Assembly: GCF_024204645.1 (NCBI RefSeq)
Contig: NZ_CP100351.1
Location: forward strand, 1,240,001 to 1,304,000
Direction of reading: 5' to 3'
From: Desulfomicrobium sp. ZS1
GTDB lineage: Bacteria; Desulfobacterota; Desulfovibrionia; Desulfovibrionales; Desulfomicrobiaceae
Length of the DNA stretch: 64,000 nucleotides
Position 1 is the first letter of the stretch; each line of letters opens with the position of its first letter. Of this stretch, positions 1 through 64,000 are shown piece by piece. Both the position numbers and the translations under genes were made by a program. A model generated the notes under the pieces. That model worked only from the letters and a program-made list of their open reading frames with translations. It did not search any database and was not told the origin of the DNA.

Positions 1-62
1 GCAGAAGCGGGTTTCTCGTCAGGACCGATAACTTCTTTTGGTGGCCGACCCCTTTGTCCTTT

Positions 63-452
63 CTACTCCCACGGATTCAAAATACCAAGCGCCTCTGCCT
101 TGAAGTCCGCCACATTGCGGGTCACCAGCACCATGCGGTGCTGCAGGGCAGAGGCGGCGATGAGGGAATCCATGATGCTCATGGGCTGTGAATCGGCATA
201 TGGGAAGACTGCTGCAATGGCCTCAGGGAAGCCTTTAAGGCCGTCCAGGCAGACAACAAAGATGTCGTTCACTCCACGGTTCTTGAGCTCCGTGACCACT
301 TGGAGCCAGAACTTGGCACCTTCGGTCTGGGCGATCCAAAGACCGAGCAATTCCTTTTCTCCTTGTAGGTTGACCCCCAAAGCCAGATATACGGCTTTGA
401 GCCGTACGGTTCCGCTGTTCCGCACTTTGACCTGGATGCCGTGTAGGGTCGA
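63..452 (-). pseudogene. IS256-type transposase fragment fused in frame to a PIN-domain (VapC-like) C-terminus
   Basis: One open frame runs from a stop at 453-455 to a TAG at 63-65. Its first ~88 codons read like the catalytic-core region of IS256/mutator transposases ([38 protein letters not shown]-like, here [12 protein letters not shown]). The last ~40 codons read like the end of a PIN-domain toxin ([23 protein letters not shown]). Neither part is complete: the transposase lacks both ends and the PIN part lacks its first acidic residues. The joint falls near 185-195. The only candidate start is an internal GTG at 423-425 with no convincing ribosome site. I read it as a recombination scar, not a working gene. 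Confidence 0.75.
190..452 (-). mobile_element. IS256-family transposase remnant
   Basis: This is the internal part of an IS256-type transposase, with no terminal inverted repeats visible. It is flanked downstream by PIN-domain sequence and upstream by an unrelated AT-rich spacer (about 455-560). Because both element ends are missing, the fragment arose by deletion or illegitimate recombination rather than clean insertion. Confidence 0.65.
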
Positions 453-649
453 TTATCGACAACTGACCGTTTACATAAAATATTTTACACTCCAAAAATA
501 TTTAATTAATCTCAATAGATTTCTGTTTTTGTGGCTTTGTCGGCAATCCCGAAAGTCACGTTAAAGTCTTGACCTGGCGTAGCCATATCCCGCAACGTTC
601 GGACATTTCCGTAATCAAAATTAAACACGAACGCATTGGAAAGAAAATC

Positions 650-1546
650 ATGAGAACATCTCTTGACTGCTTGCCCTGTATTGTCCGTCAGGCCGTGGAC
701 GCTTCCAGGATGGTCATGGCTGACGAACCGACCGTGCTTAAGATCATGAAGATTGTTTTTGAAAGGCTTGCCTGTTTGAACCTTTCCGCCACGCCTCCGG
801 AAATAGTCCGCGAGGTTCATGCTGTCATTCGCAGGGAACTTCATGATGTGGACCCCTTCTTGTCCATAAAGAAGAAATCCACGCAGCGTGCCCTGGACAT
901 TGCCGGAAGCGCGAAGGTCGCCATCGAAAGTGCCGGAAATCCATTTGCGGCGGCGGTGGCGTTTTCCATAGCCGGGAACATTTTGGATTTCGGCATGCGG
1001 TCCGAATGGAACGAAGCGCTCATAGCCGAGTCTTTTTCTAAAGCTCTGGAGTGCTCCTTGAAATTTGACGACACGGCGTTGGCCCGGTTTCATGACGAAA
1101 TCGCCACGGCCGACATGGTGCTCGTGTTGGGAGACAACGCGGGTGAAGCGGTTTTTGACAGACTGCTTATTGAACATTTTCCGCGACGAAAGAAGGTCTT
1201 TTATGCGGTCAAGTCATCTCCGGTCATCAATGACGCCACTCGGGAAGACGCCGTGGAGGCCAGCATTGCCGAGGTGGCGGAAATCATTGCCAACGGCGCG
1301 GACATTCCCGGAACGATGCTTGGAGAATGTTCTGAAGAGTTTCTGCGGATTTTTCACACGGCGGACGTCGTGATCTCCAAGGGGCAGGGCAATTTTGAAA
1401 CCCTCAATGAAGCCAAAAGGAAGATTTGGTTTTTGTTTCAGGTAAAATGCCCTGTCATCGCCAAGCATTACGCATACAGCGTCGGAGATTGGATGATTCT
1501 CGAAAAGAGCAGGAATGACAGTGGCTGCACAAAGCCTCTACGGTAA
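650..1546 (+). CDS. DUF89 / ARMT1-like damage-control phosphatase domain protein
   Basis: A 298-residue cytosolic protein of the DUF89 family, whose characterised members are metal-dependent phosphatases acting on damaged or over-phosphorylated metabolites; the substrate here is unknown. The N-terminus carries the CxxC pair of the prokaryotic subfamily (LDCLPC). The metal-site motif DNAGE lies near residue 160 and the KGQGNFE motif near residue 245. I chose ATG 650 because the protein then begins MRTSLDCLPC as relatives do; a longer frame from 569 has no family similarity. The C-terminus is slightly divergent after KCPVIAK. No operon partner is evident. Confidence 0.8.
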   Translation: MRTSLDCLPCIVRQAVDASRMVMADEPTVLKIMKIVFERLACLNLSATPPEIVREVHAVIRRELHDVDPFLSIKKKSTQRALDIAGSAKVAIESAGNPFAAAVAFSIAGNILDFGMRSEWNEALIAESFSKALECSLKFDDTALARFHDEIATADMVLVLGDNAGEAVFDRLLIEHFPRRKKVFYAVKSSPVINDATREDAVEASIAEVAEIIANGADIPGTMLGECSEEFLRIFHTADVVISKGQGNFETLNEAKRKIWFLFQVKCPVIAKHYAYSVGDWMILEKSRNDSGCTKPLR

Positions 1547-1776
1547 AATCAGGCTTAATGTCGGGAAAGTAGGGCCACGTCTTGCAGTGACTTTTCTTTA
1601 ACGCGTATCGTCACCAACACGCCGCAGACACATCGAGCGGGGCAAAGACTCCGTTCAACTTTCGCACACCATGGATGCGGTGGATTTACCGATTTGATCA
1701 TGCATCACGTTGTTACGTGCACTTTGCCAATGCCAATCCTACGTGTTTTATGGACATCGGGGCTTGCTCGATTCAG

Positions 1777-1806
1777 TTGCCTGCTGACGGAAAACATGGG
1801 TATAGT
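1777..1806 (+). promoter_or_regulatory. Possible sigma-70 promoter for the zinc metallopeptidase, within the 1547-1908 spacer
   Basis: TTGCCT (1777-1782) and TATAGT (1801-1806) are separated by 18 bases, about 100 bases before the next start codon. The rest of the 361-base spacer shows only a short palindrome CACGT-tgtt-ACGTG at 1706-1719 and no convincing gene. Confidence 0.35.
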
Positions 1807-1908
1807 CGCTTTGCTCCCGATATCTTCAGGTTTTGCTTGATGGGAACACGATGTAATTCTCCGGCACGTCCTGAATACGGACTGCCCCGGAGCGAGGAGG
1901 GCATCCTT

Positions 1909-2766
1909 ATGAAATGGCGCGGGCGGCAGGAAAGTACGAACATCGAAGACCGCAGAGGGCGGAGCGTCCGACGGGCCGGAATAGGGGGGCTGGGCGGCTT
2001 GGGGCTGATTGTTGCCGTCGTTTACATGCTCATGGGCGGTAACCCCTTGGACCTGCTGACGGTTATCCAGGAGCAGCCGACCGCTTATGAACAAACCGGG
2101 GGCAACTATCAGGAAAGCGCCGAAGAAGCGCAGTTGCGCACGTTTTCAGCGGTCGTGCTGAAGGAAACCGAGGAGGTCTGGAACGAGCTGTTTGCCAGGA
2201 GCGGTCAAGTCTACGAAGAGCCGACCCTGACGATTTATTCCGGCAGCGTGCAGTCCGGATGCGGATTTGCCTCCTCCGGTTCCGGGCCTTTCTATTGCCC
2301 AGTGGACAGAAAAATCTATCTCGATTTACGGTTCTACGATGACATGCACAGCAAATTCGGAGCGCCGGGGGATTTTGCCATGGCCTATGTCATCGCCCAC
2401 GAGGTGGGGCATCATGTCCAGAACCTACTGGGTATCCTGGATAAGGTCCATTCCCAGCGGTCCAGCATCAGCCAGGAGCAGTTCAACGCCCTGTCGGTCA
2501 AATTGGAATTGCAGGCGGATTACCTGGCCGGAGTGTTCGCGCACCATGTCCAGAACAAGAATCTGCTCGACGAGGGCGACTTCGAGGAGGCCATGACGGC
2601 GGCCAGCGCCGTGGGCGACGACACCATTCAGAAGAAGACGCAAGGCTACATAATGCCCGACAGCTTCACCCACGGTACTTCGGAGCAGCGCATGCTCTGG
2701 TTCAGAAAAGGCTTCCGGACCGGCGATCTGTCCGAAGGCGACACTTTCAAACCAGGGGCGATGTAG
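1909..2766 (+). CDS. Neutral zinc metallopeptidase (YpfJ family)
   Basis: A 285-residue membrane-anchored protein of the putative neutral zinc metallopeptidase (YpfJ/PF04228) family. After a basic N-terminus (MKWRGRQES) a single membrane segment lies at about residues 26-45. The protease domain follows, with CGFASSGSGPFYCP and the zinc-binding HEXXH motif as HEVGHH near residue 165; a later ELQADYLAG segment supplies the third ligand region. Length is typical of the family. The ATG at 1909 is preceded by a strong GAGGAGG at 1894-1900, so the longer frame from 1675 is rejected. The physiological substrate of the family is not established. Confidence 0.88.
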   Translation: MKWRGRQESTNIEDRRGRSVRRAGIGGLGGLGLIVAVVYMLMGGNPLDLLTVIQEQPTAYEQTGGNYQESAEEAQLRTFSAVVLKETEEVWNELFARSGQVYEEPTLTIYSGSVQSGCGFASSGSGPFYCPVDRKIYLDLRFYDDMHSKFGAPGDFAMAYVIAHEVGHHVQNLLGILDKVHSQRSSISQEQFNALSVKLELQADYLAGVFAHHVQNKNLLDEGDFEEAMTAASAVGDDTIQKKTQGYIMPDSFTHGTSEQRMLWFRKGFRTGDLSEGDTFKPGAM

Positions 2767-2871
2767 GGAGCGCGTGGACGGCGAGGAAACTCCAGAATGG
2801 GGGTCACGTCCCGCTTTGACATTACTTCCACCTGTCTAGGAAGCTTCCACTGGAAGGCTTCGGTCCCGTAA

Positions 2872-2898
2872 ATGCTTCGATTTCAGAAGTCGAAGCAT
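2872..2898. repeat. Perfect 9-bp inverted repeat in the spacer before the haem-sensor kinase
   Basis: ATGCTTCGA, nine bases of loop, then TCGAAGCAT. It is followed by A residues on the + strand, so it is not a classical terminator in either direction. It could be an operator. The remaining 2767-3059 spacer shows no gene I can support. Confidence 0.5.
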
Positions 2899-3059
2899 AA
2901 AAAATTGGCGTTGTCTGGATTTCGAACTGTCGCCATTTGTTGCGGCGTCGCCGCGTCTGCGGGTTGTCTTTACACATTCGGACACATTCTCTAGGTATTG
3001 TCATACACAGTTCTGGCGGCATCCCGGCGCTTTCCGGTTCACTTCAGTTCGAGCACGGC

Positions 3060-6000
3060 ATGACAAGTTTGCGATCGACAATTCTGGCGGCGGTATTCTG
3101 GATCATGCTGCTGGCGCTTTCCCTTGGCTGGAACTGGCAACACCTCGAAGGGTCGTTGATAGGGCTGGCCGAATCCGAGGCCAGTGCCGCATTCCACAAG
3201 GACGTGACCTACAGGTTGTGGGCCGCCATGCAGGGTGGAGTCTATGTGCCGCCATCAAAGAACACTCCGCCCAATCCATACCTCAAGCATATCCCGCAAC
3301 GCGATGTCGAAACCACCGACGGAGAAAAATTGACCCTGGTCAATCCGGCCTACATGACGCGTCAGGTGCATGAACTGGGGAAGGAAAGGTACGGTCTGCG
3401 CGGGCACATCACAAGCCTTGAGCCCTTGCGCCCCGAGAACGCGCCCGACGAGTGGGAAACAAAGGCCCTGCGATCGTTCGCTGAGGGAAGCCTCAAGGAA
3501 ACCACCCGGCAGAGCTTCGACGGACAGCCGTACTTCAGGCTGATGCGTCCGCTTTTCGCCGACCCGCCCTGCCTCAAATGTCATGCTGTCCAGGGCTATG
3601 CCCAGGGAGACGTCATCGGCGGCATCAGCGTCTCGGTGCCTCTGCAGGCCCATCTTGGCCTCGCCGGGCATCAACGCCTGCACCTCGTCATCGCGCATCT
3701 GGTCATCGGCCTGCTCGGTCTGATTGGCCTCGGCGTAAGTCACGTTCATTTCCGCAATTACAAACGCTCATTGCGCGAAAGCGAGGACAGATTCGAGCAA
3801 CTCGCCGAACACAGCCGTACCGTGACCTGGGAAGTGGATACCGGCGGCCTCTTTACCTATGTCTCCAATGCGTCGTCGTCCGTACTGGGGTATGCCTCTG
3901 AAGAGCTCGTCGGATGCATGAGCTTTTTCGACCTGCATCCGGAAGAAGGGCGGGAGGCTTTCAAATCAGCGGCCTTCGAGGTCTTTGGCCGAAGAGGGGA
4001 ATTCACGAATTTCGAAAAACGGGCCTGCACCAAGGCCGGACACGAGATCTGGCTTGCCACCAACGCTTTTCCGCTGCTTGATGGCGCGGGGAATCTCCAG
4101 GGCTATCGCGGCAATGACACCGACATCACCGCAGAAAAAGAGGCCCGGACCCAGCTCGCCCAGCGCGAAGCCATGCTTTCCTCCATGCTGGAAAACCTGC
4201 CTGTGGACTTCTGGGCGCGGGACATGGAAGGGCGCGGTATCATCCAGAGCCGGCTGAGCAAGGAGCACTGGGGCGATTTCTGTGGTCCGAACTTCGAGAC
4301 CCGGTCTAGCCACCCCCATAACGCCGAGAAATGGAAGGCCAAGCACGACCGTCTCTATGCCGGGGAAACCTTGGAGCAGGAAGAGGAACTGGTCCTGGCC
4401 GACGGGCGGCGGCGCATTTTTCACTCCATGGGCGCGCCCATCGTCATGCAGGGCGAGGTGGCCGGTATCCTGGGTATCAATCTGGACATAACTGCGCGCA
4501 GGAATATCGAGGCGCAGCTGGAGCACGAACGCGTTCTGAGCAAGGCGATCATCGATAGCGTTCCGGGTCTGCTTTACCTCTATGACCAAGACGGGCGGCT
4601 TGTGCGCTGGAACCGAATGCACTGCGAACTGACCGGTTACTCGGACCAGGAGCTTGGCATCATGCACCTCATGGACTGGTACCGGGATGACCCCGCATCA
4701 CAGCAAAAAATCGCCAGGGCCATCGAGCGCGTGCTCGAAGACGGCATCGGCACCGAGGAGGCCGAGCTTCAGACCAAGGACGGACGCCGCATCCCCTTCT
4801 TTTTGACCGCCGTGCGTCTGGAACTTGAAGGACGGACCTATTTCACCGGCATCGGCATCGACATCACCGAGCGCAAGCGCTCCGAGGAGGCCCTGCGTCT
4901 CAGCGAGGAGCGCTTGGCCCTGGCTCTGGACGCTTCCAGCGACGGCCTATGGGACTGGAATTTCGCGACGGGCGATGTCTATTACAGCCCGCGCTACCTG
5001 GGCATGCTCGGGTATGAGCCGGGTGATATCGAACTCAGTATCACCGGTTGGGAAAAACTCCTGCACCCCGACGATTTCGAGGAGGCCAAACGCACCGAGT
5101 TGGACCATATCGAGCGCGGCGAACCCTTTGCCCTCGAATTCCGGCTCCGCAACAAGGCCGGGGATTGGCAGTGGGTCATGAGCCGCGGCAAGGTCGTCGA
5201 ATGGGACGCCGCCGGGCGGCCGCTGCGCATGGTCGGCACCCATGTGGACATCGACCAGCGCAAGCGCATGGAGAACGAACTGGTCAAGGCCAAGGAGGCC
5301 GCTGAAGCCGCCAGCCTGGCCAAATCGGAGTTCCTGGCCAACATGAGTCACGAGATCCGTACCCCCTTGAACGGCATCATGGGCATGTTGCAACTGTTGG
5401 AGACCGGGGCGGTGGGCGAAGAGCAGCGCAGGACCTGCGCCCTGGCCCTGCAATCCACGAATCGGCTGACGCGGCTGTTGTCCGACATCCTCGATCTGTC
5501 GCGAGTGGAGGCGGGCAAGATGCAGATGCGCATCGAGCCGTTCAATCTGCGGGACGCGTTTGAGCAGAGCGTCGATCTCTTCAAGCCCATCGCGATGCAG
5601 GCCGGGCTGGAGTTCCGGCATCATTTCGCCCCCACGCTTCCGGAATTCGTGGCCGGGGACGCTGTCCGCGTCCAGCAGGTGCTCATGAACCTGATCGGCA
5701 ACGCCTTCAAGTTCACGACCCAGGGCTTCGTCTGTGTGGAAGCCCATCCCTTGACGTCGAAGGAGAGCGGCACCGTCCGGATCTTCTTCTCGGTGTCGGA
5801 CTCCGGGCGAGGCATCGACGACAAAGTTCTTGATACCCTTTTTCAGCCTTTCAGTCAGGTCACCAAAGGGTTTACCCGCGACCATCAGGGAGCCGGTCTG
5901 GGTCTGGCCATCACCAAACGGCTGATCGCCCTCATGGGCGGGAACATGGCCGTGGAGAGCGAGCCTGGTCTCGGCACGACCTTCGCCTTCAGCCTGACTT

Positions 6001-6455
6001 TCAAAATCGCGGCGACCGTCACTGCTGGTCCGGAAGCGATCGATGACGTCCCGTCGTCCTCGCGTCCGCTGCACATCCTTCTGGCCGAGGACGACGAGGT
6101 CACGATCTTCGCCACGCGCGCCTTGCTTACGCGGGCCGGGTACGAGGTCAGCGTTGCCCGCACTGGGTACGAGGCGGTCTCCTTGCTCCGGGAGCAGGAT
6201 TTCGGGCTGGTGCTCATGGACGTTCAGATGCCCGGCATGGACGGCGTCGAGGCGACCCGGATCATCCGCAGCGATCCGGGCCTTGGCGACAAGAGAAGCA
6301 TTCCCATCATCGCCCTGACGGCCTTCGCCATGGACGGAGAAAAGGAAATCTTCCTGGCGGCCGGGATGGATGGGTACGTGGCCAAGCCGGTCGGAATGAA
6401 GGAATTGATCCGGGCCATCGATACCGTTTTGTCGGCTCAGGCAAGCCGTTTATAG
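3060..6455 (+). CDS. Hybrid sensor histidine kinase with c-type haem (DUF3365/Tll0287-like) sensor, PAS domains and receiver
   Basis: A 1131-residue membrane sensor kinase. Order: membrane segment about 8-28; periplasmic DUF3365/Tll0287-like domain with one c-type haem site CLKCH at 171-175; second membrane segment about 208-230; four PAS repeats (roughly 243-360, 375-480, 495-605, 620-735); HisKA with phospho-acceptor His764 in SHEIRTPLNG; HATPase with NLIGNAFKFT and GAGLGLAI; C-terminal receiver with phospho-acceptor Asp1054 (LVLMDVQMPGMDG). The haem suggests redox or gas sensing, which is inference. It has no Hpt domain, so a separate Hpt protein should take the phosphate; one lies at 35698. 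ATG 3060 places the membrane segment at the N-terminus, although its ribosome site is weak; the frame is open back to 2937. Confidence 0.9.
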   Translation: MTSLRSTILAAVFWIMLLALSLGWNWQHLEGSLIGLAESEASAAFHKDVTYRLWAAMQGGVYVPPSKNTPPNPYLKHIPQRDVETTDGEKLTLVNPAYMTRQVHELGKERYGLRGHITSLEPLRPENAPDEWETKALRSFAEGSLKETTRQSFDGQPYFRLMRPLFADPPCLKCHAVQGYAQGDVIGGISVSVPLQAHLGLAGHQRLHLVIAHLVIGLLGLIGLGVSHVHFRNYKRSLRESEDRFEQLAEHSRTVTWEVDTGGLFTYVSNASSSVLGYASEELVGCMSFFDLHPEEGREAFKSAAFEVFGRRGEFTNFEKRACTKAGHEIWLATNAFPLLDGAGNLQGYRGNDTDITAEKEARTQLAQREAMLSSMLENLPVDFWARDMEGRGIIQSRLSKEHWGDFCGPNFETRSSHPHNAEKWKAKHDRLYAGETLEQEEELVLADGRRRIFHSMGAPIVMQGEVAGILGINLDITARRNIEAQLEHERVLSKAIIDSVPGLLYLYDQDGRLVRWNRMHCELTGYSDQELGIMHLMDWYRDDPASQQKIARAIERVLEDGIGTEEAELQTKDGRRIPFFLTAVRLELEGRTYFTGIGIDITERKRSEEALRLSEERLALALDASSDGLWDWNFATGDVYYSPRYLGMLGYEPGDIELSITGWEKLLHPDDFEEAKRTELDHIERGEPFALEFRLRNKAGDWQWVMSRGKVVEWDAAGRPLRMVGTHVDIDQRKRMENELVKAKEAAEAASLAKSEFLANMSHEIRTPLNGIMGMLQLLETGAVGEEQRRTCALALQSTNRLTRLLSDILDLSRVEAGKMQMRIEPFNLRDAFEQSVDLFKPIAMQAGLEFRHHFAPTLPEFVAGDAVRVQQVLMNLIGNAFKFTTQGFVCVEAHPLTSKESGTVRIFFSVSDSGRGIDDKVLDTLFQPFSQVTKGFTRDHQGAGLGLAITKRLIALMGGNMAVESEPGLGTTFAFSLTFKIAATVTAGPEAIDDVPSSSRPLHILLAEDDEVTIFATRALLTRAGYEVSVARTGYEAVSLLREQDFGLVLMDVQMPGMDGVEATRIIRSDPGLGDKRSIPIIALTAFAMDGEKEIFLAAGMDGYVAKPVGMKELIRAIDTVLSAQASRL

Positions 6456-6623
6456 CAGACAAGAATGGGGGGAAAGGAACAGGGGGGACAGGAGATTTGA
6501 TTCTTTTTCCAGTACCCCTGCTACGTGTTTTCCTGTATTCGGCCCGTAAATAATGCTCAATGATTGCGCATTTAGAAGGGCAAATTTGTAAGCTATGAGC
6601 GTCCTCAAAAAAGGGAGGGCGTC

Positions 6624-6791
6624 ATGGCTGCACTATTTTGTACCAAATGCGGGTCGCGTTTGGCTGGGGATACTCAGAATCATTGCGTGGATTGCGCACG
6701 GGATGCTGCGGATCGCAAGCTGTTGGGAGCCGCGCTCATTCTGCCGTTTTTGTTGGCGGTGGCGGTTGTGGTCACGGGTCTGCCGTTATGA
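6624..6791 (+). CDS. Small zinc-ribbon membrane protein (55 aa)
   Basis: A 55-residue protein too short for routine ORF calling. It starts with a zinc-ribbon-like pair of CxxC motifs (C6/C9 in FCTKCG and C21/C24 in HCVDCA), followed by one hydrophobic segment at about 34-54 and almost no tail. ATG 6624 has a good ribosome site (AGGGAGG at 6612-6618), and an intrinsic terminator follows 13 bases after the stop. The architecture resembles zinc_ribbon_2-type small membrane proteins. Function unknown; the cytoplasmic ribbon may bind a partner. Confidence 0.7.
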   Translation: MAALFCTKCGSRLAGDTQNHCVDCARDAADRKLLGAALILPFLLAVAVVVTGLPL

Positions 6792-6803
6792 AATTCAACG
6801 GAT

Positions 6804-6837
6804 AAAGGCGCCAGGAAATGCTCCCGGCGCCTTTTTC
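6804..6837. terminator. Bidirectional intrinsic terminator between the zinc-ribbon gene and gltB
   Basis: AAAGGCGCC, a 13-base loop, then GGCGCCTTTTT. T-runs exist in both directions, as expected between convergent genes. Confidence 0.85.
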
Positions 6838-6855
6838 TTATTCCGGCCTGATGCT

Positions 6856-9800
6856 TTATTCCGGTTTGATGCCCTTGCCGGACCCCGGCACGATCTTGAC
6901 GAACCGCTTTTCGGCCTCTTCCGCCAGACCCTGCACGATTTGCGCCTCATCATTCTGGAAGCTCTGTTTGAGGGCGCGTGCGTACTTGTCCAGCAGTTCC
7001 CGCACCTGAGCTGCGTCGTCCTCGTCCAGGCCTCGGATGACCACATGTGCGCCGCTTGAGAAGCGGCGCTCAAGATTTTCCCTCCCGAAGTTCCATTCGG
7101 GGTATAGGCACTGGTAGACGACCCCGCCGGTCATGCCCGCGCACATCCACGGGCCGGGATCGCCCAGGACCACGGCGCGGCCTCCGGTCATGTACTCGAA
7201 GGCGAAGCCCTTCAGGTGGGCGCGTGAGGCGATGTTGCCCAGGTCGTCGCGCACGGGTGCGGTGATGCGCCCGCCGAAAATCGCGTCGGCTCCGGACATG
7301 CGCACACAGGCCCGCGAGTCGGCCTGGTTCTGGACCATGACCGTGCCCGAAAGCGCGCCGTATGCCAGAGACTTGCCCACGGACCCGTCCACGCGCTGGC
7401 CCAGAATGTTGACCCCTTTCAAAATGCAGACTTCTCCGCCGTGCGAGCCCTTGGCGATGCCGTCCTGGCCGCCGCCCTCGACCACGGTGCCGATTCCGTC
7501 GATATTGAAGGCGCACAGGCCGTTGCCGGGTACCGAGGAGGTCAGCAGCAAATCCACCTTGCCCCGGTCGCCTTCCGAGCGTTCCCGGACCATGGCCCCG
7601 GCCAGGTACGTGCCCACAGCCCGGTCCACGGAGCGCACATTCTCCTCTTTGTACTGCACGAACCTGCATTCCTGCCCAAGGGTGGACAGGGCCATGTCGG
7701 AGATGAGCCGGGTCAGGTTGTCGAGCGGTCTGCGCACGATGCGCGGCACCGGGCAGTAGGACGTGACCGAGTCCATGGGCGCAGGAATGAGCAGGTCGGT
7801 CAGGTCCGTCAATTCATGGCCCCTGGCCTGCACCAGCAGGTCCGTGCGCCCGACCAGGTCGGACAGCCGCTTTTCGCCAAGCCCGGCCAGGATGTGGCGG
7901 ATCTGATCGCCGAAGGCACGCAGCAGACGGGCCAGATTTTCGGCCTCGACCTCGCCTTGCAGGGGCTTGAAGAGTTTCAGGCCGCGTTTATGGGCCTCTT
8001 CCACGGAGCGCAGCTGGGTGGAGATGCCGCGCGGGCAGACGTCCAGGTGGCACTGCTCGCAGCTGATGCAGCCAACCCCCATGAGCGCGACAGTGCCGAC
8101 CCCGACCCGGTCCGCGCCGAGGCAGATGAGCTTGACCACGTCCGCCCCGGAGCGCACGCCGCCGTCGCACCAGAGCTCGACCTGATGGCGCAGGCCGGCT
8201 TCCACCAACCCCCTGTGGGCCTGGGTCACGCCGATCTCGACGGGCAGGCCGACATACTTCTTGGCGTGTTCACGGGCAGCTCCCGTGCCGCCCTCGAAGC
8301 CGCTGATGTTGACGATGTGCGCCCCGGCCTTGGCCACGCCCACGGCGATGGTGGCCACGCCGCTGGTGACCGGGATCTTTACGGAGATGCGCGCGAAAGG
8401 ATTGGCGGTTTTGAGCTCCGTGATGATCTGGCAGAGGTCTTCGATGGAATAGATGTCGTGATGGTTGGACGGCGAGATGAGCGCGATGCCGGGCTTGCAG
8501 TGCCGCGCCTGGGCCACCATGTCCGTGACCTTGGAGCCGGGCAGGTGGCCGCCCTCGCCGGGCTTGGCTCCCTGGCCGACTTTTATTTCCAGGTAGTTGG
8601 CGGAGTTGAGCAGCTCCATGGACACGCCGAAACGCCCCGAGGCGACCTGTTGTCCGCGATTCTCCCGGTACTTGCCGAGCATGTCCGGAATTTCGCCGCC
8701 CTCGCCGTTCATGCAGATGATGTTCACCTTGCGCGCGGCCTCGGCGTAGGCCCGAAACGAGCTTTCCCCCTGGGAGCCGAAAGACATGGCGCAGATCAGA
8801 AGCGGCATGGCGTGCGAGCCGATGGAGATGTCCACGTTTTCAAGGGGCAGGGGGGCGGCGTCGCGGGTCCTGATATCCAGGAGGTGGCGCAGTCCGACGG
8901 GATTGTCCCGGTCCACCTCGGCCAGCCCCTCGGCCATCTGCAGATATCCGGTCTTGCCCACGGCCACGGAACGCAGGATCTTGCCGACCTTGGCGTTGCG
9001 TTTGGGGTCGGATTGCAGCTTGCGCTCCAGGCCCTCCCGGACCAGCGCCACTCGCCTGCGGCCCTGGGCCTCGAGTTCGGCGTAGCCAAGCCCCGAGGAC
9101 GTGGCCGAACAGAAATTGGCGCAACCGAAAATTTCCTCCAGCTCTTTTTTGAGGCCGATGGACGAGAAGATGCGGCCGTAACCGCACAACTCGTGGATGC
9201 CCATGGTGGACATGATCTTTTCCACGCCCGTCTGCAGCGCCGTCAGGGTATTGGAGAGGGTGCGCTGCAGCCCTTCGGCGCTTTCGGCCTGGGCATAGGC
9301 CTGCTTCCAGAGCATGTAGGGATTGACCGCCGCCGCGCCGAGGCCGAGCACGAACATGATGTCGTGCAGGTTGCGGATGGCTCCGCTGCGCACGACCAGC
9401 GACGGCAGGCGCGGGATGCGGCCCTCTTCGGCGGCGCTGTGCAGCCGGGCCGTGGCCAGGCCGGGATCGATGTAGACCCGTCCGTCCACGAAGCATTCGC
9501 TGTCGTCCAGCACGAGGATGGCGGCCCCAGCCTTGACGGCCTGCGATGCTTCGCTTTCAAGCTCCGCAAGTCGCGCGGCCAGTCCCTGGTCCGGAACGTA
9601 GGTCGCGTCGAGGATGGCCATGCGCGAGGGGTCGCGCTGCTGGGCGGTGAAAAAATCGAGAACCTGTTCGAGGGTGTGCGTGCCGTGTTCCCGGCACACG
9701 GCCAGGATGTCCAGCGAGGACAGGGCCGGGGTGAATTCGCCTCCGAGTAGGATGGGGGTTTTGAGGCGTAGGCCCACGGGCGGGCGGTCCGGGTTGTCCG

Positions 9801-11415
9801 GACGGTCACCGAGGATGACGGCGGTGGAGAAGTGCTCCGCTTCGCGTTCGCGGTCGATGGCCGGATTGGTGACCACGGCCACATTCTCTTTGAAATAATC
9901 GCTGACGTTGGACAGGCCCTCGGTGTCCATGCAGGCCAGCGGCCCCTGATGGCCCATGGAGCCGATGGGCCCCTTGCCCGTGGCCGCGACATGCCTGCGC
10001 ATGTCCTGATCGTACTTGTGCCAGCCGAAAGCGGCCAGCAGGGCGGTGGTGGCCGGGCACTCCCGGTCGTCGAACACGGGCCTGTCCTGGAAGAAGCGGC
10101 GCAGTTCGTGGCAGGCTCCTTCGGGACAGTTCAGGATGGATTCAGGAATCTCCCGGTGCAGGTTGCCTGCCAGCGGGGTCAGACGGCCCTGCTCGAAGAG
10201 GCGCAGCAGACGTTGCTGCACGGCGCAATAATCAAGCACCTCGCCGCGTTTGCCCGCGCCGGAGATGATGGCGATCTTTTCGCCCGGAGCCAGGGGGCGC
10301 GGATCGTGGATGGTGCTTTGCAGGTCGACCACGCCTTTTTCCGAGGACAGGAAATAGTCGTAGTCGCTCTCCCCGAACCACAGCGGGCGAAGCCCCAGGG
10401 CGTCGACGCTGCCCATGCACATGTCGCCGAAGCGCGAGACCACGGCCGCCGGGCCCTGCGCCGAAGGGGCGAAAAACCAGCGGTAGAAGCCGTACATGCG
10501 GCCAAGCTCGGCGGGCATGCGCTCGACTTCGTTGTGGATAGCCGGAAAGACCATTTCCAGGGCTTCCATGAACTCGAATCCGTGCAGGTGGATGAGTCCT
10601 TCAAGAATGCGGTTCAGATCCTGGGAGTCGCTACCGCCGGGCGTGGGGATGATGCCGAGCGCTCGGGCCGAGCTGCGCAGTTTCTCGATGGTGTTGATCT
10701 CGCCGTTGTGGCCCAGGAGGGAAAAGGGCTGGGCGCGTTCGGCCGTGGGCAGGGTGTTGGTGGAGTAGCGGCTGTGGCCGAGCGTGATGAGCGACTTGCT
10801 GTCCGGGTTCTGCAGGTCCGGATAGACCCGGATCAGAAGATCCGGCGTGCCGCGCAGCTTGTAGATGACGCTGTCCAGGCTGAGCGAACAGACATGCGTT
10901 TCGGGCATGCTCTGTTCCAGTTCCATCTGGATGTTGAAGAGGCGTTTGGCTCCCTCCTGCCTGGTCTCGTCGCGGACCAGACCGCAGATCTGCAGGAAGA
11001 GGGGCGCTTCGACCCGGGCCATGGGGCCAAGCTCGGCGGCGTGCATCTGGTCGTCCACTTCCAGCAGCGTTTCCGCGCCGGAAGCGGTCAGAATGGCGCG
11101 GATGCGGCCTTTAAGTTCATCGAGCCTGCCGTCCGGGGGCAGGAAAAAATGGCCGACGAAAAAGCCCCGGCTTTCGCTCAAGTGACGGCTCAGGCCCGCC
11201 GCCTGCAGCCGCTGTCCCCAGAGGGAGCGCGGGATGTCGGTCAGGATGCCGCAGCCGTCGCCTTCGCTGTTGATGTCGCCGGAGCGGTGGGCCATTTTTT
11301 TGAGGGCGTCGATGGTCTTGACGATGTTGGCGTGCGTGGCGCGGCCGCGTTTGTCCACGAAGGCGATGATGGCGCAGGCGTCGCGCTCTTCTACGAGCAG
11401 GTGTGGTCTATGCAT
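6856..11415 (-). CDS. gltB: Glutamate synthase large subunit
   Basis: A 1519-residue protein with the full large-subunit layout: class II glutamine amidotransferase with the N-terminal nucleophile Cys14 (DACAIIAF) after a 13-residue propeptide, central domain, FMN-binding synthase barrel, and C-terminal GXGXG helix (GSHGGEVCILKG region). The 3Fe-4S ligands appear as CISCEQCHLDVC. It makes two glutamates from glutamine and 2-oxoglutarate. ATG 11415 has GGGAG just upstream; the longer frame from 11457 adds a non-family sequence. No gltD small subunit is adjacent, so electrons must come from a subunit encoded elsewhere or from ferredoxin. Transcribed divergently from the HU-like gene. Confidence 0.95.
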   Translation of the reverse strand: MHRPHLLVEERDACAIIAFVDKRGRATHANIVKTIDALKKMAHRSGDINSEGDGCGILTDIPRSLWGQRLQAAGLSRHLSESRGFFVGHFFLPPDGRLDELKGRIRAILTASGAETLLEVDDQMHAAELGPMARVEAPLFLQICGLVRDETRQEGAKRLFNIQMELEQSMPETHVCSLSLDSVIYKLRGTPDLLIRVYPDLQNPDSKSLITLGHSRYSTNTLPTAERAQPFSLLGHNGEINTIEKLRSSARALGIIPTPGGSDSQDLNRILEGLIHLHGFEFMEALEMVFPAIHNEVERMPAELGRMYGFYRWFFAPSAQGPAAVVSRFGDMCMGSVDALGLRPLWFGESDYDYFLSSEKGVVDLQSTIHDPRPLAPGEKIAIISGAGKRGEVLDYCAVQQRLLRLFEQGRLTPLAGNLHREIPESILNCPEGACHELRRFFQDRPVFDDRECPATTALLAAFGWHKYDQDMRRHVAATGKGPIGSMGHQGPLACMDTEGLSNVSDYFKENVAVVTNPAIDREREAEHFSTAVILGDRPDNPDRPPVGLRLKTPILLGGEFTPALSSLDILAVCREHGTHTLEQVLDFFTAQQRDPSRMAILDATYVPDQGLAARLAELESEASQAVKAGAAILVLDDSECFVDGRVYIDPGLATARLHSAAEEGRIPRLPSLVVRSGAIRNLHDIMFVLGLGAAAVNPYMLWKQAYAQAESAEGLQRTLSNTLTALQTGVEKIMSTMGIHELCGYGRIFSSIGLKKELEEIFGCANFCSATSSGLGYAELEAQGRRRVALVREGLERKLQSDPKRNAKVGKILRSVAVGKTGYLQMAEGLAEVDRDNPVGLRHLLDIRTRDAAPLPLENVDISIGSHAMPLLICAMSFGSQGESSFRAYAEAARKVNIICMNGEGGEIPDMLGKYRENRGQQVASGRFGVSMELLNSANYLEIKVGQGAKPGEGGHLPGSKVTDMVAQARHCKPGIALISPSNHHDIYSIEDLCQIITELKTANPFARISVKIPVTSGVATIAVGVAKAGAHIVNISGFEGGTGAAREHAKKYVGLPVEIGVTQAHRGLVEAGLRHQVELWCDGGVRSGADVVKLICLGADRVGVGTVALMGVGCISCEQCHLDVCPRGISTQLRSVEEAHKRGLKLFKPLQGEVEAENLARLLRAFGDQIRHILAGLGEKRLSDLVGRTDLLVQARGHELTDLTDLLIPAPMDSVTSYCPVPRIVRRPLDNLTRLISDMALSTLGQECRFVQYKEENVRSVDRAVGTYLAGAMVRERSEGDRGKVDLLLTSSVPGNGLCAFNIDGIGTVVEGGGQDGIAKGSHGGEVCILKGVNILGQRVDGSVGKSLAYGALSGTVMVQNQADSRACVRMSGADAIFGGRITAPVRDDLGNIASRAHLKGFAFEYMTGGRAVVLGDPGPWMCAGMTGGVVYQCLYPEWNFGRENLERRFSSGAHVVIRGLDEDDAAQVRELLDKYARALKQSFQNDEAQIVQGLAEEAEKRFVKIVPGSGKGIKPE

Positions 11416-11517
11416 GACGGGTCTCCCGGGATTGACAAAACAACAATAATTCCCCATATCGTGATGTACGCTACGTTGCTATTTTAATAAATATTTCACA
11501 AGGCTTTGCGAGGATCT

Positions 11518-11547
11518 TTGCTTCATTGTCGGTTTTGTCTCCATAAT
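11518..11547 (+). promoter_or_regulatory. Predicted sigma-70 promoter of the HU-like gene
   Basis: TTGCTT (11518-11523), 18 bases, CATAAT (11542-11547), 27 bases before the start codon. It lies in the AT-rich spacer shared with divergent gltB. Confidence 0.45.
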
Positions 11548-11574
11548 GGTTCATATTAATGCGAGGTGATGTAT

Positions 11575-11880
11575 ATGGTAGCGGACGACGCCGAGATTCA
11601 TGTGGAAAAAGCTGACCTTATCGCGCGCCTCAAGATCGAAATGGGCTACTCCGATGAAGAGGCCGAACGCGTTGTGGACGCCATGATGGAAAGCATTACC
11701 GAGTCCTTGAGCAAGGGCGACAAGATCAACTTGCCGGGCATCGGAACAATGGCCGTGGTCGAGCGGAGTGTGCGCAAGGGCGAGGACCAGTCCACGGGAA
11801 GGGATATCAAATTTTCTCCCGGAAAACGTCTTAAAGATGCCCTCACTTCTCTTGATTTTATAACCAAAGGTTTGGAATAA
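11575..11880 (+). CDS. HU/IHF-family DNA-binding protein
   Basis: A 101-residue nucleoid-type protein: helix-turn-helix dimerisation region (VEKADLIARL, MGYSDEEAERVV), then the beta-arm region (KINLPGIGTMAVVERSVRKG) and a conserved end (FSPGKRLKDAL). It should bend DNA as a dimer. The arm lacks the usual RNPQTG-type sequence and has DQSTGRDIKF instead, so it is a divergent member. GAGGTG at 11563-11568 with six-base spacing points to ATG 11575; in-frame starts at 11566 and 11569 are too close to it. Confidence 0.85.
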   Translation: MVADDAEIHVEKADLIARLKIEMGYSDEEAERVVDAMMESITESLSKGDKINLPGIGTMAVVERSVRKGEDQSTGRDIKFSPGKRLKDALTSLDFITKGLE

Positions 11881-11903
11881 AAATATATTTTGTATGGTTC
11901 GAT

Positions 11904-11927
11904 CCGGCCTCTGGCCGGTTTTTTTTT
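11904..11927 (+). terminator. Intrinsic terminator after the HU-like gene
   Basis: CCGGCC-TCT-GGCCGG followed by nine T residues. Confidence 0.9.
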
Positions 11928-11988
11928 GCCTGGACTTACCCCCTGTCCTGGTTCATTTTTGCGCTGTCAGTCCTTTTCAGGAGGCTTC

Positions 11989-12918
11989 ATGAAGATTGCA
12001 AATTCCATGACCGATCTGGTCGGTAATACTCCTCTGGTTCGCTTGAATCGCATGGCTGTCGGCTGTGTGGCCGATGTCGTGGTCAAGCTCGAATTTTTCA
12101 ACCCGCTGTCTTCGATCAAGGACCGCATCGCGCTGAACATGATCGACGAGGCGGAACGCGGCGGCAGGCTTCGTCCCGGATCGGTCATTGTCGAGCCGAC
12201 CAGCGGCAACACCGGCGTGGGCCTGGCTTTTGTCTGCGCCGTGCGCGGGTATCATCTCATCCTGACCATGCCCGAATCCATGAGCCTGGAGAGGCGCATG
12301 CTCCTCTCCGCCATGGGCGCCGAGCTGGTGCTTACCCCTGCGTCGGCGGGCATGGCCGGAGCCGTGGCCGAAGCGGAAAAGATCCTGACCTCCCTCGAAG
12401 ACGGCTTCATGCCGGGCCAGTTCGTCAATCCTGCCAATCCGGCCATGCATGAGCGGACCACGGCCGAAGAACTCTGGCACGACACCGACGGCCGTATCGA
12501 CGCCCTGGTCGCGGGCGTGGGCACGGGCGGGACCATCACCGGCGTGGCCCGCACCCTGAAACGCCGCAAGCCGGGTTTTCTGGGCGTGGCCGTGGAACCG
12601 GCGGCTTCACCGCTTTTGAGCGGCGGCAAGGCCGGGCCGCACAAGATCCAGGGCATTGGCGCCAATTTCATTCCCGAAGTGCTCGATCGTAACACCGTGG
12701 ACCGCATAATCACCGTTTCCAACGAGGACGCCATGATCACGGCCCGCCGGCTTGCCCGTGAAGAGGGTATCCTGTGCGGCATCTCCTCGGGCGCCAATGT
12801 CTGGGCGGCCCTGCAGATGGCCCGCGAACCGGAAATGAAGGGCAAGCTCATCGTCGCCATCATCTGCGACACGGGCGAACGTTACCTGTCCACTGAACTT
12901 TTTGCATCCAAGAGCTGA
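11989..12918 (+). CDS. cysK: Cysteine synthase A (O-acetylserine sulfhydrylase)
   Basis: A 309-residue PLP enzyme that makes cysteine from O-acetylserine and sulfide. The N-terminus [18 protein letters not shown] is typical. The PLP lysine is K44 in SSIKDR; the substrate loop TSGNTG and the phosphate-binding GTGGTITG are present. CAGGAGG precedes ATG 11989. The serine acetyltransferase gene starts two bases after the stop, so both steps of cysteine synthesis are co-transcribed. This is a natural route for sulfide assimilation in a sulfate reducer. Confidence 0.95.
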
Positions 12919-12920
12919 AC

Positions 12921-13814
12921 ATGGCCAAATATTTGAAAGTCGACAATGTGCTGAGCGGCGTGGTGGAAAGCCTCTGCGCCCCGGAATCCTACAAGGGCGT
13001 CTATCACCAGCCATCCTTCGGATCGCCCATGCCGTCGGTGGAGCTCTTGTCGGAGATCGTGGAGCGGCTGCGCTCCGTGCTCTTTCCGGGCTTCTTCAAG
13101 GAATCCTTTATCACGCCGCAGAACATGGCCTATTTCGTCGGCTCCAAGCTGGAAAAGGTCCGCCGTGAATTGATTCAGCAGGTGGAGCGGGGTTTCTGCT
13201 TCGCCTGCGAGAAAGACGAGCATTCCTGTTCCGTGGAGTGCGAGGTGCGGGCGGAAAATCTCTGCAACGAATTTTTGCAGACCTTGCCGCGCATCCGTCA
13301 CATGCTGGCCACGGACGTGCAGGCCGCCTTTGCCGGAGACCCCGCGGCCAAGAATCCCGGCGAGACCATCTTCTGCTACCCGTCCATTCGGGCCGTGACC
13401 AATCATCGCATCGCCCACGAGCTCTATCTCCTGGGCGTGCCGCTGATTCCGCGCATCATCAGCGAGATGGCCCATTCGTCCACAGGCATCGACATCCATC
13501 CCGGCGCGACCATCGGCGAGTCCTTCTTCATCGATCACGGCACGGGCACGGTCATCGGCGAGACCTGCATCATCGGCAAGAACGTGCGCCTGTACCAGGG
13601 CGTGACCCTGGGGGCCAAGAGTTTCCCCAAGGGCGAAAACGGCCATCTGGTCAAGGGCATTGCCCGTCACCCCATTGTCGAGGACAACGCGACCATCTAC
13701 TCCGGGGCGACCATCCTTGGGCGCATCACCATCGGAGAGGGCGCGGTCATCGGCGGCAATGTCTGGGTCGTGGACGACGTGGCTCCGGGGAGCAAAGTGT
13801 ATCGCAATCTTTAA
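12921..13814 (+). CDS. cysE: Serine O-acetyltransferase
   Basis: A 297-residue hexapeptide-repeat acyltransferase that acetylates serine for CysK. The catalytic region reads SSTGIDIHPGATIGESFFIDHG, followed by left-handed helix repeats (TVIGETCIIGKNVRLYQGVTLGA). The N-terminal extension of about 140 residues, with a Cys-rich stretch (CFACEKDEHSC), matches the long SAT variant of many anaerobes. The C-terminus ends in GSKVYRNL and lacks the terminal Ile of CysK-binding tails, so formation of a cysteine-synthase complex is uncertain. Its start lies two bases after the cysK stop; a strong terminator follows. Confidence 0.93.
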   Translation: MAKYLKVDNVLSGVVESLCAPESYKGVYHQPSFGSPMPSVELLSEIVERLRSVLFPGFFKESFITPQNMAYFVGSKLEKVRRELIQQVERGFCFACEKDEHSCSVECEVRAENLCNEFLQTLPRIRHMLATDVQAAFAGDPAAKNPGETIFCYPSIRAVTNHRIAHELYLLGVPLIPRIISEMAHSSTGIDIHPGATIGESFFIDHGTGTVIGETCIIGKNVRLYQGVTLGAKSFPKGENGHLVKGIARHPIVEDNATIYSGATILGRITIGEGAVIGGNVWVVDDVAPGSKVYRNL

Positions 13815-13833
13815 CCAAGTTCTCTTGCCCGGC

Positions 13834-13867
13834 AAAAAACCGCATTCGCTCAGAGTGCGGTTTTTTT
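13834..13867 (+). terminator. Intrinsic terminator of the cysK-cysE unit
   Basis: An A-run, an ACCGCAYTC-type stem with a short loop, then GAGTGCGGT and seven T residues. Confidence 0.88.
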
Positions 13868-13932
13868 ATTCCCCGGCACCTGCGCTTGTGGACAAAGGCG
13901 GGAGGGCATAAGACACGGGGCCTGGAGGCCGC

Positions 13933-15084
13933 ATGATATATTCATTTTCCACCGCACGCGTGGTTTTCGGTATCGGCGCACGGGCTGGCGTGGCCACGCA
14001 CGCCGCGCATCTGGGCAAACATTGCCTGCTGGTGACCGGGAGCCGCGCCGCGCGCTGCGACTGGCTGCTGGAGAATTTACGGGAAGTGATGGATGAGGTT
14101 ACGAGCGTGGCCATCTCCGGCGAACCCGATACCGCGTTTATCTCCGCACAGGCTGAAGCCGCCAGGGGGGCTGGTTGCGATGTGGTTGTGGCCATCGGCG
14201 GCGGGAGCGTCATCGACGCGGGCAAGGCCCTGGCTGCGCTGGTCGCGAATACAGGCGACCTGTTCGATTATCTGGAGGTGGTCGGACGCGGCCTGCCGCT
14301 TGAGCATAATCCCCTGCCCATGATCGCGGTGCCGACCACGGCCGGGACCGGGGCCGAGGTCACGGCCAACGCCGTGCTGCTCTCGCCCGCGCACGGGGTC
14401 AAGGCCAGCCTGCGCGCGCCTGGTTTGATTCCTTCCCTGGCGGTCGTCGATCCCGAACTGGCCGTTTCATTGCCTCCGAGGCAGACCGCTGCTTCCGGCA
14501 TGGACGCCTTGACCCAGCTCATGGAGACTTTCGTGTCCCATGCGGCCAGCCCGCTGACCGATCCGCTTTGCCGCGACGGACTGACGCGAGCGGCGAGGTC
14601 GTTGCGCATCGCGGTGCAGGATGGCGCCGATCTGCGGGCGCGTTCGGACATGGCTCTGGCCGCCTTGTTTTCAGGCATGGCCCTGGCCAACGCGAAGCTC
14701 GGGGCCGTGCATGGCTTCGCCGCCCCGCTGGGGGCCATGCTCGGCGCGGCGCACGGTGAAATCTGCGCGGCCCTGCTGCCTCATGTCATGGAGGCCAATA
14801 TTAAGGTCCTGCTTGCCACCGATTCCAGTCACCCGGCCCTGGACCGCTACGCCGAGGTGGGCCATCTGCTGACCGGGGTTCGTGAGGCCCAGGCCGGGGT
14901 GGATTTCGTGCGTTCGTTGTGCGCGGATCTGGGCGTCAGAGGTTTGAAGGTGCTGGGGCTTGACGAGGGCCGTGTGGACGAGGCGGCCCGCAAGGCGGCC
15001 AAGGCGTCGAGCATGAAGGGAAATCCGGTGGTCCTGGACCATGAACGGCTTGTGTCCATTTTGCTTGGAGCCTTGGGAGAGTGA
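13933..15084 (+). CDS. Iron-containing alcohol dehydrogenase family protein with an altered metal site
   Basis: A 383-residue group III (Fe-ADH) oxidoreductase: N-terminal Rossmann-like half with GGGSVIDAGKA for NAD(P), then the helical metal domain. Of the four ligands known from FucO (Asp, His, His, His), Asp191 in GMDALTQ is present, the second His is Gln195, and the two later His residues (VHGFA and AAHGE, 14 apart) are present. Some subfamilies carry this Gln, so activity may persist with a changed metal preference. GGAGG lies before ATG 13933. The alcohol or aldehyde substrate cannot be assigned from the sequence. Confidence 0.88.
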   Translation: MIYSFSTARVVFGIGARAGVATHAAHLGKHCLLVTGSRAARCDWLLENLREVMDEVTSVAISGEPDTAFISAQAEAARGAGCDVVVAIGGGSVIDAGKALAALVANTGDLFDYLEVVGRGLPLEHNPLPMIAVPTTAGTGAEVTANAVLLSPAHGVKASLRAPGLIPSLAVVDPELAVSLPPRQTAASGMDALTQLMETFVSHAASPLTDPLCRDGLTRAARSLRIAVQDGADLRARSDMALAALFSGMALANAKLGAVHGFAAPLGAMLGAAHGEICAALLPHVMEANIKVLLATDSSHPALDRYAEVGHLLTGVREAQAGVDFVRSLCADLGVRGLKVLGLDEGRVDEAARKAAKASSMKGNPVVLDHERLVSILLGALGE

Positions 15085-15134
15085 CATGGCTGGCCGTGGC
15101 CGGGATGATGCCCCCGGTTGTCGCGACAAATGGA

Positions 15135-15175
15135 AACGGGGACCCGTGCGTGATGCCCGGATCCCCGTTGTTGTT
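15135..15175. terminator. Terminator between convergent adh-family and octahaem cytochrome genes
   Basis: AACGGGGA pairs with TCCCCGTT around a roughly 19-base interior that adds two C-G pairs; T-rich sequence follows on the + strand and TTTCC on the - strand. Confidence 0.65.
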
Positions 15176-15186
15176 TCATAAAGTCC

Positions 15187-16572
15187 TTACGGCTTGGTGC
15201 CGAAGATGATCGCCGGTTTGGTGGTGTCGCCGTTGGCGTTGGGGAAGTCCTTGAATATTTCGGCCTTGGTGTTCGTGGCGATGAGGTGTCGCGCCTCGGC
15301 CATGAAATTGTTGAAGCGGTGCTTGCACTCGTAGAAGCCATGCCACCACGTGTAGTCCGGGGCCATCATGGCTGTGCCCATGCGAGCCCGGCGGCCTTCG
15401 TGATGCCAAAGTTCGTAAAATTCGACCTCGAGCTTTTCGTCGAAGAAGCGGGTCTTGTCCAAAAGACCCTTGGCGTAGAGATCGTCAAGCATGGCCTTGG
15501 CGGGCTTGTAGTAGACCTCGTTGTATTCGGTCACGGATTTGTCGGTCTTGACGTAATGGGCGTCGACCCAGCTTCTGGCATGGCACTGCGTGCAGACCGT
15601 CTTCATCTTTTCCTGTTCGTCCTGCCAGTTGGTCTGGGCCGGGAAGGCCGCAAAATCCTGCGGGCGGACGGTCAGAGGGGCCTGCAATTCCCAGCCGAGG
15701 CGTTCGGTCACGTCATGCGTGCCGATGATGGAGCCTGAGCCGGACATGTGGCAAGCCGCGCAGCTTGGCGTCCGGTAATCTACGCCTGCAGTCCAGGTAC
15801 CGGGAGCGGAATCCCAGCGGTACTCATGCTTGTTGGTTTCGGTAATGGCACCGTGTTTGGACTCGGTATAGATTTCAATCTGCGGATGGTCGGGTCCCAG
15901 GTGGCACTGGCCGCAGGCCTCGGGCTTGCGAGCCTCGGACACGGAGAAGCGGTGCCGGGTGTGGCAGGAGGTGCAACTGCCCAGGGAGCCGTCCATGTTC
16001 ACGCGGCCCACGCCCACGTTGGGCCAGGTCGCCGCGTCCAGATTGCCCTTGTCGTCCTTCTTCAGCACGGTGCCGTGACAGTAGTAGCATCCGGCCGTGC
16101 GCTCCCAATCACTGTTCATGCCGTTGTTGAGCCAGGGGTCGATCTTCCACATGATTTCGACGGTGTTGGCGTGCTTGCTTTTGGCGTACTGCTTGACCTC
16201 GTCGGGATGACAGCGCGAGCAGTCCTTGGGGGTCACGGCCGTGGCGATGGGCACGCGGTATTCCTGCTTGCCCCATGTGTTGTCGTCACGTTGGTACTGC
16301 TTGTAGTGCGGTTCGGACACATCGGCGTCATGCTCTTCGGCCTGGTGGCAGTCCAGACAGCCGATGTTGGCGCTGGCGTGCCTGCTATTGGCCCAGTCCG
16401 CGAAGAGGCCGGGTGTTTCGGTTTTGTGGCATTCGATGCAGGCCTTGGCTTGCTCGGACATGCCCCGCTCGATGCGGAACTCCTTGACCTTGGTCATGTC
16501 CGCTCCGGCCCCGCCTCCCAGGCCAAGCAGGAGGATCGTAACGAGGATACATAATACGCGGCGGTGTTTCAT
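15187..16572 (-). CDS. Octahaem c-type cytochrome of the hydroxylamine oxidoreductase (HAO) family
   Basis: A 461-residue exported cytochrome. After a signal peptide (residues 1-24, ending GGGAGADM) there are exactly eight CxxCH sites: CIECH, CLDCH, CSRCH, CYYCH, CTSCH, CGQCH, CAACH and CTQCH. It ends with a long helical region bearing DYTWWHGFYECKHRF. Number, spacing and C-terminal helices fit the HAO/octahaem family. In nitrifiers HAO oxidises hydroxylamine; in Epsilonproteobacteria a related protein paired with a NrfH-like partner reduces nitrite or hydroxylamine. The tetrahaem partner lies directly upstream here, so a reductive role is more likely; this is inference. Whether the P460-type crosslinking tyrosine is present cannot be decided without alignment. 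AAGGAGGG precedes ATG 16572. Confidence 0.88.
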   Translation of the reverse strand: MKHRRVLCILVTILLLGLGGGAGADMTKVKEFRIERGMSEQAKACIECHKTETPGLFADWANSRHASANIGCLDCHQAEEHDADVSEPHYKQYQRDDNTWGKQEYRVPIATAVTPKDCSRCHPDEVKQYAKSKHANTVEIMWKIDPWLNNGMNSDWERTAGCYYCHGTVLKKDDKGNLDAATWPNVGVGRVNMDGSLGSCTSCHTRHRFSVSEARKPEACGQCHLGPDHPQIEIYTESKHGAITETNKHEYRWDSAPGTWTAGVDYRTPSCAACHMSGSGSIIGTHDVTERLGWELQAPLTVRPQDFAAFPAQTNWQDEQEKMKTVCTQCHARSWVDAHYVKTDKSVTEYNEVYYKPAKAMLDDLYAKGLLDKTRFFDEKLEVEFYELWHHEGRRARMGTAMMAPDYTWWHGFYECKHRFNNFMAEARHLIATNTKAEIFKDFPNANGDTTKPAIIFGTKP

Positions 16573-16607
16573 CTTTCCCTCCTTGAAATTGGTCGTATCG
16601 GTGAAAA

Positions 16608-17159
16608 TCATTTTTTGGCGACTAAATCCAGTCTGTGGTAGTCATAAATCTGCCTGTTGTTGTGCACCAGATCGTAGTGACATTCGACGCAACGTTTTTC
16701 CATGCCCGGCATCGGATAGAGCACCTGCTTGTGGGCCAGCATGGCTCCACGGTTGTGCGGCATGTTCTGGATATTGCGATGACATTTGAGACACTGATCG
16801 TTCTTGAATGATGCGTAGGCTTTTCTGCGGTTTTCGGCGTGATCGTAATCGTCTGGAGAGTCCATCATGAAGTGGGCGATGACGTCTTTGAGGCCGTGAG
16901 CCGTTTTCATATAGAAAAAATTGACCGTGTCGTGCGGAGCGGGGAGATGGCAATCCATGCAGTCCGCGACAAATCCCTGAAGATTGTTGACGTGGGTCGA
17001 GGATTTCCACGTGTCGTACGCCCATTGTATTTCATGACATGAGGCGCAGAACTGCGGCGTGCTCGTCCTGACCATGGTGTAGTAAGTCATGCTGAAGAGC
17101 GGAAAGGCAATGACGACGCCAAAAGCAATCAGGAGGGTCGGTTTCAGGTATTTTTTCAT
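16608..17159 (-). CDS. NapC/NirT/NrfH-type tetrahaem quinol dehydrogenase
   Basis: A 183-residue membrane-anchored cytochrome. One N-terminal membrane anchor (about residues 8-28) is followed by four CxxCH sites: CASCH, CMDCH, CLKCH and CVECH. This is the size and layout of NrfH-like proteins, which pass electrons from menaquinol to a periplasmic multihaem reductase. The octahaem gene starts 35 bases after this stop, so the two form one respiratory module. AGGGGAAG precedes ATG 17159. It is not nrfH itself, since no nrfA lies here; the HaoC-like role is inferred from the neighbour. Confidence 0.87.
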   Translation of the reverse strand: MKKYLKPTLLIAFGVVIAFPLFSMTYYTMVRTSTPQFCASCHEIQWAYDTWKSSTHVNNLQGFVADCMDCHLPAPHDTVNFFYMKTAHGLKDVIAHFMMDSPDDYDHAENRRKAYASFKNDQCLKCHRNIQNMPHNRGAMLAHKQVLYPMPGMEKRCVECHYDLVHNNRQIYDYHRLDLVAKK

Positions 17160-17630
17160 AGACTTCCCCTTGTGTTTCGATGGCCTCGGACCTGAAGTTC
17201 GTGCTTTTCGGCATCCATCGCTGCAAGCCGCGATGCGCATGACCAAAATGCCTAGTTCAGAATGCGTGCGCACGTTTCATGCGCATTCTTTTTTTGAGCC
17301 GGGCTGAATGATAGTGCAGACACAACTCTGTCAGTAGATGCGCAAAGAAATTATCTGTATTTTTTTAAAAAAAGAAAATGATATATATAAAATAATGTAT
17401 TAAATCAATATTTTGAATTTATTCAAGCTGTTTTTGTTCACAATATACAACGGATTTTTGGGAAGAATCAATGTTTTTCGCGTAATTTTTCGATAAAACT
17501 TTACGTTGAAGTCGGGAAGGGAAAGAAAAGCATGGCTGGAAGTGGCGAGTGGGTGCGTAGGGGTAGAAAGGATCGTGATGCGGTTGCGACGATCAGTTTT
17601 TCGCGGACGGTTTTTTTTCCGCCGCGCTTA
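17160..17630. other. 470-bp intergenic region, AT-rich core, no gene seen
   Basis: Holds the upstream region of the tetrahaem-octahaem operon and the 3' side of the potassium-channel gene. A hairpin-forming segment GAATGCG..TGCGCATTC followed by T residues lies at 17260-17297. Bases 17340-17510 are strikingly AT-rich compared with flanking genes. An interrupted GCGG-ACGG/CCG-CCGC stem lies near 17602-17627. I see no ORF with coding character. Confidence 0.6.
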
Positions 17631-19331
17631 TCAGTTCGTCTGGTAGTGCTCCATGAAATTCTTTTCCGCTTGCGCCGTTCCGATCAGGATGAGTTCGTCG
17701 TCTTTTGATACGATGGTCCCTGGCTCGGGATTGAGCAGCATTTCTTCGCCCCGCTTGATGGCGATGATGCTGCATCCCGTGGTCTGACGGATTTTTTGTT
17801 CCCGCAGCGCCTTGCCCACGATGGTTTCGCTCGGCTTTGAGCGGAAGATGTTCAGCCCTTCGGAGAGCATGAGCAGCTTCTCGGGATTGAGCAGGTTCAA
17901 GACCGTGGTCGCGAACAAGGACGAGAACGACATGACCAGATTGGCCCCGGCGCGGTGCAGAGTGTTGATGTTGCGGTCCAGGCTGGCCCGGCTGATGATC
18001 TGCACGTCCGGACGCAGGCGGCGGCAGTAGATGGTCAGGAAGATGTTCAGGTCGTCGTCATGGGTGGTGATGATGATGGACGGCGTCTCGTTGATTCCGG
18101 CCAGGACGAGGATGTCGAGGTCGGCCGCGCTGCCTTGGATTATGCGCGCGTCCTCCGTGTTCTTGAGCATCCTTTTCTCCACGATGCGATAGTCGACGCC
18201 CCGTTCGGCCAGGGTCCGGGCCACGGACATGCCGACCCTGCCCCCGCCCAGGACCACCACCGGCCCGCTGTGTTCCCTGTCCTTTCCGCTTGGTCCCATG
18301 ATCGAATCGTAGATGTCGAACTGGTTTTCGGAACCGGCCAGCACCAGCACCGTGGATGCGCCGATCACATTCTTGGGGTCGGGCAAATAAAAGCGCCCCT
18401 GTTCCCAGATGCCGACGACATTGACCCCGGTCAGTTCGCGCAGCCTGCTTTCGGCCAGGGTTCGGCCCTGCAGGGGCGTGCGCATGGCCGGAGCCTCGGC
18501 GATGAGCAGTTCGTCGAAGTTGCCGATGACGTTGGCCTTCATGCTCACCCCCATGACCCGCCTGGCCAGGACCTGGCCCAGCATCGTGGTGAACTCGTAG
18601 GTGTGCGTGCTGCCGGCCAGATTGAGGATGTCCACGGAGTCCTCCTGATCGGCGTTGGTGATGATGGGCGTCTTGTCCGCGACCTCGCGGATGGTGAAGA
18701 TGATGTTGGTGCTGGCCACATCCTCGTTCATGACCACGACCATGGCCGCCTCGCGAACCCGCAGGCGCAGGTACGTCTCGGGGTCGTCCAGCTCTCCGAG
18801 GACGACGTTGAGGCCCGTTTCGTGAAGGTTCAGGGCCTGCTGCAAATCCGGGACGAGAATGACGTACCTGATGTCGTATTGGTTCAATTTGTCGACCAGA
18901 TTGAGGGTGATCGCGTCGCAGAAGGTCAGGATGACGTGGCCGGAGAGGGTGTCCGGAACTTTACGCGGCGCCCGGGCCTTGTTCTGTTCCTCCAGCCATG
19001 GAGCGTAGAAAAATTGGATGAAGGTGAAGGGCAGAACGATGAGCATGAAAACGACGCCGCTCAGCATCACGAAAATGGAAAACAGGCGCCCGAGGTCCGA
19101 GGTGAAGGTGATGTCCCCGAAACCCAGGGTGCTCATGACCGTCAGGGTCCAGTACAGGCCGGTGATCCAGGAATGATCCTGGCCTTCGTAGGCCATCAGG
19201 AAATGGAAAAGGACCGTGAAAGCGGCAAAGAAGCCGAGCAGGATGAGCAGAAAACGGACCATCAGTCGCGTATTGGCTTTCTGTTGTCCGCGTTGGATCA
19301 GGGCCGCCATCTGAGAAACGAGAAATTTCAT
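17631..19331 (-). CDS. Potassium channel protein with two RCK (TrkA-N/TrkA-C) domains
   Basis: A 566-residue inner-membrane protein. A two-helix pore module occupies about residues 25-110, with selectivity filter STLGFGD in place of the usual TVGYGD. A first Rossmann RCK domain (GHVILTFCDAITLNLV) with TrkA-C follows, then a second RCK domain with the nucleotide loop VVLGGGRVGMSVA and a final TrkA-C (SKDDELILIGTA). RCK domains gate such channels through nucleotides or Ca2+. The GFGD filter occurs in some K+ channels. It is monocistronic; the ribosome site is weak, but the start fits the N-terminal helix. Confidence 0.88.
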   Translation of the reverse strand: MKFLVSQMAALIQRGQQKANTRLMVRFLLILLGFFAAFTVLFHFLMAYEGQDHSWITGLYWTLTVMSTLGFGDITFTSDLGRLFSIFVMLSGVVFMLIVLPFTFIQFFYAPWLEEQNKARAPRKVPDTLSGHVILTFCDAITLNLVDKLNQYDIRYVILVPDLQQALNLHETGLNVVLGELDDPETYLRLRVREAAMVVVMNEDVASTNIIFTIREVADKTPIITNADQEDSVDILNLAGSTHTYEFTTMLGQVLARRVMGVSMKANVIGNFDELLIAEAPAMRTPLQGRTLAESRLRELTGVNVVGIWEQGRFYLPDPKNVIGASTVLVLAGSENQFDIYDSIMGPSGKDREHSGPVVVLGGGRVGMSVARTLAERGVDYRIVEKRMLKNTEDARIIQGSAADLDILVLAGINETPSIIITTHDDDLNIFLTIYCRRLRPDVQIISRASLDRNINTLHRAGANLVMSFSSLFATTVLNLLNPEKLLMLSEGLNIFRSKPSETIVGKALREQKIRQTTGCSIIAIKRGEEMLLNPEPGTIVSKDDELILIGTAQAEKNFMEHYQTN

Positions 19332-19440
19332 GGGTGCGCTCGTAATGTAGGGTGAGGGTCGTATCTAGCCCATGGAGAATCCGGGGATCAAGGCGTTCGC
19401 CCAGGAATCGTCATTGCAACATGACTGGGAGACTGGGACT

Positions 19441-19755
19441 TCATTTCCGGCTTTTGGCCCACAAGGGGTCCTCGCCGAATTTGTCCATCCACCATTCCTC
19501 TGTGGAGAGGTGACGCTTAAGTTCCTGCTCCTCGAAGGAGTATTCGTAGCTGTCGCAGTATGCGCGGACTGTCTTGTAGGCGGATACTATCCGATGCGTC
19601 ATCTCATTGCATTGTTCTTTGTCTTCGGCGCAGGTGTCCGGGTGCCAGCGCTTGAGAAGATTTTTGTACAAGACCCTTATTTCCTTCATGGATGCGCGGT
19701 CGGGTAGCTGCAGAACCTTTTTCGCCTTGGCAAGTTCCGTGTAGGTGAGCGTCAT
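19441..19755 (-). CDS. Small J-domain (DnaJ-like) protein
   Basis: A 104-residue protein made of little more than a J domain: helix I (YTELAKAKKVLQLP), helix II ending in the HPD motif (LLKRWHPDTC), and helix III (RIVSAYKTVRAYCDSYEYSF). The HPD tripeptide is the contact that stimulates Hsp70 ATPase, so it probably recruits DnaK to an unknown client. No Gly/Phe or zinc domains follow, unlike DnaJ. The acidic, aromatic tail EEWWMDKFGEDPLW may be the client-binding part; that is a guess. Confidence 0.78.
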   Translation of the reverse strand: MTLTYTELAKAKKVLQLPDRASMKEIRVLYKNLLKRWHPDTCAEDKEQCNEMTHRIVSAYKTVRAYCDSYEYSFEEQELKRHLSTEEWWMDKFGEDPLWAKSRK

Positions 19756-19932
19756 CGTTTGGTCCGTTTGTGTTGGGGGTCATTTTCCGGCGCGACATGG
19801 CGCTTAGGGTCATCTTCCTGTTTCTTTTGCCCGTGATGATTACCCATGGCGCGTTACGCTGTAAAGCCGCACGCAGTTCACGGCGCAATTTCCTCCTTGC
19901 CTCTTCTCACGTTCGCGCTTAGCTCCAACCCC

Positions 19933-20598
19933 ATGAAGAAAGTGCAACGTCCCGCAGCCGTCCTTTTTGACATGGACGGCCTGCTCATTGATTCCGAAGC
20001 CACGCTGAAGCGGATCTGGCAAGACTGTGCGGCCCGGCTGGGCTTTGATTTGAGCGACAGTCTTTATGCACATCTGGTCGGGGTTCCCAACGTTCTGTGC
20101 GAGGAAAAGCTCATGCTTTGGTTTAATAATTTTCCTCTCGACGATTTCCGGAGCAACTGGAAGGCGACGCGGGCAGAGCAGCATAATAATGGCGGTATCC
20201 CGCCCAAAGCCGGTGCCTTGGAACTTGTGGCCTGGCTTGAAGGGCAGGGAGTGCCCATGGCCCTGGCCACGTCCTCCTCGCGCGAGGCTGTGGACCGCCA
20301 TCGCGCAAGCTGGCCGGAACTCTTTCGCTTCGCGTCCATCATGACTGTCGAGCAGGTTGCCCGTCCCAAGCCGGATCCGGATATTTATCTGAGGACCTGC
20401 GCCCATCTCGGAGTTGCGCCCACGGACTGCGTGATCTTCGAGGACTCCAACCCCGGCATGCGTGCTGCTATCGCCTCCGGCGCCCGCGCCATCATGATCC
20501 CCGAGCTGGTCGCGCCGGAGCCCTCTGTGCGGGCCGGCGCGGCTCATATTTACTCCTCCCTGAACCATGCTTTTGATAACCGCGAGGATTGGTTTTGA
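19933..20598 (+). CDS. HAD-superfamily hydrolase (phosphatase/phosphoglucomutase-like)
   Basis: A 221-residue subfamily IA HAD protein. Motif I is LFDMDGLLIDSE, with both catalytic aspartates; motif II is LATSSS; motif III/IV is KPDPDIYL followed by IFEDSNPG. The cap domain lies between motifs I and II. These features match beta-phosphoglucomutase or 2-deoxyglucose-6-phosphatase-like enzymes; the substrate cannot be told. I place the start at ATG 19933, as relatives begin just before motif I, although no clear ribosome site is seen and the frame is open to an ATG at 19846. Its stop overlaps the next start. Confidence 0.85.
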   Translation: MKKVQRPAAVLFDMDGLLIDSEATLKRIWQDCAARLGFDLSDSLYAHLVGVPNVLCEEKLMLWFNNFPLDDFRSNWKATRAEQHNNGGIPPKAGALELVAWLEGQGVPMALATSSSREAVDRHRASWPELFRFASIMTVEQVARPKPDPDIYLRTCAHLGVAPTDCVIFEDSNPGMRAAIASGARAIMIPELVAPEPSVRAGAAHIYSSLNHAFDNREDWF

Positions 20599-22163
20599 AT
20601 ACTCTGACCACAAAAACACCCATGGAACCTGTGCATGTCGATGTGCTGGTGGAGCCGGACAAACACGATGACGCCGCATACGTGCGGGCTCAGGCCTTGG
20701 CCAAGGCGGGCCTGGACGACGACGGGAACATCCGGGTGCGGGTGGTGCGCCGCTCCATAGATGCACGGGCCAAGATGCCCAGATTTCTGCTGCGTGTCGC
20801 CGTGGGCGGGACGGACGCTACCCCTTCCGTGTTCGCGCCCAAGAGGCTGGGCGGTCAGCGCGTGATTGTGGTCGGGGCCGGACCGGGTGGTTATTTTGCA
20901 GCCCTGACCCTCATCGAGGCGGGCCTTAAGCCCGTGCTGCTGGAGCGCGGACGCGACGTTCGCGCCCGGCTCAAGGACGTGAAAAAGATCTACTCCGAAG
21001 GACTGGTCAACCCGCACTCCAACTACTGCTTCGGCGAAGGCGGGGCGGGCACCTATTCCGACGGCAAGCTATACACCCGCTCCAAAAAGCGCGGCGATGT
21101 GGACCGCATCCTCGATCTTTTCGTGGCTCACGGCGCATCCCCGGACATCGGCGTGGACGCGCATCCGCATTTGGGGTCCAACGTGCTGCCGAAGCTGGTG
21201 CGGAACATGCGCGAGGCCATCATCGCAGCGGGCGGAGAGATCCATTTCGAGGCGCATGTGGCCGATCTGATGCTTGACTCCGGACAGGTGCGCGGCGTGC
21301 GCCTGACCGGAGGAGAAGCGGTGGAAGGCGAGGCCGTGATTTTGGCCACCGGACATTCGGCCCGCGACATCTACGGTCTCCTGCTCCGGCGCGGGGTTCG
21401 CGTCGAGGCCAAACCCTTTGCCCTGGGGGTGCGCATTGAACACCCGCAGGAGTTGGTCGACAGGATGTTCTACCACCACAGCCCGCGTCATCCGGCCTTG
21501 CCTCCTGCCAGCTACCGCCTGGCCTGCCAGACCGCGGAGCGGGGCGTGTTCTCGTTCTGCATGTGTCCCGGCGGGTTCGTGGTTCCGGCGTCCACGGCTC
21601 CGGGCGAACTGGTTTTGAACGGCATGAGCCTGGCCAGCCGCAAGGCTCCCTTTGCCAATGCGGGGCTGGTGGCCCAGATCAACCCCGCCGACGTCCATGG
21701 GGACGACCCGCTGGCGCTGCTGCGCTTTCAGGCCGAGGTCGAACAGATCATGTTCCGCGCCGGAGACGGCAGGACCCAGCGCGCCCCGGCCCAGCGGGCC
21801 GATGATTTCCTGCAGGGCAGGATTTCCGCGAATCTGGGTGCGACCTCATACATCCCGGGAGTTTATGGCGCGCCGCTGCACGAGCTGCTGCCCGCTTTCG
21901 TGACCCGGGCCCTGCAGGAGGGGCTTGCCATTCTGGGCAAGAAAAACAAGGGATTCGACAGTTCCGAAGCGACGCTTTTGGCTGTGGAGTCACGCACCAG
22001 TTCGCCGGTGCGCATCCCGCGAGACAGCGAAACGCTGATGCATCCGCAGGTGAGTGGCCTTTTTCCCTGCGGCGAGGGGGCTGGGTATGCCGGGGGCATA
22101 GTTTCGGCGGCCATGGACGGGGTGGCTGTGGCGCGGGCGGTGGAACGGCAGTTTAAAAAATAG
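20595..22163 (+). CDS. FAD-dependent dehydrogenase (COG2509-like)
   Basis: A 522-residue flavoprotein. An N-terminal domain of about 95 residues precedes the dinucleotide fold (VIVVGAGPGGYFAALTLIEAG, then LLERG). Later signatures are YCFGEGGAGTYSDGKL, VILATGHSARDIY and the C-terminal FAD contact LFPCGEGAGYAGGIVSAAMDG. The reaction of this conserved family is not known. The likely start is TTG 20595, which overlaps the HAD stop in a TTGA arrangement, with GAGGA at 20584-20588; a downstream ATG at 20622 is the alternative. The stop codon forms the first three bases of the palindrome that follows. Confidence 0.85.
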   Translation: MNTLTTKTPMEPVHVDVLVEPDKHDDAAYVRAQALAKAGLDDDGNIRVRVVRRSIDARAKMPRFLLRVAVGGTDATPSVFAPKRLGGQRVIVVGAGPGGYFAALTLIEAGLKPVLLERGRDVRARLKDVKKIYSEGLVNPHSNYCFGEGGAGTYSDGKLYTRSKKRGDVDRILDLFVAHGASPDIGVDAHPHLGSNVLPKLVRNMREAIIAAGGEIHFEAHVADLMLDSGQVRGVRLTGGEAVEGEAVILATGHSARDIYGLLLRRGVRVEAKPFALGVRIEHPQELVDRMFYHHSPRHPALPPASYRLACQTAERGVFSFCMCPGGFVVPASTAPGELVLNGMSLASRKAPFANAGLVAQINPADVHGDDPLALLRFQAEVEQIMFRAGDGRTQRAPAQRADDFLQGRISANLGATSYIPGVYGAPLHELLPAFVTRALQEGLAILGKKNKGFDSSEATLLAVESRTSSPVRIPRDSETLMHPQVSGLFPCGEGAGYAGGIVSAAMDGVAVARAVERQFKK

Positions 22164-22196
22164 GTCCTATAGGTCCTATACGACCTATAGGACCTA
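22161..22196. repeat. 15-bp perfect inverted repeat built of TAGGTCCTA units
   Basis: The left arm (22161-22175) and right arm (22182-22196) are perfect reverse complements around CTATAC. Each arm is itself made of overlapping GGTCCTATA units, and a further degenerate unit follows to 22207. It sits between convergent genes, so a terminator-like role is plausible. Confidence 0.85.
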
Positions 22197-22219
22197 TGGG
22201 ACCTATAAAAAGGCAAAGG

Positions 22220-22771
22220 CTATTTCGCGAAAGACTTGGCGAACAGGTCGGCGATGGCCTGGCGACCGTTGTCTTCCAGGAAGCGGGTGCCTGTGCCGCA
22301 GAAATGGTGGCTGGTGATGGACGGGGTTTCGCAGCGTTCCCAGATCTCTCCGGTCCACTTGTGCCATGAATTGCGGACCTGACCAAAGCAGTACAGGGGC
22401 TTGTTGCAGATTTTGGCGAATTCCGTTCCCCAGCCCGTTCCGCCCTTGACCGTGCCGTCTTCCATGATGGTTCCGACAACGAAGATCTCGTAGCCGGACT
22501 CGATCTGGTACATGACGGTCTGCAGGATGCTGCGCATCATGGGGGCGTTGGTGAAGGTCCGGTTCAGGAGCTTGGAGACATAGCTCAGGCTCACATCCTT
22601 GCGCATCAACTCTTCGGGCGTCAGCACGCGCAGCCCTCTGGTCCGCTCAATCTTGTGGCCTTCAAAGGTATAGGTCACTTCCTGAATGCCGTATTGTTCG
22701 GCCAGACGGCCAAATTCCGTTTCCGCACCTTGGGCGCCGCCGCTGAAAAGCGTGTATTCCGATGTGGGCAT
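22220..22771 (-). CDS. Hypothetical protein, SLOG/Rossmann-like
   Basis: A 183-residue soluble protein of unknown function. The N-terminus LFSGGAQGAETEFGRLAEQYGI resembles the first strand and Gly-rich loop of SLOG or molybdenum-carrier-like Rossmann proteins. The middle has a conserved-looking YEIFVVGTIMEDGTVKGGTGWG, reminiscent of a nucleotide-sugar or ligand loop. No membrane or signal segment is seen. A strong AGGAGGG precedes ATG 22771. The family link is tentative, based on one loop only. Confidence 0.6.
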   Translation of the reverse strand: MPTSEYTLFSGGAQGAETEFGRLAEQYGIQEVTYTFEGHKIERTRGLRVLTPEELMRKDVSLSYVSKLLNRTFTNAPMMRSILQTVMYQIESGYEIFVVGTIMEDGTVKGGTGWGTEFAKICNKPLYCFGQVRNSWHKWTGEIWERCETPSITSHHFCGTGTRFLEDNGRQAIADLFAKSFAK

Positions 22772-22943
22772 GAGCCCTCCTGTGAGTGGTTGAAGTTCAA
22801 TACGATGAGTCTGTCAGCCGCAAGAGCACCATGCCCGCAAAACGTATCTGAATCAAGGTCTCGCGTCATTTCGGCGTGTCACGGGCAGACACGGCAGGCA
22901 AGCTTTTTTTGTCCTGTCGGGGCGCTCAAGGTCAAGCGCTTGC

Positions 22944-22972
22944 TTGACAGTTTTTTTTGAACGGCCTAAAAA
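22944..22972 (+). promoter_or_regulatory. Predicted promoter of the ilvBN leader
   Basis: Consensus TTGACA (22944-22949), 17 bases, TAAAAA (22967-22972). The transcript would start near 22980, about 35 bases before the leader ATG. Confidence 0.5.
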
Positions 22973-23015
22973 AAATCTTCGATACTCGATTATCCACATC
23001 CCAAGGAAGAGCCCC

Positions 23016-23099
23016 ATGAACCGCATTACTGCCGACGTCTCCGTAAGCCTAGTCGTAGTCGTAGTAGTATGCGTCGTTATGGACGCCCTGACGCTGTAA
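23016..23099 (+). CDS. ilv leader peptide (27 aa, valine-rich)
   Basis: A 27-residue peptide with ten valines, six of them consecutive (residues 13-18, written with GTC and GTA), plus Ile and Leu residues. AAGGAAGA lies upstream of ATG 23016. It is followed after 20 bases by a G+C-rich hairpin and T-rich tract, then by ilvB. This is the textbook layout of branched-chain amino-acid attenuation: ribosome stalling at Val codons when Val-tRNA is short should prevent the terminator from forming. The family is defined by layout, not by conserved sequence. Confidence 0.85.
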   Translation: MNRITADVSVSLVVVVVVCVVMDALTL

Positions 23100-23119
23100 C
23101 GGGATACGGACGAATTCTT

Positions 23120-23156
23120 CCCCCGCCAGCGCAGGCGCCGGCGGGGGTTTTCCTTT
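23120..23156 (+). terminator. ilvBN attenuator terminator
   Basis: CCCCCGCC (23120-23127), a 12-base loop, GGCGGGGG (23140-23147), then TTTTCCTTTTT. It lies between the leader peptide and ilvB. Confidence 0.85.
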
Positions 23157-23207
23157 TTCAGCTCACCCTCCGCCGGTCTACAGACGAGCTGACAAAAGGA
23201 GTGCACG

Positions 23208-24887
23208 ATGTTTTCCATGACCGGCGCGCAAGTGACCATTGGCCTTCTGGAACGCCAGGGCATCCGCACCATTGCGGGCATCCCCGGCGGCGCAAACCTC
23301 CCCCTTTACGACGCGCTTTCACGCAGTACCCGCATCCGTCACGTCCTGACCCGCCACGAGCAGGGCGCGGGCTTTCTGGCCCAGGGCATGGCCCGGGTCA
23401 CAGGCCGCCCGGCCGTCTGTTTCGCCACCTCCGGGCCCGGCGCGACCAACATCCTGACCGCCATCGCCGACGCCAAGCTCGATTCGGTGCCCGTCATCTG
23501 CATTACCGGCCAAGTTCCCCGGGCCATGATCGGCACCGACGCCTTTCAGGAGGTGGACACCTACGGGATGAGCATCCCCATTACCAAGCACAATTTTCTC
23601 GTGCGCCAAGCCCGCGACCTCCTGCACATCATTCCCGAGGCTTTTTCCATCGCCACCAGCGGGCGTCCCGGGCCGGTACTGATCGACATCCCCCGCGACG
23701 TCCAACTGGAGATGGTCGATTTCGGGCAGTGGCCCGAGATCGGCGAGCGCGAGCCCGTGCCGGCCTATTTTGACGGTGATCTTGACCTGGCCGTGGAGAT
23801 GCTCAATTCCGCCCGGCGGCCGATTTTATGGCTTGGCGGCGGAGTGGTCGCCTCGGGTGCGGGTCAGGAGATGCTGACGCTGGCCGAGCGCCTCTCCATG
23901 CCCGTGACCTCGACGCTGATGGGGCTGACCGCCGTTCCCCACGACCATCCGCTGAACATGGGCATGCTCGGCATGCATGCCCAGCGGCACACCAACATGG
24001 CGCTTGAGGCCTGCGACCTCATCCTGGCCGCCGGGGTGCGCTTCGACGATCGCGCCACGGGCAAGGTGCAGGAGTTCTGCCCCCAGGCCAAAGTCATTCA
24101 CATCGACATCGACCACAGCGAGCTGGACAAACTCAGGGCCGCCTCCCTGCCCATTCTGGGCGATGTGCGCGAAGTGGTGCGCGCTCTGCTGCCCAAGGTC
24201 GAACCGGCCGAACGTCAGGAATGGATCGGGTACATCGAGGCCTTGAAGCGGGCCTTTCCCTCCCGCATTCCGGAGCAGGGCGGGCACGCCACTCCGCTGG
24301 AACTCATCCGCCGGGTGGGGGAACTGGCCGGAGACTCGGCCATTGTGGTTACCGACGTGGGCAAGCATCAGATGTGGGCGGCGCAGGGCTACCCGTTCAC
24401 TCCCGGCACCGGCTGGTTGACCTCCGGCGGCCTCGGCACCATGGGTTTCGGGCTGCCCACGGCCATCGGCGCGGCTCTGGCGGCGCCGGAGCGCAAGGTC
24501 GTCTGCTTCAGCGGTGACGGCAGCCTGCTCATGAACATTCAGGAAATGGCTACGGCCGCCGAACAGGGCGTGGACGTGACCGTCGTTCTCATGAACAACG
24601 CTTCCCTTGGTCTGGTGCACCAGCAGCAGGAACTTTTTTTCAAGGCCAATTATTTTTCATCCATTTACGACGTGAACGTGGATTTCGGGCTCATCGCCTC
24701 GGGTTTTTGCTGGAAAACCTGGGACCTGGCCGGAGCCGCCGATCCCGACGCAGTGCTGGGCGAGGCCTTGGCCCACCGGGGGCCGACCCTGATCCATGTC
24801 CCGGTGGACCGGGACGAGAAAGTCTGGCCCATGGTCCCTCCCGGGGCCGCCAACAGAACCATGCTTGGAGGTGAATGCCATGCATAG
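23208..24887 (+). CDS. ilvB: Acetolactate synthase large subunit
   Basis: A 559-residue ThDP enzyme that condenses pyruvate (or pyruvate with 2-oxobutyrate) in valine, leucine and isoleucine synthesis. The catalytic glutamate is in [12 protein letters not shown]; the FAD/PYR region ([11 protein letters not shown]) and the ThDP-binding [11 protein letters not shown] ... MNN motif near the C-terminus are intact. Length fits biosynthetic AHAS. It overlaps ilvN by eight bases and lies behind a leader peptide and attenuator, supporting the biosynthetic rather than catabolic form. Confidence 0.95.
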
Positions 24888-25170
24888 CGATACGTCACGC
24901 ACCGTCCTTGATGTGCTGGTCAAAAACCATCCTGGGGTCATGTCCCATGTCTGCGGTCTTTTTTCGCGGCGCGCCTTCAATGTCGAGGCCATCCTGTGCC
25001 TGCCGCTTGACGGTGGAGAGGAGAGCCGCATCTGGCTTCTGGTCAGCGAGGATGAACGGTTGGAGCAGATGATCCGGCAGATGCGCAAATTGCAGGATGT
25101 GCACGACGTGCGTCTGCGGCCCGCAGCGGAAGAGACTTTTGCTCAGCTTGGCCAGATCATGAGCGCCTGA
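24880..25170 (+). CDS. ilvN: Acetolactate synthase small (regulatory) subunit
   Basis: A 96-residue single ACT-domain protein ([27 protein letters not shown]), the short IlvN type that stimulates the large subunit and confers valine feedback inhibition. The longer IlvH C-terminal domain is absent. ATG 24880 overlaps the end of ilvB and has GGAGGTG at 24867-24873, so translation is coupled. Confidence 0.93.
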
Positions 25171-25172
25171 GA

Positions 25173-25214
25173 AATCCGTCATCGCGGCCGCTTGCCGGGT
25201 CGCGATGACGGATT
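25173..25214 (+). terminator. Long hairpin after ilvN
   Basis: A 14-bp perfect stem (AATCCGTCATCGCG with its complement) and a 14-base loop. Only a weak T-rich tail follows, so it may act as a terminator or as an mRNA 3'-end stabiliser. Confidence 0.65.
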
Positions 25215-25229
25215 GGTTTGTAAGGCCCC

Positions 25230-25258
25230 TTGACCCGCAACCAGGGATGCACTATTTA
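25230..25258 (+). promoter_or_regulatory. Predicted greA promoter
   Basis: TTGACC (25230-25235), 17 bases, TATTTA (25253-25258). Transcription would begin near 25265, ahead of the leader hairpin. Confidence 0.5.
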
Positions 25259-25291
25259 GGGCATTGTTTTGGTATTGAAAATGTTGCTACA

Positions 25292-25338
25292 GCTTTGCCC
25301 GCCACAAGCCAATTGGTGGGCAAAGCATCTTTTTTTTT
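25292..25338 (+). terminator. Intrinsic terminator inside the greA leader
   Basis: GCTTTGCCC(G)CCAC pairs with GTGGGCAAAGC, followed by ATC and nine T residues. It lies between the predicted promoter and the greA start, so the expected product is an RNA of about 70 bases plus read-through greA mRNA. Confidence 0.8.
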
Positions 25339-25375
25339 ATTGGCCTAATGCGATTTTTGCACACAAAGGATGATG

Positions 25376-25864
25376 ATGAACAGGATTCCCATTTCAGTCG
25401 AAGGCTTCAAGCGTTTGGAAAAGGAACTCGACGACCTCAAGAAAGAACGGCCGGCCATTATCCAGGCCATCAAAGAGGCCCGCGAAGAAGGCGACCTGCG
25501 CGAGAACGCCGGTTACGACGCCGCGCGTGAACGCCAGGGCATGCTGGAAGCGCGGATCAGTCATATCGAATCACGCATGATTCGTTTTGAAGTCATTGAT
25601 ATCGATACGCTGCAGAGCGACCGGGCTGTCTTCGGGGCCACCGTGACCGTGGAGGACGTGGAGACCGAAGAGCGCAAGACCTACACCCTGCTCGGGGCCG
25701 ACGAGGCCGATCACACCAAGGGCACCATCTCCATCGAGTCCCCCGTGGGCCGCGCCCTGCTCGGCAAGCAGGAGGGCGACGAGATCTCCGTGCAGGTCCC
25801 CAAGGGCCGCGTGGACTACGAGGTCATTTCCGTCAGCTTCCTCGGCACGGCCGGACTGAAGTAA
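25376..25864 (+). CDS. greA: Transcription elongation factor GreA
   Basis: A 162-residue transcript-cleavage factor that rescues backtracked RNA polymerase. The N-terminal coiled coil carries the acidic tip (EGDLRENAGYDAARERQ) whose D and E residues hold the catalytic Mg2+; the C-terminal FKBP-like domain ends in SVQVPKGRVDYEVISV. AAAGGA at 25365-25370 selects the third of three adjacent ATG codons (25376). A terminator-bearing leader precedes it and a separate terminator follows. A second Gre-fold protein (Rnk) lies at 57369. Confidence 0.95.
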   Translation: MNRIPISVEGFKRLEKELDDLKKERPAIIQAIKEAREEGDLRENAGYDAARERQGMLEARISHIESRMIRFEVIDIDTLQSDRAVFGATVTVEDVETEERKTYTLLGADEADHTKGTISIESPVGRALLGKQEGDEISVQVPKGRVDYEVISVSFLGTAGLK

Positions 25865-25887
25865 CCGCGAGGAAACCGTAAAGAACG

Positions 25888-25921
25888 GCCTCCACGGGGA
25901 TTCCTGCGGAGGCTTTTTTTA
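25888..25921 (+). terminator. Intrinsic terminator after greA
   Basis: GCCTCC, a 14-base loop, GGAGGC and eight T residues. Confidence 0.88.
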
Positions 25922-25945
25922 TTGCCTGGATTTCGGGATAAAGGC

Positions 25946-25972
25946 ATGGATCCCCGCCTGCGCGGGGATGAC
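25946..25972 (-). repeat. REP-like palindrome, copy 1
   Basis: A 27-base unit with core CCCCGCCTGCGCGGGG flanked by ATGGAT and ATGAC. It is inverted relative to copy 2, 95 bases away, forming a two-unit cluster between greA and the convergent kinase gene. Confidence 0.75.
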
Positions 25973-26067
25973 GCCGTGGTGGTGCGACGGGGGCGTGTTC
26001 CGGTGTCGCTTTTTCGCAGGCGGAAATTCATATTTAGCCTGTACCCGCAAAAGCGCCCGGGACTGAT

Positions 26068-26094
26068 GTCATTCCCGCGCAGGCGGGAATCCAT
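26068..26094 (+). repeat. REP-like palindrome, copy 2
   Basis: GTCATTCCCGCGCAGG followed by CGGGAATCCAT; same family as the copies near 39.7 kb and 60.35 kb. Confidence 0.78.
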
Positions 26095-26145
26095 GTCTTT
26101 TCCGGTGCCATGCCTCGTGAACGGCGTGTCGGCCCGTGGGGAGTG

Positions 26146-29100
26146 TCAGCCGAAAAAGCGGTGCAACAGCTCCTGCAGGCGGGCATGGTCGAAGGGCTTG
26201 GAGAGATAGGCGTCCATGCCGCGCGACAGGAATTTTTCCTCGTCGCCACCCATGGCGTGGGCGGTCAGGGCAATGATGGGGACTCGGGCGTAGGGGGTGA
26301 AGAGGGGATCGTTGCGGATAATCTCCGTGGCCTCGATCCCGTCCATTTCCGGCATCTGGATGTCCATGAGCACCAGATCAACGCCCGGAGCCTGCAGCGT
26401 ATCGAGGGCTTCCTGGCCGTTTCGGGCGCAAATGACGCTGTGCCCCATTTTTTCCAGCATCCGCCTGGCCATGGTCATGTTCACCACGTCATCCTCCACC
26501 AGCAGAATGCCAAGCGGGCGCACAGCGGTCATGGCAAGATCGGGCTGCGCCGATGCCTGTACCTGCTGGAGCGGCGGGGCCGCCCGCAGCGGGATGACGA
26601 AGAAGATGGTCGTGCCTTCTCCTTCCATGCTCTCCACCGAGATGTTGCCGCCCATGAGCGTCACCAGCCGTTTGACGATGGGCAGTCCCAGACCTGTCCC
26701 TTGGTAGCGCCGCGAATAGGTGCCGTCGACCTGCGTGAAGGATTCGAAGACATAATCCAGTTTGTCCGTGGGGATGCCGATCCCTTCGTCCCTGACAGCG
26801 AAGAGGATGCGGGTCGCGTCTCCCTGCTCGCCCACAGGCCAGGCTTCAAGGGTTACGCTGCCCGTGTCGGTGAATTTGAGGGCGTTGCCCATCAGGTTGA
26901 AGAGGATCTGGCGCAGGCGCCCTTCGTCTCCGACAAATCTGCCGATATCGCGTGGGGCCGAGAGCACGAGGCTGATTTTCTTGTCCATGGCCAGGGATCT
27001 GAAAAAGTTCACGGCCTGGGACAACAGATCATCCAGGCTGAAATCCCGGTCCACAAGTTCCATTTTTCCCGCATCGACCTTGGTGAAATCGAGCACATCG
27101 TTCAGCACTCGCAGCAGGTTGCGCGACGATTCCAGGGCCGTGCGTATGTAATCCTCCAGCTCCGGCGGCACCTCCGACTGCATGGCCAACTGCAACATGC
27201 CCATGATCCCGTTCAAGGGGGTGCGCACCTCGTGGCTGATATTGGCCAGGAACTCGCTTTTCGCCCTGTTGGCGGATTCGGCCATCTCCTTGGCGCGGAC
27301 CAGGGCCTGCTGAACCTGTTGGCGTTCGGTGACGTCCTCGAAGGCCACGGCCACCTTCTCCCCGGGCAGGGCAAAGGCGTGAATACGGAAATAGCCCCGG
27401 ATGCGTTCGTCCTCGTAGAGGTGCGCTTCCTTGTCGAAGGGCTCCTTGGTGTGCAGGCAGCGCAGGTAACTGCTTTGCAGAGTGCCTCGGGGCCAGATGT
27501 CCGTGAAGAGCGTGCCGCGGGCCTCTTCGGGACGCTTGTCGATAAGGCGCAGCGCGGCCGGGTTGGCGCTTTCCAGGATCAGCTGGTCCGGTGCCCGGTA
27601 TTTGTAGATGAAAAGACCCGAAGGAATGTCGTGAAAGATTTCCTCGGCGGTCTGGGAAAGCTCGTCGTGGCGCTGGCGCTCGATGGCCAGAGCGATCTGT
27701 TCGGAGACCTCGAGCAGGATGTCCAGATCGTTCCGGGTGTATTGTTTCGGGGTTGCGTAGTTTTGCACGATAAGCGCCCCGATGCCCTTGCCGCGCACCT
27801 TTAGAGGCACGCCCATCCAGCTCTGGGGGATGACGCCCACCAAACGGATTTTTCCCGCCTCGGCCAAGGCGGTCATGTCGCTGCTGCTTAAAATATTGGG
27901 AATGTTCCCGCGCAAGAGCTCCAGGGTCAGGCGACGGTTTTCGGGATCGTTCAGATCGTCGATGCGTGGGGCCGCCTCGCTGACATCGGTCATTTCATCG
28001 ACCCAGTAGGGAAACTCCAATGAATTTTTGTCCGTGTTGATCAGGGCCGTGATCAGATTCTTGGCGTCGATGACTTCGCAAAGGATTTCATGAACGGTGC
28101 GCATGAGGGTGGCAAAATCCGGGGTGGAGTGGGCCGCGTCGTCGATGCGCAGGCGCATGGAGTGCATCTGGGCGCTCTTGCTCAAGGTGTCGCGGGCCAT
28201 CCTGATGGCGGTGATATCCACGCCCAGGCAGGTAACCCCGATGATCTCGCCCTGCACGTTGATGTCCGGCACGGTGTTCCAGCGGATGAGGCGTAGCGCT
28301 CCCTGGCGGGTCCGGATTTCCGTGTCCATGGATTCCGACCCGTGCGCGGCCGGCGCGGGGTGAGGCGTGAGAACCCTGCTCATGGTTTCGCGCTGCCCGG
28401 CGGGGAGGAATACGTCGAACCAGTTTTGGCCGCTGAGTTCCGCCTCGCTCCATCCGGACAGCTGGTGCAGAAAAGGGTTGGAAAAGACGATCCGGCTTTG
28501 ATTGTCCAGAGACACGGCGATGCAGCTGATCTGTTGCAGCAGGTTCCGAAAGCGCTGGTCCGATTCGATCAGCGACAGTTCGAAGCGCTTGCGCGTGCTG
28601 ATGTCTTCCATGGTTCCGATCAGGCAGGGCCGGTTGGTGCCCGCGTCCCGGATGAGGGTGGAGTTGAGGGTCACCCAGATAAGGCTGCCGTCCTTGCGCC
28701 GCACCTGCGTCTCGAAGCCCATGACCCGGATATTCTCTTCCAGAAGTTCCATGTAGCGCTGGCGGTCGCCGGGATCGGCGTAAAGATCGAGGCCAATGTC
28801 CTTGATGCTTGCCATCAGGTCGGCGGGATCGTCGTAGCGCAGGATTTTGGCCATGGAGGCGTTGACGCTCAGAAATGTGCCGCCGGGGGTGGATTGGTAG
28901 ATTCCTTCCAGGGCGTTTTCAAAGATGGTCCGGTAGCCGGCTTCGCTCTGACGCAACGCCGACTGCACGGCTCTGCGGTCGGTCACGTCCTGAAATGTGC
29001 CGGAGAGGACGTGAATCCGGCCGCTCTCGTCAGGTTCGAATTCGGCGCGGATCTGGGCGGTACGGAGTTTGCCGTTTTTCGGGGTGTAGCGCACTTCGGT

Positions 29101-29358
29101 GCGCAGTTCGCGCCGCTTGGTGAAACAGACTCCGACCTTGCGCAGGAAGCGCTCCCTGTCCCGGGAATCCAGCAGTTCAAGGAAGCGGTCCAGGGATGGA
29201 AGCGTCTCCTCGGGCGTGAATCCGAGCAGATGATACTGTTCGTCGGACCAGAAGGTCGCGCCGCTTGAAAAGTCATGTTCGAAGGAGCCGATGCCTGCGT
29301 GACGCTGGGCGCGGTTCAGGTGGTCGAGTTGACGCTGCAGGGAAATGTTTGCCGGCAT
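26146..29358 (-). CDS. Cytoplasmic hybrid histidine kinase (PAS-PAS-PAS-GAF-PAS-HK-REC)
   Basis: A 1070-residue soluble sensor kinase with no membrane segment. Three N-terminal PAS domains (about 1-135, 140-265, 268-395) precede a GAF domain (about 410-580) and a fourth PAS (about 590-695). HisKA follows with phospho-acceptor His709 in SHEVRTPLNG, then HATPase (FNLMGNALKFT, GTGLGLPIVKRL) and a receiver with Asp999 (LVLMDIQMPEMDG). No Hpt is attached. It should sense an intracellular signal, which is unknown. Its ATG shares one base with the stop of the SUI1-type gene (TGATG), so the two are translationally coupled. Confidence 0.9.
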   Translation of the reverse strand: MPANISLQRQLDHLNRAQRHAGIGSFEHDFSSGATFWSDEQYHLLGFTPEETLPSLDRFLELLDSRDRERFLRKVGVCFTKRRELRTEVRYTPKNGKLRTAQIRAEFEPDESGRIHVLSGTFQDVTDRRAVQSALRQSEAGYRTIFENALEGIYQSTPGGTFLSVNASMAKILRYDDPADLMASIKDIGLDLYADPGDRQRYMELLEENIRVMGFETQVRRKDGSLIWVTLNSTLIRDAGTNRPCLIGTMEDISTRKRFELSLIESDQRFRNLLQQISCIAVSLDNQSRIVFSNPFLHQLSGWSEAELSGQNWFDVFLPAGQRETMSRVLTPHPAPAAHGSESMDTEIRTRQGALRLIRWNTVPDINVQGEIIGVTCLGVDITAIRMARDTLSKSAQMHSMRLRIDDAAHSTPDFATLMRTVHEILCEVIDAKNLITALINTDKNSLEFPYWVDEMTDVSEAAPRIDDLNDPENRRLTLELLRGNIPNILSSSDMTALAEAGKIRLVGVIPQSWMGVPLKVRGKGIGALIVQNYATPKQYTRNDLDILLEVSEQIALAIERQRHDELSQTAEEIFHDIPSGLFIYKYRAPDQLILESANPAALRLIDKRPEEARGTLFTDIWPRGTLQSSYLRCLHTKEPFDKEAHLYEDERIRGYFRIHAFALPGEKVAVAFEDVTERQQVQQALVRAKEMAESANRAKSEFLANISHEVRTPLNGIMGMLQLAMQSEVPPELEDYIRTALESSRNLLRVLNDVLDFTKVDAGKMELVDRDFSLDDLLSQAVNFFRSLAMDKKISLVLSAPRDIGRFVGDEGRLRQILFNLMGNALKFTDTGSVTLEAWPVGEQGDATRILFAVRDEGIGIPTDKLDYVFESFTQVDGTYSRRYQGTGLGLPIVKRLVTLMGGNISVESMEGEGTTIFFVIPLRAAPPLQQVQASAQPDLAMTAVRPLGILLVEDDVVNMTMARRMLEKMGHSVICARNGQEALDTLQAPGVDLVLMDIQMPEMDGIEATEIIRNDPLFTPYARVPIIALTAHAMGGDEEKFLSRGMDAYLSKPFDHARLQELLHRFFG

Positions 29359-29699
29359 CAGCTTCCCGATTTTTTGGCGGATATGCCACGGTCTTTAAGG
29401 AAGGCCAGCAGGGTGTCGCGGTGTTCCCCCTGGAATTCGAGGACGGTGCCGCGAAGCGTGCCGCCGCATCCCAGGCGCTTCTTGCAGTCCGACAGCAGCG
29501 CTTTGAGTTCTGCCTCCGGCAGGGGCAAGCCGGTCACGACCGTGACTCCTGCGCCCTTGCGGCCTTTTGTTTCCCTGCCGACCCGTATCGGGCCGGAGGC
29601 TGCGGGTCCGTTTTGGCCGCAGATGCAGTCCACCCGTCCGCATTTGCGGCAGACGGGCTTTTCCGTGGAGTAGACTGTCTTGAAGGAATCACGAGGCAT
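29358..29699 (-). CDS. SUI1/eIF1-like translation factor (YciH family)
   Basis: A 113-residue protein with the eIF1/SUI1 fold. The N-terminus holds a short Cys cluster (CRKCGRVDCIC), then the conserved core RKGAGVTVVTGLPLPEAELK and LKKRLGCGGTLRGT-like sequence (here CKKRLGCGGTLRGTVLEFQG). Bacterial YciH-type proteins can act on start-site fidelity in initiation assays; the physiological role is unclear. ATG 29699 has AAAGGA upstream. Its pairing with a sensor-kinase gene is unexplained. Four cysteines before the SUI1 domain suggest a small metal site. Confidence 0.85.
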   Translation of the reverse strand: MPRDSFKTVYSTEKPVCRKCGRVDCICGQNGPAASGPIRVGRETKGRKGAGVTVVTGLPLPEAELKALLSDCKKRLGCGGTLRGTVLEFQGEHRDTLLAFLKDRGISAKKSGS

Positions 29700-29823
29700 G
29701 GAGGCGTCCTTTGCATGGTCCAAAAAAATAGTGCGGCGGCCTTGCCGCCGATGTCGGACAATGCGTTAAAGTTTGCTTGATGACAAGGCGTTCGTCATAC
29801 AGTCCCTTGGCTAAAAAATCTGG

Positions 29824-30780
29824 TCAGGGGAGAGCGGGGATGATTCTATCCATGTCGTGCATGTAGCGTTCGATCTTGGACCGGGTCACGGCATCGGTCA
29901 GGGGCTTTGCGGCGTGGGTGTATTCATGGTGCGCCATGAAGCACCAGGACAGGCCGCGCAGGATGATGACCTGTTCCATGATCCGGCTGAGATGGATGAG
30001 CTCTTTAAGCGCCGGGGACTCGGGCAGTTGGCGGTGGTAGGCCTGCAGGAATGCGTTTTTCTGCTGCGGGGTGAAAAGCGTCTCACTTTTCCACAGGGTG
30101 GTCGTGGGCGCCAGAAAATGGCCCAGATCCTGATGACGGCTGGAAACCACGGCCTTTTCCCAGTCCACCAGAAACGCCTCTGTTGGAGAGATCAGAAAAT
30201 TGCCGGAATTGACTTCCGTGTTGACCACGCAGAGGCGGTCGGCCGCGAAGAGGGCGCGGTTATCCTCGCCCAGGCGCACGATGCGTCCGTGATAGTCGAG
30301 CAGGCGGGCGCGCTGCCGCGTCAGGGCATGACTTGGATAGCGGTTGATGAGCGTCAGGCTCTCCGAGGCGATGGCCGCGATCGGATCTTCCTGCACCAGC
30401 AACTCCGGACAGGGCGGCAGGGCGTGAATACGCGCGAATATGCCTGCCGCGCGTTCCAGGTCGCGCTCGTAGACCAGCGCTCCGCCCGGCAGATGTTGCA
30501 TGAGCATGACCCCGCCTCCGAAAGGACGGTGATCCGAATGCACGCGCACGGGGCGCGGAGTCACTCCGGAAGGTTCGACGCATTGCAACACCTTGAATTC
30601 ATATCCAATCTGGTCGTCAAGGCCGAGCTGGCTGCCATGGTTGATACGAAAGACGAGGCGCTGGTGCCCGCATTGCACCAGAAAATTCTGATTGTACTCG
30701 CCGGCGGCCAGGAAGCTGACTTCTGGCGAGCCCTGCATCCATCCGTGATCGAGCAGAAAGGAGCGGATCAGGGTTTCCAT
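29824..30780 (-). CDS. Phosphotransferase-fold protein with altered catalytic loop
   Basis: A 318-residue protein of the aminoglycoside phosphotransferase/choline kinase fold. N-lobe: GEYNQNFLVQ and LVFRINHGS (the ATP-binding lysine region reads VFRINHG). The catalytic loop is VVNTEVNSGNFLI (N187-T-E189), where relatives have HxDxxxxN; the metal-binding loop is LVDWEKA, as expected. So His and Asp of the loop are replaced by Asn and Glu, while the downstream Asn remains. Its start overlaps the TIGR04282-type gene by 13 bases, and it is the last gene of the feo-led operon. The substrate is unknown; a sugar-like target would fit the neighbours. Confidence 0.8.
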   Translation of the reverse strand: METLIRSFLLDHGWMQGSPEVSFLAAGEYNQNFLVQCGHQRLVFRINHGSQLGLDDQIGYEFKVLQCVEPSGVTPRPVRVHSDHRPFGGGVMLMQHLPGGALVYERDLERAAGIFARIHALPPCPELLVQEDPIAAIASESLTLINRYPSHALTRQRARLLDYHGRIVRLGEDNRALFAADRLCVVNTEVNSGNFLISPTEAFLVDWEKAVVSSRHQDLGHFLAPTTTLWKSETLFTPQQKNAFLQAYHRQLPESPALKELIHLSRIMEQVIILRGLSWCFMAHHEYTHAAKPLTDAVTRSKIERYMHDMDRIIPALP

Positions 30781-31433
30781 GCGTTCTCCACCAGTCCGAG
30801 GGCGCGGATGAGATCCATCGAGCGTGATTTTTTGTTCCGGTTGCGGGCGGCATAGGCGGACAGATCATCCAGCGTGTCCACATCCGGCCAGGCTGGCAGG
30901 AGATGATGGGTGAGGCCTGCGGCCGTGATGTTGGCCCGGGTCTTTTTCAGGACCTGCGGCCCGCTCCAGGAGACCCCGCTAAAAATGTCAGCGGGCAGGG
31001 GCTCGCGCAGGCCCAGAAGGTAAAAACCTCCGTCGGTAGCCGGACCCAGGCAGACCTGGGCGGCACGCAGGGCTGCGAACGCCTCTGTGATGTGCTGTCC
31101 CGGCAGGTCGGGCAGGTCGCTGCCGATGAGGACCGCCATGTCGCCGCCTTCCTGCAGCGCGGTGCGCAGGGCATGCAGCATGCGTTCCCCCAGGTGCGCG
31201 CCGTGCTGCGCCGTGTAGCGGAGTTCGGGGCCGAAGAGCCGCTCGTAATCGGCAAGGGGGCGGAAGGGGTCGCAGCACAGGGTCACGTTTGCGCCCAGCT
31301 CGGTCAGCATGCGCAGCTCGTCGTGGATAAACGCCTCGTGTAATTTCGCCGCGTGCTCAAGACCCACTGTTTGCCCCAGTCTGGTTTTGACCATGCCGGG
31401 CTGCGGATATTTGGTGAAGACGAGCACGCGCAT
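30768..31433 (-). CDS. TIGR04282-type (DUF2064) glycosyltransferase-like protein
   Basis: A 221-residue GT-A-like protein. The N-terminus VFTKYPQPGMVKTRLG is the nucleotide-sugar binding start of this family; the conserved IGSDLPDLPG and LGPATDGGFYLLGL segments follow. Families TIGR04282 and TIGR04283 are usually adjacent and are named for arsenosugar biosynthesis, a role proven only in some organisms. The TIGR04283-type gene ends three bases upstream. No arsM or radical-SAM arsenosugar gene is visible, so the product may be another glycoside. Confidence 0.86.
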   Translation of the reverse strand: MRVLVFTKYPQPGMVKTRLGQTVGLEHAAKLHEAFIHDELRMLTELGANVTLCCDPFRPLADYERLFGPELRYTAQHGAHLGERMLHALRTALQEGGDMAVLIGSDLPDLPGQHITEAFAALRAAQVCLGPATDGGFYLLGLREPLPADIFSGVSWSGPQVLKKTRANITAAGLTHHLLPAWPDVDTLDDLSAYAARNRNKKSRSMDLIRALGLVENAWKP

Positions 31434-31436
31434 GGT

Positions 31437-32138
31437 TCAGCCCCCGTGCTTGTGATACAGACCGGCCAGGACTCTTGGCGGCACTCCGCAATGGTAAAGG
31501 AGTCGCAGGCAGAGGTTGCGCAGGGTGCAGCGCAGGATGCCTTCACGCAACTGACGCCGGGCGGAGGTGCGCACCGGCATGGCCAGGATGCGGATATTGT
31601 GTCCCTGCCTGCGCAGGCGGGTCATGAATTCCAGGTCTTCCATGATCGGTATGGACGCAAATCCGTTCAATTCTTCGAAAACGCTGCGGCGCACGAAGAT
31701 GGCCTGGTCCCCGTAGGGCACGCGGGTGCGCCTGGAGCGCAGGTTGGCCAGCGCGGCGATGAAAGACAACCCCGGCGTGCGCGGTTCATAGCGCAGGCTG
31801 AAGGCCCCGCCGGAGAGATGTGTGTCGCGTAGGGTCTGGCGGATGAGGGCGAACGCGTTTTCGGGCAGGACGGTGTCGGCATGCAGAAAAAGCAGAACGT
31901 CGCCCCCGGCGGCTGCCGCGCCGTGGTTCAGCTGCACTCCCCGGCCGGGCGGGCAGGATAGCCGCAATACGGGCTTGTCGCTGATGCGGGTCAGGGTGTC
32001 GGCTTCGGGAGCGCCGTCAACGACAAGTATTTCGGTGTCCTTGCTTGCTTTTTCACTATGGATTCGTCGCAGGAGGTCTTCCAGCAAGGACGCGATGCCC
32101 TTCTCCCGGTAGACCGGGATGACAACGGATATCTTCAT
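31437..32138 (-). CDS. TIGR04283-type family 2 glycosyltransferase
   Basis: A 233-residue cytosolic GT2 enzyme. It shows the start ISVVIPVYRE, the acidic motif LLFLHADTVLP (DxD-like HAD), and the later GDQAIFVRRSVFEELNGF and IPIMEDLEFMTRLRR, which carries the ED motif of the acceptor site. The C-terminus has basic helices that may touch the membrane. Its ATG overlaps the upstream feoA stop (ATGA), an unusual join of sugar transfer to iron uptake. ATG 32138 matches the family start. Confidence 0.87.
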   Translation of the reverse strand: MKISVVIPVYREKGIASLLEDLLRRIHSEKASKDTEILVVDGAPEADTLTRISDKPVLRLSCPPGRGVQLNHGAAAAGGDVLLFLHADTVLPENAFALIRQTLRDTHLSGGAFSLRYEPRTPGLSFIAALANLRSRRTRVPYGDQAIFVRRSVFEELNGFASIPIMEDLEFMTRLRRQGHNIRILAMPVRTSARRQLREGILRCTLRNLCLRLLYHCGVPPRVLAGLYHKHGG

Positions 32139-32389
32139 TCCACCACAACGGATTTTCCCAGGCTGCGACATAGGCATAGCCGGGATGAGCGGACCAGAAC
32201 CATGAGCGGGCCCCTTGAGTTGGAGATCATCTCAATCTGCGTGCCCGGGGTAATGCCCATGGCTGCGAGCTTGCTCAGATGACAGCCCTGGGATTTGATC
32301 AGACATTGGACCACCGCTTTTTCGCCGTCCTTCAAGTCGCAGAGGGTGCGGACCCCATTGGCCGTGTCTTTGAGTTTGCAGAAAAACAT
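32135..32389 (-). CDS. feoA: FeoA domain protein (second copy)
   Basis: An 84-residue SH3-like FeoA protein. TLCDLKDGEKAVVQCLIKSQ is followed by LAAMGITPGTQIEMISNSRG, the typical two-half FeoA core; cysteines (C5, C17, C29, C36, C72, C74) are more frequent than usual. FeoA proteins bind and tune FeoB. The start shares one base with the feoB stop (TAATG) and the stop overlaps the glycosyltransferase start. Confidence 0.88.
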   Translation of the reverse strand: MFFCKLKDTANGVRTLCDLKDGEKAVVQCLIKSQGCHLSKLAAMGITPGTQIEMISNSRGPLMVLVRSSRLCLCRSLGKSVVVE

Positions 32390-34557
32390 TACCACCCCAT
32401 CCTCATGCCGAGCTGGTACGCGGCCACAGCCAGGGCAAAGGCAAAGCTCGTGTTGAAGACGACGCTGAAAACGGCCCAACCCCAGGAAGCCTCGCGGGCG
32501 ATGGCGACCACGGTCACAAAACAGGGGGAATAAAGCAGCACAAAGATCATGACGCTCACCGCCACGCTGGTGTTCCAGCCGGGAGCGGAGGCGATGCGCT
32601 CGGAAAAGCTCTGCGCCTGATCGTCGCCCAGGGCATGGGCCGTGGCCAAAGTGGAGACGATGACCTCCTTGGCCGCGATTCCTCCCAAAAGGGCGATATT
32701 GGTCCGCCAGTCGAATCCGGCCCAGGCCGTGACAGGCTCGATGGCGCGTCCCGTGCGTCCGGCCAGGGAATTGGCCAGGGTCTCTTCCTTGAGGCGCAGG
32801 CCAAGTTCTGCAATGTCGTTTTGTAGTGCCAGCCGGGTTTCTTCCACCGGTTCCGAAGCCAGGCGCGTTTCCAGATTTTCGATCTGGGCCTCAATGGGCG
32901 CGGCCAGCTCCACGGAGAGAGCCGGAAAGGTCATCATGGCCCAGATCAAAATGGAGATGGCCAGAATCACGGTGCCGGCTTTTTTGATGTACTGCCAGCC
33001 ACGCTCCCAAGTGTGCAGCACCATACCCATGGCTGTGGGCATGCGGTAGGGCGGCAGCTCCATGACAAAGGGGGTGGACGGCCCGCGAATGACGGATGAG
33101 CGCAGCAATTTGGCCACCACCAGGGCTGCGGCCCAGCCGGTCAGGGTGATCAGGAACATGACTCTGGCCCCGTGTCCCGGAAAGAAGGCTGCGGCGAGCA
33201 GGATGAAGACGGGCACTTTGGCTCCGCAGACCATGAAGGGGGCGGTCAAGAGCGTGGCCAGCTTCTCCTTGGGGCTCCTGAGGGTGCGCGCGGCCATGAC
33301 GCCGGGCACGGCGCAGCCTCCGGGGATGCCTCCGGAGATGATGAAGGGCACGACCGAGCTGCCGTGCAATCCGAAGATGCGAAAGACTCGGTCCAGCATG
33401 TAGGCCATGCGTGCCATGTACCCGGAATCTTCAAGAAAAGTGATGCCCAGAAACATGATCAGGATAAGCGGTACAAAGCCCAGCACGCCGCCAACTCCGG
33501 CGATGATCCCGTCCACGATCAGCGATCTGGCCAGCCCGCCGGGCAGATGCATGGCCAGGGAGGAGAGCCATTCGAAAAAGGACTCGACCCAGCCCATGGG
33601 GATCTGGCCGATGGCGAACGTCACGCTGAAGAGTCCGTAGAGAACGCAGAGCATGATGGTCGGCCCAGCCAGTTGATGGGTCAGGACGCTGTCGATCTTG
33701 TCCGACAGGTCGGCGCGGCCCTGCAGATCGGGTTGAATGGTCAGCACGCCCTGGCGCAGAATGGAGGCGATGTACCCGTAGCGGTAGTCGGCGACAATGA
33801 ATTCGGGCTGAGTCTTGAGTGTTTTTTCGCAGTGCCGGGCGACATCGTCGGCCATGTCGCGCATGTTGCGGTGCAGTTCGGAATCAGCCTCGAAAAGCTG
33901 TCGTACGATCAGGTCGTTTTCCAGAAATTTGAGGGCCAGCCAGCGCGGGGGATAGGTCTGTGTCAGAAAGTTCCGTTTTTTTATCAGCTCGGTCATTTCC
34001 TGCAGGACCGGGTCGAGGTCCGGGCCGTAGGAGATGTGCAGCGGCTGCCAGACTTTTTGCGGGTGATTCATGGCGGCGTCCAAGGCTTCGCGCACCCCTT
34101 TGTCGGAACGCGCCACGGTGCGTACGACAGGCACATTCATGAGGCTGGCCAGACGTTGCGAATCGATGGTCATCCCCTTGGCTTCCAGGGCGTCGACCAT
34201 GTTCAGGGCCAGGGTCACGGGAATGCCGATTTCAAGAAACTGCACCGTCAGGTACAGGTTGCGCTCCAGGCTGGTCGCGTCGAGGACGTTGATGACGCCC
34301 TGGGGGCGCTCGTGGATCAGGAAGTCCCGAGCCACCAACTCTTCCTGGGAATAGGCGGTCAGGGAGTAGGTGCCGGGCAGGTCCACCACGCGGGTCAGGC
34401 CGGCCGGGGTGTCGACATACCCTTCCTTCTTTTCCACGGTGATACCCGGATAATTGCCGACGTGTTGCCGCGAGCCGGTCAGGGCGTTGAACAGGGTTGT
34501 TTTGCCTGCGTTGGGGTTGCCGGCCAGGGCTATGGTTGCGATGACAGATTCAGACAA
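32389..34557 (-). CDS. feoB: Ferrous iron transporter FeoB
   Basis: A 722-residue inner-membrane Fe2+ transporter. The N-terminal G domain has G1 GNPNAGKTT, the switch region VGNYPGITVEKKEG, G3 DLPGTYSLTAYS and G4 NMVDAL. A helical GDI-like spacer follows, then the membrane domain with paired Gate motifs (PLILIMFLGITFLEDSGYMAR, FGLHGSSVVPFIISGGIPGGCAVPG). No ATG occurs at the expected place. I favour TTG 34557, giving MSESVIATIALAGNPNAG and an eight-base overlap with feoA; the frame is open to another TTG at 34578. Expression is probably set by the DtxR-type site upstream. Confidence 0.95.
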   Translation of the reverse strand: MSESVIATIALAGNPNAGKTTLFNALTGSRQHVGNYPGITVEKKEGYVDTPAGLTRVVDLPGTYSLTAYSQEELVARDFLIHERPQGVINVLDATSLERNLYLTVQFLEIGIPVTLALNMVDALEAKGMTIDSQRLASLMNVPVVRTVARSDKGVREALDAAMNHPQKVWQPLHISYGPDLDPVLQEMTELIKKRNFLTQTYPPRWLALKFLENDLIVRQLFEADSELHRNMRDMADDVARHCEKTLKTQPEFIVADYRYGYIASILRQGVLTIQPDLQGRADLSDKIDSVLTHQLAGPTIMLCVLYGLFSVTFAIGQIPMGWVESFFEWLSSLAMHLPGGLARSLIVDGIIAGVGGVLGFVPLILIMFLGITFLEDSGYMARMAYMLDRVFRIFGLHGSSVVPFIISGGIPGGCAVPGVMAARTLRSPKEKLATLLTAPFMVCGAKVPVFILLAAAFFPGHGARVMFLITLTGWAAALVVAKLLRSSVIRGPSTPFVMELPPYRMPTAMGMVLHTWERGWQYIKKAGTVILAISILIWAMMTFPALSVELAAPIEAQIENLETRLASEPVEETRLALQNDIAELGLRLKEETLANSLAGRTGRAIEPVTAWAGFDWRTNIALLGGIAAKEVIVSTLATAHALGDDQAQSFSERIASAPGWNTSVAVSVMIFVLLYSPCFVTVVAIAREASWGWAVFSVVFNTSFAFALAVAAYQLGMRMGW

Positions 34558-34801
34558 GGTCGTTATCCGGGAGTTCAACGGTGATGAAATCAGCTTCGCT
34601 GTTGCGCAGGGTCAGGGTGAAACCCTTGAGTCGCAGGGCCACAGGGTCTTTGAGCGGTGCGCGGCCGATGACGATGATTTCCGTTCCGGGCACCAGTCCC
34701 ATGTCGCGGATTCGGCGGCCAAGCTCTCCCTGCGCGCCGATCGTCTTGATGATGCCATGTTGATCCACGCGCATTTCACGCAAATTGACTATGGTAGGCA
34801 C
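34550..34801 (-). CDS. feoA: FeoA domain protein (first copy)
   Basis: An 83-residue FeoA protein, first gene of the operon: TIVNLREMRVDQHGIIKTIG, ELGRRIRDMGLVPGTEIIVIGRAPLKDP, LRLKGFTLTLRNSEADFI. It follows the family more closely than the second copy. The GTG start at 34801 is supported by AAGGAG five bases upstream; the much longer open frame to 35098 has no ribosome site and crosses the promoter. Confidence 0.92.
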   Translation of the reverse strand: MPTIVNLREMRVDQHGIIKTIGAQGELGRRIRDMGLVPGTEIIVIGRAPLKDPVALRLKGFTLTLRNSEADFITVELPDNDLV

Positions 34802-34847
34802 AGGATCTCCTTGATGCGGTCTTTCGACTCGTGTTTGAGCCGGAGAG

Positions 34848-34875
34848 ACAATATTTAGTACGTCTAATTTGTCAA
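34848..34875 (-). promoter_or_regulatory. Predicted feo promoter
   Basis: On the minus strand TTGACA (34875-34870), 16 bases, TATTGT (34853-34848). It sits about 45 bases before the GTG start and contains an operator-like palindrome between its two boxes. Confidence 0.6.
34855..34867. promoter_or_regulatory. Operator-like palindrome in the feo promoter
   Basis: TTAG-TACGT-CTAA, extended by one further pair on each side. It lies between -35 and -10, where a repressor would block polymerase. A near-identical motif precedes the DtxR-family gene. Confidence 0.5.
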
Positions 34876-34991
34876 GCAGCTTAAGAGCCCTTTTGCAGCC
34901 GTTACATAAGCTCAACAGACGGTAATTTCGAGATATTTTGACTAGCTCCACAAGCGTTTTCTTCGGGTTTCGCAGCGCGGACATGAAGGTA

Positions 34992-35522
34992 TCAGGATGT
35001 TTTTGAGCGGGGCTCGGAGCTGTCGGGACACTTGTCATCCTGCCGTTCCAGGCAGGATTTGATGCATTCGGAGCAGTTGGTGCACGTTCCGCGTTCATTG
35101 CAGGAGCGAGTGAACGCCTCCAGCCAGTCCTTGCCGGTGCGGGGGCAGGTCATGATGAAGCGGGCGAATTTGGTCAGGGTCTCAAGGCTTTCATCGTCGA
35201 TGTGGTGTTCGAGCTTGCAAGCCGTGTCCTCGGCCACTTCGGGCCGGATCTGCAGGAAGGTGTGCAGGAAGTCGTAGAGCACCTTGTGGCGGTGTACGAT
35301 GCGGGTCGCCGTGCGGAATCCTTCGGGAGTAAGGGTCACCGAACTGTAGGGCTGGTAATTGATGAGCCCCCGCTGGGAAAGTTTTTGCAGCGCGTTGGTG
35401 ACCGAAGCCCTCTGCACGCCCATGGCGTCGGCGATGTCCTTGGCCCGGGCCTCGGAATTTACTGACTCCAGGGTGAATATGACTTCGAGATAGTCTTCCA
35501 GATTGGAGGACATATGGTCCAT
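34992..35522 (-). CDS. DtxR/MntR-family metal-dependent transcriptional regulator
   Basis: A 176-residue repressor. The N-terminal winged helix (NLEDYLEVIFTLE, AKDIADAMGVQRASVTNALQKLSQRGLI) is followed by the metal-binding dimerisation domain (HRHKVLYDFLHTFL, CKLEHHIDDESLE). It lacks the C-terminal SH3 domain but has a Cys-rich tail (CNERGTCTNCSECIKSCLE ... CPDSSE) of seven cysteines, unusual for MntR and suggesting an extra metal or redox site. It probably controls the adjacent feo operon in response to Fe2+ or Mn2+; this is inferred from position and the shared operator. Confidence 0.87.
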   Translation of the reverse strand: MDHMSSNLEDYLEVIFTLESVNSEARAKDIADAMGVQRASVTNALQKLSQRGLINYQPYSSVTLTPEGFRTATRIVHRHKVLYDFLHTFLQIRPEVAEDTACKLEHHIDDESLETLTKFARFIMTCPRTGKDWLEAFTRSCNERGTCTNCSECIKSCLERQDDKCPDSSEPRSKTS

Positions 35523-35554
35523 GGTGTTGTCCTGTTGCGGTTGCTCGAAAAATG

Positions 35555-35568
35555 TTAGTTACGACTAG
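35555..35568. promoter_or_regulatory. Operator-like motif upstream of the DtxR-family gene
   Basis: TTAGTTACGACTAG. It aligns with the feo promoter motif (TTAGTACGTCTAA) with one extra base, which suggests autoregulation. Confidence 0.45.
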
Positions 35569-35697
35569 TAATTTTGCGTGCACGTGGCAAGAGGAAGATG
35601 GGTCATGAAAAGCGCAAGCAGCCAGACCCTTTTCAGGCACGTAAAAAATAGGTAAGGGTTGTAAATCGTTACTGCTTGAACCCGAAGGGAGTGAATC

Positions 35698-36045
35698 GTG
35701 TCTGATATACCGCTGCTTTCCATTGAAGAAACGCTGGAGCGCATGTCCGGGGACCGGGAATTGCTGGCCAATCTTTTTCAGCTCTACGTCGATGATGCAC
35801 CCAAGAAGTTGCGCAGTATTGAGGAGTTCGCGAGTCAGGGTGAATTCTACCAGATTGAGCGCACCGCCCATTCTCTGAAAGGTGCTTCGGCAACGGTGGG
35901 AGCGGCCCGGCTTTGCGGGCTTGCCGCCGAGCTGGAGCGGGTCGCCAAGGCCCGGTCGCAGGAACAGATTGATGTCCTGCGCACGGAGCTGGGCCTGGTC
36001 TGTGAAGAGACCCTGGAGTCCATGCGCAGGTTTTGCGCGGACTAG
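35698..36045 (+). CDS. Stand-alone histidine phosphotransfer (Hpt) protein
   Basis: A 115-residue four-helix Hpt protein with phospho-accepting His58 in the classical AHSLKGASATVGA motif. It relays phosphate between receivers. Both hybrid kinases in this window end in a receiver and lack an Hpt, so it could serve either; no direct link is shown. The GTG start at 35698 is supported by AAGGGAGTG upstream. It converges on the aminopeptidase gene with a four-base overlap. Confidence 0.88.
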   Translation: MSDIPLLSIEETLERMSGDRELLANLFQLYVDDAPKKLRSIEEFASQGEFYQIERTAHSLKGASATVGAARLCGLAAELERVAKARSQEQIDVLRTELGLVCEETLESMRRFCAD

Positions 36046-37259
36046 AGCCGGGCCTCATCCGGCATGGTGAACATGCCGTCTTCGTAAATGACCGTTTTCG
36101 TGCCGTCCTGCAGGAAAGCGGTCACTTTTTTTGGTTCGGTGTTGACCAGGTCCCAGTGCAGGGCCGAATCGTTGAAGCCAAGCTCCTTTTTGCGTTCATC
36201 CGTCAGTTCCGCCGGGTCTCCCGCGTAGGTGTCGGCATAGGATGCTCCTACTGCGACATGGCAGTTGCCGTGCTTGCCACCGAAATTTTCGTCAAAAAGC
36301 GTGTGCGCCATGAAGGCGTTGATGGGCGAGAACCGCTTGTCGGTCAGCGAAAATTCGCCAAGCCGGCACGCGCCCGGGTCCATTTCCAGTTGCGAGCGCA
36401 CAAACTCCGCGCCCTGATCCGCCTTGATCACCCGGGCCTGGCCTGCGGAAAATTCCAGGGTCACGCCGCTGACCAGGTTGCCACTACGGTAGGAGGGCTG
36501 GTCGGCGTGGTAGGTGCCCTCGGTCAGGCGGTAATCCGGTGAGATGAAGAGCTCGAAGCTCGGGATATTGTGTCCCGAGATGCCGATCCAGCAGCGGGAC
36601 TGGCCGGGATGGACTTTAAGGTCCGTGGAAGCGGACTGCACATGGTAATACGCCACATCCATGCCGTTGAGCCATTCTTTGACGCCATGAGCCTCTCGGA
36701 AAATTTCCTCCCAGGTGGCTACGGGGTCGGCTTCGTCCAGGTAGGATGCGCGTATGATCTGGGCTGCGTAATCCTCCGGCGTAAGTCCCGCGTTTTCGGC
36801 CAGGGCCGGAGTGGGCATGAGGCAGAGGGTCCAGCCGAATTGCCGGGTGGCTTCGCGTTTGTCCAGAATGTCGCGCAGGTATTTGCGAGCCAGGGAGAAG
36901 GTGGCGATCTTGGTCGGCGGGATGTCTTTTAAATGCGTGATGGAGTCCGGAGCCAGCAGGGAGATCAGCCCGGCCAGGCGCTCATAGAGTTCGCGGTCGC
37001 CGGGGATGACAAAAGAGAGCTGCTCCTGCCCAGCGAGGCTGAAATAGCCTTTCTCCAAAGGGCTCGGGGGATTGATGCGCAGCACGGGATTGAGGCCCTG
37101 CGCGAGGATCAGGGACTGCATCTTTTCGGCCAGGGGCAGGGCCGCAAGGTCCGTGCGCACAAGGACGATGTCTCCCGGCGCAAAGGGGGTGACGCGGGCT
37201 TTTTGCATGCCCCAGAACAGGACTTTCGCATATTTTTCGAGTTGGATATCAGTCAGCAT
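36042..37259 (-). CDS. M29-family (AmpS-like) metallo-aminopeptidase
   Basis: A 405-residue cytosolic aminopeptidase removing N-terminal residues from peptides. The M29 metal site is seen in VTLEFSAGQ (first Glu), RLGEFSL (second Glu), the His/Asp cluster MAHTLFDENFGGKHGNCHVAVG and ALHWDLVNTEPKKVTAFLQDG. Length is typical. It is last in a three-gene run with the CYTH protein (11-base overlap) and uppP. Confidence 0.9.
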   Translation of the reverse strand: MLTDIQLEKYAKVLFWGMQKARVTPFAPGDIVLVRTDLAALPLAEKMQSLILAQGLNPVLRINPPSPLEKGYFSLAGQEQLSFVIPGDRELYERLAGLISLLAPDSITHLKDIPPTKIATFSLARKYLRDILDKREATRQFGWTLCLMPTPALAENAGLTPEDYAAQIIRASYLDEADPVATWEEIFREAHGVKEWLNGMDVAYYHVQSASTDLKVHPGQSRCWIGISGHNIPSFELFISPDYRLTEGTYHADQPSYRSGNLVSGVTLEFSAGQARVIKADQGAEFVRSQLEMDPGACRLGEFSLTDKRFSPINAFMAHTLFDENFGGKHGNCHVAVGASYADTYAGDPAELTDERKKELGFNDSALHWDLVNTEPKKVTAFLQDGTKTVIYEDGMFTMPDEARL

Positions 37260-37890
37260 GTATTTCTCCTTGAGGCCTCGGGAGTAACCCCAGGCGGGTG
37301 GTCAGTAGGTGGCGCTCGGCTTCGTCGAAGACGAAATCGTCCAGCGGGGCGAGGCCTTGCCGCCTGCGCCAGGACCGGTGCAGGCTGTGATAGCTTTTGT
37401 CCATGGCGGAGCCTGGATCAAGGCCGATTGCTTGCGCGATGGCGGTGATCGACTGGGGCTCAGCCTCGATTTCAAGAAAATGGCCGAAAGGCAGGATGTC
37501 CAGGAAGACAAGTCCTTGCGGCAGCTCCCACACGGCGCGGAATTTTTCGTAGCGCAGCCGCGGAGCATAGCCCAGTCCGCGCAGGATGGCGTCCATGGCG
37601 TACGGGTCCGGGACAGTGATCTCCCGTTCGATGCGGCTCTTGATTCCGTTTTTCTCGTGGCCGGGCGCAGGCTCCTTGAAGGTCAGGGTCGAGGTTTGGG
37701 TCTCGGTGTGGGCGCGGCGCAGGCGCAGCAGGCGTCCGGAGGCGGCCAATTCGTCGCCGCGGTCGTAAACCGTGTTGGTCTCGAAATGCCACGGCGTGCA
37801 GAGCCTGCCCAGACTGCGCAGACGGGGCTCCATGTCCCGGCAGTCGCCGAGCATGAATTTTGCCTCGTGCTCGATGCCCAGCGCGTTCAC
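37249..37890 (-). CDS. CYTH-domain protein (class IV adenylate cyclase / triphosphate tunnel type)
   Basis: A 213-residue CYTH protein. The defining ExExK motif appears as EHEAK near residues 7-11; paired basic and acidic strands follow (LRLRRAH, STLTFKEP, SRIEREITV, LDILPFGHFLEIEAE). Such proteins hydrolyse or cyclise triphosphates, or are class IV adenylate cyclases; sequence alone does not choose. The C-terminal 40 residues are an extra tail. It overlaps uppP by four bases and the aminopeptidase gene by eleven, so the three are co-translated. Confidence 0.82.
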   Translation of the reverse strand: MNALGIEHEAKFMLGDCRDMEPRLRSLGRLCTPWHFETNTVYDRGDELAASGRLLRLRRAHTETQTSTLTFKEPAPGHEKNGIKSRIEREITVPDPYAMDAILRGLGYAPRLRYEKFRAVWELPQGLVFLDILPFGHFLEIEAEPQSITAIAQAIGLDPGSAMDKSYHSLHRSWRRRQGLAPLDDFVFDEAERHLLTTRLGLLPRPQGEIHAD

Positions 37891-38678
37891 CAGAAGATCC
37901 AGAGCACGACCGGGGCCAGGGCCAGGCGGTACCAGGCGAAGGAGCGCAGGGTCAGGCGGCCCAGCAGCGCGATAAAGCCCTTGACCGCAAGCCAGGCCGA
38001 GACAAAGGACACGGCGAAACCAACGCCCAGGATCAGAAAGTCATCGGGGCTGAAAAGACGCCAGCTTTTGAGCATGTCGTAGCCCGTGGCCGCGAACATG
38101 ATGGGCACGGCGGCGATAAAGGAGTATTCGGCTGCGGCGCGGCGCCCGGCGCCAAGGATCATGCCGCCCATGATGGTCGCGGCGGAGCGCGAAAAACCGG
38201 GCCACAGGGACAGGCACTGAAAGCAGCCGATGCCCAGCGCCAGGGCCGGGGTGATCTCGTCCAGGCTTGTAACCCGGTTTTTGGCGGGCATTTTCTCAAC
38301 CATGAGAATGCCCAGAGCCCCGACAGCCAGGGCAAAGGCCACGGTCACGGGAGAAAAGAGATGCTCCTTGATGGCCGAGTGGGCGAAGAGTCCGAGCATG
38401 GCTGCCGGCAGAGAGGTCAGAAAAAGCAGGATCAGGCCGCGCATGCCGCTGAAGGGTCGCTTTGTCGGGCGTACAAGTCCCCAGAAGGTCGGCCAGTAGA
38501 GGGCGACCACGGCCAGGATGGCCCCGAGTTGGATGACGATGCTGAAGGTTTCGGCCTTGGGGCCGGTGAAATCGAGGAGATGTCCGGCGATGATCAGGTG
38601 CCCGGTGGACGAGACGGGCAGAAACTCGGTCAGGCCTTCGACAATGCCAAGAATGATGGCGTTCAGATATGATGTCAT
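37887..38678 (-). CDS. uppP: Undecaprenyl-diphosphatase
   Basis: A 263-residue polytopic membrane enzyme (BacA/UppP) that dephosphorylates undecaprenyl diphosphate so the lipid carrier can be reused in cell-wall synthesis. The catalytic motif EGLTEFLPVSSTGH is at about residues 14-27, and the second PGFSRSAATI motif near 165. Six to eight hydrophobic segments are visible. It confers bacitracin tolerance in other bacteria. Confidence 0.95.
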   Translation of the reverse strand: MTSYLNAIILGIVEGLTEFLPVSSTGHLIIAGHLLDFTGPKAETFSIVIQLGAILAVVALYWPTFWGLVRPTKRPFSGMRGLILLFLTSLPAAMLGLFAHSAIKEHLFSPVTVAFALAVGALGILMVEKMPAKNRVTSLDEITPALALGIGCFQCLSLWPGFSRSAATIMGGMILGAGRRAAAEYSFIAAVPIMFAATGYDMLKSWRLFSPDDFLILGVGFAVSFVSAWLAVKGFIALLGRLTLRSFAWYRLALAPVVLWIFW

Positions 38679-38801
38679 GTGATTTCGGGGGTGGAAGTGA
38701 AAAAAACCGTCCTACGCACGGGCGACAGAGGGGTCAATACCGCCTTGCCCGCGAGGTGGGCTTGAGGTAGCTTTGCACGCTTTGATCACAAGGGGAACAA
38801 C

Positions 38802-39635
38802 GTGCGTACACTTCGGTTTTACAAGGCAAGTCCCGGCGGCAATGCGACCATCCTCATCCTTGATGCGGTTCCGCCTGGACAACGGGCGCAGCTTGCCCGG
38901 CTTCTTATGGATGCGAATCATCTGCAGGCCGAGCAGGTCGGCTTTTTAGATCTTGAGGCCGACCCTGTGCGTCTCGACATGATGGGCGGTGAATTCTGCG
39001 GGAACGCCTGCCGCGCGGCTGCGGCGGTCATGGCCCGGGAAGGCGTTGGGCTGGTTCGGATCGGCGAGGATTTGCGCGGGGAGCTTCGGGTGTCGGGCGT
39101 TGACCGCCCGGTGGCGCTGCGGGTCGCCGTGGATGGGGATGAATGCTGGGTCGAGATGCCGCTGCCTGGAGCTTCCGCCGCCGGCAGGCATGAGTGGATT
39201 TTGGAGCTGGAACCGGGCCTTGGGCTGGTGCGCCTGCCGGGCATCACGCATCTTTGTCTTGACGAAGAGATGCACCCTTTTGTCGAGGATTTCGAGAACG
39301 CTTCCACTGCCCTGCGGGCAAGGTTCGGCCTGGATGAAGAGGCCGTAGGTTGCATCTGGTACCGGACCAGTCCCGCGTGCGCCATCAAACCCGTGGTCTG
39401 GGTGCGTTCCACCGCCTCCACGCATTACGAGACCGGCTGCGGTTCCGGCAGTCTGGCTTTGGCTCTGTGGCTGGGGCGTGGGAAAAATTTGCCCACGGAT
39501 CTGCGGATCCTGCAACCCAGCGGCAGCGAGATCGGCGTGCGCGCCGACGTTGACGGTCCCGGCGTCTGGATTTTTGGCCCCGTGACCCTGGTCGCCAGAG
39601 GCGAGGCCTTTCTTTATCCGACCTTCGAAAAATGA
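38802..39635 (+). CDS. DapF-fold amino-acid racemase, CntK/histidine-racemase-like
   Basis: A 277-residue two-domain epimerase. The active-site cysteines are Cys66 (GGEFCGNAC) and Cys213 (YETGCGSGS). The N-terminus FYKASPGGNATILIL and the AEQVGFLDLEAD strand match staphylococcal CntK, the histidine racemase of staphylopine synthesis, better than genuine DapF, which starts with a GLGND motif. Histidine racemases of the same fold are known from Fusobacterium and Leuconostoc. No CntL/CntM (nicotianamine-like synthase, opine dehydrogenase) is present in the window. GTG 38802 has AAGGGGAA upstream. It probably makes a D-amino acid; the substrate is inferred. Confidence 0.78.
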   Translation: MRTLRFYKASPGGNATILILDAVPPGQRAQLARLLMDANHLQAEQVGFLDLEADPVRLDMMGGEFCGNACRAAAAVMAREGVGLVRIGEDLRGELRVSGVDRPVALRVAVDGDECWVEMPLPGASAAGRHEWILELEPGLGLVRLPGITHLCLDEEMHPFVEDFENASTALRARFGLDEEAVGCIWYRTSPACAIKPVVWVRSTASTHYETGCGSGSLALALWLGRGKNLPTDLRILQPSGSEIGVRADVDGPGVWIFGPVTLVARGEAFLYPTFEK

Positions 39636-39705
39636 TTTTGGCACGTTTCGAGGCGAACATGGCTGGACATCCCTGCCGATTTGCTCGCGTACCGCCTGAC
39701 ACCGT

Positions 39706-39732
39706 GTCATCCCCGCGAAGGCGGGGATCCAT
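39706..39732 (+). repeat. REP-like palindrome, copy 3
   Basis: GTCATCCCCGCGAAGG followed by CGGGGATCCAT. Paired with inverted copy 4, 31 bases on, between the convergent racemase and flgE genes. Confidence 0.8.
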
Positions 39733-39763
39733 CTTGAAACTGTAAATAACGACCTGGAAAGGC

Positions 39764-39790
39764 ATGGATTCCCGCCTTCGCGGGAATGAC
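39764..39790 (-). repeat. REP-like palindrome, copy 4
   Basis: ATGGATTCCCGCCTTC followed by GCGGGAATGAC, the inverted partner of copy 3. Confidence 0.8.
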
Positions 39791-39897
39791 GTCGCAAAAT
39801 GCGGATGCTCCAGCCTTGGCCCGGCGAAATGCAATGGCATTGACAACAGGCCAGGATCCTTGAGAAGCGCAAACTCCGAATTCTATGGAGGACCGGC

Positions 39898-41439
39898 CTA
39901 TCTCTTCATCTGGATGGCCGTCTGCACGACCTGGTCGCCCGTGGTGATGACCTTGCTGTTGGCGTCGAATCCTTTTTGGGTGACGATCATGTTCACGAAT
40001 TCGGTGGCCAGGTCGACGTTGGAGTTTTCCAGGCTGCTGGTGATGACGCTCCCGAGCCTGCCTTCTCCGGCCCAACCCACAGAGACGGCCCCGGAGTCCT
40101 TGGTGGCGGAAAAAAGGTTTCCTCCTTCTCGAAAGAGCCCTTGCGGATTGATGAAATCGGCCATGGGGATTTTGTAGAGGCCCTGATTCTGGCCATTGGA
40201 AAAGTAGCCGACGAGCACCCCGGCGGTGTCCACGCTGACCGATTGCAGAAAGCCGCGTTCATATCCGTTCTGGGATTGATAGAGGGTGCTTGATCCGGAG
40301 TTGAAATTGGTGATCGAGAGGATCTGCCTGTCCGCGTTTTGCAAGGACGGCAAATCCGAAGTCGTCGTGCCCAGATCGGCCAGGGTGTTCACCCCCGCAG
40401 GCAGCGCCCAGCCCGAATTCGAGCGCAGACCCATGTCCAGAGCGCTTGAGATGGGCTCCGCTCCAGCCAGGTTCACGTTCAGGACAGGGTAGCCGTTTTC
40501 GGACAAATTGACCGGGACCCAGCTGTTTTTGTCATCGGAGGAGCCTTCGAAAGCGCTCATGTTCAACAGTTCGCCCGATGCCGTGAAGGTCAGGGTTCCG
40601 GTCATGAGCACGCCTTTTTTCGTGTCCAGGCCGGAGGCATCTTGCGTGGGCGGGATGGTGACCAGAAATTCCCACATACGGTTGCCGCTGGGGACGCTCG
40701 CGCCGTCCTGGACAGGATCGAAGAAGGCCCTGACCTCATGCGCTCCGCCGTCGGAATCGTAGATTTTCATGGCTGATTGATACGAGTAGGCATCCGCGTC
40801 CAGAGGCTCCAGCTGCGTCGCATCCCAACTGTCGAAGAGGGCCGTGAAAGGGCTGGTCGTACTGGTGCTTCGTTCTTGCGAGCTTGAATCGAGGTTGATC
40901 ATCATGCGCATTTCCGTAGTCGACTCGGGTTCGGAGACGGGACCTCCACCATCCTGCATGTCCAGACGGATGTCCGTGATGGGAGCGCTTGTGGCGGGCG
41001 GGATGACGGGCGCCGTGTCCAGAATGGATTCCGCCGGCATCCGATAACCCTGCAGGATGTTCCCTTGCGGATCACGCAGATAGCCTTCCGCGTCGAAGCG
41101 GAAGTTGCCGGCTCTGGTATAATGCTGATCGCTGCTTGCGTCGGGCGAGACGATGAAAAATCCCTTGCCGCTGATGGAGATATCGGTGGCCGTATTGGTC
41201 GGTTCCAGCGCTCCCAGCGACATGTCGTACAGGATGGAACTGACGCCGACGCCTTGTCCGACCTGGTTGCTGACGCTCGCCGAGCCCATCTGCTGGCTCA
41301 TCAGGGTGTTGAAGATCATGTGCGAGGATTTGAAGCCAACCGTGCTCACATTGGCTATATTGTCGGAAATGACCGCCATGTTTTTCTGTTGGGCCATGAT
41401 TCCCGTGGTGCCGATATAAAGGGAAGAGGAGATGCTCAT
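39898..41439 (-). CDS. flgE: Flagellar hook protein FlgE
   Basis: A 513-residue axial protein. The N-terminal rod/hook signature SLYIGTTGIMAQQKNMAVISDNIANVSTVGFK-type region is present, then D1/D2 domains with GKGFFIV and YTRAGNFRFDAEGYL, and the C-terminal pairing helix ENSNVDLATEFVNMIVTQKGF. The hook forms the universal joint of the flagellum. It stands alone here, away from flgD or other flg genes. Start ATG 41439 has GGAGG upstream; the longer frame to 41553 is rejected. Its start codon overlaps that of the divergent DUF3047 gene if that gene uses ATG 41438. Confidence 0.92.
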   Translation of the reverse strand: MSISSSLYIGTTGIMAQQKNMAVISDNIANVSTVGFKSSHMIFNTLMSQQMGSASVSNQVGQGVGVSSILYDMSLGALEPTNTATDISISGKGFFIVSPDASSDQHYTRAGNFRFDAEGYLRDPQGNILQGYRMPAESILDTAPVIPPATSAPITDIRLDMQDGGGPVSEPESTTEMRMMINLDSSSQERSTSTTSPFTALFDSWDATQLEPLDADAYSYQSAMKIYDSDGGAHEVRAFFDPVQDGASVPSGNRMWEFLVTIPPTQDASGLDTKKGVLMTGTLTFTASGELLNMSAFEGSSDDKNSWVPVNLSENGYPVLNVNLAGAEPISSALDMGLRSNSGWALPAGVNTLADLGTTTSDLPSLQNADRQILSITNFNSGSSTLYQSQNGYERGFLQSVSVDTAGVLVGYFSNGQNQGLYKIPMADFINPQGLFREGGNLFSATKDSGAVSVGWAGEGRLGSVITSSLENSNVDLATEFVNMIVTQKGFDANSKVITTGDQVVQTAIQMKR

Positions 41440-42148
41440 GAATGCCTCCGGGACTGAAAAAATGCGTGAACGATCCGGCAGAATTTTCCTGCCTGCCCTG
41501 CAAAATGCAGGAATGGGTCCATGGGCGCGGGTGGTGCTTGCCGCAGTGTTCATGGGCTGGGCGTGCGTGGCCCTTGCGGGCGGGCTTCCCGCCCTTTATG
41601 CGCCGGGACATCCGGGCTGGAAGGAAAAGGAGTTTGCGGGTCGCACTGTCTATACGCCGCTGCACGAGGAGAAGCTGCTGCTGGCTGAAAGCAACGGCAC
41701 GGCCTCGGGTTTTTTTTTCGAGCAGTCGATTGATCTTCGTGAAACGCCTTGGCTCAACTGGTCCTGGAAGGTGGAGAACGTGCTTCAGGGCGTAAAGGAG
41801 CGCGAGAAGGGCGGGGATGACTATCCGGCCCGTATTTACGTGGTGGCCAAGGGCGGCTTGGCCTTCTGGAAAACCAAGGCCTTGTCCTATGTCTGGTCCA
41901 GCGCCGAATCCGAAGGCGCCATGTGGCCCAGCGCCTTCACGTCGAGCGCCTACATGGTCGCGGTGCGCAGCGGAACCGCCCGTGTGGGTGAACTGGTCAC
42001 GGAAAAACGCAACATCCGCGAGGACTGGAAACAGGCCTTTGGCGAGGATATCGAGGAAATCGACGCCGTTGCCATCATGACCGACACGGACAATTCGGGC
42101 CAATCCGCTCGTGCCTGGTACGGGCAGCCGTGGTTTTCAAAACAATAG
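41438..42148 (+). CDS. Exported DUF3047-family protein
   Basis: A DUF3047 protein of unknown function, about 235 residues, with an N-terminal export signal (hydrophobic stretch VVLAAVFMGWACVALAGG). The conserved core shows LNWSWKVENVL, GGDDYPARIYVV and AVAIMTDTDNSGQSARAWYG, the last probably a carbohydrate- or metal-binding strand. The start is uncertain: ATG 41438 has GAGGAG with six-base spacing, but that site lies inside flgE's first codons; ATG 41462 or 41513 would free a spacer for promoters and give a more normal signal peptide. A strong terminator follows. Confidence 0.8.
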   Translation: MNASGTEKMRERSGRIFLPALQNAGMGPWARVVLAAVFMGWACVALAGGLPALYAPGHPGWKEKEFAGRTVYTPLHEEKLLLAESNGTASGFFFEQSIDLRETPWLNWSWKVENVLQGVKEREKGGDDYPARIYVVAKGGLAFWKTKALSYVWSSAESEGAMWPSAFTSSAYMVAVRSGTARVGELVTEKRNIREDWKQAFGEDIEEIDAVAIMTDTDNSGQSARAWYGQPWFSKQ

Positions 42149-42165
42149 TCAATATTGTCCGAACA

Positions 42166-42208
42166 AAAAAGAGCCCCCTCCACGGCATGTGGAGAGGGCT
42201 CTTTTTTT
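42166..42208. terminator. Bidirectional terminator between DUF3047 gene and htpX
   Basis: A-run, AGAGCCC(C)CTCCAC, GGCAT, GTGGAGAGGGCTCT and seven T residues. Confidence 0.9.
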
Positions 42209-42225
42209 AGGAAAAGATTCCAGCC

Positions 42226-43068
42226 TTACATGGCCATGAGTCTGGCCACGCGGTCTTCGGTCGCGGGGTGAGTTGAAAAAAGGCTGGCCAGCTTTGATGC
42301 CGAGAGCGGGTTGACGATGAACATGTGCGAGGTGGCCTGGGTGGCTTCCTGCATGGGGGCTCTGGTTGCGGACTGCTGCAGCTTCATGAGCGCGCTGGCC
42401 AGGGCTTTCGGTTTGCCGCACATTTTCGCGCCGCCCTCGTCGGCCATGAATTCACGCGAACGTGACACGGCCATCTGGATGAGCATGGCCGCGATGGGCG
42501 CGATGATGGCCATGGCCAGGTTGCCGAGCACGCTTCCGCCGCCTTCGTCGTCGCTGCTGCGGCCCATGCCGAAAATGGCTGCCCATTGCAGCATGCTGCC
42601 GAGCATGGAGATGGCTCCGGCGATGGTCGCGGCGACGGTGGAGATGAGGGTGTCGCGGTTCATGACATGAGTCAGTTCGTGGGCCATGACTCCTTCAAGC
42701 TCGTCGCGCGAGAGGATGCGCATGATGCCCGTGGTGGCGGCGACTGCGGCATGCTCCGGATTGCGGCCGGTGGCGAAGGCGTTGGGACTGTCCGACGGGA
42801 TGACGTAGACCTTGGGCATGGGCATGTTCGCCTTGCGCGCCAGGTTTTCGACGATGCCGTAGAAATCCGGACTCTCGGCGCGAGTCACTTCGCGGGCCTT
42901 GTACATTTTGAGGACGATCTTGTCCGAGTTCCAGTAGGCAAAGAAGTTCATGCCGCCGGCAATGAGAAAGGCGATTATCATCCCGGACTTGCCGCCGATG
43001 GCGCCGCCCATGGCGACAAGCAGCAGCGTCAGCAGGGTCAAGAGAAACGTGGTCTTCAGCATGTTCAT
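42226..43068 (-). CDS. htpX: Membrane zinc metalloprotease HtpX
   Basis: A 280-residue M48B protease of the inner membrane that degrades misfolded membrane proteins. Two N-terminal helices (about 5-45), the catalytic HELTH motif near residue 130, a helical pair around 145-195, and the third zinc ligand in [15 protein letters not shown] are all intact. The start ATG 43068 is preceded by GGAG. The 5' leader contains a yybP-ykoY riboswitch and terminator, so expression should depend on Mn2+. Confidence 0.94.
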
Positions 43069-43095
43069 TTTTTTCTCCGTTTACATCCAGGGTAA

Positions 43096-43135
43096 AGAAA
43101 AAGACCTTTACCCGTGTTCATGTGGATAAAGGTCT
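43096..43135 (-). terminator. Riboswitch-controlled terminator upstream of htpX
   Basis: On the minus strand AGACCTTTATCC, a short loop, GGGTAAAGGTCT, then TTTTCTTT. Its 5' strand is the 3' strand of the riboswitch P1 helix, so the two folds exclude each other. Confidence 0.85.
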
Positions 43136-43244
43136 GGCTGATCTCGACCGGTGTCGGATTCCCGGGTCCGGGCGCTCGCGCCGTACTGACGAACCACGGG
43201 TCGGTTGCCGGGTTGGTCCGGGAACCGCTAGCTACTCCCCTTTG
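43124..43244 (-). ncRNA. yybP-ykoY (manganese) riboswitch aptamer
   Basis: The transcript begins CAAAGGGGAGUAGC and ends AGCCAGACCUUUAUCC, the conserved outer parts of the yybP-ykoY class (compare the Lactococcus yybP element). Inner conserved pieces CGUCAGUACGG and CGAGAUCAGCC are present. P1 pairs AAAGG with CCUUU. Mn2+ binding should hold P1 and prevent the overlapping terminator, switching htpX on. I identified the class by eye from conserved segments, not by a covariance search. Confidence 0.82.
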
Positions 43245-43277
43245 AAGATGTTGAAATAAGATCGGGTCCTGGGGGTG

Positions 43278-45095
43278 TCAAGAGTTCTTCCGGGCGTCCT
43301 TTTTTGACTTCTTGGCGCGTTTTTCACGTTTGAGGCGTTTGGGCGAAGGCTCCAATCCGTCGTCGTCACCACCGGGTTCGATGTCGTCGACATACGCGGA
43401 CCCGTCTCTGTGCCGCCTGTCTTCCTCTTCGCGGATGACGCGTCGAAGCACCTTGCCGACAATGCTTTTGGGCAACTCATCGCGGAATTCCACCTGTTTG
43501 GGCACTTTGTAATTGGCCAGCTTTTCCCGGCAGAAGGCGAACACATCGGTTTTGGAGAGGGTTTCGCCTTCCTTGAGCACAATGTAGGCCTTGATGATCT
43601 CGCCTCGGGTCGGGTGTTTGATGCCCACGCTGACGGCTTCCTTGATGGCCGGATGCTCGTGCAGAACCTCGTCGATTTCGCGCGGGTAGACGTTGTACCC
43701 GCCGGTGATGATCAGGTCCTTTTTGCGGTCCACGATGAAGAAATAGCCTTCTTCGTCCATGTACGCGATGTCGCCGGTATAGAGCCAGCCGTTTCTGAGC
43801 ACGCTGGCCGTCTCGTCGGGGCGGTTCCAGTAGCCCTGCATGACTTGCGGGCCGCGCACCACCATTTCGCCGATCTTGCCCGCAGGCAGGGGCACGGAGC
43901 CGACTTCCATGTCCACGATGGCCGCGTCCGTGTCCGGGAAGGGCAGGCCGATGGAGCCGTTCTTGCTGTTGCCGCGCAAGGGATTCAAATGCGTGATGGG
44001 CGAAGCCTCGGTCAGGCCGAAACCCTCCACGATGTTGGCGCCGCTGCTCAAACTGTTGAATTTCTCCATGACCGGCACGGGCATGGGCGCGGAACCGGAG
44101 ATGCAGTAGCGCACCGAGGACAGGTCGTACTTGTGCAGATTCTTCTGCTGCAACAGGGCGATGAAGATGGACGGCGCGCAGGGGAAGATGGTCGGGTGTT
44201 TCTTGTCGATGGTTTTCAGGACGTCGAGGGGCACGAACTTGGGCATGGGCACCAGGGTCGCGCCGATGAGGGTCCCGAAATTGACGCAGACCGTCAGCCC
44301 GTAGATGTGGAAGAAGGGCAGAAGGCCCAGAATGACCTCGCCCGTTTCTTTGATCGTGTGCAGCACGGCCCTTGCCTGCTGGGCGTTGTACCCCAGGTTG
44401 GCATGGGTCAGCATGACGCCTTTGGAAACGCCCGTGGTGCCGCCGGTGTATTGCAGGGCGGCCAGATCCTTCACGGGATCGACAGGATGCGCAGGTTCTA
44501 TGGCTGTTCGCTTCAGCAGGTTCTTCCAGGGCAGGACGGTCGCGTTGTCGTAGGGGATGGGAGCAAGCGCGTATTCGCGCCTGGATTTCATGGTGTAGAG
44601 GATGTTCAGGGGGAAGCGCAGGCAATCGGCGATGGAGGTCACGAGGATGCGTTTCAAGTGCAGCTTGTCTTTCAGGCCGTCGATGCGTTTCCAGAGCAGA
44701 TTTATGGTGATGAGGGTCTTGGCTTCGGAGTCGTTGAAGTGGTGGACCAGCTCCTTCTCCATGTAGAGGGGGTTGGTCATGACCACCACTGCCCCGATCT
44801 TGAGGCAGGCCCAGTAGCTGATAACCGTTTGCGGGCAGTTGGGCAGCATGATGGCTACGCGTTCGCCAGGCTTGATGCCGATCTTTTTCAGGTTGGCGGC
44901 GGCCAGATCCACGAGGCTCTTGAGTTTCTTGTAGCTCACGCTCCAGTTGTTGAAGACGATGGCCGCCCGGTCGGGATAATTGGTGGCCGTGCGTTCCAGC
45001 ACCTCGTAAAGCGGGATGATTTCGTAGTCCAGATTCGGACCGACTTCCTGGTCGTAATGCTTGAGCCAGACTTTATTTATGCCCTCTGCGATCAT
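43278..45095 (-). CDS. Long-chain acyl-CoA ligase (AMP-binding)
   Basis: A 605-residue adenylate-forming enzyme that activates fatty acids to acyl-CoA. Core motifs: YTGGTTGVSKG (A3), LPFFHIYGLT, GFGLTEASP (A5), WLYTGDIAYMDEEGYFFIVDRKKD (A7-A8) and the catalytic lysine region PKSIVGKVLRR. A basic, charged tail of about 40 residues (GGDDDGLEPSPKRLKREKRAKKSKK) is unusual for FadD and may bind membrane or nucleic acid. It follows the methylase gene in the long minus-strand run, with a gap of about 100 bases. Confidence 0.92.
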   Translation of the reverse strand: MIAEGINKVWLKHYDQEVGPNLDYEIIPLYEVLERTATNYPDRAAIVFNNWSVSYKKLKSLVDLAAANLKKIGIKPGERVAIMLPNCPQTVISYWACLKIGAVVVMTNPLYMEKELVHHFNDSEAKTLITINLLWKRIDGLKDKLHLKRILVTSIADCLRFPLNILYTMKSRREYALAPIPYDNATVLPWKNLLKRTAIEPAHPVDPVKDLAALQYTGGTTGVSKGVMLTHANLGYNAQQARAVLHTIKETGEVILGLLPFFHIYGLTVCVNFGTLIGATLVPMPKFVPLDVLKTIDKKHPTIFPCAPSIFIALLQQKNLHKYDLSSVRYCISGSAPMPVPVMEKFNSLSSGANIVEGFGLTEASPITHLNPLRGNSKNGSIGLPFPDTDAAIVDMEVGSVPLPAGKIGEMVVRGPQVMQGYWNRPDETASVLRNGWLYTGDIAYMDEEGYFFIVDRKKDLIITGGYNVYPREIDEVLHEHPAIKEAVSVGIKHPTRGEIIKAYIVLKEGETLSKTDVFAFCREKLANYKVPKQVEFRDELPKSIVGKVLRRVIREEEDRRHRDGSAYVDDIEPGGDDDGLEPSPKRLKREKRAKKSKKDARKNS

Positions 45096-45196
45096 GTGTC
45101 CCCCGTCTGCGAAGAAGTGTGAGGGATGTCCTACAGTTCCGATCGTTTTGGCGCAAGCCTCGGAAAGGGGCCGGACCCAAGGATACCGAATATCCC

Positions 45197-46366
45197 TTAC
45201 GGCCGGTCGAGGATCATGAGCACTTCCATGTGCCAGGTGCCGGGGAACATGTCGAAGAGGGTCAGGGACGAGATGATCCAGCCGGCCGCAAGGAGCGGCT
45301 TTGCGTCACGGATGGTGTTGACCACGTCGCAGGAGACCCAGGCCAGGCGTTCAAGGCTCGGCATGGCCAGAAGGGTGCGGCCGATACCCTTGGCGCCGGT
45401 GCGGGGCGGGTCCAGGATGGCGGCGCGGGGGGCGAAGTCGTGCACCATTTTCCAGGCGGCCGGTTTTGCCAGGTTGGCATCACGGAAAGTGACCGACTTC
45501 AGGGCCAGCCGATCGGCGTTGCGCATGCCGGTGTCCACGGCCGGGGCCGAGCCTTCCACGGCCAGTACGTGTTTGCCTAGGCTGGCCAGGGGCAGGGCGA
45601 AATTTCCCGCTCCGGAGAAGAGGTCGGCGATGCGTTCAAAGCCATGCAGCGCGTCCACGGTGCTGCGCACCAGATGCTGGTTCAGCGCCCAATTGGCCTG
45701 GAAAAAGGTGCTTGGCGGCAGCTGCAGGGTCAGGCCGAAATCGGGGAAGGAGAAGGGCAGCAGCACGTTGTCCCGTTCCGTGGCGGTCTGGCCCGTGTCC
45801 GGGCTGGCCGCGATGGTGAAGCGGCCGTTTGGCAGACCTTTTGCCAGGGCGGGCATGGCCTTGGCCAGGGGCGCGGCCAAAAGATGGCAATCGGTCAGGG
45901 GAACGAGGTCGTTGCTGGCGTGGCCCATGGCGTGGGGAAGGCCGGAGGCGACATGGATCTGGCCGCGCTGGCGGTAGCGCCAGCCCTGGGGGCTGGGCAC
46001 GACCCGAAGCTCGGGAATGAGCAGGCCGTGATCCCGGCCAAGCGCGCGGGGCAGGGCGTCGCGCAGGATGTCCGCCTTGAGCTGCGTGCCTGTTTCCGGA
46101 GTGACCATGCCGAAGCGCGAGCCCCCGCAGTCCGCGGCGTGGGGACAGGGATGAATTCCGCGCAGCGGCGAGGGGCTTTGGATCTTTACGGCCTCGGCCT
46201 GCAAGAAATCCTTGGCCGTCCTGGTCACGCGTACGTCTACAACCTCGTCCGGCAGCACGCCGGGTTCGATCATGACCACCTGTCCCGAGTCTTGGCGGGC
46301 CAGGCCGCGCCCGCGCCAGAGCAGTTTTTCGACCGTAAGGGTCAGCAAATCGCCTACGTTGCTCAT
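45197..46366 (-). CDS. RumA/TrmA-type 23S rRNA/tRNA uracil-C5 methyltransferase
   Basis: A 389-residue SAM-dependent RNA m5U methylase: N-terminal TRAM domain (about 1-60), then the methylase domain with FFQANWALNQ, DLFSGAGNFALPLA (SAM loop), ILDPPRTGAKG and the catalytic cysteine in VSCDVVNTIRD. The RumA iron-sulfur motif CPxxxxCGGC is altered: C74, C80 and a later Cys (LTDCHLL) remain, but the third ligand is Ser83 (CGGS), so the cluster may be absent. ATG 46366 lies two bases after the speB stop. The longer frame to 46747 is a shadow of speB. Confidence 0.88.
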   Translation of the reverse strand: MSNVGDLLTLTVEKLLWRGRGLARQDSGQVVMIEPGVLPDEVVDVRVTRTAKDFLQAEAVKIQSPSPLRGIHPCPHAADCGGSRFGMVTPETGTQLKADILRDALPRALGRDHGLLIPELRVVPSPQGWRYRQRGQIHVASGLPHAMGHASNDLVPLTDCHLLAAPLAKAMPALAKGLPNGRFTIAASPDTGQTATERDNVLLPFSFPDFGLTLQLPPSTFFQANWALNQHLVRSTVDALHGFERIADLFSGAGNFALPLASLGKHVLAVEGSAPAVDTGMRNADRLALKSVTFRDANLAKPAAWKMVHDFAPRAAILDPPRTGAKGIGRTLLAMPSLERLAWVSCDVVNTIRDAKPLLAAGWIISSLTLFDMFPGTWHMEVLMILDRP

Positions 46367-46368
46367 TA

Positions 46369-47244
46369 TCAGGCGAGTCCGAGCCAGGCGGTCAGGATGC
46401 GCTGGATGAGCTTGACGGCGGCGGTTTCCGAGGCCTGTGAGCCGTGAATGGGCGCGAGTTCGCACATGTCCATGCCGACCAGCTTCGGGCCCAGACCGTC
46501 CAGCCACAGCTCTTTGCAGAAGCGGGTCATCCACCTGTAGGGGATGCCGCCGGGTTCGGGCGTGCCCGTGCCGGGGATGACGCTGGGGTCCATGCCGTCG
46601 ACGTCGAAAGAGATATACAGGGGCCTGTTCCCGACAAAGGCCCGGATGCGTTCTGCCGCCTCGCCGGGAGCAGGCAGGTCCCAGGCGAAGAGGGTCATGA
46701 GTTCCGAGGGGTTCTGCGCGCGCATATAGTCCCGTTGCTCCCGGCACAGGGAGCGGATGCCGATCTGGGCCAGGGGGATGCCCAGCTGCCGGGCCCGGGC
46801 CATGATGCAGGCGTGGGAATAAGGGCTGTCCTCGTAGCTTTCACGCAGGTCGGCATGGGCATCGATGTGCAGCAGGGCCAGATCGGGATGAGCCTGCCGG
46901 TAGAATTCGAAAAGGGGTAAGGGCACCGAGTGCTCGCCGCCCAGTGTCAGGACGAAGTCCTTGGTTGCGTCAAGTCCCTTGAGGCGTTCGCGCATGGCTT
47001 GGTGCAGACCTTCGGGACCGTTGGCCGGGGGATGGACCACGGGGAGCGGGGTAAAATGGGCCAGATCGGCCAGATCAAGGTCCAGCTCCGCGTCAAAGGA
47101 TTCAATCTGCACGCTGGCCCGGAACAGTGCCTCCGGGCCCAGGCGCGTGCCCGTGCCGTAGCTGACCGTGCCTTCGTACGGGACGGGCAGCACGTAAATA
47201 TTACGTCCCTGCCGTGGCCCGAGGTCAAAAAATTCGTGATGCAT
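46369..47244 (-). CDS. speB: Agmatinase (ureohydrolase)
   Basis: A 291-residue Mn-dependent ureohydrolase splitting agmatine to putrescine and urea. The binuclear site is complete: GGEHS, HIDAHADLR and SFDVDGMDP. The substrate loop region YSHACIMARA and the C-terminal GMDMCELAPIHGSQASETAAVKL favour agmatinase over arginase. No speA (arginine decarboxylase) is adjacent. Coupled to the methylase downstream by a two-base gap. Confidence 0.9.
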   Translation of the reverse strand: MHHEFFDLGPRQGRNIYVLPVPYEGTVSYGTGTRLGPEALFRASVQIESFDAELDLDLADLAHFTPLPVVHPPANGPEGLHQAMRERLKGLDATKDFVLTLGGEHSVPLPLFEFYRQAHPDLALLHIDAHADLRESYEDSPYSHACIMARARQLGIPLAQIGIRSLCREQRDYMRAQNPSELMTLFAWDLPAPGEAAERIRAFVGNRPLYISFDVDGMDPSVIPGTGTPEPGGIPYRWMTRFCKELWLDGLGPKLVGMDMCELAPIHGSQASETAAVKLIQRILTAWLGLA

Positions 47245-47298
47245 GGATGTCTCCTTCAGACAGGATGGAATGCCCGGCGTGCGTGAAACGGCGCAGGA

Positions 47299-48003
47299 TC
47301 AGAGCGGAGTGCGGGAGCGCAGCAGAATGCCGCCGATGCCGCTGCCCTTGAGCTGTTCCTTGAGGGCCAGGGCCGAGTCCACAGTGCCCTGATGATGCAC
47401 GTAGACGCGGTACCAGGTCTTGCCCTCGTGGGTGGCCGTGACCACGGACGTCTTGAATTTCGACGGGTCGAGCTTTTTCAGGAAGGTCTGGGCCTGCTCC
47501 ATGGAAACCAGGGCCGCGACCTGATAGTTGAAGACAAAGACCTCATCCTTGGCATCCTTTGCCGCCGGGGGCGGACTCTGGCCGGCCGCGACCGCTGCTG
47601 ACTGCAGGGCCGCTTCAATGGCCGACTGTTGCGGCTTGGCCGCGACAGTGGTCTCCGGCTTGACCTGAGGAGGTGTTGGCGCCTTGGCCTGCGGGGCTGG
47701 GGCCGGGGCCACGGAAGTTGGCCCTTGCTTCAGTTTGTCGAAGAATTCAAGTTCCTCTCCTTTCAGGACTTCCTCATTCTTTTCAGTCAGCAGCGGAAAG
47801 TCTTCGGGGAGCACCTTCTGGGCCATCTCCATGGCCATTTTTTCGGGCTGGTAGCCGCGCCCGACGATGATGCCAAGAATGAATGACCAGGCCATGCCGA
47901 TAACCACAAGCACGGCCAGCGACAAAAAACCCGACAGACCAAGCTGAAAACTGAGTTTGTTCTTGTCTTTCTTTTTGGTGGTGCTTGATTTGCGTGTAAT
48001 CAT
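47299..48003 (-). CDS. SPOR-domain membrane protein
   Basis: A 234-residue bitopic protein. A basic cytosolic N-terminus (MITRKSSTTKKKDKNK) leads to one membrane helix (about 20-48), a Pro/Ala-rich periplasmic linker (APAPAPQAKAPTPPQ) and a C-terminal SPOR domain (FNYQVAALVSMEQAQTFLKKL ... TWYRVYVHHQGTV). SPOR domains bind denuded septal peptidoglycan, so it is likely located at the division site. It follows argS with a 22-base gap. Confidence 0.85.
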   Translation of the reverse strand: MITRKSSTTKKKDKNKLSFQLGLSGFLSLAVLVVIGMAWSFILGIIVGRGYQPEKMAMEMAQKVLPEDFPLLTEKNEEVLKGEELEFFDKLKQGPTSVAPAPAPQAKAPTPPQVKPETTVAAKPQQSAIEAALQSAAVAAGQSPPPAAKDAKDEVFVFNYQVAALVSMEQAQTFLKKLDPSKFKTSVVTATHEGKTWYRVYVHHQGTVDSALALKEQLKGSGIGGILLRSRTPL

Positions 48004-48025
48004 GATGCTGTGAAGTCCGATTGCT

Positions 48026-49681
48026 TTACATGCGCTCGGGCGCGTTTACTCCCAGCAGATCAAGACCGGCTTTGAGCACCCCGGCCACGGCCTGGAAAAG
48101 AAGAATGCGGGCCTGCAGCAGAGCCTGGTCGTCTCCGGACAGAATGTGGTGCACAGTATAATAACGGTGCAGCAGTCCCGCAAGTTCCATCAGGTAGTAG
48201 CTGACGTGATGCGGCGAGAGGGTCCGGGTGGCCAGTTCCAGTGTGTCCTCGAAGGCGTCCAGGGCCTTGAACAGGGCATTGTCTTCAGGGGTGGTCAAGA
48301 GGGCCATGAGCGCGCCCGACGGTTCGGGCAGGGCCACGCCCTGTTCCTCGGCCTTGCGCATGAGCGAACTGATGCGGGCATGGGCGTACTGCACGTAGTA
48401 GACGGGGTTGTCCATGGACTGCTGTTTGACCACATCAAGGTCGAAATCCAGGTGCGAGTCGCTCTTGCGCGAAAGGAAGATGAAACGCGCCGCATCCACG
48501 CCCACCTCGGCGCAGACGTCGGCCAGGGTCTCGAACTTGCCGGCGCGGGTGGACATGGCGATCTGCTCGCCGCCCTGGATCAGGTTCACAAGCTGCACCA
48601 GAATGACCTGCAGGGATTCGCGGTCCTTGCCCAGGGCCTCGATGGCCGCCTTCATGCGCGGCACGTAGCCGTGGTGGTCCGCGCCCCAGATATCGACCAT
48701 CATGTCGAAGCCGCGAGCGATTTTGTTGTCATGGTAAGCAATGTCGGAGGCGAAATACGTCAAGAGGCCGTCGGATTTTCTGAGCACGCGGTCCTTGTCG
48801 TCGCCGTGGTCCGTGGACCGAAACCACAGCGCCCCATCCTTTTCATAGGCCCGCCCTTCGGCCAGGAGACGGTTCAGGGATGCCTCGACCTGGCCGCCGT
48901 CGACCAGGCTCTTTTCCGAGAACCAGTGCTGGTGTTCGACGCGAAAATCGATGAGGTCCTGTTTGATGCCGTTCAGGATGTCCGTCATGCCGCGTTCATA
49001 GCACAGGTCCAGAGCCTCTTCTTCGGGCAGGTCCAGCAGGGCCTTGCCCTTTTCGGCCAGGAGGGCGGCGGAGATGTCTTTAATGTACTCGCCGCGGTAG
49101 CAGTCCTCGGGGAAGGGAATCTCGATGCCGCAGGCCTGCTGGTAGCGCACCCACACGGCCAGTCCCAAAAGGCGCATCTGGCGTCCGGCGTCGTTCAGAT
49201 AGTATTCGGTTTCGACCTCGTGTCCGGTGAAGCGCAGGATGCGGGTCAGGCTGTCGCCCACGGCCGCGCCGCGTCCGTGCCCGATGTGCAGGGGGCCGGT
49301 GGGGTTGGCGGACACGTACTCGACCTGCACCTTGCGGCCCTGGCCGACATTGATGCGGCCGAAGTCGGCGTTATTTTCCAGGGCAGCCAGGGCCACTTCT
49401 TGCCAAAAGACGGGCTTGAACGTGAAATTGATGAAACCCGGCCCGGCAATTTCGATGTCCTCGATCTCGGGGCACATGGCCAGCAGTTCGGTTTTCAGCG
49501 CCTCGGCCACGGCGCGCGGGTTCTGGCCTTTTTCCTTGGGCATGACCATGGCGATGTTGGTGGCCATGTCGCCGTGCTGTTCGCTTTTGGGGGCCTCGAT
49601 GGTTGTCTTGGCCGGAAGGGCCTGCCCTTTGGCGGCCATGAGTGCGGTCAATTTTTCAGAAATATAGTTTTTGGCTTTCAT
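48026..49681 (-). CDS. argS: Arginyl-tRNA synthetase
   Basis: A 551-residue class Ia synthetase. The HIGH motif occurs in [13 protein letters not shown]; the KMSKS-like loop is the degenerate [11 protein letters not shown] as usual for ArgRS; the N-terminal Add1 domain and C-terminal DALR anticodon domain ([16 protein letters not shown] to VNAPERM) are complete. ATG 49681 follows fabD by 12 bases. Confidence 0.96.
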
Positions 49682-49693
49682 GCCAGAGTCTCC

Positions 49694-50617
49694 TCAAAGG
49701 CTAGCGGCGTGTTCAAGAGTGCTGACGGACAGGGTCTGGACCCCGTCCCGGTCTTTCAATATTTGGGAGATCATGCGCGACAGGGCGCCCTTGGGGCCCA
49801 GTTCAACAAAGGAGCGCATGCCGTCGGCGTACTGGTTTTCGATGATCTGGGTCCAGTACACGGACGAGGTCATCTGGCGCTTCACGGTCTCTTTCAGGGC
49901 CCGGGCGTCTGCTTCGGGTCTGGCCGTGACGTTCAGATAGACCGGGGTTTGCGGGTCGCGCCAATCCAGTTTGTCCATGAATTTCGCCAGTTCGTCTCCG
50001 GCTTCGCTCATGTACGGAGAATGGAACGCGTTGCTGACCGGCAGGACCAGGGCCCGGCCTTTCAAGGGTTTGACCCCCGCGCAGACATGGTCCACGGCTT
50101 GGGCATGTCCGCTGATCACGAACTGGCCCGGCGTATTGTAGTTGGCGATGCGGATTTCCTGGCCGGTCAGGCCGGCTGCGGCCGCGACCAGTTCTTCGAC
50201 CTTGGCCTGATCGAGCTTCAGGATGGCGGCCATGCGGCCGTCCTGGTTCACAGCCTCATCCATGAGCCTGCCGCGCAGGCAGACCAGCTCCAGGACGTTG
50301 TCCAGGGAAAGGACCCGGGCCGCGAACAGGGCCGCGAATTCACCCAGGCTGTGCCCGGCCATTCCTGCGGGGCTCAGCTTTTCGGCCACAAAACACCACA
50401 GGTTCATATTGACAACTGTCAGGGCGGGTTGCAGATTCCGCGTCACCGCCATGGCATTTTCGTCACCGTCCCAATATATTTCGCGCAGCGGCAGGCCGCT
50501 CAGGCGCTCTGCTTTTTTCCACAAGTCCATGGCCTCGGACCAGTGTTCGGCCAGATCCCGGCCCATCCCGGGCTCCTGCGATCCCTGGCCGGGAAATACT
50601 ATGCTGTGTGTGGTCAT
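49694..50617 (-). CDS. fabD: Malonyl-CoA:ACP transacylase
   Basis: A 307-residue acyltransferase loading malonyl units onto ACP for fatty-acid synthesis. The N-terminal FPGQGSQEPGMG, the nucleophile elbow GHSLGEF and the catalytic-His motif NAFHSPYM are intact. ATG 50617 has GGAGGAACA upstream, so the longer frame is rejected. It is the first gene of the run fabD-argS-SPOR-speB-methylase-ligase. Confidence 0.93.
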   Translation of the reverse strand: MTTHSIVFPGQGSQEPGMGRDLAEHWSEAMDLWKKAERLSGLPLREIYWDGDENAMAVTRNLQPALTVVNMNLWCFVAEKLSPAGMAGHSLGEFAALFAARVLSLDNVLELVCLRGRLMDEAVNQDGRMAAILKLDQAKVEELVAAAAGLTGQEIRIANYNTPGQFVISGHAQAVDHVCAGVKPLKGRALVLPVSNAFHSPYMSEAGDELAKFMDKLDWRDPQTPVYLNVTARPEADARALKETVKRQMTSSVYWTQIIENQYADGMRSFVELGPKGALSRMISQILKDRDGVQTLSVSTLEHAASL

Positions 50618-50777
50618 TGTTCCTCCAATCAAAAAACTGAGCTGCTTGTATCCGCAGCCCCCGCGCAGGTAAAGGGAAAATCCCCCGGGGCTGCGCCTTG
50701 CGGGCAGTGTCCCGTGAGCTGATGCCTGCAAGGTGTAGCCCCGTGAAACCCGTCCCTGACGTGAACAAGGAATGTCT

Positions 50778-51422
50778 ATGAATTCTCTTCCGGACGCGCG
50801 TGAAATCGCCGTCAGGTCCCAAGGTCTGGGACGGGTCCTGACCGACGACCAGGCCCGCCTCTTAAGCGTCTATCTTGGTCTTCTCGTCAAGTGGAACAGC
50901 CGCATGAATCTGGTCGGGCCCGCGACCTGGACCGAAATCCTTGATACCCTGATCCAGGACTCCTGGCATCTGGCGGATTTGTTGCAGACCCTTGCGTCCC
51001 AGCCCGCCCAGACTTTGGATCTGGGCGCGGGAGCAGGCCTGCCGGGCATCCCGCTGCGCGTCTTCTGGCAGCAGGGCGATTATTACCTGGTGGAGCCCCG
51101 GCAAAAGCGAGCCATCTTCATGGAGCAGGCCGTGGCGCACATGAAGCTGCCCCGGACCAAGGTCATCTGCGCCCGCATGGAAGCGCTCCCCCCGGCCAGA
51201 CGCGAGGCCGGGCTCATCGTCAGCCGGGCCTTCATGCCCTGGCAGAAGCTTCTGGTCGCGGTGAAGAGCTGCCTCGCCCCGCAAGGGCGGGTGCTGGTCA
51301 TGAGCAACGAGACTTCCGCCGACACGGTGGATGGCTACAGTCTGGAGCAGGTCCGGGACTACACGGTGGCCGGGAAGAAAAGGTATTTCAGGCTATTTGT
51401 CCTTGGCGGGCATGGCTTCTGA
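50778..51422 (+). CDS. rsmG: 16S rRNA G527 N7-methyltransferase
   Basis: A 214-residue SAM methylase of the RsmG/GidB family. It shows LLVKWNSRMNLVGP, the SAM loop DLGAGAGLPGIPLRVF, VEPRQKRAIFMEQ and the C-terminal strand VAGKKRYFRLFVL. It methylates G527 of 16S rRNA. AAGGA at 50767-50771 selects ATG 50778. Its 3' end overlaps the small convergent gene by 30 bases. Confidence 0.92.
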   Translation: MNSLPDAREIAVRSQGLGRVLTDDQARLLSVYLGLLVKWNSRMNLVGPATWTEILDTLIQDSWHLADLLQTLASQPAQTLDLGAGAGLPGIPLRVFWQQGDYYLVEPRQKRAIFMEQAVAHMKLPRTKVICARMEALPPARREAGLIVSRAFMPWQKLLVAVKSCLAPQGRVLVMSNETSADTVDGYSLEQVRDYTVAGKKRYFRLFVLGGHGF

Positions 51423-51602
51423 AAGATGCGGCATGAGCAGGCGCGTGGCAACCTTGTCGACCTCCTCGGCCAGATCCATGAAGCGTTCGAGATATTCAAG
51501 AATCTCGATCTTACGGTCCTCGGCGGAGTAGCCGTAGTCTTCCTCCAGTTGGCCGGAGGTCAGGTATTCCTCGAATTCGTTCAGAAATTTTTCACTCAGC
51601 AT
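51393..51602 (-). CDS. Small acidic hypothetical protein (69 aa)
   Basis: A 69-residue, acidic, largely helical protein (FLNEFEEYLTSGQLEEDYGY, ILEYLERFMDLAEEVDKVATRLL) without membrane segment or known motif. A good GGAAGG precedes ATG 51602. It overlaps the end of rsmG tail to tail. Codon use is like its neighbours, so I accept it as real but cannot give a function. Confidence 0.55.
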   Translation of the reverse strand: MLSEKFLNEFEEYLTSGQLEEDYGYSAEDRKIEILEYLERFMDLAEEVDKVATRLLMPHLSEAMPAKDK

Positions 51603-51689
51603 GGGACCTTCCTTGGGCGTGCGCTATCGACCGGGTTTACCTGCCACAAGAGCCCCGCGTGGTCAAAGAGCCTGAAGGGTGGACCAACA

Positions 51690-51792
51690 AAAAGGGTTAG
51701 GGGCTTGTTAAGCTGCTAACCCTTTGATTTTTCATGGTATGGAGACGAGACTCGAACTCGCAAGGGGTTGCCCCCGGTGGATTTTGAGTCCA
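51690..51792 (-). repeat. Truncated tRNA-Leu 3' half with its terminator (left end of the island)
   Basis: The 47 bases 51746-51792 are identical to 53791-53837 within the intact tRNA-Leu, covering the anticodon-loop side to the T arm. The CCA end and terminator hairpin (51692-51724) are also duplicated, with a few substitutions. The 5' half of the tRNA is missing, as expected for an attachment-site copy. Confidence 0.85.
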
Positions 51793-52068
51793 GAACAGGA
51801 CCTCTCACTGGTCGCATGCTGCCGAAAATGCTGGATTTTCTGTCATGCACGAGTTTGAGAAAAGCTCCGTTTCAAGAAAAAAAGGTGACATGGAAAGCCA
51901 TTTTTGAACTTTGTATTTTCATGTGTGTAACCTCTCCGCGTCCATCTTGGGAAATCGAACCGTCCCTTCAGGAAATCCGATTGATTTTTCCTTCGCTGTT
52001 CGTTAATTTAGGATGTGCTGATAAGATAAAATAAACAAGAGCCTTATTTTAGGTTTGTGGAAGGCAGG

Positions 52069-53238
52069 ATGAAACGGGAACTCCAAGGCAGATATGTGAT
52101 CATTTCGACGGTGGGCGAGAAGGCTCAAGCCTTCGTACCGGCCAATCTGCCTCCGAGTCCGCCCATCGACTGGACGCCTGAGTTGCGGAACAAGTTCGAC
52201 CAGGCGCTGCTGGCACTTGGGCGGCTGGACAGCGTTTCGACCCTGCTGTCGGATACGTCACTCTTCCTCTACATGTACGTCCGAAAAGAAGCGGTGCTCT
52301 CTTCCATGATCGAGGGGACGCAGTCCTCACTGTCCGATCTGCTGCTATACGAATTGGACCAGGAACCCGGCGTGCCTTTGGATGACGTGCGGGAAGTCAG
52401 CAATTACGTCGCGGCTCTCGACCACGGCCTTCGTCTGCTGGAGGCCGGGTTGCCGCTGTCGCTACGGTTGCTGCGCGAGATCCACGGTGTGCTTTTGACC
52501 AAGGGCCGCGGCAGCGGCCTGACGCCGGGTGAGTTCCGGCGCAGCCAGAACTGGATCGGCGGCACCCGTCCGGGCAATGCGGCTTTCGTCCCGCCCCCTG
52601 CCGAATATGTGCTTGAGTGCATGAGCAGGCTCGAGCTTTTCCTTCACGACCAGCCCGAGCCGACCCCGGTCCTGCTTAAAGCGGCGTTGGCTCATGTGCA
52701 GTTCGAGACTATCCATCCGTTCCTCGATGGCAACGGACGTCTGGGGCGGTTGCTCATCACCCTGCTGCTGTGCGAGCAGCACGTACTTCGGCAGCCGATG
52801 CTCTATCTCAGCCTCTACTTCAAAGCTCATCGTCAGTACTACTACGAGTTGCTGAGCACTGTGCGACTGACCGGCGACTGGGAAGCATGGCTCGACTTTT
52901 TCGCCGAGGCGGTCATCGTCACCGCTACCCAGGCGGTGGAAACAGCGCAGCAGCTCCTCGACCTCACAAACCGTGACCGTGACAGGATCATGGACCTCGG
53001 TCGAGCGTCGGCATCCTCTCTGCAAATTCACAGGGCGCTCATGGAACACCCCATCGCCACTTCCAGGTCGCTGGTAGAGAAGACCGGCCTGACCCCGGCA
53101 ACAGTCAACAAGTCCCTCGCGCATCTGGAACAGCTCGGCATCGTCAAGGAGCTGACCGACCGGAAGCGCAACCGGCTATTCAGCTATGCGGACTATATCG
53201 AGATCATGAGTCTGGGTACGGAACTGCCAGACAGATAG
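52069..53238 (+). CDS. Fic-family protein (AMP transferase type, N-terminal inhibitory motif)
   Basis: A 389-residue Fic protein. The catalytic loop HPFLDGNGRLGR is complete (His, acidic residue, both Arg). An N-terminal segment carries SSMIEG, which fits the inhibitory motif [S/T]xxxE[G/N] of class II Fic enzymes. A C-terminal winged helix (SRSLVEKTGLTPATVNKSLAHLEQLGIV) suggests DNA binding. Fic proteins usually AMPylate hydroxyl groups of target proteins; the target is unknown. ATG 52069 has AAGG upstream; a GTG at 52057 is an alternative. It lies within the tRNA-Leu island. Confidence 0.87.
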   Translation: MKRELQGRYVIISTVGEKAQAFVPANLPPSPPIDWTPELRNKFDQALLALGRLDSVSTLLSDTSLFLYMYVRKEAVLSSMIEGTQSSLSDLLLYELDQEPGVPLDDVREVSNYVAALDHGLRLLEAGLPLSLRLLREIHGVLLTKGRGSGLTPGEFRRSQNWIGGTRPGNAAFVPPPAEYVLECMSRLELFLHDQPEPTPVLLKAALAHVQFETIHPFLDGNGRLGRLLITLLLCEQHVLRQPMLYLSLYFKAHRQYYYELLSTVRLTGDWEAWLDFFAEAVIVTATQAVETAQQLLDLTNRDRDRIMDLGRASASSLQIHRALMEHPIATSRSLVEKTGLTPATVNKSLAHLEQLGIVKELTDRKRNRLFSYADYIEIMSLGTELPDR

Positions 53239-53244
53239 ATACTT

Positions 53245-53356
53245 ACGACTATTTTTATGGTCATTGTTGCTGTGCGCCGGGGACAAGCGGACGCAGACGG
53301 CGGATATTGAACGGGCCAAGGAATACATGTCCGACTACGAACGGAGTAAGAAATAA
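53245..53356 (+). pseudogene. Truncated HigB/RelE-type toxin C-terminus
   Basis: A frame too short for ORF calling ends LLLCAGDKRTQTADIERAKEY...ERSKK at the TAA 53354-53356. This matches the LLLxGGDKxxQxxDIxxAKxLA ending of HigB-type toxins next to HigA-type antitoxins. Everything before it, including the start, is gone and replaced by the end of the Fic gene. So the toxin is dead while the antitoxin frame persists. Confidence 0.65.
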
Positions 53357-53670
53357 ACGTTACAAAAACCTTTGATGGTGTAGCTATCCAGCTGTACCGG
53401 GATGATCCGGCGCTGGCGGCGGAAATGCTCAATGCATGTCTGGAAGACGGGGACACGGAAGGATTCTTGTTGGCCCTGCGCCATGTTCCCAAAGCTTTTG
53501 GCGGCATGCCGGAAGTGGCCAGAGCTACCGGACTGCACGAAAAGACTCTCTACAAGAGCCTGTCCAGTAAAGGGAATCCAAACCTCAAGACGCTGATGGG
53601 CGTGGCCGGGGCTATGGGTATGCGTATCGCCTTGGTTCCGGCAGAAAAGCAGCATGGCCACAATGTATGA
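53353..53670 (+). CDS. HigA-type addiction-module antidote (COG3636-like HTH) with atypical start
   Basis: A protein of about 105 residues with YRDDPALAAEMLNACLEDGD, LRHVPKAFGGMPEVARATGLHEKTLYKSL (the HTH) and NLKTLMGVAGAMGMRIALVP, the usual antidote order. Alignment by eye puts its N-terminus at ATA 53353, which has GGAG at 53343-53346 at proper spacing and overlaps the toxin stop; no ATG, GTG or TTG exists before ATG 53425. Either a rare ATA start is used, an ATG has mutated, or a shortened 81-residue protein is made from 53425. Confidence 0.65.
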   Translation: MNVTKTFDGVAIQLYRDDPALAAEMLNACLEDGDTEGFLLALRHVPKAFGGMPEVARATGLHEKTLYKSLSSKGNPNLKTLMGVAGAMGMRIALVPAEKQHGHNV

Positions 53671-53732
53671 TATTGCATGGACGAGTTGAAAGACGGGCTC
53701 AAATCTTTCGCTGATCCGGTAATTGAGCGCAA

Positions 53733-53768
53733 AAAAAGGGTTAGCGGCCTGTTAAGCTGCTAACCCTT
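53733..53768 (-). terminator. Terminator of the tRNA-Leu gene
   Basis: On the minus strand GGGTTAGCAGC, a short loop, GCCGCTAACCC, then seven T residues. A slightly mutated copy ends the truncated tRNA at the left end of the island. Confidence 0.85.
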
Positions 53769-53778
53769 TGATTTGTCA

Positions 53779-53864
53779 TGGTACCGGAGGCGAGACTCGA
53801 ACTCGCAAGGGGTTGCCCCCGGTGGATTTTGAGTCCACTGCGTCTACCATTCCACCACTCCGGC
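53779..53864 (-). tRNA. tRNA-Leu (CAA anticodon)
   Basis: An 86-base class II tRNA including an encoded CCA. Acceptor arms GCCGGAG and CTCCGGT pair; the anticodon stem-loop GGACTCAAAATCC gives anticodon CAA for UUG codons; a long variable arm (GGGGGCAACCCCTT region) and the T arm GCGAGTTCGAGTCTCGC follow. The intact copy lies at the right border of the island. Confidence 0.95.
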
Positions 53865-53875
53865 GTGAGGAGTCG

Positions 53876-53904
53876 TTCTTAGTGAAGCCGTATTTCAAAG
53901 TCAA
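53876..53904 (-). promoter_or_regulatory. Promoter of tRNA-Leu
   Basis: On the minus strand TTGACT, 17 bases, TAAGAA, with the tRNA 5' end 12 bases further on. Confidence 0.65.
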
Positions 53905-54104
53905 CCATATTCTTGTGGAAATTCCGGTCACAGCAGGGCCATGTCTTTTTTGACCGGGCATCTTGTTTGTGCCGTGTCTTTTCGATTGGCTGCGCGCTCC
54001 AAGGCTTTGACCAGCTTTTCCTAACGAGCGGCCCGATCAGAAGATTGATGATTGACGACATGGAGTCGCGCAAAGGGGCGGACCCGGCTAAACCGGCGTT
54101 CCTG

Positions 54105-55394
54105 TTATGAAGCACGGTCCGGGCGCAAGGAACTGTGCGCCTTCATGGCGCAGAGCTTGCCGCACATGGTGCAGGTCTTGCCCTCGCTTGAGCGGTTTTC
54201 CTCCCAACGGAGCCGTGGCAGGTCCGGGTCCAGGGCGGCGTGGAACATGCCTTCCCAATTCAGTTCCTTGCGGCAGACGGACATGACCCGGTCCCGCTCG
54301 ATGGCGCCTGGAACGCCCTTGGCGATGTCGCCGGAATGCGCCGCGATGAGCGTGGCGATGACGCCCTGGCGCACGTCGTCCTGATTCGGCAGGCACAGAT
54401 GCTCGGCCGGGGTCACGTAGCACAGGAAGTCCGCGCCCGCCGCGGCCGCTGCGGCGCCTCCAATGGCGGCGGTGATGTGGTCGTAGCCTGGCGCGATGTC
54501 CGTGGTCAGCGGCCCCAGCACGTAAAAGGGCGCGCCGTCGCAGATGCGTTTCTGCAGCATGACGTTGCCGGCGATCTGATTCAAAGGCATGTGTCCGGGG
54601 CCCTCGATCATGACCTGCACCCCTCTGTTTCTGGCCCGCTCGGCCAGTTCCCCGATGACCAGCAATTCCTGGATCTGCGCCGCGTCGGTGGCGTCGCTGA
54701 CCGCTCCGGGTCGCAGACCGTCGCCAAGGCTTAAAGTGACATCGTAGCGGAAGGCGATGTCGAGGAGCTTCTCGTAATGTTCGAGCAGGGGGTTTTCGCG
54801 GTTGTTGCGGTCCATCCAGGCCGCCAGGAGCGCCCCTCCCCGGCTGACTATTCCGGCCACCCTGTCCTTGGCGTGGGTCCGGGCCACGGCCTGGCGGGTT
54901 ACTCCGCAGTGCACGGTGATGTAGTCGATGCCGCCGGCGCACTGCGCTTCGATGGATTCGAGGAGCATGGAGGCGGTCATGGCTTCGATGTCGCGGCCGG
55001 CCTCGACCAGGTCGGCCGCCACCGCATAGAGGGGCACCGCTCCGACCATGACCGGCGAGTGGTCGAGAATCGCCCGCCGCGTGGTCATCAGGTCGCGGCC
55101 CGTGGACAGGTCCATGACGCTGTGCGCCCCGGCCTTGACCGCCATGTCGAGTTTGGCCAATTCAACGTCCAGTGTTCCCTGCACTCCCGATGTTCCGATG
55201 TTGGCGTTGACCTTGGTTTTAAGGCCCTCGCCGATCCCTTCGGCCGCAAAATCCCGGCCCACATTCTTGGGGATGACGATGCGTCCCCTGGCCACGCCGT
55301 GGCGGATGGTTTCAGGGCTCTGGTTTTCCTTTTCCGCCACCACCCGCATTTCCTGGGTGATTGTTCCCTCTAGGGCAAGACTGAGTTGTGTCAT
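54105..55394 (-). CDS. thiC: Phosphomethylpyrimidine synthase ThiC
   Basis: A 429-residue radical-SAM enzyme converting aminoimidazole ribotide to the thiamin pyrimidine HMP-P. It shows the barrel motifs [35 protein letters not shown] and [11 protein letters not shown]. The C-terminal cluster ligands are CTMCGKLC, that is CX2CX3C, one residue shorter than the CX2CX4C of enterobacterial ThiC; the protein is the short form without the N-terminal domain. GAGG precedes ATG 55394; the longer frame overlaps the riboswitch terminator. Controlled by the upstream TPP riboswitch. Confidence 0.95.
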
Positions 55395-55414
55395 GTCGAC
55401 CTCGGTTGAAAATG

Positions 55415-55446
55415 AAAAAGCCGTTTTCCAACAATAGGAAAACGGC
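55415..55446 (-). terminator. TPP-riboswitch terminator before thiC
   Basis: On the minus strand GCCGTTTTCC, TATTGTT, GGAAAACGGC, then five T residues, between the aptamer and thiC. Confidence 0.85.
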
Positions 55447-55470
55447 CGCGCGAGCGTCGTCATGTTTTTC

Positions 55471-55548
55471 GTTTTCCTACGCTGGAATTATCCAGATCAG
55501 GTTCAAAGGGTATAATCTCAGACTCATGCGAGCCACCCCTAACTTGTT
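55471..55548 (-). ncRNA. TPP riboswitch (THI element)
   Basis: The minus strand reads TTAGGGGTG, CTGAGATTATACCC, GAACCTGATCTGGATAAT and CCAGCGTAGG in order, all hallmark pieces of the thiamin pyrophosphate aptamer. TPP binding should favour the downstream terminator and reduce thiC transcription. A possible promoter (TTGACC-N17-TAGTTG) lies just upstream, near 55556-55584. Confidence 0.95.
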
Positions 55549-55658
55549 ATGCGGCAACTAGACCTTTCCGACCGGGAGGTCAACGGTATCGAGTGGATTT
55601 GCCCGTGTTTTCACCATGCGGACCGAGGCGTTTGCTTTCTGGGTCAACCTCGCCCGTA

Positions 55659-56732
55659 TCAGCACGCCCGGGGCGCGGGCCGGGAGCGGTCCAGGCTCTC
55701 CGTGTTGATGAAGCTTCTGTAGGCGTTTTGGTCCAGGGGGAAGTCCCAGGAGCCGCTTCTGAGTTCGATCCTGCCGCCGAATCCCGTCTTGAAGCGGTAC
55801 ATGCCGTGGAAGGGGTGCGCGGGGTCCAGGCCGGGGGAGACTGCCCCCATTTCATAGGTCAGGCAGCCGTGCGTCCGGGCCAGGTTCATGGCGGTCCAGT
55901 GCATGAGGTAGGGCGCCATGAGTCCGCGTTTCAGGTTCGAGGACGCTCCGTACAGAAAGTTGGCCGCCTTGCCCGAGATCCCGATGATGGCTCCGGCCAG
56001 GTTGTCCGTCCCGTGGCTGGCCAGCAGAAAGACGAGCTCCGAATTGCCTTTTCCCGCGAAACGGCATTTGAACAGGGCCGCGAAGTTTTCATAGTCGCAC
56101 GGCGCGAATCCGTTGCGTTGCGCGGTCTGGCAGTAGAGGGCGTGGAATTCCGGCAGGTTGCCCGCGCTGACAGTGCGCACTGTCACGCCTTTGCGCTGGG
56201 CCAGGCCGATGTTGTAGCGGGTCTTGGGCTTCATGCGCGACATGGTCGTTTTTTCGTTTCCGTCCAGATCCACCACCAGCGAACTGGCCACGGTCAGATC
56301 GGTGGATGACTTGCGGATATTCCAGTGCCTGGTGCCCATGTTCATGCGCATCTCGCGGATTCTGGGTTCCGGAAAGGCGGTCCATTCCCGTTTCTTCATT
56401 TCGTCGGCATAGAGCGACTTCCAGGGCAGGTCGTAGCGGATGAAGGCCACGTCCGGACCCAGTTCCCGGGCCAGGGACAGGGAAAACTCTTCGAGAAAGG
56501 GTCCGTAGTTTTCTTCGTCCGGGGCGTATTCAGGCCCTTGCGGTACCACGGCAATCTTTTTGCTGCCGCAGGGCTGCAAGAGCACCAGTACGTCCCCGCA
56601 CCGTCTGGATTCGAGGTCGAAGGCCAGGGGCTTGTAGCCCAGCCTGGACTTGACCTGCGCCCAGTAGGGGGTCTGGAAGATGATATCGGTGGGCAGAAGG
56701 GCCTGGGGTGTTTTTGCGCTAAGATCCAGCAT
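55659..56732 (-). CDS. FemAB-like peptidyl/aminoacyl transferase (GNAT fold)
   Basis: A 357-residue protein resembling FemABX transferases: two GNAT-like halves, with FQTPYWAQVKSRLGYKPLAF at the start, FIRYDLPW in the first half, MKPKTRYNIGLAQRKGVTVR (typical FemAB junction) and the C-terminal ANFLYGASSNLKRGLMAPYLMHW, YEMGAVSPG and FHGMYRFKTGFGG. Family members add amino acids to peptidoglycan precursors from aminoacyl-tRNA. Here the acceptor is unknown. A tiny gene unit with its own terminator lies directly upstream. Confidence 0.85.
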   Translation of the reverse strand: MLDLSAKTPQALLPTDIIFQTPYWAQVKSRLGYKPLAFDLESRRCGDVLVLLQPCGSKKIAVVPQGPEYAPDEENYGPFLEEFSLSLARELGPDVAFIRYDLPWKSLYADEMKKREWTAFPEPRIREMRMNMGTRHWNIRKSSTDLTVASSLVVDLDGNEKTTMSRMKPKTRYNIGLAQRKGVTVRTVSAGNLPEFHALYCQTAQRNGFAPCDYENFAALFKCRFAGKGNSELVFLLASHGTDNLAGAIIGISGKAANFLYGASSNLKRGLMAPYLMHWTAMNLARTHGCLTYEMGAVSPGLDPAHPFHGMYRFKTGFGGRIELRSGSWDFPLDQNAYRSFINTESLDRSRPAPRAC

Positions 56733-56772
56733 AGTGTCTCCTGTCTGAATTGTGGATCAGGTTCGGAAAATA

Positions 56773-56808
56773 AAAAGGGGGATGCGCAAGCGACGCATCC
56801 CCCTTGAA
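56773..56808 (-). terminator. Intrinsic terminator of the 22-aa gene
   Basis: On the minus strand AAGGGGGATGCG, a seven-base loop, CGCATCCCCCTT, then TTTATTTT: a 12-bp perfect stem. Confidence 0.85.
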
Positions 56809-56829
56809 AAATATATTATTTTGGGAGGT

Positions 56830-56898
56830 TCAGGCGTCCATGCGCTGTATGAACTGCCGGGTTTCGGCAGTGGGGCTGTTTACGATTCGAAAGGCCAT
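56830..56898 (-). CDS. Predicted 22-residue peptide gene
   Basis: ATG 56898 follows GAGGAGG with six-base spacing, the strongest class of ribosome site in the window. The 22-residue product begins MAFRIVNSP and ends FIQRMDA; it is amphipathic, with no Cys or membrane stretch. A promoter-like pair lies at 57035-57063 and a strong terminator 22 bases after the stop, so the unit stands alone. It could be a real small protein, a leader peptide or an sRNA with an incidental ORF. No family is recognised. Confidence 0.45.
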   Translation of the reverse strand: MAFRIVNSPTAETRQFIQRMDA

Positions 56899-56940
56899 GA
56901 TTTTCCTCCTCGGCAGAAAGGATGCCGATACGAACAAGCA

Positions 56941-56968
56941 CGGGGGAGGCTTTCGCAAACCTCCCCCG
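56941..56968 (-). other. G-rich hairpin in the 5' UTR of the 22-aa gene
   Basis: A nine-base arm CGGGGGAGG pairs with CCTCCCCCG around a loop of ten bases. No T-run follows on the minus strand. It lies 43 bases before the start codon and could shape access to the ribosome site. Confidence 0.6.
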
Positions 56969-57034
56969 GAAAATTTCGGATTCCAAAAGACGCCGAACTG
57001 CTATACGTATTTTTCGATTCATGCAAGCCTGTCC

Positions 57035-57063
57035 ATATTGTCGTTGGAAATTGTTTTTCCCAA
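57035..57063 (-). promoter_or_regulatory. Possible promoter of the 22-aa gene
   Basis: On the minus strand TTGGGA, 17 bases, CAATAT. The remaining 57064-57368 spacer is AT-rich and otherwise shows no gene. Confidence 0.35.
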
Positions 57064-57368
57064 GCGATTATCGAGACCTTTTGCGGCGGAAATTCGTATT
57101 TTAACGCATAGCAGAAAATTCACAGTGAACGAGTTATCGGAAAAACAATTGCATCATATAATATGATGTGCATTATGTTTCGTGCTAAGTGCTTGCCTTT
57201 TCAAGAAAGCGGAAAATTCTTTGTAAGAATATTCTGTCAAGCTTGACCATTTTTGTCTTTCCGGATGAGTATGTGCTTTCGCGCCATTGTCGCTGCATGG
57301 ACATGGTTTTGTGCCGGTTGCGGCCCTTGGCGCAAAAAAACCGAAAGTACGAGCCTACGAGGACAAAC

Positions 57369-57782
57369 ATGAACAAAAAACCAAGCATCACCATAACCTC
57401 CCTGGACGCTGAGCGTCTTGAAATACTTCTCGATTCCCTGCCCAAGGGCGGATTTCCGGGCAAAGCCGCTCTGGAGGAGGAACTGGACCGCGCTCGCATC
57501 GTGGACCCCAAAAATGTTCCGCCCACCGTGGTGACCATGAATTCCACGGTCAAATTCAAGCTCATGCCCGCAGGAGATGAGTTCTGCCTCACTCTTGTCT
57601 ATCCGGGCAGGGTTGACGACCAGGGCACGACGATTTCCATCCTGGCCCCGGTGGGCAGCGCCCTGCTCGGGCTCTCCATCGGCGATGAAATCCAGTGGCC
57701 CCGGCCCGGCGGCGGGATGCTGCAAGTGCGCATCGAAGAGATCGTCTATCAGCCCGAACGCGCCGGAGAGTACGAGCTTTGA
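57369..57782 (+). CDS. rnk: Rnk-type nucleoside diphosphate kinase regulator (GreA C-domain fold)
   Basis: A 137-residue protein with a short N-terminal coiled region (ITITSLDAERLEILLDSLP) and a GreA/B C-terminal FKBP-like domain (VVTMNSTVKFKL, LTLVYPGRVDDQG, LAPVGSALLGLSIGDEIQWPRPGG). Rnk proteins bind RNA polymerase but lack the GreA acidic tip, so they do not cleave transcripts. GAGG precedes ATG 57369; the longer frame from 57189 is not family-like. Confidence 0.9.
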   Translation: MNKKPSITITSLDAERLEILLDSLPKGGFPGKAALEEELDRARIVDPKNVPPTVVTMNSTVKFKLMPAGDEFCLTLVYPGRVDDQGTTISILAPVGSALLGLSIGDEIQWPRPGGGMLQVRIEEIVYQPERAGEYEL

Positions 57783-57883
57783 TGCCCCGCAGCAGCCATG
57801 TTGCCTGCGCGCATCCGTGCTGCCATTTTCCGGCGGAAGTGGCCGGGGTTGCCTCCTGGCCGCTTCTGTTTCATAGGGCGGCC

Positions 57884-59041
57884 ATGAAGCCTCGATTCGC
57901 CATTCCTCGACTGCGTTCCCGTCAGCGGGCCGTGCTGCACATGTATCGCACGGTGGCTGACTTCACCTATGATCTGGAGATCTGGATGGAGGCCGCCGGT
58001 TCGCTGCGCTATGTCTCCCCCTCCTGTCTGCGCATGACCGGGTACGCGGCCCAGGATGCCCGGCGCGACAGGGACTTTTTTGCGCGAATCATCGTTCCCG
58101 AGGATTATCCGCAGTGGCGGCGGGTCATGGACTGCGGACACCGGGAGGACATCGCGGCCATGGACTTCCGCATCCGCCGTCTGGATGGTGCGCAGATCTG
58201 GCTGTCTCAGGAGACCACCCGCGTCTTCGACCCGCGCGGCAGGTTCCAGGGTTGGCGCCTGTCCCTGCGCGACGTGACGGAGCGGGTGCAGGCCCGCATG
58301 TTTCTCGATCAGGCCCGGCAGAACCTCGAAGAGCGGGTGCGGGAACGCACGGCGGAGTTGGAACTGTCCCGCGAGCGCTACCGGGCTCTGTCTGGATATC
58401 TGCAGGACCGTATCGAGAAGGAGAGGGCCCACATTTCGCGCGAGATTCACGATGTTCTGGGACAGGACATGACCGCCATGAACATGGGGCTGCACCGCCT
58501 GGAGCGATCGTTCCAGGACACGGGCGACGGGCGTCTGGCTCAGGTGGAGGAGCTGCGCATTCTGGTGGCAGGCACCCTGGAGACGGTACGACGCATTTCG
58601 CGGGAACTGCGTCCGCCCATGCTCGACGAACTGGGGTTCGCCGAGGCCGTGGCCTGGCAGATCCGCACTTTTGCCCAGGCCTCGGGGCTGCGCGTGGACC
58701 AGCACATCGACGGCATTCCCGATCTGCCCGCCGCCCTGGCCACGTCCATGTACCGGGTCTTACAGGAATGCCTGACCAACGCGGTCCGTCATTCCGGGGG
58801 CAACCGCCTGCGCGTGGCCGTGCAGGCCGCGAAAGGGGAGTTTGTCATGCGCGTGGCCGACAATGGCCGGGGTATCACGAAGGCCGAGGCCGACGCGTCG
58901 GGCTCGCTGGGACTTCTTGGAATGCGCGAGCGGGTCCGTCTGGCTGGAGGAACGCTTGCAGTGGCCCGCCTGCCCAAGGGCGGAACCGAAGTCGTGGTCA
59001 GGGTGCCCCTGGCCGGGGAGAATGGCTCATGCGCATCTTGA
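57884..59041 (+). CDS. PAS-containing NarX-type (HisKA_3) sensor histidine kinase
   Basis: A 385-residue soluble kinase: one PAS domain (about 20-140, with LRYVSPSCLRMTGY and FRIRRLDGAQIWL), a coiled segment, HisKA_3 with His189 in SREIHDVLGQDMTAM, and HATPase with LTNAVRHSG, ADNGRGI and GLLGMRERV. It should phosphorylate the NarL-type regulator whose gene overlaps its end by 13 bases. No membrane segment, so the signal is intracellular. The start is uncertain: ATG 57884 gives a plausible N-terminus, while ATG 57782 overlaps the rnk stop but adds a sequence unlike a protein domain. Confidence 0.88.
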   Translation: MKPRFAIPRLRSRQRAVLHMYRTVADFTYDLEIWMEAAGSLRYVSPSCLRMTGYAAQDARRDRDFFARIIVPEDYPQWRRVMDCGHREDIAAMDFRIRRLDGAQIWLSQETTRVFDPRGRFQGWRLSLRDVTERVQARMFLDQARQNLEERVRERTAELELSRERYRALSGYLQDRIEKERAHISREIHDVLGQDMTAMNMGLHRLERSFQDTGDGRLAQVEELRILVAGTLETVRRISRELRPPMLDELGFAEAVAWQIRTFAQASGLRVDQHIDGIPDLPAALATSMYRVLQECLTNAVRHSGGNRLRVAVQAAKGEFVMRVADNGRGITKAEADASGSLGLLGMRERVRLAGGTLAVARLPKGGTEVVVRVPLAGENGSCAS

Positions 59042-59640
59042 TTGTGGACGATCACGCGGTGGTGCGGCGCGGCACTATGAACATCATCATCGACCGCTTC
59101 CCGGAGTGCGAATTCTCCGAGGCGGGAACGGTGCACGAGGCGCGGCTGGTGCTGGAGGACACGCGCTTCGATCTGGTCATCCTCGATATTTCCCTGCCCG
59201 ACGGGAGCGGGCTTGATTTTCTGGAATATGCGCAGGAGCACACTCCGGGCCTGCCCGTGATCATGCTCAGCATGCATCACGAGATCGAATACGCCCAGCG
59301 TTGCCTGAGCCTCGGCGCGCGCGGTTACTTAAGCAAGAATTCGGCTCCCGAAGAGCTTGAAGAAGCTATGATCTCCATTCTGGACGGCGGCATCTACGTC
59401 AATCCGTCGCTGCTCGACTCGCGCAGGCCGACCTCGGCCATGGACTCCCTGTCCCGCCAGGAGCGCGATGTGGCCCGCAGGCTGGCCAACGGCGAGACCA
59501 TGACCGCCATTGCCCAAGCCATGGGCGTCAGCGTCAAGACCGCCAGCACCTATCGCACCCGCGCCATGCGCAAACTCGGTATCGCCACCACCTCCGGCCT
59601 GATCCGCTACCTGCTGGAGCGCGGTCTGGTCGATATGTGA
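59029..59640 (+). CDS. NarL/FixJ-family response regulator
   Basis: A 203-residue regulator: receiver with phospho-acceptor Asp53 (LVILDISLPDGSG) and switch Lys (YLSKNSAPEEL), then a LuxR-type HTH (LSRQERDVARRLANGETMTAIAQAMGVSVKTASTYRTRAMRKLG). Its start ATG 59029, with GGGGAG upstream, lies within the kinase gene, giving tight coupling. Target genes are unknown. Confidence 0.92.
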   Translation: MRILIVDDHAVVRRGTMNIIIDRFPECEFSEAGTVHEARLVLEDTRFDLVILDISLPDGSGLDFLEYAQEHTPGLPVIMLSMHHEIEYAQRCLSLGARGYLSKNSAPEELEEAMISILDGGIYVNPSLLDSRRPTSAMDSLSRQERDVARRLANGETMTAIAQAMGVSVKTASTYRTRAMRKLGIATTSGLIRYLLERGLVDM

Positions 59641-59696
59641 GGGGTGTCGGAGAAATCCGACAAGATTGCATCCGAGGCGCCGGAGAGTAAGGCGTT

Positions 59697-59864
59697 ATGA
59701 AAGGATACTTCATGGAAGAGATAGGATTTTTGTTGCTTCTGGCCGGGGGGCTTGGCCTGGCGTTGTCGCTGGTTATGCTGGGCCGGCGAAAGCGCGTTGG
59801 GAAACGCTCGTTGCCGGATGATTTTGATTTCGCTGACCGCAAATATTCCGAGAGAAGACGATGA
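59697..59864 (+). CDS. Small single-pass membrane protein (55 aa)
   Basis: A 55-residue protein missed by length filters: a short N-terminus, one hydrophobic helix (about residues 9-28, GFLLLLAGGLGLALSLVML), a basic stretch RRKRVGKR and an acidic-basic tail. It fits an N-out, C-in anchor. AAGGA lies before the second in-frame ATG (59712), so the 50-residue form may be the main product. Its stop overlaps the next start (ATGA), indicating an operon. Function unknown. Confidence 0.6.
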   Translation: MKGYFMEEIGFLLLLAGGLGLALSLVMLGRRKRVGKRSLPDDFDFADRKYSERRR

Positions 59865-60235
59865 ACTTGAGTCTTGAGGAACTTGAACTGCGCGCCTTCG
59901 ACCCGCCGCATCTGGGCATGCCCGGGTGGTCCTGTCAGGCCGGGCGTTGGGAGGAGGATGGCCGCTTTATGGAGATTTTTGTGGCCGAGCGGGAAGGCAG
60001 GATCATCGACGTGGGTTTTCTGACCAACATTCCCGGAGACGGACTTGTCTGCGCCTCGGTCTATTGCGACGAGGTGCTGGAAAAAACCGTGGAGGAGGCC
60101 CGCGCCCTCTGCATGCAGGACATTTTGGCCCTTTTCCCCTCACCCAGGAAAGATGATTCCGCCTTGCACGACATCTTGAAAATCTGCGTCGACGCAGGCG
60201 TCAAATCCATCAGCGCCTGTCCCCACCAGCCTTAG
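59861..60235 (+). CDS. Hypothetical protein, NifU/IscU N-domain-like
   Basis: A 124-residue protein. The segment VGFLTNIPGDGLVCASVYCDEVLEKTVEEARAL resembles the middle of NifU/IscU scaffold domains (Gly loop, Cys, then the KTVEEA helix), but the classical first cysteine site is not clear, so cluster assembly is not assured. Its start overlaps the small membrane protein by four bases. It is a separate, divergent family member at best. Confidence 0.5.
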   Translation: MNLSLEELELRAFDPPHLGMPGWSCQAGRWEEDGRFMEIFVAEREGRIIDVGFLTNIPGDGLVCASVYCDEVLEKTVEEARALCMQDILALFPSPRKDDSALHDILKICVDAGVKSISACPHQP

Positions 60236-60347
60236 CAGGCTGCGCTTATTATTCCGGCCCGGTCCGAGTCGGATCGCCGCCTGCCGCGAAGCCATCCCCG
60301 CGCAGGCGGCCATGGCCCCATGCATTCCATCCCTCCCCTGCCTATCC

Positions 60348-60374
60348 GTCATTCCCGCACAGGCGGGCATCCAT
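60348..60374 (+). repeat. REP-like palindrome, copy 5 (with a degenerate partner at 60292-60314)
   Basis: GTCATTCCCGCACAGG followed by CGGGCATCCAT. Unlike the other copies it enters a gene: the last codons and stop of the nucleoside phosphorylase lie inside it. Confidence 0.78.
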
Positions 60375-61392
60375 CCCATCTTAAAGCAAAGTCTCGGCGC
60401 GTTCTCAGCGCGGCCAGGGCCGCAAGCGCCGTCCTGGTCGCGCCTTCGATGGCAGCCAGGTATTCATGATCAAAGGTGTTGTCGCGCCGGTTGGCGATGG
60501 CCGGGCAGATGGCTCCGGCCCAGTGCCCGAGGCCGCCGAGAAAATGCAGCAGAAAACTCGCCTCCATCTCCATGTTCTCGATGCGCTGGCCGGGGAGGTT
60601 GGGATCGAATTCGCTGAAAACCCTGTCCAGATCCGGCGTGCTTGGCCGCAAGCGGGAGATGTCGCGGCCCTGGGAGGCGAAGAATCCGCTGTTCGAGATG
60701 GTGAGGCCTGCCTTGGCGGCAACCCCCAGGTCCCTTGCGGCTTGCGCCAGCGCACGGACCACTGCCGGTTCGGCGCGCGAGACATAGGGGTGGATTTTTC
60801 CCCGGAACCGTGAGTCCGGCCTGGTCGCTTTTTCAACCACTGCCGCCAGTTCCCGCTCCAGGCGTGCACAGGTCTGATCCGGACTGGTCGTTTCGTAGAA
60901 CAGGCCGGTGTTGTCCATGCCAACGGCGTAGGTGGTAATGATGGATGTGCCGAGCCGGGTCGATGCCTGCAAGCCTCCGGAAGTTCCGACCCGGATGACG
61001 TGCAGCCGGGGAAAGCGTGGCTTGGGCGCTCGCGTGGCGAAGTCGATCTCGCTGAGCGCAACCAGCTCGTTGGCGACGATCTCCAGGGACGGCGTGCCCA
61101 TGCCGGAGGTCGCCACTGTGGCGCGCAAGGGCGAAATGATCGTGGCCCGGCCGCCGGTTGCGCAGTATGTGCCCGTGGCTGTGACTAGACCCCGGTGTTC
61201 CTGTTCGACCTCCAGATCATGAAGAAAGGTCCGGGCGATGAATTCGGCCCGTCCAGGGTCGCCGACCAGCAGAATGTCGGGCGCGAGCTGTTCGGGTGTG
61301 ATCTGGAGATGATAGATGCGGCCCATGGCGTCAATGGGCAGGTCGGCCTCAGTGTGGACGGGGTGGGAGGGTGAATGGGGTGCGTCGCTCAT
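60349..61392 (-). CDS. Nucleoside phosphorylase (uridine phosphorylase-like)
   Basis: A 347-residue PNP/UDP-family enzyme cleaving nucleosides with phosphate. The phosphate site ILLVGDPGRAEFIA, the conserved VIRVGTSGGLQ and the substrate motif RIENMEMEASFLL are present. It is about 90 residues longer than E. coli Udp, so specificity is uncertain. Its C-terminal residues (WDGCPPVRE) are encoded by a REP-like repeat that supplies the stop. I prefer ATG 61392; a GTG at 61401 is also open. Confidence 0.85.
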   Translation of the reverse strand: MSDAPHSPSHPVHTEADLPIDAMGRIYHLQITPEQLAPDILLVGDPGRAEFIARTFLHDLEVEQEHRGLVTATGTYCATGGRATIISPLRATVATSGMGTPSLEIVANELVALSEIDFATRAPKPRFPRLHVIRVGTSGGLQASTRLGTSIITTYAVGMDNTGLFYETTSPDQTCARLERELAAVVEKATRPDSRFRGKIHPYVSRAEPAVVRALAQAARDLGVAAKAGLTISNSGFFASQGRDISRLRPSTPDLDRVFSEFDPNLPGQRIENMEMEASFLLHFLGGLGHWAGAICPAIANRRDNTFDHEYLAAIEGATRTALAALAALRTRRDFALRWDGCPPVRE

Positions 61393-61450
61393 GCCAGGCA
61401 CGTACCGGAGTTCGTTTCCGCTGGCCAGAGTGGTTTCGGCAAGGTCCGAG

Positions 61451-62200
61451 TCAGGCGGCGGGCAGGGCTTTGAAGGCCATGTTCAGGCCCATGATGAGGA
61501 TCATCAGGAAGAGTACGCGCTGAAAAGAAAGGTCCTGCAAGCGTCCGGATACCCGCATCCCGGCCCAGGCGCCAAAAGAAACCGAAGGCAGGGCGGCGAT
61601 ATAGAGCCAGAGCGTGTGCATGCTGTACAGTCCGGCCAGGGCGTGGGCCGCGACGATGAACAGGCCGCTGACGATGAAGAACGCGCCCAGGGCCGCCTTG
61701 ATCTGCTGCTGCGTGCCGCCGCGCAGCGACAGGTACACGGCCAGCGGCGGGCCGTTGAACCCGAAGGCCGTGCCGAGACCCGTGGACAGAAACCCGGCCA
61801 GCATGCCCCAAGGCGCGGCCAGCTTTCTCTTGTTGACTTGCGTGCCGCTCAGCCCCCAGATCGAATAGGCAATGAGGAGCGCGCCCAAACCGAATTTGAG
61901 TCCCGCTTCCGGGACATTCTTCAGCACTAGCACGCCGCAGACGGCTCCGGGCAACCCGCCCAGAAACAGGGCCTTGATGCCGCAGGAATCCAGATGCTCC
62001 CGGTAATTCCAGGCCATCTGGAAGTTGAGCGAGAGGACCACCAGGCCGCAGGTGGAGACGGCCAGAGGCATGTCCAGGCCCGTGGCCACGATGGGCATGG
62101 CCACCAATGCCGCGCCGAAGCCGACGATGCCGTTGACGAATCCGCCAAGGAGCCAGCCGAACATTGTGGTGAGAAAGGCGTGTGAAAAATCGATGTTCAT
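61451..62200 (-). CDS. TauE/SafE-family transporter
   Basis: A 249-residue membrane protein of the sulfite exporter TauE/SafE family, with about eight hydrophobic segments in two repeats (FVNGIVGFGAALVAMPIV and GFLSTGLGTAFGFNGPPLAVYL). Members move sulfite, sulfoacetate or other organosulfur anions; the substrate here is not determined. ATG 62200 gives a typical N-terminus; its ribosome site is weak. Confidence 0.85.
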   Translation of the reverse strand: MNIDFSHAFLTTMFGWLLGGFVNGIVGFGAALVAMPIVATGLDMPLAVSTCGLVVLSLNFQMAWNYREHLDSCGIKALFLGGLPGAVCGVLVLKNVPEAGLKFGLGALLIAYSIWGLSGTQVNKRKLAAPWGMLAGFLSTGLGTAFGFNGPPLAVYLSLRGGTQQQIKAALGAFFIVSGLFIVAAHALAGLYSMHTLWLYIAALPSVSFGAWAGMRVSGRLQDLSFQRVLFLMILIMGLNMAFKALPAA

Positions 62201-62296
62201 GTGGAAAGCTCTGCGTGGTTCGGGTGTCGGGTGTGACGACTTGTGCAATATCCCATCCGGGAGCGGGGCGGCGCTGTTCCAGGTCGCGCCTCGGGG

Positions 62297-63010
62297 CTAT
62301 CTGATATTCTCCAGATATTGCCTTTCATATCGATCCTTGAGTTCTTGGAGTTCTCCGGTCGCGATCATTTCGCGGATTGCCGCATCGACAATCGGGACCA
62401 TGTTCCGGTGTCTTGGGATGAGATAATGATACAGATCCAGTTTTTCCAATGTGCCTACAGCAACGATGTCGTCCATCTTCAGTTTTTTCAAAGCGCCGAT
62501 TCCAGCCAGGGTGTTGGTCAATGCAATGTCGGCGCGGCCCAATTTGACGAACATCATCATTGCGCAAATATCGTTCATGACCGCGATGTTCTGCATGCCT
62601 TTGGTGATATCTTCAGTATGCTGGACTCCGCGAACTATGGCTATTCTGAAATTTTTCAGGTCCTCAATCGATTTGATGACTAATTTTTTTTCTTTTAGAG
62701 CAAAAGCAGAAGTTTCGAGAGTTCCGTATGGCGTAGGTACTCTGATCAGATTCGTGTTGATTTCTCCGTAATTATATATGCGCGATGTCTCTCCATCTGC
62801 ACGCCCTGTTGTCACTTCCAGGTTTGCCCTCTTTCCTGGAAATGCAATTATATTGATGTCCATCCCTGTTTTCTTGTAAACATGTGTCAGAATATTTTCT
62901 GCGACGTCCTGTTCCGCGAGCGATTCTATTCGTACGAATGTATAATTTCCTCCAGCAAGTGCAACATTATAGCATAAAATCAACAATGCAATGGAAATTG
63001 TCATTCTCAC
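62297..63010 (-). CDS. Periplasmic amino-acid-type substrate-binding protein (SBP_bac_3-like)
   Basis: A 237-residue exported protein. The signal peptide (residues 1-19, ALLILCYNVALAGG) is followed by a type II binding-protein fold: NYTFVRIESLAEQDVAENIL, FPGKRANLEVTTGRADGE, FRIAIVRGVQHTEDITKG, and the closing REMIATGELQELKDRYERQYL helix. No permease or ATPase lies nearby, so it may be a sensory or orphan binding protein. It is paralogous to the gene at 63306 (about one third of positions alike by eye). Confidence 0.78.
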   Translation of the reverse strand: MRMTISIALLILCYNVALAGGNYTFVRIESLAEQDVAENILTHVYKKTGMDINIIAFPGKRANLEVTTGRADGETSRIYNYGEINTNLIRVPTPYGTLETSAFALKEKKLVIKSIEDLKNFRIAIVRGVQHTEDITKGMQNIAVMNDICAMMMFVKLGRADIALTNTLAGIGALKKLKMDDIVAVGTLEKLDLYHYLIPRHRNMVPIVDAAIREMIATGELQELKDRYERQYLENIR

Positions 63011-63251
63011 GCAAAGTCCTTATTCAGTGAATTGAAAGAGACCAATTTGAGTCGATTTTGAATTTTGCTATTTTTCTATCGATGAGTGGAAAATTATAAA
63101 TTGTATTTTTATGCGAGAATTTTTGTGATTTTGAATTTAGTATTTGCATTTAAAAGATTCTTATCAGTCTTATAATTGTAATTTTATATTTTCTTTAAAT
63201 ATATTGATATTTAAATTTTTTAAGTTGTAGTAATCGGGTGCTTGGCTGGCG

Positions 63252-63298
63252 CAAAAAAGGGAGGCACCTGGCTGCTCTGCCATGATGTCTCCCTTTTG
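63252..63298 (-). terminator. Terminator after the right-hand binding-protein gene
   Basis: AAAAGGGAG, a loop of about 30 bases, CTCCCTTTT, with T-rich sequence on the minus strand. The rest of 63011-63250 is very AT-rich and shows no gene. Confidence 0.6.
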
Positions 63299-63305
63299 TA
63301 TCATT

Positions 63306-64000
63306 CTACTTGTTTAGAATGTCTTCAGCGTATTGTTTCTGGAGTTTTTCGAGTTCACCAGAATCAGCCATTTCCTTTATCACTGCGTCGATCTTTGGCA
63401 CGAGGTCTTTGTTCTTTTCATTGACGTAATGGTAGAGCGGATGAACTTTGAGAGGTTTTTCCACAGGAACCACATCGTTGATTCCTGCATTCTTGAGGAT
63501 GACCATGCCGTTTTCAAGGCTGGTGAGGGCCAATTCGGCCCGGCCTGCCTGGACAAAAGGCATGAGCAAATCTTCGCTTGGCACTTCGTGCACGTTTTCA
63601 AGGCCTGCTGTGATGTCCGTGGTGTGGGCTACGCCACGGGTGATGGCAATGGAGAATTTCTTGAGTTCGTCAGGACTTGAGAGCGTGATGTTGCTGTCTT
63701 TCCGAACGAATGCCTGGGTCGTGAGCGCGGAGAGCGGCGTTGGAACGCGAATCAGCGAAGGATATTTTTCGCCGACGCTCCAGATGCGCAGAGCCTCGCC
63801 GTCTTTTTCCCCGGAGCTCGCCGCTTCCAGGGCACGGACCCCGGACATGGCTTCGACTTCGATCTCAATTCCGGCGCGTTTGTAGACTTCCTTGAGAAGG
63901 CGTTCGCCTATCTCTTGCTCCGGAAGGTTTTCAATGCGGACAAATGTGTACTTCGGAGCTGCCATGCCTATTGCCGGAACGAGCATGCACACCGCAAGAA
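63306..64000 (-). CDS. Periplasmic amino-acid-type substrate-binding protein, partial (5' end beyond window)
   Basis: At least 231 residues: the end of a signal peptide (LAVCMLVPAIGMAAP) and then KYTFVRIENLPEQEIGERLLKEVYK, GVRALEAASSGEKDGEALRI, FSIAITRGVAHTTDITAGL and a final helix DSGELEKLQKQYAEDIL. It is a paralogue of 62297-63010 in the same order, suggesting tandem duplication. The start codon lies off the right edge. No transporter partner is visible. Confidence 0.78.
   Translation of the reverse strand, partial: LAVCMLVPAIGMAAPKYTFVRIENLPEQEIGERLLKEVYKRAGIEIEVEAMSGVRALEAASSGEKDGEALRIWSVGEKYPSLIRVPTPLSALTTQAFVRKDSNITLSSPDELKKFSIAITRGVAHTTDITAGLENVHEVPSEDLLMPFVQAGRAELALTSLENGMVILKNAGINDVVPVEKPLKVHPLYHYVNEKNKDLVPKIDAVIKEMADSGELEKLQKQYAEDILNK

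Follow-up and report, generated by a model that had tools for sequence, protein, structure and literature searches.

A putative Mn2+ riboswitch of divergent subtype upstream of the membrane protease gene htpX in Desulfomicrobium and other bacteria

We identified, upstream of the gene for the membrane protease HtpX in Desulfomicrobium sp. ZS1, a leader that, judged by its sequence, its predicted fold and its kinship, is a Mn2+-type riboswitch of a divergent subtype, and that very probably acts as a Mn2+-responsive ON switch of the yybP-ykoY class controlling htpX. That the ligand is Mn2+, which way the switch works in Desulfomicrobium sp. ZS1, and why the cell would place htpX under such control are inferences. 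The leader lies on the minus strand (43245-43090), just upstream of htpX, within the stretch of 64,000 nucleotides that was analysed as a whole (the window), and comprises, together with its surroundings, the following features.

43253..43281, minus strand: putative promoter, read by eye, with TTGACA at 43281-43276, a 17-base spacer and a weak -10 box, TATTTC, at 43258-43253.
43244-43231, minus strand: CAAAGGGGAGTAGC, one of the strings quoted in the preliminary description.
43127..43245, minus strand: aptamer of the yybP-ykoY type, with P1.1, L1, P1.2, P2, P3 with L3, and P4.
43240-43233, minus strand: L1, GGGGAGUA, part of the aptamer.
43239..43243, minus strand: 5' strand (AAAGG) of the switch helix P1.1, pairing with CCUUU at 43128-43132.
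43183..43189, minus strand: loop L3, UCAGUAC, taken from the computed fold.
43124..43135, minus strand: AGACCUUUAUCC (the same as AGACCTTTATCC), 5' arm of the terminator, whose CCUUU is the 3' strand of P1.1.
43098..43113, minus strand: 3' arm of the terminator, GGGUAAAGGUCU (the same as GGGTAAAGGTCT), at 43113-43102, and the U tract.
43090..43097, minus strand: segment C, CUUUACCC, which can pair with its complement GGGUAAAG (43113-43106) in the 3' arm of the terminator.
43074..43079, minus strand: ribosome-binding site of htpX, CGGAGA.
42226..43068, minus strand: htpX, encoding a zinc metalloprotease of family M48 of 280 aa.

All the strings quoted in the preliminary description, which named no strand (CAAAGGGGAGTAGC, AGACCTTTATCC and GGGTAAAGGTCT, then a U tract), were found on the minus strand. 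The target gene that it named was confirmed as htpX, its product scoring 411.8 bits with the NCBIfam model NF002826, whose cut-off is 369. The HELTH zinc motif (HExxH) of the protein occupies residues 130-134, and H130, E131, H134 and E206, which we take to be the zinc and catalytic residues, are invariant across 11 aligned HtpX sequences. On its other side the leader is flanked by an acyl-CoA-ligase-like gene (43278-45095, minus strand), for which all 25 family scores listed fell below their cut-offs. No exporter gene was seen after htpX within the window, the next real-looking long frame past htpX (41432-42148) lying on the other strand. We additionally identified an ordinary TPP riboswitch in the window (55457-55550, minus strand, 72.2 bits), just upstream of a gene at 54105-55463 (minus strand) that is presumably thiC-like.

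Transcription would begin at or very near the first aptamer base, from the candidate TTGACA/TATTTC promoter, the weak -10 box of which ends 7 bases ahead of the aptamer. A consensus promoter scan returned no promoter at the leader. A TTGACA was found 40-43 bases upstream of GGGGAGTA in all 19 htpX leaders checked, some of which have better -10 boxes than that of the window, at spacings of 16-18 from TTGACA.

We investigated the relationship of the leader to the Rfam family of the class, RF00080. The search with this model that the preliminary description had proposed as a check was passed narrowly: the match is significant (E 8.9e-6 in a 401-base search, and 2.0e-5 in a search of the genome only), but its 27.3 bits lie under the gathering score of 45, placing the leader outside the family by Rfam's own rule, and it is absent from a scan of the whole window at the gathering threshold. 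At E <= 0.001, RF00080 identified exactly two places in the whole genome, the htpX leader and the leader of a TerC gene, whose product falls in the NCBIfam subfamily R_switched_Alx (372.5 bits vs 246.4). At E <= 0.01 in 49.7 kb, the same model missed all 12 of the other htpX loci searched and recovered one TerC locus out of two; part of the yybP-ykoY class in this phylum scores under the Rfam cut-off. We found no match to the NiCo or other metal switches in the Rfam scans, and the matches to the L31 leader, tmRNA and 5.8S rRNA in the same stretch (8.7-14.6 bits) are at chance level.

Reciprocal and comparative evidence upheld the placement in the yybP-ykoY class made in the preliminary description. 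The covariance model R1, of which the leader is itself a member, matched it with 136.2 bits over all 119 positions. A second model, R2, was built only from 19 htpX leaders, and detected the E. coli mntP switch, a proven Mn2+ riboswitch, just upstream of mntP (49.0 bits, E 5.3e-12 in 42.8 kb). In the alignment of these 19 leaders, which was fitted to the structure, 96.0% of cells are paired, and double changes occur in 20 of the 33 pairs (53 cells), whereas slid controls gave 4-7 pairs and none of 500 shuffles reached any of five measures; RNAalifold recovered much the same helices from the alignment. For the window's genus alone covariation is thin (3/33 pairs, with most helices invariant), because most pairs never vary, and the strong signal needs the distant leaders. 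The L1 sequence GGGGAGUA and the AGACC 3' strand are both present in the window leader, and among 86 aligned leaders 85 contain GGGGAGTA and 84 have an AGAC close to their 3' end. The L3 loop, with its CA (see below), likewise supports the class.

The computed fold of the leader is consistent with a switch acting on transcription. Its minimum free energy structure (-68.1 kcal/mol, z -3.66, with none of 200 dinucleotide shuffles as stable) contains P2, P3 with its asymmetric loop of 7 bases (UCAGUAC), P4 and the hairpin of the terminator. This hairpin, formed by AGACCTTTATCC and GGGTAAAGGTCT and followed by the U tract, has 12 pairs and -16.0 kcal/mol when folded alone, and is formed in all 11 switch leaders of the window's genus. 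In the same 11 leaders CCUUU is common to P1.1 and the terminator, making the two helices mutually exclusive; the terminator logic set out in the preliminary description holds. Four of the five P1.1 pairs never vary in these leaders and one leader has a single mismatch, so that P1.1 shows no covariation and its backing is one of conservation. Given a 12-pair terminator (-16.0 kcal/mol) against a five-pair P1.1, the default state should be OFF, with ligand turning the gene ON. This ON logic is reported for the L. lactis and X. oryzae switches (PMC11087558, PMC6754395), as is the P1.1 switching mechanism of the class (PMC6754395, PMC11087558).

The low RF00080 score (27.3 bits), and the presence in the genus of three genomes with an htpX lacking the switch, might point to a relic, in which the intrinsic terminator persists beside a former aptamer, decayed or constitutive, that no longer switches. 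Such decay is hard to reconcile with the near invariance of L1, L3, P1.1 and the terminator in 11 genomes in which P2 and the loop sequences drift, or with the double changes in distant leaders, and we consider it highly improbable. For the leader as a working switch, we envisage that at low Mn2+ AGACCUUUAUCC would pair with GGGUAAAGGUCU and transcription would stop at the U tract. At high Mn2+, L1 and L3 would dock around the ion and stabilise P1.1 (AAAGG/CCUUU), the terminator would not form, and htpX would be transcribed. HtpX would then dispose of membrane proteins that are damaged or carry the wrong metal, and the exporters belonging to its regulon would rid the cell of the metal itself. 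In B. subtilis, the proteins that co-purify with MeeF, a TerC protein, are reported to include HtpX (PMC10550928).

We examined the predicted metal site in L3 by comparison with L. lactis, for which the reported Mn2+ contacts are G9, U39, C40, A41, U44 and C45 (PMC9190785), with A41, or its X. oryzae counterpart A48, described as the discriminating ligand (PMC6754395). The A at 43187 of the window corresponds to A41. Positions 2-3 of L3 are CA in all 86 leaders aligned with R2, with the register of this CA ambiguous in the group with long L3; 87 leader sources were given, and one GDT1 leader (L003) without a match was left out of the counts. The pattern [UCA]CANN[AC]C fits the L3 of all 36 htpX leaders, and we additionally identified it in 11/11 P-type ATPase, 7/17 TerC and 6/8 other leaders. 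It was found in none of the GDT1 (0/8), CaCA (0/4) or MntP (0/2) leaders, which have a longer L3. This htpX type of L3 has the same 7-residue spacing as the L. lactis site with its bound Mn2+, and L1 GGGGAGUA is kept in 35 of the 36 htpX leaders, L161 having a changed L1. The loop resembles that of L. lactis in length, and a divergence of ligand specific to htpX is not indicated.

A different ligand nevertheless has to be weighed, with the htpX-type aptamer being a yybP variant for Ca2+, Cd2+, Zn2+ or Fe2+ and the zinc enzyme HtpX taking part in that response. Some yybP variants are expected to sense other divalent ions (Sherlock and Breaker, PMC7266159), a streptococcal member of the class reportedly binds Ca2+ tighter than Mn2+ (as told in PMC9495176), and the window L3, UCAGUAC, has an A where L. 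lactis has U44. We consider this unlikely, as all 36 htpX leaders retain the residues equivalent to L. lactis C40, A41 and C45, L1 is kept in all of them except L161, the same type of L3 serves P-type ATPase and some TerC genes, and htpX adjoins GDT1 or TerC in several loci. Mn2+ remains the ligand that we favour.

The survey of related htpX leaders that the preliminary description had called for showed the link to htpX to be recurrent, sometimes with exporter genes close behind. Among 16 genomes of the window's genus, 11 have the switch upstream of htpX and three have htpX without it; in the other two the htpX match starts at a contig end, leaving 11 of 14 evaluable genomes. R1 identified matches in 15 of 348 genomes of the class, namely the 11 of the genus and four others; in these four the next gene, named by eye, encodes TerC in three cases and a sodium/calcium exchanger in one. 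We further identified the switch at 8 of 80 named HtpX loci, the best 80 of at least 588, a set that may omit records close to the genome of the window. These eight belong to Desulfuromonadaceae (2), Geobacteraceae (3, one of them Geomonas azotofigens), Nitrospirota (2) and one other bacterium, which overturns a confinement of the link to one genus; the other 72 loci have no switch, one of them lacking upstream sequence. Another 19 HtpX loci, drawn from the genus, family and order, yielded no switch; two borderline hits (11-12 bits, E 2.5 and 3.5) were disregarded. In five genomes, there are two htpX copies, each with its own Mn-type switch (L186/L191, L184/L192, L189/L194, L156/L197 and L161/L200). 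A recurrent protease target of a Mn2+-type riboswitch was not found in print: the consulted portions of the literature held no report of htpX as a target of a yybP-ykoY or Mn riboswitch, and the word htpX is absent from the main text of Sun et al. 2013, which covers ten Desulfovibrionales genomes.

We considered the descent of the switch-bearing genes with the help of a rapidly built tree, without bootstraps, of 127 HtpX proteins, in which L132 was counted as lacking a switch though it has no upstream sequence. The 36 switch-bearing HtpX require 7 state changes, at least 5 of them forced by well-supported branches, while shuffled states average 31.4 changes and none of 500 shuffles was as low as 7. 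A clade of 32 HtpX (SH-aLRT 99) contains 27 with the switch, and its five members without it come from the window's own family, two of these being identical and apparently one genome fetched twice. The HtpX of three other families of the order, and of one named Nitratidesulfovibrio, resolve into a separate clade of 16, all without a switch. The nine remaining switch-bearing HtpX are placed elsewhere, among Nitrospirota and members of the phylum. The tree topology suggests that the window's family may have acquired htpX together with its switch from a Desulfuromonadales-like source, with later loss in some members.

We additionally identified the genes behind related switches, using R2 in 395 genomes of the phylum, 35 of which gave 41 matches in all. 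Comparison with reference proteins from the loci showed that the gene recognised first is HtpX in 16 cases (14 genomes), a P-type ATPase in 8 (and in a further 3 with a small gene in between), TerC in 7, GDT1 in 2, a Zn-ribbon protein in 2 and an RHH-DedA unit in 1, with 2 matches lacking an assignment; the share of HtpX is biased upwards because R2 was built from htpX leaders. Under the same strict filters, RF00080 found matches in 10 of the 395 genomes, compared to 35 for R2, and as only 3 genomes are in common the two models complement each other and neither list is complete. Exporter genes of the GDT1, TerC or P-type ATPase kind come after htpX in five loci. GDT1 starts 6 bases past htpX in one locus and TerC 51 bases past it in another; in two loci htpX and TerC are separated by an RHH gene, and a Zn-ribbon gene and a P-type ATPase lie behind htpX in one. 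Pfam searches with ten example proteins returned TerC, GDT1, E1-E2_ATPase, Zn_ribbon_TFIIB, RHH_1, Mntp, Na_Ca_ex and Peptidase_M48 among the names.

Several further features of these units were observed. Small Zn_ribbon_TFIIB-like proteins are encoded behind Mn-type switches in L159, L168, L070, L178 and L179, in three cases ahead of P-type ATPases. Small RHH (CopG-like) proteins occur in switch-controlled units in L195, L196, L155, L158 and L162, twice between htpX and TerC, and are possibly an extra regulator. In L193, a Mn-type switch lies upstream of a frame that by eye is carbonic-anhydrase-like, and the same genome (G729) has an htpX switch. Between the TerC riboswitch and TerC, L040 (1313-1516; also L041) has a 67-codon frame with its own Shine-Dalgarno sequence, the stop of which overlaps the TerC start (ATGA). 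Counted by genome, the frames at this position have 67, 67 and 61 codons in three and are shorter, by eye, in a fourth, those of L042 and L043 being the shorter ones; three other genomes have no such frame, TerC following the switch directly. The frame is possibly a leader peptide. Finally, a 26.1-bit switch match in the genus genome G004 (L044, 3519-3611, minus strand) lies about 1.1 kb upstream of TerC and does not adjoin it.

We examined segment C, which follows the U tract, as a possible further element. Segment C and the terminator 3' arm can form a third, mutually exclusive hairpin, for which 9 of 200 shuffles of the window leader were as stable. The duplex has 11 uninterrupted pairs in three relatives within the genus (L015-L017). 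Of the five named leaders from Desulfuromonadaceae and Geobacteraceae, three have 11-15 such pairs (L074-L076); in the other two, L102 and L146, the duplex is no better than shuffles (48 and 107 of 200 as stable). Taking at most 10 of 200 shuffles as stable for a pass, the duplex was identified in 19/36 htpX and 9/17 TerC leaders and in 0/17 other leaders (19 given, of which two could not be parsed), many leaders in these and the following exposure counts being close relatives, so that the counts are not independent. Within the genus, 6 of the 11 htpX leaders pass and 5 do not, and a column-based test of the C/arm pairing is weak (a double change in 1/8 pairs, with 41/500 shuffles reaching the covariation score). 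The third hairpin was rejected as a general feature.

Segment C is transcribed after the termination decision, and should therefore not influence it. The Shine-Dalgarno sequence of the window htpX has a computed mean unpaired probability of 0.91 with the arm free, against 0.50 with the arm hidden, and the corresponding shift in exposure ranges from 0 to 0.41 in the 11 htpX leaders of the genus. In the TerC leaders of the genus, segment C is also complementary to the Shine-Dalgarno sequence, which is computed to be unpaired at 0.01-0.04 with the arm hidden against 0.29-0.60 with the arm free in all six evaluated. Across lineages, exposure rises by at least 0.1 in 14 and falls by as much in 5 of 34 htpX leaders (34 of the 36 given). 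It rises in 8 and falls in 2 of 12 TerC leaders (13 of 17 given, one without a start found), including a rise in all six of the window's genus, and rises in 1 and falls in 4 of 11 other leaders (11 of 19 given).

It is conceivable, if somewhat doubtful, that the terminator 3' arm doubles as a decoy ribosome-binding site, adding a translational layer to the switch. Segment C would pair either with the terminator 3' arm or with the real Shine-Dalgarno sequence. With Mn2+ present, the free arm would take up segment C, and the gene would be both transcribed and translated. Without Mn2+, any leaked transcripts would have the arm locked in the terminator, leaving segment C to cover the ribosome-binding site. 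We grade this reading as tentative because the computed effect is strong in the TerC leaders of the genus, moderate at its htpX leaders, and mixed over the whole htpX set.

The recurrence of htpX as a target, together with the exporter genes behind it in five loci, suggests that a protease duty is part of the response to manganese excess in some related bacteria; cells with excess Mn would raise a membrane protease alongside their pumps, a prediction that is open to experiment. The htpX leader shares with the RF00080 switches of L. lactis yoaB, X. oryzae yebN and E. coli mntP the L1 sequence GGGGAGUA, an L3 with UCA, the same four helices, the AGACC 3' strand and the opposition of P1.1 to an intrinsic terminator, and the ON logic reported for the L. 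lactis and X. oryzae switches is the same as that proposed here. It differs from them in its score under the Rfam cut-off, in an extra segment past the U tract, and in its target, which is a protease and not a transporter, the partners of the yybP-ykoY class being described as putative cation transporters (PMC7266159). Its 7-base L3, UCANNAC, resembles in spacing the UCANNUC of L. lactis, unlike the longer UCAACANNC type of mntP. The NiCo (czcD) riboswitch is likewise a metal-sensing four-way-junction RNA with terminator control, but is described as having no docking interface of the kind seen in Mn2+ switches (PMC6754395). A link between Mn excess and membrane-protein quality control is also reported for B. 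subtilis YqgP-FtsH, in which YqgP cleaves MgtE (PMC7231995); YqgP, however, is a rhomboid protease of another family than HtpX, and the consulted part of that account mentions no riboswitch on yqgP. The htpX switches connect genetically, in lineages distant from Bacillus, with two findings in B. subtilis: the co-purification of HtpX with MeeF, and the part played in Mn stress by a rhomboid protease together with FtsH.
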